Positions 1 through 38,237 of a DNA stretch of 38,237 bases are shown here, in pieces. The stretch lies in NCBI GenBank assembly GCA_002753505.1, contig PEAG01000032.1, positions 1 to 38,237 on the forward strand, given 5' to 3'. Under the pieces are notes generated by a model. That model was not told the origin of the DNA. It ran no database searches and saw only the letters and a list, made by a program, of their open reading frames with translations. The translations under genes were made by a program, and so were the position numbers. Each line of letters begins with the position of its first letter. The stretch's first letter is position 1. Origin of the DNA: Magnetococcales bacterium HCHbin5 (GTDB lineage Bacteria > Pseudomonadota > Magnetococcia > Magnetococcales > Magnetaquicoccaceae).

Positions 1-866
1 AACCAGCGCCCAAGCCAGAGCCCAAGCCAGAGCCCAACCCTGCGCCCAAGCCAGAGCCCAAGCCAGAGCCCAAACCTGCGCCCAAGCCAGAGCCCAAGCC
101 AGAACCCAAACCTGCGCCCAAGCCAGAACCCAAACCAGAGCCCAAGCCAGAGCCCAAGCATAAACCGGAGCCCAAACCCAAGCCAGAGCCCAAGCCAGAG
201 CCCAAGCCAGAGCCCAAGCATAAACCGGAGCCCAAACCGGAGCCCAAACCGGAGCCCAAACCGGAGCCCAAGGTAGCGAAAAAGGAGGAGCCGACAAACA
301 AGGCAAAAGCGGTAAAGTCAGCCGAAAAAGAGCCGGACAAGCATAAGCCGCCGGAGGATAAGAGTGGCAAGCATGCAGAGCATAAGACCGAGGAGCCGAA
401 GAAAAAAAAGTCGGATCAGCCGGATTTTTCCGATCTGACGGCGGCCATCTCCAAACTGGAGCCCAAACAGCCGAAACCGACGCCCAAGGCCACCCCGACC
501 CCTGCTGCGCCGGCACATCCGGCCCCGGCTCCTCCAGAGCCGTCTCAGCAGGCTTCGGCGGCCCAGGAACCTCGGGCATCCAGTCTGACGGTTGCACTCT
601 GGCAACGTAAGATCCATAACAAGATCTACGACAACTGGAACAAGCCGAGTGGTCTGCCCAATGAGAGTGCGTTGGCGGTCACCATTTTGGTGGAGGTTGG
701 GCCGGACGGTTCCCTGGTCAATCCCCGTATTGGCCGCACCTCTGGCAATGCCATTTTTGACCGCTCCGTGATTCGGGCCATTCAAAAGACGGCCATGGTG
801 GAGCAATCACCGACCGGTTGCCCGGAGTGCCGGGAGTTGGAAATCAATTTCCGACCACAGCGATGA
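1..866 (+). CDS. TolA/TonB-like energy-transducing protein (5' partial)
   Basis: The reading frame is open from base 3 to the TGA at 864-866, so the gene starts upstream of the window. The visible part begins with a long Pro/Lys/Glu repeat (PKPEPK type), continues through a charged Lys/Glu-rich stretch and a Pro/Ala-rich linker, and ends in a compact domain of about 90 residues. That end matches TolA/TonB C-terminal domains: an NxW motif (YDNWNKP), a VEVGPDG hairpin, an SGNAIFD segment and an LEINFRP final strand. Such proteins are anchored in the inner membrane by an N-terminal helix (not visible here) and span the periplasm with the rigid Pro-rich arm, linking TolQR or ExbBD to outer-membrane partners. 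TolA is favoured over TonB by the C-terminal pattern. tolB and pal do not follow; the next gene is an unrelated Fe-S protein. A CPEC cysteine pair lies near the C-terminus. Confidence 0.8.
3..272 (+). repeat. In-frame tandem repeat encoding a Pro-Glu-Pro-Lys arm
   Basis: About 270 bases consist almost entirely of the short units CCAAGCCAGAGC and AAACCTGCGCC, with variants reading CATAAACCGGAG. They encode alternating [10 protein letters not shown] and KHKPEPK. This gives a stiff polyproline-like arm in the TolA/TonB-like protein. Near-identical units next to each other suggest slippage or unequal recombination, so copy number may vary between strains or be misassembled. Confidence 0.9.
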
Positions 867-880
867 GGGATGGCTGACGG

Positions 881-2161
881 ATGAGAGGTGGTTCTGGCCC
901 GTTTGCCAATGCCGATTTATGCACCCAGTGCGGTTACTGTCTGCCGGTTTGCCCCACCTATCGGGTGGAAAACAATGAGTTGCACGGCCCTCGTGGCCGT
1001 GTTTCCCTCATTCTGGCGTTGCAATCTGGCGCGGTAACCCCGGCGGAAGCGGCAGCCGCTTTGGACCACTGTCTGCTTTGCCGGGCCTGTCATGCGGCCT
1101 GTCCTGCCGGGGTGCGCCCGGCCAAGTTGGCGTTGGCGTTACGCGGTCAAGTCGGCCCCAGGCCCACCGTTCTGAGTCGGCTGCTGCATCGCATCACCAA
1201 CAGCCATCGGATGACAGCGCGACTGGCCGGATTGCTGACCTCTTATCAGCGATCCGGCCTGCGGCATGTTGTGCAGCGTCGGGGTTGGCTGCATCATCTG
1301 CCGACGTTGGAGCGGTTGGATGCCCTGGTTCCCCGCCAGCGCAGCCTTTTCCCGCTTCCCCCTTACCCAGATGCTCCTTCGCAAGCCGGTCGCCCCCGCA
1401 TCGGCTTGTTGGCTGGCTGCATTGGCCGACTCTTTTATCTCGCTGTCGCACCCGCTGCCGCCCAGTTATTGGCGCAATACGGTGGAGAGGTGATCCTCTT
1501 GGGCGGGTTTGGCTGTTGCGGGGCACCGTTTCGGGAATCCGGCGCACGCCAACCCTTTTTGCGACAGGCACGTCGCACTTTGGACGCCTTTGTGGCAGCC
1601 GGACCGCTGCAAGCGGTGGTTTGTGACAGCACGGTCTGTGCTGTCACAGGCCGCAGCTATGCCCGTGCCCTTGACCACGATCCTGCCTATGCGGCAGTGG
1701 CAGAGGATTTTGCCCGCAAACTGCACACCCTGAGTCAATTTTTGGCCGGCAGACTCAAGCGCCTGACTCTGACGGCCAAAAATCCCGGCTTTGCTGCCGT
1801 GACCTACCATGACCATTGCCAAACCCGTTTTGGTTTAGGCATTATAGAGGAGCCCAGATGGCTGTTGGCCACACTGCCCATGCGCTACCATGAATTGGCA
1901 CCGAAAGATCCCTTTTCGTCCGAGGGGTGTTGTGGTGCCGGGGGTGACTACCAGTTGCGCCATCCAGAACGCAGCCAACAGATCCGAACGGCCAAATTGG
2001 CTGCCATCCAGGCCAGTGGCGCAGAGTTGGTGGTCGGCGAAAATCCCGGTTGCCTGCTCCATATTGCTGCCGGCCTGGAACAAGCCGACTCAGCTGTCCG
2101 GGTGTGCCATCTGGCCGAACTGCTGTGGGCTGCCTACGCACAACAACAACCAACTCATTAA
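881..2161 (+). CDS. GlcF-like (Fe-S)-binding CCG-domain protein, glycolate oxidase iron-sulfur subunit type
   Basis: The 426-residue protein has two N-terminal [4Fe-4S] motifs, CTQCGYCLPVCP (from about residue 14) and CLLCRACHAACP (from about residue 63). Two C-terminal CCG domains follow, containing CCGAPF and CCGAGG. This is the architecture of GlcF (about 407 residues in E. coli), which passes electrons from glycolate or another 2-hydroxy acid oxidised by GlcD/GlcE flavoproteins towards the quinone pool. The PTY...LHGPRGR segment after the first cluster is typical of GlcF. A GAGGGA at 865-870 precedes the ATG by about ten bases. No glcD or glcE lies downstream, and the upstream neighbour is a TolA-like gene, so the true substrate is not shown. 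A related CCG-family oxidoreductase subunit, such as an LldE or HdrB relative, is the alternative. Confidence 0.82.
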   Translation: MRGGSGPFANADLCTQCGYCLPVCPTYRVENNELHGPRGRVSLILALQSGAVTPAEAAAALDHCLLCRACHAACPAGVRPAKLALALRGQVGPRPTVLSRLLHRITNSHRMTARLAGLLTSYQRSGLRHVVQRRGWLHHLPTLERLDALVPRQRSLFPLPPYPDAPSQAGRPRIGLLAGCIGRLFYLAVAPAAAQLLAQYGGEVILLGGFGCCGAPFRESGARQPFLRQARRTLDAFVAAGPLQAVVCDSTVCAVTGRSYARALDHDPAYAAVAEDFARKLHTLSQFLAGRLKRLTLTAKNPGFAAVTYHDHCQTRFGLGIIEEPRWLLATLPMRYHELAPKDPFSSEGCCGAGGDYQLRHPERSQQIRTAKLAAIQASGAELVVGENPGCLLHIAAGLEQADSAVRVCHLAELLWAAYAQQQPTH

Positions 2162-2170
2162 GGTAATCCA

Positions 2171-3250
2171 ATGAAAAGGAAATATTTTTTTGCAACGCTC
2201 ACCACAATTCTGGCGGTTGGAATCACCCTTGCCATGCTCTGGCCGGAGGAGGCTGATGCCCGGATGGGGGGAGGAAACTCCATGGGAAGTCGGGGATCCC
2301 GCAGCTTTTCCACCCCGCGGCAGGCGATACCGGCTCCCGCAGGTGGCAGCCAGATGCACCCGGGAAGCGCGCAACCGGCCCAGGCCATGCCCGGCAGTCG
2401 GGCCCCTCTCTCCTCGCCTGGCATGGCGGGCAGCCCTGGTTTCAGTTCGGGCCTGATGGGTGGTTTGGGTGGTCTGGTATTGGGTGGTGTATTGGGTGCC
2501 GCCCTGTTCGGAGGAGACCACACCGCCGGTGGCATGGGGGAAGGAGCTGCCCATGCGGCCGGAGGCATGGGCGGCAGCGGGATCGGTCTGCTTGAGCTGT
2601 TGTTGATCGGCGGCCTCATCTGGATGGCCTTGCGCTGGTTCAAACAGCAAAGGGCCGGGCAGGCGGCACCGATGGCTCCCTATGGCAACAGCAGGCGGGA
2701 AGATATGGCAGACGCTTTCTCCGGCAAGTCGGCATTTGACAGCTCCCCTGGCCGTTTCATGGCTGGACAGGAGGATGAGCTTGCCCAGGGAATCGCCAAT
2801 ATTGTCAGCATGGATCCCCAATTTGAGGAGAGACATTTCCTGGAGGGGGCAAAAATGGCGTTTCAGCATATCCAGGGTGCCTGGAGCGATTGGAGCGTTG
2901 ATCGGCTGCGTCCCCTGCTGACGGAGCGGATGTGGAAATTGATTCAGGCCCAGGCCCTTGAACGGCAGGCGGCAGGCAAGCGGGATATTATCGAAAAGAT
3001 CCAGTTTGATCAGGTCAGCATCAGTGAGGCATGGCAGGAGGCGGGAGAGGATTGGCTGACTGTCCATTTTCTGGTGCGAATGGTGGATTATACCACAGAC
3101 GCCCAGGGCAAGCTGCTGGAGGGCGATCCCAATACCCCTTCGACAGTGGAGGAGTACTGGACCTTTACCCGCCCGGTTGGCAGTCGGGATCCCAACTGGT
3201 TTTTGTCGGCCATCCAGCAACCGGGCGAGGTGGCCAAAAGTGTTGTTTGA
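2171..3250 (+). CDS. Tim44-like domain membrane protein
   Basis: The 359-residue protein starts with a signal or anchor segment (a hydrophobic run at about residues 6-24, followed by EADA). A low-complexity Gly/Ser/Pro/Met-rich region follows, then a second hydrophobic stretch (GLLELLLIGGLIWMAL, about residues 138-153). The C-terminal half (about 215-355) is a Tim44-like domain: a helix around FLEGAKMAFQHIQGAW, the LRPLLTERMW segment, and strands ending in VEEYWTFTRP. Bacterial Tim44-domain proteins are membrane-associated and of largely uncertain function; the fold resembles the mitochondrial import-motor adaptor. The ATG lies nine bases after the GlcF-like stop codon, so the two are probably co-transcribed. 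A strong hairpin terminator follows 18 bases after the stop. Confidence 0.8.
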   Translation: MKRKYFFATLTTILAVGITLAMLWPEEADARMGGGNSMGSRGSRSFSTPRQAIPAPAGGSQMHPGSAQPAQAMPGSRAPLSSPGMAGSPGFSSGLMGGLGGLVLGGVLGAALFGGDHTAGGMGEGAAHAAGGMGGSGIGLLELLLIGGLIWMALRWFKQQRAGQAAPMAPYGNSRREDMADAFSGKSAFDSSPGRFMAGQEDELAQGIANIVSMDPQFEERHFLEGAKMAFQHIQGAWSDWSVDRLRPLLTERMWKLIQAQALERQAAGKRDIIEKIQFDQVSISEAWQEAGEDWLTVHFLVRMVDYTTDAQGKLLEGDPNTPSTVEEYWTFTRPVGSRDPNWFLSAIQQPGEVAKSVV

Positions 3251-3268
3251 GCTTGCCTTGTCATGGGG

Positions 3269-3297
3269 GAGATGGCCGCAAGGCCATCTCTTTTCTC
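3269..3297 (+). terminator. Rho-independent terminator after the Tim44-like gene
   Basis: A perfect 9-bp stem, GAGATGGCC with GGCCATCTC, is closed by a GCAA tetraloop (GNRA type) and followed at once by TTTTCTC. It lies directly between the Tim44-like stop codon (3250) and the proposed mltA start (3306), so it should end the upstream transcript or attenuate mltA. Confidence 0.85.
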
Positions 3298-3305
3298 AAG
3301 AGACT

Positions 3306-4568
3306 TTGAAGGGTTTTTTTTCCCGCCTGCTGCCGGTTGTCTGCGCCCTGGCCGTGCTGCTGGCCGGCTGTCAGAGCGTGCCGGTACTGGAAAAAAAGGT
3401 GAAAAGAGAGCCCCGGCAGTGGGAGGCAACCGCCACGACCAGCCTGGAGGCTGTCCCCTGGTCAGAACTGCCCGCCGGCCTTTTCCAGGACCAGGCAACC
3501 CGTTCCTGGGCCCAGGCTCTGGAGCAGAGCGCGCACTATTATCGCCGTCTGCCCCCGAATCAACCCTTCCAGTTTGCCGATGCCACCGTAACGGCGGCGG
3601 CGATGGCCCGGGCCTGCGCCGAGCTGGCAGAGGTGGCGCGTCGTGAAGAGATGGCACCGTTACAGGCCGAACTGCAGCAGCGGTTCCAACTGTTTCGATC
3701 TGTCGGCAACAGCACCTGGGATGTGATGGTCACGGCCTATTATGAGCCCCTGCTGCACGGTTCGCTCACCCGCTCCAAGCGGTACTATTATCCCATCTAC
3801 CGCCGTCCGCCCGATCTGCTGGAGTCAAAACCACAGGCCAACGGTCGTCGCACCGTCTTTCGCCAGGCCAAGGGCAAGTCGATGCCCTACTACCAACGCA
3901 GCCAGATAGATGGCCATCTGTTTGCTGCCAAACAGCCCGGCGTGCTGGCCAATCGGGGGTTGGAACTGGTCTGGGTGGACAGTGCCATCGATGCCTTCTT
4001 TTTGCACATCCAGGGCTCTGGACGGGTGGCATTGGAAAACGGCCAAATGCTCAGACTGGGCTATGACAGTGCCAATGGTCACTCCTACGTGCCCATTGGT
4101 CGTATCCTGATTGATGAGGGCAAAATTCCCAAAGAGGAGATGACCATGCCACGTCTGCGCCAGTGGCTGTTGGATCATCCAGCCGAGAATCAGCGGCTGT
4201 TGTTCGCCAACCCCTCCTATGTATTTTTCCGTGAGTTGCAGGGAGATCCGGTTGGCAACATCAATGTCCCCCTGACCCCCTATCGCTCGATTGCCACCGA
4301 TCACCGGCTGTTTCCCAAAGGGGCTCCCGCCATTCTCGCCACCACCGCCCCGCAGTTTGCTGCCGATGGCAAAACGGTGACGGCCTGGAAACCGGATGTG
4401 CGCTGGGTGGTCAACCAGGATACCGGTGGAGCCATTCGAGGCGCGGGGCGGGTGGATCTGTTTGTCGGCTTTGGAGAAAACATTGAGTATCGTGCAGGCG
4501 TCATGAAACAGCCGGATTCACAGCTCTACTTTATTGCGCCACTGCCGAACGGATCGCATGCACGGTAA
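3306..4568 (+). CDS. mltA: Membrane-bound lytic murein transglycosylase A (lipoprotein)
   Basis: MltA cleaves the MurNAc-GlcNAc bond of peptidoglycan to leave a 1,6-anhydro end, acting from the outer membrane. The sequence shows the MltA core (FFLHIQGSGR, GYDSANGHSY and, after an insert, the 3D domain WVVNQDTGGAIRG...RVDLF) with the catalytic-type Asp residues present. Starting at TTG 3306 gives a textbook lipoprotein signal (MKGFFSRLL..., lipobox LLAGC, lipidated Cys22) and a mature size near that of the family. The frame stays open further upstream to 3177, overlapping the previous gene, but those residues do not belong to a signal peptide. The start is therefore inferred. The Shine-Dalgarno is poor (AAGAGA a few bases upstream), and the hairpin terminator ends about ten bases before it, which is an unusual arrangement. 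Confidence 0.88.
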   Translation: MKGFFSRLLPVVCALAVLLAGCQSVPVLEKKVKREPRQWEATATTSLEAVPWSELPAGLFQDQATRSWAQALEQSAHYYRRLPPNQPFQFADATVTAAAMARACAELAEVARREEMAPLQAELQQRFQLFRSVGNSTWDVMVTAYYEPLLHGSLTRSKRYYYPIYRRPPDLLESKPQANGRRTVFRQAKGKSMPYYQRSQIDGHLFAAKQPGVLANRGLELVWVDSAIDAFFLHIQGSGRVALENGQMLRLGYDSANGHSYVPIGRILIDEGKIPKEEMTMPRLRQWLLDHPAENQRLLFANPSYVFFRELQGDPVGNINVPLTPYRSIATDHRLFPKGAPAILATTAPQFAADGKTVTAWKPDVRWVVNQDTGGAIRGAGRVDLFVGFGENIEYRAGVMKQPDSQLYFIAPLPNGSHAR

Positions 4569-4694
4569 GGGGCCGCCTGCTGTTAATTCGGCGCACCGGC
4601 CAAAAGAGATATGGTAAAATGGGGGGAAAACGGGTATCCTGCGGAGCAGTTTTTTTATTGCATCATCTGAAACGTCTGAGCAAGGGGGTGTGTT

Positions 4695-6116
4695 GTGTTG
4701 GATGTTGCCTACAAAAATCGTTGGGTTATACCATGGATGGCCTTTGTTTGCGCCCTCTGTTGGCCGCTGGAACAGGCCGTCTCAGCTTCAAAAACCTCCC
4801 ATGAGACAGGCACTCAAGCCAATGATAACACCCAGAAGCATTTTACCTTGTTGACCGAACCTGCCGATGCCAAGGTGGAAATTCTGAATGTAAAAGCTCC
4901 GTACAAAACCAATATGCTGCTTAAAGCCGGGCGTTATCATATTGTCGTTTCGGCTCCCGGTTACGAAACCGAAAAGGGCTTTATCGATATAACGGAGCAG
5001 GACTGGATTGGCAAGGTTGTTTTGCGTCCGCTGAATCAACCCCCACAGGCGAAAGAACAACCAGCCACCAACGAGGCGGAACAGGAAGCGGCCAGGGAAA
5101 AGCTGAAACAGGAACAGCAAAAACTGGAACAGGAACAGCAAAAACTGGAGCAGGAGCGTCGCGCCCTCAACCAGGAAAAGGAAAAACTGGAGCAGGAGCG
5201 TCGCGCCCTCAACCAGGAAAAGGAAAAACTGGAGCAGGGACATCGCGCCCTCAACCAGGAAAAGGAAAAACTGGATGCCGCAAAACAGGAGCTGGCGCAG
5301 GCCCAGTTGGCGTTGGCTGAGCGGAAAAAGTCGCTGGAGACACAGCAGAGCCCCTGCCCTGCGCCGCCGGAGACAAGAGCCATCCCGGCAGAGCCAACAG
5401 CGGTGGTGAAACCGGCAGAGCCAACAGCGGTGGTGAAATCCGCTCCAACAGCGGAGCAACTCCCGGCAGACAGTGGCCCTGATCCATCCCGTGCCGTCCC
5501 CATCCCGCAGACGACTCCCCGGGGCAAGAACAAAATGCCGCCGCCGCAGGAGAAGGAACAGGATGAAGAGAAGGCCATCCAGGCCACTGCTGTGGAGAGC
5601 GGGCCCCTTGCGCTCGAACATGCCAGCAACCTGGAGGATAAAGTCGCCGTGGTTTCCCCGGCCGCTGACGCCGCCCCTCCTCCCCCCGGTGCGGCCGTAG
5701 CTGACGACGGGGCAGCTGCTCCCGTCCTGGCCAAGGCAATGGCCTATTTGCAGCAGGTGCGCCCCACTCGAAGCGGCCCGCCGCCAGAAGGGGCTGTGGT
5801 GTTGCGAGAGTTGCGGCAGGCCCAGCAGGCGGATCCCAATAATGCCGCCATCCAGCGGGCTTTACAGCTGTATGAAAAACGCTACCTTATTTATACGGCC
5901 CTGCTTGGCAACAAAGAGAAAGCGGATGAGATGCTGAAGCGTGTTCACGCCTTGAAGATTCCTGCTTTTCTGCAATCGCTGGAGGTGAAGGGCAAGCCGG
6001 TCTTGCGCGTCTGTCTTGGCCTGTTTTCGACCCAGGATGAGGCGCACAAGCAGCTCGAATTCCTGAAGGAAAACATGGAGGTTAAAGACTCCATTTTGCG
6101 CATTTATAAAAAATAG
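4695..6116 (+). CDS. Exported PEGA-domain / coiled-coil / SPOR-like envelope protein
   Basis: The 473-residue protein begins at a GTG preceded by AAGGGGG. Residues 10-31 form a hydrophobic export signal ending AVSA. Residues about 50-111 look like a PEGA domain (TLLTEPADAKVEI, LKAGRYHIVVSAPGYE), a small beta fold found in surface and periplasmic proteins. Residues about 120-215 are a highly charged coiled coil made of LEQEQQK and LEQERRALNQEKEK repeats. A Pro/Ala-rich linker follows to about residue 345. The last 45 residues (RVCLGLFSTQDEAHKQLEFL) resemble a SPOR-type peptidoglycan-binding repeat. Together these suggest a periplasmic protein bridging the wall and another partner. The combination is inferred from motifs, and no family-level function is recognised. 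The gene stands alone between mltA and a small CXXC protein. Confidence 0.7.
   Translation: MLDVAYKNRWVIPWMAFVCALCWPLEQAVSASKTSHETGTQANDNTQKHFTLLTEPADAKVEILNVKAPYKTNMLLKAGRYHIVVSAPGYETEKGFIDITEQDWIGKVVLRPLNQPPQAKEQPATNEAEQEAAREKLKQEQQKLEQEQQKLEQERRALNQEKEKLEQERRALNQEKEKLEQGHRALNQEKEKLDAAKQELAQAQLALAERKKSLETQQSPCPAPPETRAIPAEPTAVVKPAEPTAVVKSAPTAEQLPADSGPDPSRAVPIPQTTPRGKNKMPPPQEKEQDEEKAIQATAVESGPLALEHASNLEDKVAVVSPAADAAPPPPGAAVADDGAAAPVLAKAMAYLQQVRPTRSGPPPEGAVVLRELRQAQQADPNNAAIQRALQLYEKRYLIYTALLGNKEKADEMLKRVHALKIPAFLQSLEVKGKPVLRVCLGLFSTQDEAHKQLEFLKENMEVKDSILRIYKK
5107..5270 (+). repeat. Tandem repeats encoding the coiled-coil region
   Basis: Two 21-bp units coding KLEQEQQ are followed by three 42-bp units (5145-5186, 5187-5228, 5229-5270) coding LEQERRALNQEKEK. 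The first two 42-bp units are identical in DNA sequence; the third differs only where ERR becomes GHR. The seven-residue phasing keeps the coiled-coil register. The DNA identity points to recent duplication. Confidence 0.9.
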
Positions 6117-6288
6117 CACCTTTTGATACCTGGTGGATTTCGTCTCGCAGACAAAAGAGCAAAGCGGTGCCTCGCGTCGCCCTTTTTTGCCTGCGAGTCG
6201 CCGTCGATACTCCTGACGCGCATGCGTTTAACCAGGATCGTAACTCTTTTTACCCATAGCCAACCCAATGAAAGCGGAAAATCGGATC

Positions 6289-6591
6289 ATGAACGTCAAT
6301 CGTACAGGTACTTGTTGGAATTGTGGCGAGTCTCTTGCTGTTGAACATTTTGGTCGGCAGGATCTCTGTCCGAGCTGTCACCGGGATACCCGTGTCTGCA
6401 AAAATTGTTTTCTCTACGATCCCCTCTGCTACAACTCCTGTCGGGAAATTCAGGCGGAACGGGTTGTGGAGAAGGAGCAGGCCAATTTTTGTGATTTTTT
6501 CAAAGCGGTCCCCCCCTCTTCCAACCCGCGCCCCAGGAAGCCTGTTGATTCATCCCGTCAGGCAGCCGAAGCCCTGTTCAAATCAAAATAA
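6289..6591 (+). CDS. Small conserved CXXC-rich (zinc-ribbon-like) protein of unknown function
   Basis: This protein of about 100 residues is dominated by cysteine pairs: CWNC, CPSC, CKNC, CYNSC and a final ANFCDFF. The order of motifs, including the KEQANFCDFF ending of the core, is one I recognise from a widespread unnamed family of small proteobacterial proteins. The function is not known to me; zinc or Fe-S binding is likely from the cysteines. An in-frame ATG at 6268 would add seven residues. Neither start has a clear Shine-Dalgarno, and 6289 is chosen because it places CWNC near the N-terminus, as in the family. The stop codon overlaps the ATG of the following GGDEF-EAL gene (TAATG), suggesting translational coupling. 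Confidence 0.72.
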   Translation: MNVNRTGTCWNCGESLAVEHFGRQDLCPSCHRDTRVCKNCFLYDPLCYNSCREIQAERVVEKEQANFCDFFKAVPPSSNPRPRKPVDSSRQAAEALFKSK

Positions 6592-9500
6592 TGGTTGTTC
6601 ACGGAGAAATTTTTCACGCAACCGCCGCTTCCTCCCGCAACGGTGCTGCAAAGAGGCCCAACACAGTCCGTGCCGGGCGATATTTTTTGAGCATTCTGTT
6701 GCTCTCTTTGTTGATCATACCCGCCGGCATGACCTTCCTGAACCATCTGGAACAGGAGGAAGGTACCATTCAACGGGAGTTGCAGGGAATCAGCCAGGTT
6801 CGCCAGTTGAACGCCGGCATCACCTTCCTGCAGCATCTGCGCGGACTCAATCAAATGGCTTTGCGCGCGCCTGCGACCGATTCAACCACCAAACTGCTTG
6901 AATTGGAAAGTGACTTCTCGGCACTCCTGGTCGCTTTGCAAAAGGATCTGGCCTCGGATCCGTTCCAGATTGGGGTGGAGATCAACCGTTTCCAGGGGTG
7001 GTTGGGGAATATTATCCATCCGCAGGGGCCTTTACAAATACCCTATATCATTTTTGAAAAACAGACTGCCATGATTCAGCGGATCGCAGATCTGCGTCGT
7101 CTTATCATGCTCCGTTCGCATCTGGCATTGGATGTGGATCAGGAATCCTCGTTTTTAACCAAGTTGGTGCTGGAAGAGCTGCCGGAACTGGAGGAGTCGA
7201 TTGGCCGGGTCAGGGGGCTGGGCAGCGGTTTGTTGGTCCAGTCCACGCCATCGATGGCGGCCAAGATGCAGTTTGAGATGCGTATTGGCGGCATACGAAC
7301 CATCTGGGAGCAGATTGTCAGCAGTCAGCATGTCATTCAATCCAGTCTGCCGTCATTGCAGGGCTCGTTGGCCTGTCTGCAAAAACAGGCCCGGCCGGAG
7401 TTGCAACATTTTTTGGACCTCGGTGCGGCTTTCTCGCGTGATCAGCAAGCGGCCACGCAGGCAACGCAATTTTTTGCCCTGGGTACACAGGCCATGGCTG
7501 CCACCAAGGCCTGTGCAGACAGCATACAGACAAAACTGTTGGAGCGTTTTGATGCCCGGCTGGCGCGTTTGCAAACCCTGCGTACTACAGTGATCGTTGC
7601 CACCTCCCTTCTTTGGCTGCTTGTCACGGCGTTTGAACTCCTCTCCTACCGGTTGCACCAGCGGGCCTTTGCACAGGTTGTGGCCAGTGAGCAAAAAAAT
7701 CAGGCGATTCTGGAGGCGGCCGTCGATGGTATTCTGACCATTGATGGTCACGGTATCATCCAATCAGCCAACTCGGCTGCAGAGGAAATTTTTGGCTATC
7801 CATCCGGGTCACTGATTGGTCTGAATGTCAGCGTATTGATGGCCTCTCCCCATCGGGAACTGCATGACAGCTATATCCAGAGCTATTTGGCAACCGGCAC
7901 CAAACGGGTTATCGGCTATGGCCGGGAGGTGGAGGGGGTTTGTCAGGATGGCGGGCGGTTTCCGCTGGAGTTGGCGGTCGGCGAGTTCAAATCGGATGGC
8001 AAGAGCTATTTTACCGGCATTCTGCATGATATTACCGAACGCAAACGGGCCAAGGAGGCGTTACAAGAGGCCTATAATGAACTGGAACATCGGGTGCTGG
8101 AACGTACGCAGGAGCTGCAGGCGACCAATGCCCAGTTGATCGCCAGCCTGGAGGCCCAACAGCAGGCGGAGAGCAACCTGCGATTGGCGGCCAAAGTATT
8201 CGAACATGCCAGCGAAGCGATTGTCATCACCGATACCAGGGGCAGTATCGTGGAGGTCAACAATGCCTACTCGACGATTACCGGCTTTGGGCGGGAGGAG
8301 GTGTTGGGAGCCAATCCGCGGATTGGTCGGTCGGGTCGTCATGATGCTGCCTTCTATCAGGCGATGTGGCAAGCCATCACCACAACCGGGCAATGGTCAG
8401 GAGAGGTCTGGGATCGGCGCAAGAATGGGGAGATCTACCCGAAATGGCTCACCATCAATGCGGTCAAAAACCATAAGGGCGAAACAACACATTTTGTCGG
8501 CATTTTTTCCGATATCAGCCACATCAAGACAACGGAGGAGCGGCTGGAACAGCTGGCCTTTTATGACCCGCTGACCCGCCTGCCCAACCGCATGTTGTTC
8601 AAGGATCGCGCCAAACGCGCCATGGAGCAGGCGACGCGCCACCACAAACGGGGTGCCATATTTTTTATCGATCTGGACCGCTTCAAGCATGTGAATGACA
8701 CACTGGGACATGCCGCCGGAGATGCCCTGCTGATAGAGGTCTCCAGGCGACTGCGGGCCTGCGTACGCGCCTCGGATACCGTGGCCCGGTTGGGAGGAGA
8801 TGAGTTCACCGTCATCCTGGTGGATTTGGATCAGGGCGAAGAGGCGGCGACCGTGGCCCAAAAAATTGTTGCTGCTGTTGCCAAACCGGTGGAGTTGGAG
8901 GGGCATCAAGCCAACATCGGAGCCAGCATCGGGATTGCCATCTTTCCCGATGACGGCAACAGCTATGAGAGCATCACTCAGTATGCGGATGTGGCCATGT
9001 ATCACGCCAAGGAGAGCGGTCGCGGTACTTATCGGTTTTTCGAAGCGGGCATGAATGCCAAGTCATCCCAGCGGGCCATCATGGAGAGCAATTTTCATTC
9101 AGGCCTGCAAAACAGACATTTTATTCTCCACTACCAGCCCAAGGTCGAGTTGACCAGTGGACGCCTGATTGGCATGGAGGGATTGGTGCGTTGGCAGCAA
9201 CCGGATGGCACCATGATCTCCCCCATGGATTTTATTCCCCTGGCTGAAGAGACCGGTCTCATTGTCCCGCTGGGACAGCAAATTTTGCGGCTGGCTTGTG
9301 CCTACAACAAGAGATTGTTGGCATCCGGTTCCCCGCCCCTGCGGGTGGCCGTCAATCTTTCCGGTCGTCAGTTCCAGGACAAGAGCCTGCACGCCTCCAT
9401 CCAGGCCGCTTTGGAGGAGAGCGGACTGCCACCGGAATACCTGGAACTGGAAGTGACCGAAAGCATGATGATGAAGGATGAACGGCAGGCAATTGTCATC

Positions 9501-9845
9501 CTGAAGCGGTTGCGGGATATCGGGCTGAGCATTGCCATGGATGATTTTGGCACCGGATACTCCTCCCTGAGCTATCTGAAACGGTTTCCCATCAACAGCC
9601 TGAAGATTGATCAATCCTTTGTGCGAGAATTGAAGGTGGACTCTGACGATGCCGCCATTGTCTCGGCCATTGTCTCGATGGCCAAAAGCCTGCGACTGCA
9701 CGTGGTGGCAGAAGGGGTGGAGAATCAGAGCCAGTTTGATTTTTTGAAAAATTTGGATTGTAACGAAGTACAAGGCTACCTGATCAGTCGCCCCCTCAAA
9801 GAGAGTGCATTTACTCGCTTTTTAAAGGAATGGCCCCCTCAATAG
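6591..9845 (+). CDS. Membrane PAS-PAS-GGDEF-EAL cyclic-di-GMP turnover protein
   Basis: The 1,084-residue protein has a TM helix at about 28-47 and a helical, presumably periplasmic sensory region at about 50-330. A second TM follows (about 333-353), then two PAS domains (starts near AILEAAVDGILTIDG and VFEHASEAIVITD), a GGDEF domain and an EAL domain. GGDEF is intact at residues 735-739, with an RxxD inhibitory-site motif (RASD) five residues before it. The EAL signature reads EGL (Glu863), but the other catalytic features are present: an Asn in NLSGRQF, the Glu in LEVTES, DDFGTGYSS and AEGVEN. Both synthesis and hydrolysis of c-di-GMP therefore remain possible. The periplasmic domain is not one I recognise. 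Its ATG overlaps the stop of the small CXXC gene. Confidence 0.93.
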   Translation: MVVHGEIFHATAASSRNGAAKRPNTVRAGRYFLSILLLSLLIIPAGMTFLNHLEQEEGTIQRELQGISQVRQLNAGITFLQHLRGLNQMALRAPATDSTTKLLELESDFSALLVALQKDLASDPFQIGVEINRFQGWLGNIIHPQGPLQIPYIIFEKQTAMIQRIADLRRLIMLRSHLALDVDQESSFLTKLVLEELPELEESIGRVRGLGSGLLVQSTPSMAAKMQFEMRIGGIRTIWEQIVSSQHVIQSSLPSLQGSLACLQKQARPELQHFLDLGAAFSRDQQAATQATQFFALGTQAMAATKACADSIQTKLLERFDARLARLQTLRTTVIVATSLLWLLVTAFELLSYRLHQRAFAQVVASEQKNQAILEAAVDGILTIDGHGIIQSANSAAEEIFGYPSGSLIGLNVSVLMASPHRELHDSYIQSYLATGTKRVIGYGREVEGVCQDGGRFPLELAVGEFKSDGKSYFTGILHDITERKRAKEALQEAYNELEHRVLERTQELQATNAQLIASLEAQQQAESNLRLAAKVFEHASEAIVITDTRGSIVEVNNAYSTITGFGREEVLGANPRIGRSGRHDAAFYQAMWQAITTTGQWSGEVWDRRKNGEIYPKWLTINAVKNHKGETTHFVGIFSDISHIKTTEERLEQLAFYDPLTRLPNRMLFKDRAKRAMEQATRHHKRGAIFFIDLDRFKHVNDTLGHAAGDALLIEVSRRLRACVRASDTVARLGGDEFTVILVDLDQGEEAATVAQKIVAAVAKPVELEGHQANIGASIGIAIFPDDGNSYESITQYADVAMYHAKESGRGTYRFFEAGMNAKSSQRAIMESNFHSGLQNRHFILHYQPKVELTSGRLIGMEGLVRWQQPDGTMISPMDFIPLAEETGLIVPLGQQILRLACAYNKRLLASGSPPLRVAVNLSGRQFQDKSLHASIQAALEESGLPPEYLELEVTESMMMKDERQAIVILKRLRDIGLSIAMDDFGTGYSSLSYLKRFPINSLKIDQSFVRELKVDSDDAAIVSAIVSMAKSLRLHVVAEGVENQSQFDFLKNLDCNEVQGYLISRPLKESAFTRFLKEWPPQ

Positions 9846-9951
9846 GACGACACCCGCCTGTCATGTTATGTTACACAATAACTCCCCGTATTTAAGGGAA
9901 AAAAAAGTTCAAAAAAAAGTCAATGTACCCCCAATTTTCTTAACGAACGGG

Positions 9952-9980
9952 TTGAAGCGGTTGCCGGAATAGTGTAGCCT
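9952..9980 (+). promoter_or_regulatory. Possible sigma-70-type promoter of the respiratory cluster
   Basis: TTGAAG (9952-9957) and TAGCCT (9975-9980) are separated by exactly 17 bases. They lie about 80 bases before the cytochrome c start, in the only sizeable gap (9846-10057) ahead of a nine-gene run. The match to consensus is moderate, especially at -10. I see no convincing FNR or sigma-54 site in the same gap. Confidence 0.35.
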
Positions 9981-10057
9981 GTCTGCCTGTAACGGTCCGG
10001 GAGTTGTCCTACAAAGCGGTCTCAAGGGTCTTGAACTTTCTTACGGAGGGAAATGGT

Positions 10058-10792
10058 ATGCACTATCCAAACAAGGCGATCATGCTGGTGGTCACGTCCA
10101 TGTTGTACCTGTCCGGTTTTGCGGGCGGTGCTCAGGCTGGGCCGGTAGCCAAAGCCGACGCGCAACCCACAAAGCTGGCGGCGGTGCAGCAACCAGAGGC
10201 AAATGCCAAGGAACCTGCAGCAAACACGCAGCATGGTCAGGTGCTGTTCAAAGAGAATTGCGAGGTATGTCATCAGGAAGAGGGTAGGGGCAAACCGGGG
10301 CTGGCTCCCTCTCTCACCAACAAGGAGCTGTTGAGTGCCGCATCAGACCGGTTTTTGCTGGAAACCATTCGGGACGGTCGTTCCCCCACGGCCATGCCTT
10401 CCTTCGGTGCCTACATGAAAGACAACGACATCAAGGACATCATCGCCTATCTGCGCTCTTTCCACAAAACGGCACTGATAGGAGATCGGGTGGATAATGA
10501 CCGGCCAGCCATGGGGGATCCACGGTTGGGCAAGCGGTGGTTTACCCAGGTTTGCGCGGGGTGTCACGGTGTCAACGGTGGCGGCTATGCGGAGGCCGGC
10601 AGCGGTTCTGGTACGGCCATCGGTACCTCCGGTTTTCTGAGCAAGGCGTCTGACGGCTTCATTCGCTACATCATCATGAATGGTCGTTCCAATACCCCGA
10701 TGCGCGGCTTTTATGGTCCGGATGGCTTGGCCAGTCTGACCCACCAGGAGATTGATGACATCATCTCCTATCTGAGGATCATTCAGAATTAA
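10058..10792 (+). CDS. Periplasmic diheme cytochrome c (two class I-like domains)
   Basis: The 244-residue protein has a Sec signal peptide (cleavage after GGAQA, about residue 27) and two haem c attachment motifs, CEVCH (68-72) and CAGCH (166-170). Each is followed by a plausible methionine ligand (Met113 in TAMPSFG, Met215 in TPMRGF), so His/Met haems of mono-haem class I type are expected, unlike the bis-His haems of NapB. GGAGGG at 10045-10050 sits seven bases before the ATG and fixes the start; an upstream in-frame TTG at 10004 is not supported. It is the first gene of the Nap-like cluster, just ahead of the molybdoenzyme. It is the obvious periplasmic electron donor (inference), replacing the missing NapB/NapC. 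Confidence 0.9.
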   Translation: MHYPNKAIMLVVTSMLYLSGFAGGAQAGPVAKADAQPTKLAAVQQPEANAKEPAANTQHGQVLFKENCEVCHQEEGRGKPGLAPSLTNKELLSAASDRFLLETIRDGRSPTAMPSFGAYMKDNDIKDIIAYLRSFHKTALIGDRVDNDRPAMGDPRLGKRWFTQVCAGCHGVNGGGYAEAGSGSGTAIGTSGFLSKASDGFIRYIIMNGRSNTPMRGFYGPDGLASLTHQEIDDIISYLRIIQN

Positions 10793-10851
10793 GGGTTAGC
10801 GAAGTCGACGTTTCCAACCGGATGAACACTTTGATAGAATAAACGGAGAGC

Positions 10852-13584
10852 ATGATGAAGCGAGATCGCATGAGCCTGGGCAGACGGGCCTTCCTGAAGG
10901 GCAGTGGAGCGATGGCTGCCGCAACCGCCACCGGCAGCTTGTTGGTCAATAATCCAGAACTGGTCGAGGCCGCCCCGGCACAGCCGACCAAGGATGTCAA
11001 GTCATCCACCCAGAAGACCTCTTACGCAGCCTGCCCCTACTGTGGTGTGGGTTGTGGCACCATTATCCAGACGGAAAACGGCAAGATTGTCTCCATGCAG
11101 CCCGACCGGGACCATCCCACCAACAAGGGTTTGCAGTGCATCAAGGGGCTGACGGCCGCCGAGCCCATCTATGTGGATCGCCTGGAAGGGGATTGCTATG
11201 TCCGCAAAGATGTGTGGTCGGAGTGGAACAAGCCTGGCCATGGCGACATTGAGTATGTCTCCAAGACCAAGGGGGCCTTCGATGACGATTTGTGGGACCG
11301 GGTTCCCTACGAAGCCGCCGGGGATATGATCGCCCAGAAAATTGCCCACTTTGCCAAAAAATATACCGGCAACTCCATTGGTCTGTATGGTTCCGGCCAG
11401 TTGACCCTGGAAGGTCAATATCTGGAAAATCTTTTCTTGAAAGGGGTCCTGGGCTCCAACACCATCGAAGCCAACGCCCGCATGTGCATGACCTCGGCGG
11501 TAACGGCCTATTTTGCCACCCTGGGTTCTGATACACCCCCGCTCTGCTTTGAAGACATAGAGCTGTCCGACATGTTTATCCATTTTGGCCATAATCCGCG
11601 AGAGGCCCACCCCATCGTGTTCTGGCGCATTGCAGACCACAAAAAGCGGACTGACATCGCAACGGTGGTCGTGGATCCCCGCAGCACCGGGACCGTGCAG
11701 GGGTATGCGGACATCAACCCCAACAACAGTGTCCATGTGCCCATTCTCAATGGTGACATTGCCTTCCTGAACGCTGTGGCCCATGTGCTGCTCAAGGAAC
11801 ACCCGGATGTGATCGACTGGGAGTTCATGAAGGCCCACACCAACAGTTGGAAAGAGTATACCGATGGGGTGCTGGAGCGTTACAGCCCCGAGCAGGTGCA
11901 ACAGTTCATGGGTGGTCCCAACCATCCTGTTCCCCCCGAATTGATTCGTCATGTGGCCAACCTGTTTGCCAACGCCACCCGCAAGCGGTTGGAGCGCAAA
12001 AAAGCGGGCAAAGAGCAGGGTGGGGTGATCATCATGTGGGGTATCGGCTATAACCAGCACATCCACGGCCAGCACAATGTGATCTCCATCGTCAACCTGA
12101 TGGCCATGACCGGCAATCTGGGCAAGCCGGGCTGCGGTCCTTTCTCCATGACCGGCCAACCCAACGCCATGGGAGAGCGGTTGACGGGTGGTTTGACCGG
12201 TCGTCTGCCCTTCAATCAGGGGTTGGACAACGCGAAGCACCTTGCCCACATGGCCAAGGCATGGAACGTGCCGGAGGCAAACCTGCAAACGGCCGGTGCC
12301 GCCAAGAATCCGGGCTTTGCAGTGGGCATGATGGAGCGGGCGATCAAAGGGGACGTCAAGGCGATGTTTTTGATCTATGCCACCCACATCGACCTGCCGG
12401 ATCTCATGAACCTGGTCCGCCCGGCCTTGACCAAGGCCTTTGTGATTGCCCAGGAAATTTATCGTCACGCCCCCAACAACCTCTATGCCGATGTCATCAT
12501 GCCGGCCTCCACCTGGGGAGAGGTGCAGGGGGTTTATATCAACTCCGAGCGTCGTCTCCATGTGGTGGACCAAGCCGCCAAAGGGCCCAAGGGGTGCAAG
12601 CCGGACATGGACATGGTGATCGACAAGGGTCGTCATATTGCCAATCTGCTCGGTATGGACGGGGATAAAATATTCCCCTGGAAGCGGGATCCCGACACCG
12701 GCGAATATAACGCCGAGGAGATATTTGCCGAGTTTGTGGCAGCGTCCAAGGGCGCGGATTGCGACCTGACCGGCATGCTGGAGGTGAAGCAACGTGATGG
12801 TATCTCCCTTTACGACCAGATACGCAGCATTGATGGCAAGACCCGTGGTATGCAGTGGCCAGCCCCGACCTACGAGATTGCCAAGGCCGGCGGTACCAAA
12901 CGGCGTTACATGGGTCAGGAGGGCAAATGGGATGACAAGCCTTACGGCATGTTCCGCCGCCCCGATGGCAAGATGCAGTTCAAGCTGTGCGAAATGGACT
13001 ATTCCAACCGAGCCGAGTTGACGGCCAAGCTGATGGAGTTTGGTCGCAAGGACGGGGACCATTCGCTCTTCACCATCGATCATATGGACCTGATCAAAGA
13101 GGCGCGGGACAAGGCGATGACCCCGGACATCCCCGACGAAACCTTCCGCGACAAGAGCTGGGACAAGGTGCCCAAGGACAAGTATCCCATGTGGCTGGGC
13201 CTGGGGGTGGTCTACGAGCATTTCCACACCGCCAAATCCAACCGCAGCCCCACCTGCCGCCGCCTGGTGCCGGAGCAGTATGTCGAGATGCACCCGGATG
13301 ATGCCGCCGCGTTGGGGATTCAGGACGGTGACCTGGTCAATTTGATCACCCGTCGGGGCCAGTTCCAGGCCAGAGCCCAGGTGGGCAGCAACAGCCTGGT
13401 CAAACCCTCCCGCAACAGTGTGCCGAGAGGGTATCTGTTCAGCCCCTGGAACCTTTCGGTGGCGGACAGTGCGGATCCCAAGAAAAACAAATGGTTGGTT
13501 AATGCAACCTCCAGCCGCATCTGGGATCTGGTCTCTGGACAGGTTGACTTTAAAAAGCTGGCCTGTCGAGTGGAAAAGGCCTAA
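10852..13584 (+). CDS. napA: NapA-like periplasmic molybdopterin oxidoreductase (probable nitrate reductase catalytic subunit)
   Basis: The 910-residue precursor has a Tat signal (GRRAFLKG, Arg11-Arg12). Its [4Fe-4S] motif is C61-x2-C64-x3-C68-x27-C96, followed by Lys98 in CIKG. The segment ARMCMTSAV places Cys212 exactly where NapA carries its molybdenum-ligating cysteine. Other NapA-like landmarks are GYNQHIHG, PFSMTGQPNAMGE, and a C-terminal cofactor domain ending in a DFKKLA-type tail. NapA reduces nitrate to nitrite in the periplasm with a bis-MGD cofactor. The protein is longer than E. coli NapA (about 828 residues) and nearer the long forms of Campylobacterota. The context (cytochrome, NapG, NapH, NapF) fits, but napD, napB and napC are absent, and the pocket segment HFHTAKSNRSP differs from the E. 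coli type. A different oxyanion substrate is possible. GGAGAG precedes ATG 10852; ATG 10855 has better spacing. Confidence 0.82.
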   Translation: MMKRDRMSLGRRAFLKGSGAMAAATATGSLLVNNPELVEAAPAQPTKDVKSSTQKTSYAACPYCGVGCGTIIQTENGKIVSMQPDRDHPTNKGLQCIKGLTAAEPIYVDRLEGDCYVRKDVWSEWNKPGHGDIEYVSKTKGAFDDDLWDRVPYEAAGDMIAQKIAHFAKKYTGNSIGLYGSGQLTLEGQYLENLFLKGVLGSNTIEANARMCMTSAVTAYFATLGSDTPPLCFEDIELSDMFIHFGHNPREAHPIVFWRIADHKKRTDIATVVVDPRSTGTVQGYADINPNNSVHVPILNGDIAFLNAVAHVLLKEHPDVIDWEFMKAHTNSWKEYTDGVLERYSPEQVQQFMGGPNHPVPPELIRHVANLFANATRKRLERKKAGKEQGGVIIMWGIGYNQHIHGQHNVISIVNLMAMTGNLGKPGCGPFSMTGQPNAMGERLTGGLTGRLPFNQGLDNAKHLAHMAKAWNVPEANLQTAGAAKNPGFAVGMMERAIKGDVKAMFLIYATHIDLPDLMNLVRPALTKAFVIAQEIYRHAPNNLYADVIMPASTWGEVQGVYINSERRLHVVDQAAKGPKGCKPDMDMVIDKGRHIANLLGMDGDKIFPWKRDPDTGEYNAEEIFAEFVAASKGADCDLTGMLEVKQRDGISLYDQIRSIDGKTRGMQWPAPTYEIAKAGGTKRRYMGQEGKWDDKPYGMFRRPDGKMQFKLCEMDYSNRAELTAKLMEFGRKDGDHSLFTIDHMDLIKEARDKAMTPDIPDETFRDKSWDKVPKDKYPMWLGLGVVYEHFHTAKSNRSPTCRRLVPEQYVEMHPDDAAALGIQDGDLVNLITRRGQFQARAQVGSNSLVKPSRNSVPRGYLFSPWNLSVADSADPKKNKWLVNATSSRIWDLVSGQVDFKKLACRVEKA

Positions 13585-13625
13585 CAGCCAGCCGTGGATA
13601 GCCAGCAAACAGGAGCGTTCTGACG

Positions 13626-14225
13626 GTGCATAAAAGACGTACATTCCTTCAGATGCTGGGATATGCGGTTGCTTCTTTGAGTATGGGTGCGGCAGATACT
13701 GCAACTGCCGCACCCACCGCCACCCGTGCCATGCGCTATCTGCGCCCCCCCGGTACGGGACCGGAAGGGCAATTTCTCACCCAGTGCATTCGTTGTGGTC
13801 AGTGCGGCCAAATTTGTCCCAACCAGGCCATTCGCTATTTTGGGCTGGAAAATGGCATTTACGCCCTGGATACCCCATACATTATCCCCCGTGAGCAGCC
13901 CTGCATTCTCTGCATGCAGTGCGGAGAGGTGTGTCCTTCCGGTGCCATTCCCAGGGTGGCGAGGGAGGCCGAGGAGATCATGGCCCGGGTTCAGATGGGC
14001 AAGGCGGTGGTGGACGAACAGCTTTGCCTCTCTTTTCAGGGCAAGACCTGCGGTGTCTGTTACCGGGCCTGCCCACTGCAGAACATAGCGATCAAGGTGG
14101 GCTTGCTGGAGCAACCGGCTGTGCTGGATGGTTGCGTGGGTTGTGGATTGTGTGAAAGATCGTGTTTGCAAATGCCCCAAGCCATTCGTATTTTCCCCCC
14201 CAAACAGGAGACTGCTCCTGTTTGA
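13626..14225 (+). CDS. napG: NapG-like Tat-exported ferredoxin with four [4Fe-4S] sites
   Basis: The 199-residue protein starts at GTG 13626 with GGAG about a dozen bases upstream. KRRTFLQ followed by a short hydrophobic stretch is a Tat signal. Four complete cysteine sets are visible: 54/57/60/64 (CIRCGQCGQICP), 93/96/99/103 (CILCMQCGEVCP), 134/142/145/149 and 170/173/176/180 (CVGCGLCERSC). This is the MauM/NapG pattern. NapG is known to work with the membrane polyferredoxin NapH to pass electrons from quinol to the periplasmic nitrate reductase system. The gene lies between napA and napH, as in A-G-H operons. It is 41 bases after napA and 17 bases before napH. Confidence 0.88.
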   Translation: MHKRRTFLQMLGYAVASLSMGAADTATAAPTATRAMRYLRPPGTGPEGQFLTQCIRCGQCGQICPNQAIRYFGLENGIYALDTPYIIPREQPCILCMQCGEVCPSGAIPRVAREAEEIMARVQMGKAVVDEQLCLSFQGKTCGVCYRACPLQNIAIKVGLLEQPAVLDGCVGCGLCERSCLQMPQAIRIFPPKQETAPV

Positions 14226-14242
14226 CTGTCACAGGTGAATTC

Positions 14243-15268
14243 ATGGAACACCCCCCCTCCTCTGCCCCTGCAGCCTTTTTTTTCTGGCGGCATCTTAACC
14301 TGCTGCGCTGGTTGGTATTGTCGCTGGTATTTGCCATGTTGATTTTGCTGCCTTATGTCAGCCTCTATCAAAACTATGTGGCCGGCCATGCTTATGACCT
14401 GCTCACCCCCCATGAGCGGCAAATCTATGATGCAATGGAGTGGATCACCGCTCCCATTGCAAAGTCGGACCCTGCCAAAAATTTAAACGCGATCAAGGGC
14501 AATACCTGGTCTGGCACCCTGTTTGGTCTGGCCCTGTCCGATCCACTGGCGGTGGTGGGGCAGATAGCCGCCCAGATGAAAATTTATTGGCCCTTTTTGT
14601 TGACCGCCCTGATTCCCATCGGCCTGACCGTTCTGTTTGGGCGATTTTATTGCGGCTGGATATGTCCGGCGACCTTTTTGTATGAGATCAATGATACGGT
14701 CCGCAATGCGCTGCGCCGGCTCGGCCTGCTCTCCAGCGGCAAACGGTGGGACTTGCGGCTGAAATATCTGGTTCTGGCGGTGGGGGTTGGTCTGTCTACC
14801 GTTTTGGGTACCGTTGTCTTTTCCGCCATCTATCCACCCGTGATTGTCGGACGGGAGATTCAATACTGGATAACAGACAATGGTATGGGTGTTGGTTTGA
14901 CCTTTTTTCTCATCACCCTGCTGTTTGACCTGCTGGTGACCCGGCGAGGCTTTTGCCGCTATCTGTGCCCGGGTGGAGCTCTCTACTCCCTGTTGGGACG
15001 CTATCGCCTGTTCCGCATCCAACGACAGGTCGCCCGTTGCAACGATTGCACCTTGTGCGACAAGGTTTGCCAGTTTGCTTTGCAACCCATGCGGGATGGC
15101 TTTGGGCAGGAGTGCAACAACTGCACCGCCTGTATCGCTGTCTGTCCCACCCAGGCTCTCACCTTTCATGTGCAGTTGGCGGATCAGCCCTATCAAGGCC
15201 ATGGCCACTTGGGCGCAGCCTACAAGCGGCTGCAACTCCACTCTGCCGTCAAAGAGGAGCTGCGCTGA
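14243..15268 (+). CDS. napH: NapH-like membrane polyferredoxin
   Basis: This 341-residue inner-membrane protein has about four to five TM helices. It carries the two conserved membrane-edge motifs of the NapH/NosR/CcoG group, CGWICP (about residue 137) and CRYLCPGGALY, and two ferredoxin sites near the C-terminus (CNDCTLCDKVC and CNNCTACIAVCP). NapH is thought to oxidise menaquinol or ubiquinol and hand electrons to NapG. The ATG at 14243 is preceded by AGGTGA. The open frame continues upstream into napG, but those residues do not resemble the family. The stop codon shares one base with the next start (TGATG), so the following NapG-like gene is translationally coupled. Confidence 0.88.
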   Translation: MEHPPSSAPAAFFFWRHLNLLRWLVLSLVFAMLILLPYVSLYQNYVAGHAYDLLTPHERQIYDAMEWITAPIAKSDPAKNLNAIKGNTWSGTLFGLALSDPLAVVGQIAAQMKIYWPFLLTALIPIGLTVLFGRFYCGWICPATFLYEINDTVRNALRRLGLLSSGKRWDLRLKYLVLAVGVGLSTVLGTVVFSAIYPPVIVGREIQYWITDNGMGVGLTFFLITLLFDLLVTRRGFCRYLCPGGALYSLLGRYRLFRIQRQVARCNDCTLCDKVCQFALQPMRDGFGQECNNCTACIAVCPTQALTFHVQLADQPYQGHGHLGAAYKRLQLHSAVKEELR

Positions 15269-15999
15269 TGGAGAGACGCACCTTCCTGCAACGGCTGACC
15301 ACCACCGCCGCTGTGATAGCCGGCGCGGCGACGCCCTATGGATTGGCCCGGGTGATGAGCCCGGATGCCCATGCGGCCCCCCATACCCACCTGCGCCCGC
15401 CGGGCGCGCTGACGGATGATCGGGCCTTTGTTGAGGCCTGCATTGGCTGCGGGTTGTGTGGAGAGGTCTGTCCGGTGCATGCCATTCAATTTTATGGCCG
15501 GGAGGGGGGCAGCAAGGTGAACACCCCCTACATCAACCCCGTCAAAAAGGCCTGTACCCTCTCCGGCCACTGCATGGAGGTCTGTCCCACCGATGCGCTG
15601 ACGGTCACCCCCAAACGGGAGGTGGCCATGGGTATTGCCCAGATTGACCGAGCGGGTTGTTATCCCTGGGTGGATCGTGGGGTGTGCGGGGCATGCGTCA
15701 CGGCCTGCCCGCTGGGGCAGGAGGCGATCACCTTTGCGTTTGCCAATTTTTATCGGCCGGTGGTGCTCAAGGGCTGCGTCGGCTGCGGTGTGTGTGTGGA
15801 GGTCTGTCCCCATCCCAGCCTGCCGATCCGGATTGTGGACCGCTCGTTGGCCAAATATGCACCGGAAAAGATCACCCCGGAGATGTCCATTCCACAAGAG
15901 GCAACCGTTGTTGTCCCCTCTCCTCCTGCCAACGGGAGTACCGCCCCCAATCCAACCGGGTCGGGTAAAGGGGAGCCAGCCGGATTGCTGCCATTTTAG
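15268..15999 (+). CDS. Second NapG-like Tat-exported ferredoxin, one site with Cys replaced by Ser
   Basis: The 243-residue protein has a Tat signal (ERRTFLQ) and the same four-site layout as the first NapG. Sites 1, 3 and 4 are complete (58/61/64/68, 131/140/143/147, 170/173/176/180). Site 2 reads CTLSGHCMEVCP: Cys96, Ser99, Cys102, Cys106, so the second ligand is serine (TCC codon at 15562-15564). This site may hold a [3Fe-4S] cluster, a Ser-ligated cluster, or none. A Pro/Ser/Gly-rich tail of about 40 residues follows site 4 and is absent from the first NapG. AGAGGAGC precedes the ATG, which overlaps the napH stop. It is probably the soluble partner of the second NapH-like protein encoded two genes downstream (inference). 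Confidence 0.85.
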   Translation: MERRTFLQRLTTTAAVIAGAATPYGLARVMSPDAHAAPHTHLRPPGALTDDRAFVEACIGCGLCGEVCPVHAIQFYGREGGSKVNTPYINPVKKACTLSGHCMEVCPTDALTVTPKREVAMGIAQIDRAGCYPWVDRGVCGACVTACPLGQEAITFAFANFYRPVVLKGCVGCGVCVEVCPHPSLPIRIVDRSLAKYAPEKITPEMSIPQEATVVVPSPPANGSTAPNPTGSGKGEPAGLLPF

Positions 16000-16011
16000 A
16001 GGGTATCGTAC

Positions 16012-16587
16012 ATGCTTGGTGCAAGAATCATCGTGGGCATCGTCGGGCTGTGGCTGCTGTTGGGTGGCCAAACCGCGTGGGCTCACCATGTGCTGGGACG
16101 ACCGGCCTATATCTGGAACGAAGACTCCCGAACCCCCCCTGCCATCCTGGTGGAGACCCTGATAGGACGCTATTCGGTCAACATGATGGTCTATCCGGCC
16201 TTTCCCAAGGCCGGGGAAGAGAGCCGCATCAAGCTGTATGCCACCCATCTGGAGAGTCATCAGCCTTTTGATGGACCGATCCAATTTTTTGTTCGGGATG
16301 ACCACTGGTTTGGCGATTGGTTTGGCGATACTCGCCGGGAGGCGTTGGGCACCCAGTTGCCCACTGACACCATTTATCGGCAAATTGTGGTGTTCAACGA
16401 AGAGGCGTATTATATTGTCACCGCTGAATTCACTGCCGACGGCGAACCGTACACCATTGAGATGCCTATTCGCATCGGCGAACACAGGCAGGTGTGGCCC
16501 CTGGTGCTGACGGTTGGCGTGATTGGTGGCGTTCTGGGGGGAGCAGCCCTCAAGAAACGCCGCCGCAGCCGATCTGCTGCCGCCTGA
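16012..16587 (+). CDS. FixH/CopC-like periplasmic protein with C-terminal membrane anchor
   Basis: The 191-residue protein has a signal peptide (hydrophobic 6-19) with a predicted cleavage after QTAWA, residue 24. The mature protein would then begin with His25-His26 (HHVLGRPAY). About 130 residues of mostly beta pattern follow (VNMMVYPAFPKAGEESRIKLYA, with later strands to EMPIRIGEH), resembling the small immunoglobulin-like folds of FixH, YtkA or CopC. A C-terminal TM helix (VWPLVLTVGVIGGVLGGA) and a basic tail (KKRRRSR) end it. No enzymatic function is recognised. A free N-terminal histidine suggests a copper or other metal site by analogy with CopC. AGAGGG precedes the ATG. It lies between the second NapG-like and second NapH-like genes. 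Confidence 0.6.
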   Translation: MLGARIIVGIVGLWLLLGGQTAWAHHVLGRPAYIWNEDSRTPPAILVETLIGRYSVNMMVYPAFPKAGEESRIKLYATHLESHQPFDGPIQFFVRDDHWFGDWFGDTRREALGTQLPTDTIYRQIVVFNEEAYYIVTAEFTADGEPYTIEMPIRIGEHRQVWPLVLTVGVIGGVLGGAALKKRRRSRSAAA

Positions 16588-16594
16588 CTGCCTC

Positions 16595-18160
16595 ATGCCA
16601 GCAACCATTATTCAGGGAAGTTATTGCCTGCCCGATGGCTCAACACTTATGATCCATCCCGGCATGCCGCCGCTGTGGGGGTGGTGGATCATGGTTGGCA
16701 TATTCTGTATTGCCGCTTACGCCCTCTTTTCTCCTCTGCCCTCTCCCCGCCCGCCACGCACCCTGCCCATGGCACGACTGCCCCTGCTGGGTCCGTTGGT
16801 GGAATGGTTGACCGCCTCGCCCTGGCCACTGCTGCTGTTGCGGCTCTGCAGTGCCGCCTTGTTGCTGCTGGTGGTGGCTGCGGGCCTGTGGGGCACCCCG
16901 TTGCCGGAACGCAATCTGGCCACCACCCTCACCTGGACCCTGTGGTGGACGTTGGTGATTTTGTCGGTCTTTTTTGTGGGCTCAGCCTGGTGCGCCATCT
17001 GCCCGTGGGATGCCCTGGCCGTCTGGCTCAATCGGCGCGTCTGGTGGGGACGGGGTGAGGCGGAGAGCAGCCTGGGGTGGCGATTTCCCACCGCCTTGCG
17101 CACAGTCTGGCCCGCCCTGGGGCTGTTTATCGGTTTGACCTGGCTGGAATTGGGGGTGGGAATCACCCTGAACCCGGCGGCTACGGCCATGTTGGCCCTG
17201 CTGATGGTCGTGCTGACCACCACCTCCCAGGCCCTCTTTGAGCGCAAACCCTTCTGCCGCTATCTCTGTCCGGTGGGCCGCACGGTCGGTTTTTATGCCC
17301 AACTGGCCCCGGTGGAGCTGCGGCCTGTGGAGCCGGAACGGTGTCAACAGTGCCGTTCACTGGCCTGTTACCATGGTTCCCAGACGATGGAGCCCTGTCC
17401 AACCTATTTGACCATGGGCCGTTTTTCCCAGAACACCTATTGCATATCCTGTGGGGCCTGTGTATTGAGCTGCCCGGACCATAATGTTTCCTGGCGGTTG
17501 CGCCCTTTGGCCGCCGAAGCTGCCGTGGGTGCCCGGCCCCACTGGGATGAGGCATGGTTCATGGTGGTATTGTTGGCCCTGACCACCTTCCACGGCATCA
17601 CCATGATGCCCCTCTGGGAGGAGGTGCAGCGGGCCATGGCTCCCCATTTTGGCAAGACAGGCTCTTTTCTGCTGCCCTTTTCCCTGGGCATGGGGCTCTG
17701 TCTGGCCATCCCGGTGCTGCTCTACGCCGGGGTGACCGAGCTCACCCGCCGCTTCGCAGGGGGAGACTACCCGTTTCGCAGGCTGTTCGCGCTCTTTTCA
17801 TTTGCCGTGTTGCCGGTAGCGTTTGCGTATCATCTCTCCCATAATTTAAACCACCTGGTCCGGGAGAGCAGTGGCATCTCCTTCGTGTTTGCCAACCCTT
17901 TCGGGATCGGCACCTTGCCCAGAACCCCCATGGAGCAGCAGTTGCGCATGGTGGATCTGCTGATCCCGGAGACATGGCTGTTTGTTGGTCAGGGAGGACT
18001 GTTTTTGTTGGGCTATGGTTTGGCGGTCACCATTTTGCGTCAACGCATCGCAACGGTGGGCTATAAAGCCAAACATCTGCTCCCCATGCTGATCTTTTTG
18101 GGGGGATATACCGGCTTCAATGTCTGGTTGGTGGTGCAGAGTATGGTCATGAGGCTGTAA
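16595..18160 (+). CDS. Long second NapH-like polyferredoxin with His-rich C-terminal membrane domain
   Basis: This protein of about 521 residues has NapH/NosR-family motifs: WCAICPWDAL and CRYLCPVGR at the membrane edge, then a cysteine loop starting CQQCRSLAC and a standard site CISCGACVLSCP. The first loop site has the spacing CX2CX4CX9C, which is unusual. A further membrane domain of about 180 residues follows the ferredoxin region and is absent from NapH. One of its helices contains His413, His416 and His420 (YHLSHNLNH), candidates for haem, quinone or metal binding. The start is uncertain: ATG 16595, eight bases after the previous stop, is chosen, and ATG 16649 is possible; neither has a good Shine-Dalgarno. 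It is probably a second quinol-oxidising module serving the cluster (inference). Confidence 0.75.
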   Translation: MPATIIQGSYCLPDGSTLMIHPGMPPLWGWWIMVGIFCIAAYALFSPLPSPRPPRTLPMARLPLLGPLVEWLTASPWPLLLLRLCSAALLLLVVAAGLWGTPLPERNLATTLTWTLWWTLVILSVFFVGSAWCAICPWDALAVWLNRRVWWGRGEAESSLGWRFPTALRTVWPALGLFIGLTWLELGVGITLNPAATAMLALLMVVLTTTSQALFERKPFCRYLCPVGRTVGFYAQLAPVELRPVEPERCQQCRSLACYHGSQTMEPCPTYLTMGRFSQNTYCISCGACVLSCPDHNVSWRLRPLAAEAAVGARPHWDEAWFMVVLLALTTFHGITMMPLWEEVQRAMAPHFGKTGSFLLPFSLGMGLCLAIPVLLYAGVTELTRRFAGGDYPFRRLFALFSFAVLPVAFAYHLSHNLNHLVRESSGISFVFANPFGIGTLPRTPMEQQLRMVDLLIPETWLFVGQGGLFLLGYGLAVTILRQRIATVGYKAKHLLPMLIFLGGYTGFNVWLVVQSMVMRL

Positions 18161-18161
18161 C

Positions 18162-18767
18162 ATGGAACGTCGGCAATTTTTTCGTCTGGGGTTTGAGAAG
18201 GCGGTTAAAACGGCGGTGGAGTGGGCCGACAGCGCGGTGGAAAGCCGCGCCGGACGCTGTTTCCGCCCCCCCTATGCCCAGCGGGAGATGGCCTTTTTGT
18301 TGACTTGCAGCCGCTGTGATCGGTGCATCCAGGCTTGTCCCCACCATGTTCTGTTTGCCCTGCCCCTGGAGATGGGACCGCAACTGGCCGCCACACCGGC
18401 CCTGGATTTGTTAAACCACGGCTGCCATTTGTGCAGCGACTGGCCCTGTGTTCGGGCCTGCGAACCCGGTGCCTTGCGGCGGCCCGTCGGGGCAACGCCG
18501 GAGGCTGTCATCCCCCTGCCCCAGTTGGCAACGGCCCGCATTGACCCCAACCGCTGTCTACCCTATCGGGGGCCTGAGTGCGGAGCCTGTGGTTCCGTCT
18601 GTCCGGTTCCCGGGGCGTTGCGGTGGGATGGCCCCCGTCCTGCCATTGTCAGTGGGCTCTGCGTGGGGTGTGGTCTGTGTCGGGAGGCCTGCGTCACCAC
18701 GCCCAAGGCCGTCGAGTTGCAAACGTTGCGCAAGGAGTCCCATGATCAAGAGCCCTCCCATACCTGA
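18162..18767 (+). CDS. NapF-like cytoplasmic ferredoxin
   Basis: The 201-residue protein starts one base after the previous stop. It has an N-terminal ERRQFFR basic segment but no hydrophobic stretch, so it is probably not exported. The FRPPYA...FLLTCSRCDRCIQACP segment is typical of NapF: RPP, then the first [4Fe-4S] site. Further cysteine sets are CHLCSDWPCVRAC, C...CGACGSVCP and CVGCGLCREAC, giving four sites instead of the three usual in NapF. NapF is a cytoplasmic Fe-S protein that interacts with NapA before export and may aid its maturation. Here it may instead receive electrons from or pass them to the NapH-like membrane proteins. Its last 26 bases overlap the next gene. Confidence 0.78.
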   Translation: MERRQFFRLGFEKAVKTAVEWADSAVESRAGRCFRPPYAQREMAFLLTCSRCDRCIQACPHHVLFALPLEMGPQLAATPALDLLNHGCHLCSDWPCVRACEPGALRRPVGATPEAVIPLPQLATARIDPNRCLPYRGPECGACGSVCPVPGALRWDGPRPAIVSGLCVGCGLCREACVTTPKAVELQTLRKESHDQEPSHT

Positions 18768-20886
18768 TTTGTTTTCGCCGGGTCGTCATGGCCTGCTGCT
18801 GTCGGGGCTGTTGCTGCTGGCTGTGTTGTGGGCCAGCCCCAGCCTGGCAGCGGCCACATCGCCGCTGGCCACATCGCACAGCCCCTATTTGCGTCATCAC
18901 GCCGGGGATCCGGTCCACTGGTTGCCTTGGGAAGAGGCGACGCTGGCGTTGGCCCGTCAACAGGACAAACCGATTTTTTTGTCCATCGGCTATTCCGCCT
19001 GCCATTGGTGTCGGGTAATGGGGGAGGAGACGTTTCAGGATGCTGCTGTGGCGCAAGAGTTGAACAGCCATTTTATTCCCATCCTGGTGGACCGGGAGGA
19101 GCGACCGGATCTGGACAGCTTTTATCTGCAGGTGGCACTCCGCATGACGGGACGTTCCGGTTGGCCGCAAAACCTGTTTTTGACGCCGGACCTGCTGCCA
19201 CTCTTTGCAGGCAATTATTATCCCCCCACCCCCAGGGAGGGATTGCCGGGGTTGCAGGATATTCTGGTTGGATTGGGTCGAGCCTGGCGGGAAAACCGCC
19301 CGCAACTGCTCGCGCAGGAGTCGGAAATTCGCACCCAATTATTGGCCATCGGCCAACCGACCCCTGTGGTTGCAGCAGACGCATCCAGTCAGGATCCGCG
19401 GGAGCGTGCCGCCGAGTTTTTGTTAAAACGAAGCGATGCGCGTCAGGGCGGCTTTGAAGAGTCGCCCAAATTTCCCCATCCGGTCGCGTTATCCTTGATG
19501 TTGCGGGAGGGGGTTCGGCAGGGAAACAGCCCGCTGCTGACGGCGGTCTACACCACTTTGGACCGGATGGCGATGGGGGGGATACGGGATCAACTGGGGG
19601 GGCTGTTTCACCGTTATGCGGTCGACCGATTCTGGCGTACGCCGCATTATGAAATCATGCTGGCGGACAATGTTTTGCTGGCGCGTGTCTACCTGGAAGC
19701 CTGCCAGATTTCTCACGAAAGCCGTTATGGCTGGATGGCACGGACCCTGCTGGACGCGCTCCTGGAGCGGTTTTTGTTGGCAGACGGCGGCCTGGCCACC
19801 GCTTTGGGGGCGGACAGTCCAAACCAGGCGGGCCATTGGGAAGAGGGTGCCTACTATCGCTGGAGCCCGGCGGCGGTAAAAGATTTACTGCCTGCGGCCG
19901 AGCGCGCGCGCTGGGAGGCCGCTGTCGGGGTGGGAAACGATGACGGTCAGGCGGGTGCCTTGTGGCTGCGGGGAGAACCGCAACAGATGGAGACGCTCCA
20001 TCGCCAGTTGGCCGATCTGCTGGGACGAGTGACGGTTGCACGTCAGCAGCGGCCCCCGCCTGCCCGGGATGACAAAGTGATTACGGGCTGGAACGGCCTG
20101 GCGGTCAGTAGTTTTGCCCTGGCGGCCCGGGTGTTGGATGAGCCCCGTTATCTGGCCGTTGCCCAGGGATTGTTGGCTCCCCTGATGGCGCAGTTTAACC
20201 AGACCGGCGGGTTGAGCCATTTTCGTCTGGGCAGCCACTGGGTTGGAGAGCCGGTTCTGGACGATTATGCCTTTTTGTTGCAGGCTTTGATGGATATGTA
20301 TGAGACCGATTTTCAGCCAAAGCATTTGGAGGCGGGTTGGGCGGTGGCCCAGGCCATGCTGGCGCGGTTTCAGCAGCCCGGAAGTCTCCTGATGCATTTG
20401 ACACCGGTTGCAACGGAGAGCCCCATTCCGCCTCAGACCCTTGTGCTGGATCAGCAGGGTATTCCGGCTGGCAATGCGGTGGCCTGGAGTGGACTGGCGC
20501 GGTTGAATGTTTGGCGACTCGATGGCAAGTTGGGCGAGGCGTTGGCAGCGGTGAGCCATCAGTTGGCCGCCATCACCGCCGAGAGTCCCCACCAGGCGGG
20601 AGAGTTGTTGCGGCTGCTGGATTATGCGCCGGCCACCGCCAGGGAGGTGATTCTGGTGGGGGATCGGGAGGATCCGATGGTTGTCCGCTGGTTGCACTGG
20701 TTGCGGCAGCGGATGGGAATCGGCGAGAGTGTAGCGGTTGTTGCACCGACGGCTGCGTGGTCGGACTGGCCGCAGTTGGCGAACCGTTTGCAGCAGCAGG
20801 GCAAACCGACCGCCTATATCTGTCAAGGCCGTATTTGCCTGGAGCCGGTGACGGATTGGGACGGTTTCAAGCAGCGGTTTGAATGA
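18742..20886 (+). CDS. Exported DUF255 (YyaL/SSP411-type) thioredoxin-fold protein
   Basis: The protein of 714 residues starts at ATG 18742 with AAGGAG five bases upstream. The N-terminus carries a signal peptide (GLLLSGLLLLAVLWASPSLA), followed by a thioredoxin-like domain opening with SPYLRHHAGDPVHW and holding the motif SACHWC (Cys87, Cys90). The remainder is an alpha/alpha-barrel of the N-acylglucosamine 2-epimerase-like type, with GGIRDQLGGLFHRYAVD and FPHPVALSLML blocks. This is the full-length YyaL/spermatogenesis-associated 20 architecture. Those proteins are usually cytoplasmic and of unclear role, so an exported form at the end of a periplasmic redox cluster is notable. It could act in thiol handling or cofactor or cytochrome maturation (inference). 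It overlaps the NapF-like gene by 26 bases. Confidence 0.85.
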   Translation: MIKSPPIPDLFSPGRHGLLLSGLLLLAVLWASPSLAAATSPLATSHSPYLRHHAGDPVHWLPWEEATLALARQQDKPIFLSIGYSACHWCRVMGEETFQDAAVAQELNSHFIPILVDREERPDLDSFYLQVALRMTGRSGWPQNLFLTPDLLPLFAGNYYPPTPREGLPGLQDILVGLGRAWRENRPQLLAQESEIRTQLLAIGQPTPVVAADASSQDPRERAAEFLLKRSDARQGGFEESPKFPHPVALSLMLREGVRQGNSPLLTAVYTTLDRMAMGGIRDQLGGLFHRYAVDRFWRTPHYEIMLADNVLLARVYLEACQISHESRYGWMARTLLDALLERFLLADGGLATALGADSPNQAGHWEEGAYYRWSPAAVKDLLPAAERARWEAAVGVGNDDGQAGALWLRGEPQQMETLHRQLADLLGRVTVARQQRPPPARDDKVITGWNGLAVSSFALAARVLDEPRYLAVAQGLLAPLMAQFNQTGGLSHFRLGSHWVGEPVLDDYAFLLQALMDMYETDFQPKHLEAGWAVAQAMLARFQQPGSLLMHLTPVATESPIPPQTLVLDQQGIPAGNAVAWSGLARLNVWRLDGKLGEALAAVSHQLAAITAESPHQAGELLRLLDYAPATAREVILVGDREDPMVVRWLHWLRQRMGIGESVAVVAPTAAWSDWPQLANRLQQQGKPTAYICQGRICLEPVTDWDGFKQRFE

Positions 20887-20903
20887 GCGATTCGCCCCAC
20901 CCT

Positions 20904-20967
20904 TTTGAACAAACGGTTGCAGGGGTCTGGGGAGCGTGACGGTTCCCAGACCCCTGCGGTCATTTAA
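20904..20967 (+). repeat. Single REP-like palindromic repeat, possible terminator
   Basis: GCAGGGGTCTGGGGAGCG and CGGTTCCCAGACCCCTGC (20919-20957) form an 18-bp stem, with a mismatch and a wobble pair, around a TGA loop. It is preceded by an AAACGGTTGCAGGGGTC lead like the other copies in the window. It sits just after the DUF255 stop codon and may serve as the 3' end of the respiratory operon, although no T-run follows. Confidence 0.75.
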
Positions 20968-21132
20968 CCTGATTGACTGCCAAATGCCCCCAACATGCAC
21001 TCTCAAATCCATCTCTTCAGTGGCTCAATAACCGGTTCCGGATTGTCTGTACTTCTGGACGGGTTTGAACAGGATGTCCAGATCCTTTCTGTTTTGAAAT
21101 CAGTCGAATACCACCCGGCGGGGAATTTGTTG

Positions 21133-21160
21133 TTGCTTTTTTTTGACCACAGGGCATAAT
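21133..21160 (+). promoter_or_regulatory. Possible promoter of the HD-GYP gene
   Basis: CATAAT (21155-21160) matches the -10 consensus at five of six bases, with TTGCTT 16 bases upstream inside an AT-rich tract. It is the best candidate in the gap, but the -35 match is weak and the leader would be about 150 bases long. Confidence 0.3.
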
Positions 21161-21311
21161 GTTCCCCATCCCTGTTGATGAGCCGGATGGCTTGGTTTAA
21201 CGCTCTTTTCGGCGTTGATCGCCGTTCGTCGTGGCTGTCGGCCACAAGGAGATGAGAATTGCAAACCCAATGCTTTGAAACCATGCTTTTCATCACCGTG
21301 AGGAGTGTTAA

Positions 21312-22622
21312 GTGTCTCAATCATCAAGCCAGCAGGACAAAAGCATAAAAAAAATTTCTCTTGCCGATTTAAAACCCGGCATGGTGATCAGCGGTTATGT
21401 CTGTGACTGGGGGGGAGATCCGGCCCGCTGGGGACGCAAAACCATCAAGCTGCAGGCAGAGATTGAAAAAATCAAAAGTTATGGCATTGAAGAGGTCTAC
21501 ATTGATACCACGTTGGGTCTGGATGTGGTCGATGCGCCTACCCTGAAAGAGGTCAAAAAGGCCGCCGCTCAGGAGATCAAAAATATCGCTCTGCAAACCG
21601 AGCCGTCACCGGTTGCTGAGAAGAGCCTCAAACCCAACGGCTCCGTCAACAAACCGGCCAGGGAGATTTCCCTGCACGGGGAGTTGGCCAATGCACGAAA
21701 GGTGACGGATCATGCCCGCAAGGTGGTGGCCAGCGTCCTGACCGATGTTCGATTGGGAAAACAGGTTGAAATTGAACCGGTTCGGGATGCGGTGGAGCGG
21801 ATGACAGAGTCCGCCTTCAACAACATGGGGGCCATTCTCAGTCTGAGTTTGATCAAGCGAAAAGATGAGTACACCTTCATGCACTCCCTGAATGTGGGTG
21901 TGTTTTTGATGTCGTTCTGCCATACCATGGGCATGGACCGGGAGCAGATTGTACAAGCTGGTATCGGCGGCATGTTGCACGATATTGGCAAGATGAAGGT
22001 TCCTCTTGAAATTCTTAACAGTCCCAACAAGTTGACGGATGCGGAATTTTCAATCATGAAAGCGCATCCGGTATTCAGCGGCGAGATATTGCGGGATGTC
22101 CCTGAAATCACTCCTCTCTCCGTACAGGTGGCCGAGCAACACCATGAGCGGTTCAATGGCAGTGGATACCCATTCAAACTGACGGGACAAGATATCGGGC
22201 TGTTTGGACAGATGGCAGCCATTGCCGATGTATATGACGCCATCACCAGCGATCGCAGTTATCATCGGGGCATGTCCAGCCATGATGCCTTGGGAAAAAT
22301 GTATGAGTGGTGCAAACACCACTTTGATTTGGCCCTGTTCCAGCAATTTGTCCGCTGTGTTGGCATCTACCCGGTTGGCACGCTGATCCGCCTGGAAAAC
22401 CAGCACGTGGGTGTCGTGATTGAAAACCACCAGGAGGCCCTGCTCTACCCGGTTGTGCGCCTGATACTGGATGCCAAGCGCAAGTGTGCCATAGAAAACA
22501 AGACGGTGGATCTGCTGACGGTCAAGGATCAGCAGGCCTACCGGATTCTTGACCATGAATCACCCGCCAAATGGGGCATTGATCCCAAAAAATATCTGTA
22601 CAAGGCCGAGTTGTACCGGTAG
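21312..22622 (+). CDS. HD-GYP domain cyclic-di-GMP phosphodiesterase
   Basis: The 436-residue soluble protein starts at GTG 21312, with AGGAG six bases upstream. The N-terminal part (about 13-130) matches the DUF3391-type domain that often precedes HD-GYP (SLADLKPGMVISG, IKSYGIEEVYIDT). The HD-GYP domain has MLHDIGK (His223-Asp224), a downstream HPVFSGEIL, and HHERFNGSGYP with the GYP at about 285-287. HD-GYP enzymes hydrolyse c-di-GMP to pGpG or GMP at a di- or tri-iron centre; the metal-binding His/Asp residues are visible. The C-terminal tail has a small beta segment (GTLIRLENQHVGVVIENH) common to this subfamily. It is the second c-di-GMP gene in the window and has its own leader. Confidence 0.92.
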   Translation: MSQSSSQQDKSIKKISLADLKPGMVISGYVCDWGGDPARWGRKTIKLQAEIEKIKSYGIEEVYIDTTLGLDVVDAPTLKEVKKAAAQEIKNIALQTEPSPVAEKSLKPNGSVNKPAREISLHGELANARKVTDHARKVVASVLTDVRLGKQVEIEPVRDAVERMTESAFNNMGAILSLSLIKRKDEYTFMHSLNVGVFLMSFCHTMGMDREQIVQAGIGGMLHDIGKMKVPLEILNSPNKLTDAEFSIMKAHPVFSGEILRDVPEITPLSVQVAEQHHERFNGSGYPFKLTGQDIGLFGQMAAIADVYDAITSDRSYHRGMSSHDALGKMYEWCKHHFDLALFQQFVRCVGIYPVGTLIRLENQHVGVVIENHQEALLYPVVRLILDAKRKCAIENKTVDLLTVKDQQAYRILDHESPAKWGIDPKKYLYKAELYR

Positions 22623-22697
22623 GACAATGGCGGCTTTTGGGCAGAGCGACACCGCACGGCAGTAAAACGGTTAGACGGGAAAAACGTCAGGCAACAG

Positions 22698-24014
22698 CTA
22701 CGCCGCCCCGCGCATCTCTTTCATTATCGCGTAAACTATTTGCAGCAAATAATACAGAAAAAGAAACGGAAAAATTCGATAAAAGACAAGACCGGCCAGA
22801 CCAAATACCAATAGAATGGTAAGTTTGTTAATATTGATCCATTGGGAAGGCCAGGTAACCATCGTCTCGCCGATTGCGTCAACACGCTGTTGCTCATATG
22901 CGTACGGAGGCACCCAGTCAGTGTTTATCAGACTCATGACAGAACTCTTGGAACTGCTCGCGAGATCGGACAAAATTCTGAACAAAAATCCGAAACTGAC
23001 CGCAATCACCGTCACCCCTGCAAGAATGCTGAGGGATGTTGACGGGTCCAACGAAAAGATTGGGTCAAACATAAGCTTGACTACATGTTGTTCTTCGACA
23101 CCATCCAGACCGTCCAATAAAGCAAGAAACGGCTGAAAAAGGAAATGGAGAATTGACTTGTCATGGGTACTTGTCTCAAGAAACTGATGCTGTATCACTA
23201 CCATGTAGAAGGTAAAAAACAGCAGTATACCTATATTAAATACTGATTTACTAAACTCTTCAAACACCTCAAACCCATATCTTTTATCGTTACCTTTGAA
23301 GCTTGGCAAACAAACAACAGCATCTGAAATATAGTCTCTTTTCAAGCCAGAAAGAAAGAACGAATAGTAAATGATAAACACCAAAAACAACATACCGACC
23401 GATATGATGACACCTTGACCAAATGTCCATATCAACACGGAAAATGCAGCATTCAGTGTTCTCTTGTGTGCAGACGGATTGGCCTCTTTAATAATGACAC
23501 CAACACCCCAATCTATTCTTTCTTTGTGCTCCCTGAGTTGTTGTTCCGTATCATAGGTAAAGAGAGGAATAACGCTTGAATATACGCTCTCAGTTATGCT
23601 TGCGACAAAACCAATCACGGATAGAACCATCCATATGCGGATAGGCCAACGCATACTCTCTTTTAATTTATTTGAAATTTCATCTCCATTGAACAACACA
23701 CCAGGAGTGTTGTTGCCATCATGAAAAAACATATTCATCAAAGCCATTGTTCTTATACTTCTGAAACCACATCGTATAACATCCAACACGGAGTGTACCA
23801 GGAATGGTAGAACAATCACATATACAACTGACCAATTCAATGCAGCAAAAAAACCAACCTCTTTCCCCTCATAATCCAGAACAGACCCTATTCCTATGGA
23901 CCAGCTCAACATCCACCAACACATACCAAGACCAAGCCAAATCAAGGCAAGTATTCCGGAAATTTGTTTTCTGTCAACTGTTTTCCAAAATAAAACTTCC
24001 AATCCATCCCACAT
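22698..24014 (-). CDS. Polytopic membrane protein of unknown family, AT-rich
   Basis: The 438-residue protein has about seven to nine hydrophobic helices, for example ISGILALIWLGLGMCWWM near the N-terminus, VLIWTFGQGVIISVG in the middle and ILLVFGLAGLVFYRIFPFLFL near the C-terminus. The loops between them are charged and soluble. I recognise no family or catalytic motif. Its ATG is preceded on the - strand by AAAGGGGG at good spacing, so it is probably a real gene. Its bases and codons are visibly more AT-rich than those of every neighbour (many ATA, TTA and AAA codons), which suggests acquisition by transfer. It faces the HD-GYP gene tail to tail. It is flanked on the upstream side by a REP-like repeat. 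Confidence 0.65.
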   Translation of the reverse strand: MWDGLEVLFWKTVDRKQISGILALIWLGLGMCWWMLSWSIGIGSVLDYEGKEVGFFAALNWSVVYVIVLPFLVHSVLDVIRCGFRSIRTMALMNMFFHDGNNTPGVLFNGDEISNKLKESMRWPIRIWMVLSVIGFVASITESVYSSVIPLFTYDTEQQLREHKERIDWGVGVIIKEANPSAHKRTLNAAFSVLIWTFGQGVIISVGMLFLVFIIYYSFFLSGLKRDYISDAVVCLPSFKGNDKRYGFEVFEEFSKSVFNIGILLFFTFYMVVIQHQFLETSTHDKSILHFLFQPFLALLDGLDGVEEQHVVKLMFDPIFSLDPSTSLSILAGVTVIAVSFGFLFRILSDLASSSKSSVMSLINTDWVPPYAYEQQRVDAIGETMVTWPSQWININKLTILLVFGLAGLVFYRIFPFLFLYYLLQIVYAIMKEMRGAA

Positions 24015-24431
24015 ACAATCCCCCTTTGTTTTGCTTCCTGCCCAATCCGCGACATATAAACTATCAAAACTTCATAGCCTGCTTGACAACCCCAGACACG
24101 GGTCCTTCCGTGCATTTCCGTCGTCCACACTGCTTCCGATCTTCCTGCGTCTTCAGGAATTGGTTTGTCCTGGTCAACGAATCCGTGTTTGCAGCATCTG
24201 GCAGAGGCTTTGGCATGTTTTGGAAACAGCTTTCATGCAGGGGCTTCGCCCCACATGCGCCAACAGGATTGCGATCTTCCTTTAAACGATTGCAGGGGTC
24301 TGGGAACCGTCACGATCCCCAAACCCCTGCAATTATTTCAAAAGATCAAAAAAAAAAGCAAGGTCATGATTATTGTGAAAATGGTCTGAAGCCCCGCTCA
24401 AATTGCCTGCCGATGACATTGTCATGCCCTC
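24015..24431 (-). other. Intergenic region with REP-like repeat between lolC-type and membrane-protein genes
   Basis: These 417 bases have no convincing gene. The side next to the membrane-protein gene is AT-rich, like that gene. The side next to the lolC-type stop contains the repeat listed separately. Short frames here read through the repeat and show no family resemblance. Confidence 0.5.
24236..24370 (+). repeat. REP-like palindromic repeat copy
   Basis: It contains GCAGGGGCTTCGCCCC, then TTTAAACGATTGCAGGGGT paired with ACCCCTGCAATT around an imperfect inner hairpin (24292-24330). The flank, AAAAGATCAAAAAAAAAAGCAAGGTCATGAT, is the one also seen in the array at 28.25-28.57 kb. It is a degenerate member of the same family. 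Confidence 0.8.
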
Positions 24432-25694
24432 TCACTCATAACGCAATGCCTCCACAGGATCAATCCGTGCGGCCCGCCAGGCAGGATAGAGGGTGGCACC
24501 GAGGCTGATGGCCAGGCTGACGCCGGTGATCCAGACAACGTCCGACAAGACCACCTTGGATGGCAAATGGTCAATATAGTAGACCTCCCCCGACAGGATC
24601 TGAATACCGAACAGCTGTTCGATCACCCCCAAGACCGGCTCCAGGTTGTAAGCCAGGGAAAGCCCCAAAGCCAGCCCGGCCAGAGTACCCGTCAGGCCGA
24701 TGATCCCGCCGTTGATGATAAAGATGGTCATCACCCCCCGGGCTGTGGCTCCCATGGTCTTTAAAATGGCAATCTCCTGCCCCTTCTCCATCACCGACAT
24801 GATCAGGCTGGAGACAATGTTGAAAGCCGCCACCACCACCACCAGAAAAAGAATCACAAACATGGTGGCTTTTTCCATGCGCAATGCACGGAAAAAATTA
24901 TAGTTCATCTCCATCCAGTTCTGGATCCAGAAACCGCCCTCGGCCTGGGAGAGAGGGGCCAGTTGCTGTTCCAACACCTTCTGGGTCTGTGCCGCCGAAT
25001 CGGGGTGCGGGGTCTTGACCTCGATGCCCGTCACCGTTTGACCCATGCGCAACAGGGCCTGGGCATCCGGCAGGTGGATATAGACCAGAGCACTGTCATA
25101 TTCGTACATGCCGGAATTAAAGATGCCAGCCACTGTAAACCGTTTCATCCGTGGCATGGTACCCATGGCCGTCACATTGGCCGTAGCCACCATCAACGTA
25201 ACCGAATCTCCCAGCGCAACGCCCAGATTGCTGGCCAGGTTTTTGCCCAATATCATGCCAAAGCCGGAGAGTTGCTCCAGCTTGCCCTGCACCATATTGG
25301 TCTCCAGATCGGAAACCGACTTTTCCCGCTGAATATCCACGCCCCGCATCGCCACCCCAATGGCACGCCCCCTGGCCTGCACCATGGCCTGCCCGGAAAT
25401 AAAGGGAGCCGATCCGGCAACACCCGGCGTTTTGCCAACCATTTCCAGCACCGCAGCGGTCTGCGCAATACTGCCACTGTATGTGCGGATGGTGACATGG
25501 CTCGTGACGCCCAAAATCTGATTTTGCAGGGTCTCCCGGAAACCGGTCATCACCGCCAAAACCACAATCAAGGCCGCCACCCCCAAGGCAATTCCACCCA
25601 TGGAGAGCAACGTGATCACGCTGATAAAATGTTGGGTCCGCTTGGCCCGCAAATAACGCAGACCAATCAGCCACTCATAACGGTTGGCAAGCAT
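24432..25694 (-). CDS. LolC/LolE family lipoprotein-releasing transmembrane protein
   Basis: The protein of 420 residues has one N-terminal TM helix (SMGGIALGVAALIVVLAVM), a large periplasmic MacB-like core domain, and three C-terminal helices in an FtsX domain. The ending ATLYPAWRAARIDPVEALRYE is typical. The start IGLRYLRAKR...FISVITLLSMGGIALGV matches LolC/E, so ATG 25694 (MLANRYEW) is preferred over upstream frame extensions to 25817. LolCDE extracts lipoproteins from the inner membrane for LolA-dependent transfer to the outer membrane. The ATPase gene lolD, which usually follows, is not here: the next gene in this direction is an unrelated AT-rich membrane protein. A single LolC/E protein may act as a homodimer, as in bacteria with LolF-type permeases (inference). 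Confidence 0.88.
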   Translation of the reverse strand: MLANRYEWLIGLRYLRAKRTQHFISVITLLSMGGIALGVAALIVVLAVMTGFRETLQNQILGVTSHVTIRTYSGSIAQTAAVLEMVGKTPGVAGSAPFISGQAMVQARGRAIGVAMRGVDIQREKSVSDLETNMVQGKLEQLSGFGMILGKNLASNLGVALGDSVTLMVATANVTAMGTMPRMKRFTVAGIFNSGMYEYDSALVYIHLPDAQALLRMGQTVTGIEVKTPHPDSAAQTQKVLEQQLAPLSQAEGGFWIQNWMEMNYNFFRALRMEKATMFVILFLVVVVAAFNIVSSLIMSVMEKGQEIAILKTMGATARGVMTIFIINGGIIGLTGTLAGLALGLSLAYNLEPVLGVIEQLFGIQILSGEVYYIDHLPSKVVLSDVVWITGVSLAISLGATLYPAWRAARIDPVEALRYE

Positions 25695-26022
25695 GGATTG
25701 ACTTGAAGCCCCCTGACTGGGTTGCACAACAGATGGGAAACGAACAACCGATCGAACCATCGAACCCGGAGGGCTGGCCGCAGAGAAATCATGGGATGGA
25801 ACACATGGACTCCGCACGCCTGCTTGATCAGGGACAGGAAGACGATCAAAAATGGCATATATTGGCTCTCTATTTCCGAAAAATCAAGCAATTATGGTTG
25901 AGCGTTTGCGACCTTGCCGTATTGTATGGCTTTTTCCGCCCATTTCCCGTATCCTTTTCGTGCCTGTGCAGTGATTTAGGCCCCTTGCAACATTGAACAC
26001 TCTTCAAAAAATGAGGCCGGCC
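25695..26022. other. Divergent intergenic region
   Basis: About 330 bases lie between the divergent lolC-type gene (-) and the following + gene. Short open frames exist on both strands, but none has a Shine-Dalgarno together with recognisable protein features. The region should hold the promoters of both neighbours; only the + candidate at 25898-25925 is visible. Confidence 0.45.
25898..25925 (+). promoter_or_regulatory. Possible promoter for the 26.0-kb gene
   Basis: TTGAGC (25898-25903) and TATTGT (25920-25925) are separated by 16 bases, each matching consensus at four of six positions. They lie about 100 bases upstream of the start codon. Confidence 0.35.
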
Positions 26023-26760
26023 ATGTGGAGTCCCAAACCCTTTGCGGTGGTGCCGTGGCCCTGTTATGGCTGGATGGTGGTGGGGTTGCTGTTGCAGTTG
26101 GCATGGCATGCCGCCTGGCCCCCGCCCCAGGCACGTCTGAACCCATGGCCCGAACCGGTGCCAACCCCCTGGCTGCGACTGCTCAGTATGGGTGAACCGA
26201 CGGCACTGGCCAAAGGGTTGATGTTGTGGCTGCAAACATTCGATTACCAGGCCGGCGTCAACCTGACCCTCCCGGAGTTGGGAATGGATCGACTGGAAGG
26301 GTGGTTGGAGCGGGTGTTGGATCTGGATCCCCGGGGACACTATCCGTTGCTGGTGGCCGTGCGTTATTATGGTGAACTGACCCCCCCGGCACAACAACGA
26401 CGGATGGGCGCGTTCGCCTATCGGCGGTTTCTGGAAGATCCCCAACGCCGCTGGCCCTGGTTGGCCCATGCCGCCATCACTGCCAAGCACCAACTGCATG
26501 ATTTACCGCTGGCGTTGCGCTATGCCCGCGCCATTCGGCTCCATGCCACCGGTGCCAGCGTCCCCTCCTGGGCCAAACAGATGGAAATTGTCTTGCTGGA
26601 GGATATGGGAGAGTGGCAAGATGCCCAGTATTTGATTGGCGGATTGTTGGCCGGAGGAACGTTGACAGATCCCCAGGAGATTCGCTTCTGGTCTGACCGC
26701 CTGCGTCAATTGCAACAACGAAACAACACCGTGTCATCCCCCTCGGGAACCACACGGTAG
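26023..26760 (+). CDS. Membrane-anchored protein of unknown function
   Basis: This protein of about 245 residues has one N-terminal TM helix (YGWMVVGLLLQLAWHAAW) followed by a helical soluble part rich in Trp and Leu. The helical pairs (LEGWLERVLDLDPRGHYPLL; LALRYARAIRLH) look TPR-like in spacing, including a DLDP turn, but no definite repeat is assigned. GAGG at 26013-26016 favours ATG 26023; ATG 26011 and TTG 25993 in the same frame are alternatives. The gene is divergent from the lolC-type gene and ends 62 bases before a prepilin-like gene, so those two + genes may be co-transcribed. Function unknown. Confidence 0.65.
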   Translation: MWSPKPFAVVPWPCYGWMVVGLLLQLAWHAAWPPPQARLNPWPEPVPTPWLRLLSMGEPTALAKGLMLWLQTFDYQAGVNLTLPELGMDRLEGWLERVLDLDPRGHYPLLVAVRYYGELTPPAQQRRMGAFAYRRFLEDPQRRWPWLAHAAITAKHQLHDLPLALRYARAIRLHATGASVPSWAKQMEIVLLEDMGEWQDAQYLIGGLLAGGTLTDPQEIRFWSDRLRQLQQRNNTVSSPSGTTR

Positions 26761-26822
26761 AGGTATTGACAAAACCCGTATTGACAACAACCCCCTGGCT
26801 GTATGTGTTGAGGAGATCCCCC

Positions 26823-27623
26823 ATGGACAAATTCGCGAAATGGCATCGCACGCCCCATCAGGACGGCTTCACGCTGATTGAAATTGCCATTGTCATCATC
26901 ATCATTGGCTTGATCCTGGGGGGGGTGTTGAAAGGTCAAGAGCTGATTCGCAGTGCCCGCACCCATAGTGTGGCGGACCAGGGCAGTGCCGTCAAATCGG
27001 CCATCATGGGTTTTGCCGACCGTTACCGGGCTCTGCCGGGAGACTATGACAAGGCGGCTGCCAACATTCCCGGCGTGGCCAGCGGTCAGGATGGTGATGG
27101 CAATGGCCGGGTGGGTTACAACGACAGCAAAACTCCCGGCACCCCGGACGAGGCCAACCGTCTGCTGGAAAGCGGTCTGGTCTGGCTCCATTTGGCCAAG
27201 GCCGGTTTTATCTCAGGCTCGTTTGATGGCAAGCCTTTGCGGCCGGGGGATTTGAAGGGCTGGGGCTGTCCATCGGAAACCTGCATGATGAATGCCTTCA
27301 ACGGTCCCATGCTGTTCATTTATGCCAATGAGCAGACCGGTGTCTCCTGGGCTTCGGATTCGGCCAACAGCAATCAGTTGTGGGTGGGAAAAAATATTCC
27401 GTCCGAATTGATCTCCGAGTTGGACCGCAAGATGGATGACGGCAAACCATCGACCGGCAATTTTCGGGCGGGAGACGGGTTTGTCGAAGGGGCCCCCACA
27501 CTGGTCGGCAACTCATGTGCCGTGGGAGGCAAGCTGCCCAAAAAAGAGCAGGCAGAGGGGCTGCCTTTCTCCTGGGATCTCAAAAACCAGGCCGTTGACT
27601 GCGGAGCGGTGTTGCTGTTTTGA
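26823..27623 (+). CDS. Type IV prepilin-like / pseudopilin protein
   Basis: The 266-residue protein has a class III signal: a short charged leader, then Gly15-Phe16 (DGFTLIEIAIV) with Glu20 at mature position 5, followed by one hydrophobic helix. A prepilin peptidase would cleave after Gly15. The rest is a globular domain with CPSETC and two further cysteines near the C-terminus (NSCAVGG and AVDCGAV) that could form disulfides. It contains a calcium-site-like GQDGDGNGRVGYND loop. It is much longer than most pseudopilins and no pilus assembly gene is nearby, so its system is unknown. GGAG about ten bases before ATG 26823 supports the start. A long palindromic repeat array follows the stop. Confidence 0.82.
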   Translation: MDKFAKWHRTPHQDGFTLIEIAIVIIIIGLILGGVLKGQELIRSARTHSVADQGSAVKSAIMGFADRYRALPGDYDKAAANIPGVASGQDGDGNGRVGYNDSKTPGTPDEANRLLESGLVWLHLAKAGFISGSFDGKPLRPGDLKGWGCPSETCMMNAFNGPMLFIYANEQTGVSWASDSANSNQLWVGKNIPSELISELDRKMDDGKPSTGNFRAGDGFVEGAPTLVGNSCAVGGKLPKKEQAEGLPFSWDLKNQAVDCGAVLLF

Positions 27624-27656
27624 CCGGCACCGCCTTCTGTTCCGGCTTGTTTGAAT

Positions 27657-27932
27657 GGTTGCAGTCTTTCTTTAAACGATTGCAGGGGTCCGGGGAGCGT
27701 GACGCTCCCCGGCGGGGTGCAGGGGCAAAGCCCCATATGCGCTCACAGGGTTGCAGTCTTTCTTTAAACGATTGCAGGGGTCTGGGGAGCGTGACGCTCC
27801 CCGGCGGGGTGCAGGGGCAAAGCCCCATATGCGCTCACAGGGTTGCAGTCTTTCTTTAAACGATTGCAGGGGTCTGGGGACCGTCACGGTCCCCAGTGGG
27901 GTGCAGGGGCAAAGCCCCTGCATGAGATGCGC
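27657..27932 (+). repeat. Three tandem 92-bp REP-like units
   Basis: The units start at 27657, 27749 and 27841, an exact 92-base period. Units 1 and 2 differ by one base. Each has a TTTCTTTAAACGATTGCAGGGG lead-in, a central hairpin, and a second hairpin around GGGGCAAAGCCCC. The central hairpin is GGGGAGCG-TGA-CGCTCCCC in units 1 and 2 but GGGGACCG-TCA-CGGTCCCC in unit 3, so both sides of one base pair changed together. The array begins 34 bases after the prepilin-like stop. The open frames through it (GLCPCTP-type peptides) are by-products of the repeat. Confidence 0.92.
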
Positions 27933-28251
27933 GTTTTCCCAAAGCCCATTTTCGCAGAAAATGGGCGCAACGCGCACAAAGCCGCCCCGCAGGGGCGACC
28001 TTGGGAGGGCGGCAGCCCGACTCGCACGGTTATGTTGCGGAAAATGTTTGGATAAGAAACCAGAACTTGTGGATATGCAGATTTTTGTTTGACACAAGGC
28101 CAGGAATGTTTTTTCTCCAAGCCATACCCCAATTTGGCCAACTCTCGGTCGGGCTGCCGCCCTCCAGGAGTGCCCCTGCGGGGCGTTTTGGGCGCGCTGC
28201 GCCCATTTGCTGCGCAAATGGGCTTTTGTGAAAGCGCGCCCGTTACATGCA
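27933..28251. repeat. Inverted pair of a second hairpin module around a unique core
   Basis: The left half (27944-28021) and right half (28148-28223) carry the same motifs in opposite orientation: GCCCATTT..AAATGGGC hairpins, a GCCCCGCAGGGGC-type palindrome, and GGAGGGCGGCAGCCCGAC against GTCGGGCTGCCGCCCTCC. The left hairpin is GCCCATTTTC-GCA-GAAAATGGGC (27944-27966) and the right is GCCCATTTGC-TGC-GCAAATGGGC (28201-28223); one base pair differs on both strands. About 125 bases of unique, more AT-rich sequence lie in the centre. No gene is apparent. Confidence 0.8.
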
Positions 28252-28567
28252 GGGGCTTTGCCCCTGCACCCCACTGGGGACCGTGACGGTCCCCAGGCCC
28301 CTGCAATCGTTTGAAAAGATCAGAAAAAGCATGGGTATGGTCATCATGTTAGCGCATATGTGGGGCTTTGCCCCTGCACCCCACTGGGGACCGTGACGGT
28401 CCCCAGGCCCCTGCAATTGTTTGAAAAGATCAGAAAAAGCATGGGTGTGGTCATCATGTTAGCGCATATGTGGGGCTTTGCCCCTGCACCCCACTGGGGA
28501 CCGTGACGGTCCCCAGGCCCCTGCAATTGTTTAAAGATAAAAAAAAGCATGGGTGTGGTCATCATGT
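28252..28567 (-). repeat. Three tandem 110-bp REP-like units, opposite orientation
   Basis: The units start at 28252, 28362 and 28472, an exact 110-base period. Units 1 and 2 differ at two positions; unit 3 has a changed tail. Read on the - strand they show the same core as the 92-bp units (ATTGCAGGGG, then CTGGGGACCG-TCA-CGGTCCCCAG, then GTGCAGGGGCAAAGCCCC) but a different flank (TTTTTCTGATCTTTTCAAAC). The array ends about ten bases from the dciA stop codon, so the whole 0.9-kb block separates two convergent genes. Confidence 0.92.
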
Positions 28568-28577
28568 TTTGGAAAAT

Positions 28578-29069
28578 TCAGAGGTCTGCTTGTTCGTGCC
28601 GTACGCGGGTCATATGGTTCAATACGATGGAACGCAACACCGCTCGCAGCTCCGGGTCCACCACAGCGGCCACCAACTCCGTCGCCCGCTGCTGATCCTC
28701 CAGACAGGGCTCCGGCCAGAGCTCTGGTGTTGCTTTGGCAATCTCGACCACCCCATGAAGAGTACCCTGCCGGAATCGCAGCTCCCGCACGGTTCCGGAA
28801 GGGAGACGACGCTGCATCTTTTCCAACAACTCACCCTTTAAATGGTGCAGTTGGCTGTTCCAGACGGGGGAGTCCACCCGCACCGTCAACACACCGTTGC
28901 TTAAACGGGCAGGCTCGGAGTGCTGTGCCACCTGTGGACCCACCACCTGACACCACTCCCAGCGCAACTTGTGGGCCTTGCTGCGGGGCTGGTCCAGCAA
29001 GCGACCAGCAATATGCTGGATAACCGTGGCAACCGGCGTATAGCCGCTGTTTTGATATTTGTTGTCCAT
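28578..29069 (-). CDS. dciA: DciA-like protein (DUF721), replicative helicase loader family
   Basis: The 163-residue protein has the DUF721/DciA pattern: LRWEWCQVVGPQVAQHSEPA at about 35-54, then GVLTVRVDSPVWNSQLHHLK, then VRELRFRQG. DciA helps load the DnaB helicase in the many bacteria that lack DnaC/DnaI-type loaders. The C-terminal extension of about 60 residues beyond the KH-like core is lineage-specific. No Shine-Dalgarno is evident before ATG 29069, but a TATAAT lies ten bases upstream, so the leader may be very short. The gene is divergent from the next + gene (47 bases apart) and converges on the repeat array. Confidence 0.85.
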   Translation of the reverse strand: MDNKYQNSGYTPVATVIQHIAGRLLDQPRSKAHKLRWEWCQVVGPQVAQHSEPARLSNGVLTVRVDSPVWNSQLHHLKGELLEKMQRRLPSGTVRELRFRQGTLHGVVEIAKATPELWPEPCLEDQQRATELVAAVVDPELRAVLRSIVLNHMTRVRHEQADL

Positions 29070-29079
29070 GGTGTTGGAT

Positions 29080-29085
29080 ATTATA
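29080..29085 (-). promoter_or_regulatory. Perfect -10 hexamer upstream of dciA
   Basis: TATAAT on the - strand lies ten bases before the dciA ATG. There is no good -35 at 16-18 bases. If used, it would give a nearly leaderless mRNA, consistent with the missing Shine-Dalgarno. Confidence 0.35.
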
Positions 29086-29116
29086 TTGTTTATTCCAGAA
29101 TGGCCATAAAAAAAAC

Positions 29117-30235
29117 ATGAACCTGCACACCCCCGCTTGGTTTGGACTCACGGCTCTGCTGGCCTTTTTAAGCGTCAGTGGTTGGCAAAACGGTTGGCCG
29201 CTGCCCGTTGTCACACACCTCATCCTGGCCGTGGGGAGTTTTCCCCTGATTCTGGCCGCCATGATCTACTTTACCCCCGTGCTGACCCGGAGCGGCACGG
29301 TCCCCCGCTGGATCACACGACTGCCGCTGTTGGCCATGCTGGCCGGCGGTATTGCCACCATCGCCCTGCGGCAAAACATGGACTGGATCGGCTTGGCCAT
29401 CCCCCTCGCCATACTGGGCGTGGCCGTCGGCCTGGGATGGACAAACCGTCGCGCTGCCAAAGCGTTGGGAGGAGCCCACCCGGGTCTGGCCTGGTACCAG
29501 GCCGCCCTGCTCTGCCTGCTGCTGGGACTGCTGGCCATTCTGACCGCCTGGCTGTGGCCAGAACAGTGGGCTCCCCTGCGCATGCTGCATCGCCACCTGA
29601 ACCTGTTGGGCTTCGTGGGACTGACCGCCATCGGCACCCTGCAGGTGTTGCTCCCCACGGTCGCCTCTTACCCCGATCCCCAGGTTGGGAAACGGTTACG
29701 GTTTGATCTGCGCTATGCCCTCTCCGGTACCCTGCTGATGGCCGCTGGCGCAACCTCCTGGCTTTGGCTGAGCGGTTTGGGCCTGGTTGCATGGGGATGG
29801 GTGCTGGGACAATTTTTTTGGGCGATACGCGCCCATTACCGTCAAATTTTAGCAACCGGAGGTGCCGCCCTCTCCCTGCTGCTGGCACTGGTCGGTTTTG
29901 CCCTCACCCTGCTCGCTACACTATGGCAAGGAGGGGTGCTGCCGCTGCCACTCTTTATCGCCCTGTTTTTATTTCCTCTGGTGACAGGCGCGTTGGCACA
30001 CCTGTTGCCTCTCTGGTGGTGGCCCGGCCTGCCAACACCCCGACGTACCGCTGCCCAACAAAAACTGGCCCGCTACACCCTGCTGCGGGTCGGAGCCTGC
30101 TGGATCGGGGGCCTGGGTATGATGGCAGAGAGTCCGTGGGCCGTTTATTGGCTCACCGGCTCCATATCCCTGTTCCTGGGACAACTGCTTGGCTGCCTGT
30201 GGCCATCCAACAGCCCGCCGACGGCGAACCACTGA
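29117..30235 (+). CDS. Polytopic membrane protein, possibly NnrS / haem-copper oxidase I-like
   Basis: The 372-residue protein is almost entirely hydrophobic, with about eleven predicted TM helices. Histidines sit at helix edges: THLILAVGSFPL in helix 2, HRHLNLLGFVGLTAIGT in a middle helix and HLLPLWWW near the end. This spacing and the LLGFVGL..IGTLQVLLP segment recall NnrS-type and haem-copper oxidase subunit I-like membrane proteins, but I cannot assign a family with certainty. The binding of haem is an inference. ATG 29117 has no clear Shine-Dalgarno. It is divergent from dciA and 40 bases upstream of rsmA, so it may head the operon that continues through rsmA. Confidence 0.6.
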   Translation: MNLHTPAWFGLTALLAFLSVSGWQNGWPLPVVTHLILAVGSFPLILAAMIYFTPVLTRSGTVPRWITRLPLLAMLAGGIATIALRQNMDWIGLAIPLAILGVAVGLGWTNRRAAKALGGAHPGLAWYQAALLCLLLGLLAILTAWLWPEQWAPLRMLHRHLNLLGFVGLTAIGTLQVLLPTVASYPDPQVGKRLRFDLRYALSGTLLMAAGATSWLWLSGLGLVAWGWVLGQFFWAIRAHYRQILATGGAALSLLLALVGFALTLLATLWQGGVLPLPLFIALFLFPLVTGALAHLLPLWWWPGLPTPRRTAAQQKLARYTLLRVGACWIGGLGMMAESPWAVYWLTGSISLFLGQLLGCLWPSNSPPTANH

Positions 30236-30275
30236 CGGCATCATGCGCAGATCATGACAAGGATAACATAAACTC

Positions 30276-31109
30276 ATGTCGCTGATTCATCTGTTAAAAA
30301 TGTGCGGTCTGCGCCCCAAAAAAGGGCTGGGACAAAATTTTCTGGTGGACGAAGCGTTGGCCGAACGAATCGCCGAGGCGGCCGCCGCTCGGATGCCGGG
30401 GCATTTTGTTGAAATCGGACCCGGTGTTGGCAGTCTGACCCGTCCATTATTGAGTCGCACCGGGCAATTATGGGCTGTGGAGCAGGATGAGGCTCTCATC
30501 CCGCTGCTGCGTACCCGGACCGAGGGGTTGGGGCAACTGGAGGTTGAACAGGGAGATGCGTTGCGGATTGATTTCCGCCAATGGGCGGCGCGTCTGGGAG
30601 GACCGCTGACCATCGTGGCCAACCTGCCCTACCACATCAGCACCCCCATACTGTTTCATCTGCTGGAGCAGGGTGACGGGATCGAAGCCATGATTTTAAT
30701 GTTTCAAAAAGAGGTGGCAGATCGCATTGCTGCCGCCCCCAACAGCAAAGCCTACGGCATTCTGTCGGTCCACTGCCAACTCTGGATGACGGTTGAAAGC
30801 CTGTTTGATCTCCCCCCCTCCTCTTTCTATCCCGCACCCAAAGTGGACTCCAGCGTGGTACGTCTGGTGCGCCGGGCGGATCCACTGGCTCCGGTGGCGG
30901 ATCCACTCTTTTTTCGTCAGGTGGTCCGGGCCGCCTTCGGCCAGCGACGCAAAACCCTGCTCAACGCCCTGAAAACGGTCACACCCAACCCAGCCCCCTG
31001 GCTGGCGCGGGCCGACATAGAGCCAGGCCGCCGCGGGGAGAGCCTCTCCGTGGTGGAGTTTGCCCGTCTGTCCAATACCGGAGAGCCCCATGAAAATCCA
31101 AAAAGCTGA
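30276..31109 (+). CDS. rsmA: 16S rRNA dimethyladenosine transferase
   Basis: RsmA (KsgA) dimethylates two adjacent adenines near the 3' end of 16S rRNA during small-subunit assembly, using SAM. The 277-residue protein shows all landmarks: KKGLGQNFLVD at the start, the SAM loop EIGPGVGSLT (47-56), acidic motif AVEQDEALIPLL, catalytic NLPYHIS (116-122), QKEVADRI, and FYPAPKVDSSV in the C-terminal part. The length is normal. In many proteobacteria it follows pdxA in a lptD-surA-pdxA-rsmA operon; here it lies before lptD, so the same set is rearranged. Its end overlaps the next gene by 20 bases. Confidence 0.97.
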   Translation: MSLIHLLKMCGLRPKKGLGQNFLVDEALAERIAEAAAARMPGHFVEIGPGVGSLTRPLLSRTGQLWAVEQDEALIPLLRTRTEGLGQLEVEQGDALRIDFRQWAARLGGPLTIVANLPYHISTPILFHLLEQGDGIEAMILMFQKEVADRIAAAPNSKAYGILSVHCQLWMTVESLFDLPPSSFYPAPKVDSSVVRLVRRADPLAPVADPLFFRQVVRAAFGQRRKTLLNALKTVTPNPAPWLARADIEPGRRGESLSVVEFARLSNTGEPHENPKS

Positions 31110-32124
31110 CCTGCAACTGGCCGTCGAACGACAAATCATCAGTGCCGAAACTCTGGAGCAACTTTGGCCCTTGCTGGAAGAGTGCCAGCGCAGCCGTCCC
31201 TCTTTCCAGGGTACCCACATTCTCTACTACCTGGGCGGCATGATCGCCATCGGGGCCCTCAGCCTCTTTATGACCATGGGGTGGGAGCTGTTTGGGGGGT
31301 GGGGCCTGTTCGCCATTGCCCTGGGCATGGCGATGGGAGCGATAGGGCTGACCCGTTGGTTTTTGCAACGGCAGGGATTTGCCATTCCCGCCGGCATCAT
31401 GCTCACTTTGGCGGTGGTCTTGGTACCCCTGGCCATCTATGGCCTGCAGGCCGGCATGGGGCTTTGGGTGGAAGGAGTGGTCTATCGGGATTACCACACC
31501 CACATAGACTGGCGTTGGGTCTGGATGGAGTTGGGCACCCTGCTGGCTGCTTCCCTGTTGCTGTGGCGGTTTCGGTTGCCCTTCGCGGTGATGCCGGTGG
31601 CCGTCACCCTCTGGTATATGAGCATGGATTTTGCATCCCTGTTCGCCGGGCAATCGGCCTGGGAGGGTGGGTTGGCGCAAAAAATTTCCATTCTGTTCGG
31701 TCTGGGCATGCTGGGATTGGCGTTCTGGGTAGATCTGCGCAACCGCTCCCCCCAGGATTTTGCCTTTTGGCTCTACCTGTTCGGCGTCATCACCTTCTGG
31801 GGCGGACTGTCGCTGCTGGACTCGTCCGATGAACTGGGAAAATTTTTGTATTGTTGCGTCAATGTCGGCATGATATTCCTGGGCGGGTTGTTGATGCGGC
31901 GGGTTTTTGCGGTGTTTGGCGGTCTGGGAATGAGCGGTTATCTGTTTTATCTGTCTCACAAGGTTTTTGTCGACAGCGTGCTGTTTCCCTTTGTCCTGAC
32001 TGGTTTGGGATTGGGCCTGGTCTACCTGGGTGTGCTATGGCAACAACACGAAGCGCGCCTGGCAGCCCGGTACCAGCCTTTTCTCCCCACGCCCTTGCAG
32101 GAAATGTTGGAGCGACGTCGATAA
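31090..32124 (+). CDS. DUF2157-like polytopic membrane protein
   Basis: The 344-residue protein has an N-terminal cytoplasmic helical segment (about 1-45, with LQLAVERQIISAETLEQLW) followed by about nine TM helices. A first TM with ILYYLGGMIAIGALSLFM and a short basic C-terminal tail fit the DUF2157-type layout, a family of unknown function. ATG 31090 with GGAGAG a few bases upstream is chosen; the start lies inside the end of rsmA, implying coupled translation. No catalytic motif is visible. Confidence 0.65.
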   Translation: MKIQKADLQLAVERQIISAETLEQLWPLLEECQRSRPSFQGTHILYYLGGMIAIGALSLFMTMGWELFGGWGLFAIALGMAMGAIGLTRWFLQRQGFAIPAGIMLTLAVVLVPLAIYGLQAGMGLWVEGVVYRDYHTHIDWRWVWMELGTLLAASLLLWRFRLPFAVMPVAVTLWYMSMDFASLFAGQSAWEGGLAQKISILFGLGMLGLAFWVDLRNRSPQDFAFWLYLFGVITFWGGLSLLDSSDELGKFLYCCVNVGMIFLGGLLMRRVFAVFGGLGMSGYLFYLSHKVFVDSVLFPFVLTGLGLGLVYLGVLWQQHEARLAARYQPFLPTPLQEMLERRR

Positions 32125-32314
32125 ACAACAGATCAAAAACCGCTCCTGCTCCAGGATTGGAAAAAATCATGGACTCCATAACAGCCATGGTGTCCAACTG
32201 GGCGGTTATGCTAGAGTGGGGCCTAATGGAACAGAAGCGCAAAACAAGACCCGCTCCATTCAATCCTGGTTTTCCACACCCTCGGGCGATCCATGGCAAT
32301 CCATTGTAATAAAG

Positions 32315-34747
32315 ATGAATTTTAATAATAACATCCTTGCCGTTCAACCAGGCTTTCCGGCGATTGCACCCGCTCCGATCATCGCGAGGCGGTCGCGTCT
32401 GCTTTCGGCATTGAGCGTGTTGCTCTCTTGCGCCCTGCTCCCGACCGTCGTGGAGGCCGAGGGGGAGGGCATCTGGCCCTTTCCATTGAACGCCCCCACC
32501 GATTCACAACCCGAGCACAACCCGGATGCACTGCAGGCAGGCAAAAAAACACCGGTCGATATCGATGCCGATACACTGGACCTGGACCAGGAAAACCGGA
32601 CCGTGACCGCTCAGGGAAATGTCCATATTGTCCAAACCGGCCTGCTGGAGTTGCGGGCCGACCAGGCCCAGTACCAGGCCGATACCAAACAGATAGAGGC
32701 CTCCGGCCACATTCGCATGGCCCGCCGGGGAGACCTGTTCAGCAGTGAACGGGTCATTTTTAACCTGGAAAAACAGCAAGGCTCGCTGGAAAAAGTGGCT
32801 GTCAATCTGCGCGGTCCCGGCGGTCGGGCCACCGCTGCCCATGTTGACTTCAAGCGGGAAGCAGCAGAATCCGGCCCGGACGACAAACCCCGGACGGACA
32901 CGGAAAGGGACTTTTTTTTCCTGAAGGATGCCTCCTTTACCAATTGCGAATGCGATCCCCCTCCCTGGCATCTGACCTCCAAAGAGGTGGAAATAGACCG
33001 GGCCAAAAATCGCATCACCGCCAAAAATGTGCGGCTCTACGCAGGGAATGTGCCGGTCTTTGCCTTTCCCTGGTGGCGGCAACCCCTGTTGCCAAAACGG
33101 GAAAGCGGTCTGTTGCCCCCCTCGTTCCGGGTCGGTGGCAACGGCTTTGAGATGGAACTGCCCTATTACTGGAACATTGCGGCCAACCGGGATGCCACGG
33201 TGGCCCTGCGCTCCATCTCCCGCCGAGGTCTGATGACCAATGCCCAGTACCGCTATCTGGACCAGAACTATAAAGGACGCCTGGAAGCCAATGGCCTCTA
33301 CGACACGGTCGAAGAGGCCTATCGGGGTATTGCCTTGCTGGATCACGAACAAAAGCTGGAGCAGTGGAAATTGCGTGCCCACCTGGAAGGGAGTCGGACA
33401 CGCAATTTTATTAACGACTTTGAGCAAAAACTGGTCGATCCTCACAGTCGGCGCATGGAGTCCACGGTGACTGTGGATCGGTTCTGGGCCCGGGATCATG
33501 GCTACTCCAGCATCCAGTCCGGCGTACGCTGGTACCAGGATCTGGAACAACCCAATGATGACAACACGGTACAGAACCTGCCCTTTGCCATCGTGAGCGA
33601 CCATCGTCTGCTCCGCAGCAATCCCCTGTCGGGAAAAGAGCTGGACCCGACACTGGGACGCTGGCGTCTGAGCAGCGAAGCGCGAATGGACAACTTTTAC
33701 CAGTTGGCCAAGGATTCGGCACAACGGTTTGACTTGGCCCCCGTTCTCCACTTTGAAAAACCGGTCTATGTAGGCAATGTCAGCACCACTGTGGGGGTCC
33801 GGGAGACCGCTTATCTCCTCAATGGCGATCCCAACCAAACAGGGCAGGATCGGGACAGTACCCTCCACCGGGAGTCGGCCCTGGTCGCGTTGCGCCTCAA
33901 CAGCACCCTGAGCAAACAGTACGGCAGCTCCTACCTGCACACCCTGGAGCCTTCCGTCCAATATGTGATGAACACGGCGGGCGACCAGAGCAAATTGCCC
34001 AATTATGATGCCAGTTTGCGTAATTTTACCATTACCGATCTGTTTGCCCATAATCTCTATTCGGGCATCGACCGCATCAGCGATGCCCAATGGGTTGGCT
34101 ATGGCTTGACCTCGCGCCTGCTGAACCATGCCGACGGCAATGCCATCTGGGAAAGCGGTGTGTTGACCATTGGCCAGCGTTGGGCCCCCAGCAACAGTCG
34201 GACCTACCAAAATGACAAGGCATTTTCTGCGCTGGCCTCCAACCTGGAGGTCAAGCTCTCTGACCGGTTCTCGGCTACCGCCATGATGGGGTATGATCCC
34301 TACCAGGAAAATGTGGAATATTCGGATCTGATCTTTTCCATCAAACTGCCGGACAAGGGCCAACGAGAAAGCAAACAGGGCACCAAAACAGGTTGGATCC
34401 AGTTGGGACACCATTTCAACGACCCCGATTCCCAAGCCAATCCCGCCCGGGTGACGCTTCCAGGTCTGCTCACCAGCCCGAAGGAAAACAGTCGGGAGAG
34501 GGTGGAAGATCTCTCTTTGGGGGCGTCGGTACGCCTGTCCGACAACTGGATCTGGAATCAAAAGACCGACTACTCGCTGGAGTCCAGCGGCCTGAAAAGT
34601 TGGGGTACCGGGTTGGTTTATGAACATGACTGCTGGAGTTTAAATTTGACGGGTGGCCGCAATCTGGCCACCTCAACCAATCAACAAGGCGGAACGTTTA
34701 TCGGGCTCTTTATAAATCTGCAAGGATTGGGTGGAGTGGGCATTTGA
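32315..34747 (+). CDS. lptD: LPS-assembly outer-membrane protein LptD
   Basis: LptD, with LptE, inserts lipopolysaccharide into the outer leaflet of the outer membrane. The 810-residue protein has a signal peptide ([20 protein letters not shown]), an OstA/LptA-like periplasmic domain ([19 protein letters not shown], about 85-220) and a long beta-barrel domain to the C-terminus. Two cysteines (Cys211 and Cys213 in TNCECD) and Cys773 (EHDCWSL) correspond to the pairs that form the family's interdomain disulfides, with one fewer C-terminal Cys than the E. coli CC pair. ATG 32315 is the only start that gives a signal peptide, although the Shine-Dalgarno is weak. About 190 bases upstream (32125-32314) are gene-free. 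The stop overlaps the surA-like start. Confidence 0.92.
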
Positions 34748-36063
34748 ACATTTTTCTCGTGATTTTTTTTCTGCTGTTGCCATCGGCACTCCATGCCCAG
34801 GCACTGGATCGCATTGTGGCCGTTGTCGAGGTACAGGATACCGTAAACAAAGCGGTAAAACCCAGCATCATCACCCAGTCAGAGGTGGAAGAGCTCTCCA
34901 GGCCGCTGTTGCTCAAGTTGCGTCAATCGGGAGAGCGGGTCGATTCGGAAAAAATCTGGGCCCACAGCCTGGATGAGTTGATTTTGCGGGCCTTGCGGCT
35001 GCAAAAAGCCGGTCAGTTGGGGATTGAGGTCGACGAAAAGGATCTGGATGCCGTCATCAGTCAGGTCGAAAGAGAAAATCAGCTACCCATGGGCGCGCTC
35101 CCCAAAGCCTTGGCCAGCCAGGGCATCCGGTTGGAGCAGTACAAGCTGGAGCTGAAAGATAAATTGTTGCAAAGCCGTTTGATCAACCGGGTCATTCGAC
35201 CCTTGATCACGGTCAGTGAAGAGGAGTTGAAAGATCTGTACGCCACCATCCAGCAAAAGTCCTCCCATGAAGAGATTCATCTGGGCCAGATTTTGCTGCA
35301 GGCAGACAGCAACACCCCATCCTCCCAGTTGGAAAGTATTCGCCAACAAGCGGAAACGTTGGTCAGCAAGCTGCGTGAAGGGCAGTCCATGGCGACGCTG
35401 GCTGGAGAATATTCCAATGATGCCAGTGGGTTGTCCGGTGGGGATATGGGCTGGTTCAAACGGGGGGAGTTGATACCGGAGTTGGAAAAGGCCGTATTTG
35501 ACCTGGGGACGGGCTCGGTAGTCGGTCCGTTACGTTCCGCCCAGGGGTTTCATATTTTCAAGGTGTTGGAAAAACGGACCAAACAACGTCAGGCACCGGG
35601 GAAATCCAAGGTCAGGGCGCGGCATATTTTGATCAAGGTACCACAAGAGGCCAGCGAGGCCGACAGTACGGCAGCCAGAGAACAGCTCAAATCCATTCTT
35701 CAGACTTTGGCCAAAACGGACAAGAGCCAGCAGGGCAAGCGGTTTGCCGAATTGGCCAAACAATATTCCCAGGACGGCTCTGCCAAGGATGGGGGTGATC
35801 TGGGTTGGTTTGGGGAAGGGGTGATGGTGCCAGCCTTTGAAGAGGCTGCCTTTGGCCTCGGTATTGGTGAGATCAGCGCACCCGTCAGGACGCCGTTTGG
35901 TTGGCATCTGATCCGGGTGGAGGAAAAACAGTTTCTGGATCCCAACTCGCTGGAGGGACAACGCAAAGAGTTGACGGAACGGGTTCAGGAGGCAAAGACC
36001 CGGGCCCGTTACAAGCAGTGGTTGCGGGAACTGCGCCAACGCTCCTTTGTCGAGTTGCGCTGA
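34744..36063 (+). CDS. surA: SurA-like periplasmic peptidyl-prolyl isomerase
   Basis: The 439-residue protein starts at TTG 34744, overlapping the lptD stop in TTGA. It has a signal peptide ([14 protein letters not shown]), a SurA N-terminal helical domain (about 21-165) and two parvulin domains: about 177-275 ([30 protein letters not shown]) and about 288-395 ([34 protein letters not shown]). SurA escorts outer-membrane proteins such as LptD to the BAM complex, so coupling to lptD makes functional sense. The second parvulin domain carries the fuller set of active-site-type residues. The unusual start codon is supported by the signal peptide and the overlap. Confidence 0.93.
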
Positions 36064-36066
36064 AAG

Positions 36067-37080
36067 ATGCCACAGATGATTGCTGTCACCATGGGTGATC
36101 CGGCCGGGATAGGGCCGGAAGTCACCCTCAAGGGGTTTGTCGGCGGACCGCGGCGTCTCCATATTGGCGACCCGGAGGTCTATTACCAGACTGCGGCCCA
36201 GTTGGGGCTGAAGATTGACTTCCAGGTGGTGGACTCCCCGGAAGCGGCGTTGGGGTTGTCTCCTCGCCAGTTTGCCATTCTTCCCACGGAACAGAAAGCG
36301 GCCCTGTTTGCCGATGCACCCCAGGGGCAGCCCTGCACCGCCCACGCAGCCGCCACGGTGGAGAGCATTGTCACCGCCTGCCGCCTGGCCATGGAAAAGC
36401 GGGTGCTGGCTGTTGTTACCCCACCCGTCAACAAGGCGGTCCTGCACGAGGCCGGCTTTGATTTTCCCGGCCATACCGAGTTGCTGGCCCGCTGTACCGA
36501 AACCTCGTATCCGGTCATGATGTTGACAGGAGAGGGGCTGCGGGTTGTTCCGGTAACCATCCACCAATCCATCCGCTCGGTTCCCGGCACGTTGACCGCT
36601 GAGCTGCTGCGCCGCACCATCCAGATCACCCATGCGGCATTGTGCCAGGATTTTGCCCTGCCCAGCCCCAGGATTGTCGTCACCGGTCTCAACCCTCATG
36701 CGGGTGAGGAGGGAAATTTTGGCCAGGAGGAGTTGGACATCATCAGCCCCGTCTGCCGGGAGTTGGCACAGTGCTGGCCAGGGGTTGTACGTGGACCGGT
36801 GGCGGCGGACAGCCTGTTCCATGCGGAGGCCCGCCGCAGCTACGACGTCGCCATCTGCATGTACCACGATCAGGCCCTCATACCGCTCAAAATGTTGGCC
36901 TTTGGTCGTGCGGTCAATATCACCCTGGGTTTGCCGATTGTCCGCACCAGCGTGGACCATGGCACCGCCTATCCCATCGCCGGTCTGGGCATTGCCGACC
37001 CCCACTCCTTTACGCGGGCGGTTGTCATGGCGGTCGAACTGGCTGAAAATCGTCGCCGCGCAGCCGACACGGTGGCATGA
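36067..37080 (+). CDS. pdxA: 4-hydroxythreonine-4-phosphate dehydrogenase
   Basis: PdxA oxidises 4-phosphohydroxy-threonine on the way to pyridoxal phosphate, using NAD(P) and a divalent metal. The 337-residue protein has MGDPAGIGPEV at the start, TPPVNKAVL, GHTELLA (metal-ligand His136), TIHQSIRSVP, GLNPHAGEEG and YHDQALIPLKML with a third metal histidine. It ends with the characteristic RTSVDHGTAYPIAG. The ATG is three bases after the surA-like stop, and its own stop overlaps the next start (ATGA). Confidence 0.97.
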   Translation: MPQMIAVTMGDPAGIGPEVTLKGFVGGPRRLHIGDPEVYYQTAAQLGLKIDFQVVDSPEAALGLSPRQFAILPTEQKAALFADAPQGQPCTAHAAATVESIVTACRLAMEKRVLAVVTPPVNKAVLHEAGFDFPGHTELLARCTETSYPVMMLTGEGLRVVPVTIHQSIRSVPGTLTAELLRRTIQITHAALCQDFALPSPRIVVTGLNPHAGEEGNFGQEELDIISPVCRELAQCWPGVVRGPVAADSLFHAEARRSYDVAICMYHDQALIPLKMLAFGRAVNITLGLPIVRTSVDHGTAYPIAGLGIADPHSFTRAVVMAVELAENRRRAADTVA

Positions 37081-37844
37081 CCGACTTGGATGATCATTTC
37101 CCCATGACCACTGTTGCGGCCGATCAGCCCACCCATGGGAATGATCGTTTTTGGCTGCTGCACGGGCTGTTGCCAGGGCTGATATTTCTGGCTGGTCTGC
37201 TGTGCTACCACCTGTACAACTGGGACTTTGTGATCCAGGATCTCTTTTTTGATCCTGCGATCGGGCGTTGGCGACATGGAGAGGCCTGGTGGGCCAATCA
37301 ACTGCTCCACGATGGCGGACGGGGGGTGATCAAACTGACGGCCCTCATGGCCGGCATCGCCTGGGCCCTCTCCTTTGCCGGCAAAAGATGGCGGTCCTGG
37401 CGGCGACCGGCTGCCTATGTATTGCTGGCCATTGGTCTCTGCACCGCGGTGGTCGCCTTGGGTCAACTGGTCAGCCCCCTGCCCTGCCCGTACAATCTGG
37501 CACAGTATGATGGAGATCTGGCGCACCTCTCCACCTGGGAAAGTTTTTTTTCCACGCAACGGTTTGGCCATTGCTTTCCCGGCAAACACGCTTCGGGGGG
37601 TTTTTCGCTCTTTTTGCTCTATTACCTGCTCCGTGACCGCCACCTGGGGTTGGCCCTGGTGGGGTTGATGGTGGGTGTGCTGGCGGGCAGCCTGTTCAGC
37701 TTTGCCCAAATGGCCAGAGGGGCCCATTTTTTTTCCCATAACTGGTGGTCCATGGGTATTGACTGGGGTGTGATTACCCTGCTCTATGCCATTCCGTTCC
37801 AGCGACGGATCACAATGGACACCGGGCAACCACAAGCCATTTGA
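37077..37844 (+). CDS. PAP2-family membrane phosphatase
   Basis: The 255-residue protein has about five to six TM helices. The PAP2 signature is visible as CFPGKHASGGF (Lys170, His171, catalytic-type His), followed by ARGAHFFSHNWWSMGIDW, which carries the Arg, the second His and the Asp of the active-site triad region. Such enzymes dephosphorylate lipid phosphates in the membrane: phosphatidate, undecaprenyl pyrophosphate or lipid A. Its start overlaps the pdxA stop in ATGA, and the operon begins with lptD, so a role in lipid A or LPS modification (LpxE/LpxF-like) is attractive but inferred. The first 20-25 residues are hydrophilic, so the N-terminus is probably cytoplasmic. Confidence 0.82.
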   Translation: MTDLDDHFPMTTVAADQPTHGNDRFWLLHGLLPGLIFLAGLLCYHLYNWDFVIQDLFFDPAIGRWRHGEAWWANQLLHDGGRGVIKLTALMAGIAWALSFAGKRWRSWRRPAAYVLLAIGLCTAVVALGQLVSPLPCPYNLAQYDGDLAHLSTWESFFSTQRFGHCFPGKHASGGFSLFLLYYLLRDRHLGLALVGLMVGVLAGSLFSFAQMARGAHFFSHNWWSMGIDWGVITLLYAIPFQRRITMDTGQPQAI

Positions 37845-37905
37845 CACCTGTCATCCGACCCGTTCGGAAGATACCTTACCATTTCAACACGATGGATCAA
37901 CCACG

Positions 37906-38237
37906 ATGACTGAACCCTCCGAAACCCTGGACCCGAAACGATTGGAATCATTGCCCCCGCTATCCCTGGCAGAGGCGGCCTGGATGGCAGGCATTACCCC
38001 GGATGCCTTTGAACGGTTCCTGGAGGCCACCAACCTGGGCCACCTGCGCACCCTGCCCATCACGGAGCTGGTCCGCGCCGGTTTTACCCTGCTGGGACAA
38101 CGGGAGGCCCAATTGGCCATGTTCCGTTTGCAACTGTCGGCCGCCCTGCAGCGGGAAAAAGAGTTGGCTGAAGCACTCCACTCCAAACTTACCCTCGGTG
38201 CCCCGCAGGTGACCGCACCCCAGGCCCCCCCCCCTTT
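37906..38237 (+). CDS. Helical protein with possible HTH start (3' partial)
   Basis: From ATG 37906 the frame is open to the window edge (110 codons). The first 60 residues contain a short helix-turn-helix-like pattern (LAEAAWMAGITPDAFERFL), loosely like a MerR or excisionase fold, followed by a charged, Leu-rich helix (LGQREAQLAMFRLQLSAAL) that could be a coiled coil, then a Pro-rich stretch at the edge. No Shine-Dalgarno is clear. It lies 61 bases after the PAP2 stop. The family is not recognised. Confidence 0.55.
   Translation, partial: MTEPSETLDPKRLESLPPLSLAEAAWMAGITPDAFERFLEATNLGHLRTLPITELVRAGFTLLGQREAQLAMFRLQLSAALQREKELAEALHSKLTLGAPQVTAPQAPPP

Follow-up and report, generated by a model that had tools for sequence, protein, structure and literature searches.

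A predicted N-terminal His-His protein encoded between ferredoxin genes of a conserved Nap-like operon in Magnetococcales

The protein encoded by ORF 16012-16587 of the window, i.e. of the whole 38,237-nucleotide stretch of Magnetococcales DNA analysed here, and almost all of its relatives carry two adjacent histidines directly at the predicted signal-peptide cut, and their genes lie in a conserved Nap-like operon. In what follows, HH protein means the product of this ORF and its relatives. We tentatively favour the view that it is a membrane-tethered periplasmic accessory subunit with a His-His arm for binding a metal ion, probably copper, beside NapH-type polyferredoxins.

Results

The ORF begins with ATG at 16012, is preceded by AGAGGG and is translated into 191 amino acids. 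In its product, a short run of basic residues and then a hydrophobic core precede AWA-HHVLGRPAY (Table 1). The sequence-only reading of this DNA had placed the signal cleavage after AWA, leaving HHVLGRPAY as the mature start. Cut-site pattern and conservation agree with this, and from these two we infer that the protein is cut before His-His. Boundary statistics were calculated for 74 close relatives, non-redundant at 90% identity, with the divergent locus L096 left out. Position −1 is occupied by A in 72 and by S in 2 of them, position −3 by A in 48, V in 14, G in 4, L in 4, S in 3 and T in 1. Directly after this pattern His is found at both +1 and +2 in 74/74 relatives. Column entropy amounts to 2.7–3.8 bits at positions −24 to −4 and is 0 at +1, i.e. 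the signal peptide varies and the sequence after it is invariant, with the boundary exactly at the A-x-A cut. According to PMC12537917, His occupies position +1 in 2.6% of the signal-peptide proteins in the SignalP 6 training set. Set against this base rate, conservation in 74/74 relatives makes the His-His site more than a matter of chance. Before thinning and with the divergent row included, His1 is present in 85/85 and His2 in 84/85 sequences, so that the invariance of His25 and His26, which the same reading had proposed to check by alignment, holds with a sole exception. This is L096 (genome G074), which reads AMAAHFARG; its mature start would be HF or AHF, according to where the protein is cut. 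Three loci were left out of the 85: L010 and L056 are duplicates of L090 and L093, and the N-terminus of L095 lies off its contig.

Table 1. Parts of the HH gene and neighbouring genes in the window
Feature	Position	Strand	Basis
Diheme c-type cytochrome, start codon uncertain	10058..10792	+	
NapA-like molybdopterin enzyme, 910 aa, Tat-type start, below NapA cut-off	10852..13584	+	
NapG-like ferredoxin G1	13626..14225	+	
NapH-like membrane ferredoxin H1	14243..15268	+	
Second NapG-like ferredoxin G2, directly upstream of the HH gene	15268..15999	+	
HH gene: Sec-type signal peptide, 24 aa, predicted cut after AWA	16012..16083	+	translation and boundary statistics
HH gene: CAC CAT, codons of the predicted mature His-His (His25-His26)	16084..16089	+	
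HH gene: invariant N-terminal arm, mature residues 1-19, HHVLGRPAYIWNEDSRTPP	16084..16140	+	conservation and pLDDT
HH gene: predicted Ig-like beta-sandwich, mature residues 20-131, fold nearest CrdA	16141..16476	+	model and structure comparison
HH gene: predicted C-terminal transmembrane helix with basic tail, mature residues 137-166	16492..16581	+	model
Long NapH-like polyferredoxin NapH2, 521 aa, extra C-terminal membrane domain	16595..18160	+	
Third NapG-like ferredoxin G3	18162..18767	+	

An earlier scan of the genome contigs with a single sequence found no relative. Scanning the contigs with the alignment gave 142 matches, of which 80 loci were kept, and one of the two search patterns contained AHH. 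The second pattern, without HH, is carried by 53/80 loci, and His-His is present in 53/53 of these. The other 27/80 loci are uninformative on His-His because they could be found only through AHH. Whole-genome searches without the HH pattern gave matches in 8/200 and 9/398 genomes. Relatives from HH-free searches with the N-terminus present have HH in 6/7 cases, the seventh being the G074 protein with its HF or AHF, and two further relatives found without the HH pattern (genomes G404 and G416) have it in 2/2. No relative of the HH protein was found in the viral and plasmid collections. The G416 locus, L164, keeps AHHILGRPDYSLNEDSNT and is without about 65 residues of the sandwich; this gap may reflect an internal deletion, gene decay or an error of assembly.

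A structure model was built from 75 aligned mature sequences (mean pLDDT 87.8). It consists of an eight-stranded Ig-like sandwich followed by a long C-terminal helix, in line with the small beta-sandwich and the C-terminal membrane tether proposed from the sequence. Mean pLDDT is 52 for mature residues 1-10 and 65 for the next ten, and the invariant arm is predicted to be loose, outside any preformed site. Mean column majority in the 75 aligned HH proteins is 0.93 for arm residues 1-19 as compared to 0.69 for residues 20-131. The arm is the most conserved yet least ordered part of the HH protein, as judged by alignment and model, which suggests that it is completed by a metal, by a partner or by both.

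Several copper and nickel proteins have been traced through a His that signal-peptide cleavage exposes at the N-terminus. Signal-strapping has revealed such a His in the role of a metal ligand, as described in PMC12537917. Across the 75 aligned sequences, the exported domain of the HH protein has no conserved His columns other than H1 and H2. Inside the sandwich no His column exceeds 23% of the 75, and in the same alignment we found neither a conserved Cys column nor an internal cluster of His, Cys or Met that could complete a site. Conserved possible oxygen ligands are Glu24 (72/75), Glu86 (71/75) and Asp95 (73/75); Met35 (73/75) and Trp75 (60/75) are conserved as well. A second ligand near the N-terminus, which the sequence-only reading had hoped to see in a structure prediction, did not appear in the model, in which mature residues 1-20 form a loose segment.

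Neither Pfam nor NCBIfam names a family for the HH protein, and among solved structures no sequence relative rises above noise. The nearest solved fold is that of H. pylori CrdA (Z 12.3, rmsd 2.3, 106 residues, 10% identity), like the HH protein a small exported Ig-like beta-sandwich; the C-terminal membrane helix of the HH protein falls outside the match. CrdA is without any His and uses a Met-rich motif, according to PMC9182242, whereas the HH protein has His-His and no Met cluster. The next structure matches, at Z of about 9-10, are mainly FetP/P19/FtrA/Tp34-type copper/iron proteins, and the same group also holds unrelated Ig-like domains, e.g. complement macroglobulin domains. Foldseek ranked a macroglobulin domain first and also listed the copper proteins PmoD, CrdA and Zcp. 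Since Ig-like sandwiches are common, fold similarity proves no function; the modelled fold is compatible with copper proteins. P19, FtrA and FetP are Ig-like periplasmic Cu/Fe proteins without sequence match to the HH protein. They use internal ligands and not an N-terminal His, and we know of no C-terminal membrane helix in them. With respect to YtkA, the Ig-like fold of the YtkA/CrdA type is found in the HH protein, and the YtkA model PF13115 gives weak matches in 4/75 members at E≤1 (best E 0.1) and no match for the HH protein of the window. Of the copper-protein link that had been proposed from the sequence, the part resting on fold stands through the closeness to the copper protein CrdA, while a match to CopC or to a canonical brace did not emerge.

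The mono-histidine brace of YcnI (DUF1775) contains one His (His27), Glu50 and Trp137, according to PMC8424229. In the HH protein the spacing from His25 to Glu48 is the same, the two residues being 23 apart in both proteins. In mature numbering His1 is conserved in 75/75, Glu24 in 72/75 and Trp75 in 60/75 sequences, with the arm loose in the model. YcnI has a cupredoxin fold, whereas the HH protein has a CrdA-type sandwich and no Pfam DUF1775 match. The equal spacing is probably a coincidence because the folds differ; a YcnI-like mono-histidine brace in the HH protein is conceivable by analogy.

The genetic setting was compared in 85 loci by tblastn with the proteins of the window. The conserved order is cytochrome c, NapA-like, NapG, NapH, NapG, HH gene, NapH2, NapG, and in some loci a NapC-type cytochrome stands ahead of the diheme cytochrome. 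Among the loci with enough sequence, NapH2 is directly downstream of the HH gene in 65/73 and the third NapG in 7/73, the NapA-like gene is upstream on the same strand in 57/60, the diheme cytochrome likewise in 51/55, and a NapC-type cytochrome occurs anywhere in the stretch in 27/50. The position between Fe-S modules, already noted in the sequence-only reading, is confirmed, with G2 upstream and NapH2 downstream. After the cluster in the window comes a gene for a DsbH-type thioredoxin-domain protein (DUF255; 18739-20886), which has a relative in 4/85 loci.

The NapA-like protein scores 333.3 bits against a cut-off of 904 (PRK13532) and 301.7 against 930.55 (TIGR01706), and its nearest PDB relatives are periplasmic nitrate reductases. 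The Cys of its CMxSA motif aligns to 2jio (RMCMTSAV / RLCMASAV); we take this Cys to be the Mo ligand. A search of the genome gave no NapA above cut-off, no NapB and no NapD. As in Nap operons, there are a NapA-like enzyme, NapG, NapH and, in some loci, a NapC-type cytochrome. Unlike Nap operons, the cluster contains three NapG-like and two NapH-like genes together with the HH gene, and its genome is without NapB and NapD. It matches none of the four nap operon types presented in a 2026 review (PMC13223375). No description of the HH family or of its operon was found in the open-licence literature.

The extra membrane domain of NapH2 has invariant His333, Met337, His413, His416, His420 and Glu424 (57/57; 63/63 rows), located in the motifs HG..M and YH.AHN..H..RE, which may form a haem or copper site. 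Pfam has nothing for this domain, and no PDB sequence or fold match stands out for NapH2 (best Z 6.0). The diheme cytochrome has its own invariant Met, candidate ligands of its haems. Pfam recognises no copper enzyme among the operon members, and therefore a "copper donor", one of the roles suggested from the sequence, would have no evident recipient in the operon.

Some loci are without parts of the cluster. In genomes G028 and G074 the HH gene and NapH2 are present; the best NapA-like match has 33% identity in G028, and there is none in G074. Six loci have the HH gene and the third NapG, with NapH2 missing nearby, and in 5 of these 6 genomes NapH2 is absent throughout, although the assemblies may be incomplete. 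His-His is kept in all six, so NapH2 cannot be the sole partner. Since there are loci without each of them, the His-His tip does not depend on the NapA-like enzyme or on NapH2 as an obligatory partner. Judging from gene content, the common element across loci is NapG-type or NapH-type ferredoxins as a class.

Individual arrangements deserve mention. L091 in G028 is an isolated pair of HH gene and NapH2 beside repeat-rich genes, and its 19-kb stretch contains no gene for a Nap-like enzyme. In Thioploca sp. (L067) the isolated pair and a gene that we take, by eye, to be NosL-like are separated by about 3.5 kb; the NosL family comprises copper chaperones of nitrous oxide reductase. At L152 (genome G399) there is a distant NapH2-like membrane protein in a 538-aa frame, apparently without Fe-S cysteines, and G399 has a Nap-like cluster without NapH2.

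Discussion

In the explanation that we tentatively favour, the HH protein would serve a Nap-like molybdenum-enzyme system as an accessory subunit. Sec would export it, the signal peptide would be removed in front of His-His, and the C-terminal helix would anchor the protein in the inner membrane. A single transition-metal ion, copper being the most probable, would be bound by the loose arm through its free amino group, the side chain of His1 and perhaps that of His2; one of the conserved acidic residues may contribute a further ligand. The HH protein would then present this ion alongside the neighbouring NapH-type polyferredoxins, acting as a metal relay or metallochaperone during assembly or running of the electron-transfer complex. 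By precedent, copper is the most likely metal. The closest working analogy combines Ig-like copper proteins that partner membrane polyferredoxins (CcoG/CcoH) with the mono-histidine brace of YcnI. The polyferredoxin CcoG acts as a cupric reductase and has an Ig-like domain of its own (PMC7558416), and domains of the YtkA/CtaK type take part in the assembly of CuA (PMC13344008).

Metal binding is favoured by the invariant His-His at the predicted cut (74/74 and 53/53), by CrdA as the nearest fold, at Z 12.3 above the P19-type group at 9-10, and by the invariant membrane-domain His and Met of NapH2, which adjoins the HH gene in 65/73 loci. It is weakened by the lack of an internal ligand cluster, by the loose arm and by the absence of a copper enzyme from the operon. 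One divergent relative with HF weakens it too. Moreover, the whole arm 1-19 is conserved beyond the His pair, which would also fit a docking peptide.

Such a peptide is the strongest alternative, possible and nearly as likely as metal binding. The arm may serve docking or assembly in a metal-free form, entering a NapG/NapH-type protein or the NapA-like enzyme, where His-His would form hydrogen bonds. The spread of conservation over the arm (0.93 for residues 1-19 against 0.69 for 20-131) and the conserved gene order are consistent with this, and low confidence of the arm in a monomer model is expected of a segment that becomes ordered only on its partner. However, docking alone leaves unexplained why His-His stands exactly at the free amino end, a metal-chelating arrangement.

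The histidines may act on a partner in still another way: His1 or His2 could be an axial ligand to the haem (or Fe-S) centre of a partner and complete a redox centre there. Candidates for such a centre are at hand, as the operon encodes a diheme cytochrome c, in many loci also a NapC-type cytochrome, and NapH2 with its invariant membrane His. Nevertheless, we consider this unlikely, because the diheme cytochrome has ligand candidates of its own in its invariant Met and nothing in the structural comparison speaks for it.

The sequence-only reading had compared the protein to CopC-type proteins and histidine-brace sites, i.e. to a CopC-like copper donor with a canonical brace. CopC resembles the HH protein in being a small beta-sandwich with a mature N-terminal His, and the nearest fold of the HH protein is that of a copper protein. 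However, the second His ligand of CopC is absent from the HH protein. Neither the window protein nor any of the 75 members has a Pfam CopC match. A canonical LPMO-type histidine brace, in which His1 and a second His hold Cu in a T-shaped geometry, finds no counterpart either, since no internal His is conserved, although His2 stands next to His1. The canonical two-His site is thus not borne out, since a second conserved internal His is lacking, and with no copper enzyme in the operon a donor of this kind is very unlikely.

The same reading had called the protein FixH-like. FixH is encoded beside a polyferredoxin, and so is the HH gene, an arrangement recalling fixG-fixH. NCBIfam gives no FixH match, and Pfam gives none (PF05751) at E≤1 for the HH protein of the window and none among the families listed for the 75 members. 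Profile comparison by hhalign with 20 FixH sequences of the order finds the membrane helix only, at a probability of 2.5%, and the ectodomain reaches 0.7%. Topology is reversed: the membrane helix of FixH is N-terminal and uncleaved, whereas that of the HH protein is C-terminal and its N-terminus has a cleavage signature. Finally, a separate FixH is encoded in the genome at G000:C144, and likewise in 14/18 genomes of the family. What FixH/CcoH shares with the HH protein, as PMC7558416 presents it, is a small membrane-tethered periplasmic domain beside a polyferredoxin. Although FixH proteins of the order match the same YtkA model that weakly matches 4/75 HH proteins (best E 0.1), a diverged FixH/CcoH serving cbb3 oxidase assembly is extremely unlikely given the separate FixH, the reversed topology and the lack of profile similarity beyond the membrane helix.

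Conclusions

The HH family has a very clear N-terminal-His signature, and its gene is part of a Nap-like operon, conserved across loci, with eight or nine members. Its His-His tip can be seen as a variant of the N-terminal-His metalloprotein theme, as this theme is presented in PMC12537917, and the family is set apart from those metalloproteins by the His-His pair, by having no internal His and by its Nap-like setting. Taking metal binding by the arm further, an undescribed family of N-terminal His-His metalloproteins would be a subunit of an undescribed Nap-like complex, in which the arm-borne metal links polyferredoxins to the molybdenum enzyme; this extension is rather doubtful. To our knowledge, the combination of copper or another arm-bound metal with polyferredoxin and molybdenum-enzyme cofactors is found in no nitrate reductase.

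If the tip binds metal, a nitrate-reductase-like enzyme would have a step of metal handling in its biogenesis or in its electron flow, and we know of no such step for these enzymes. If it binds no metal, the conserved tip indicates an interface with a partner, and mutations in this interface should disable the complex.
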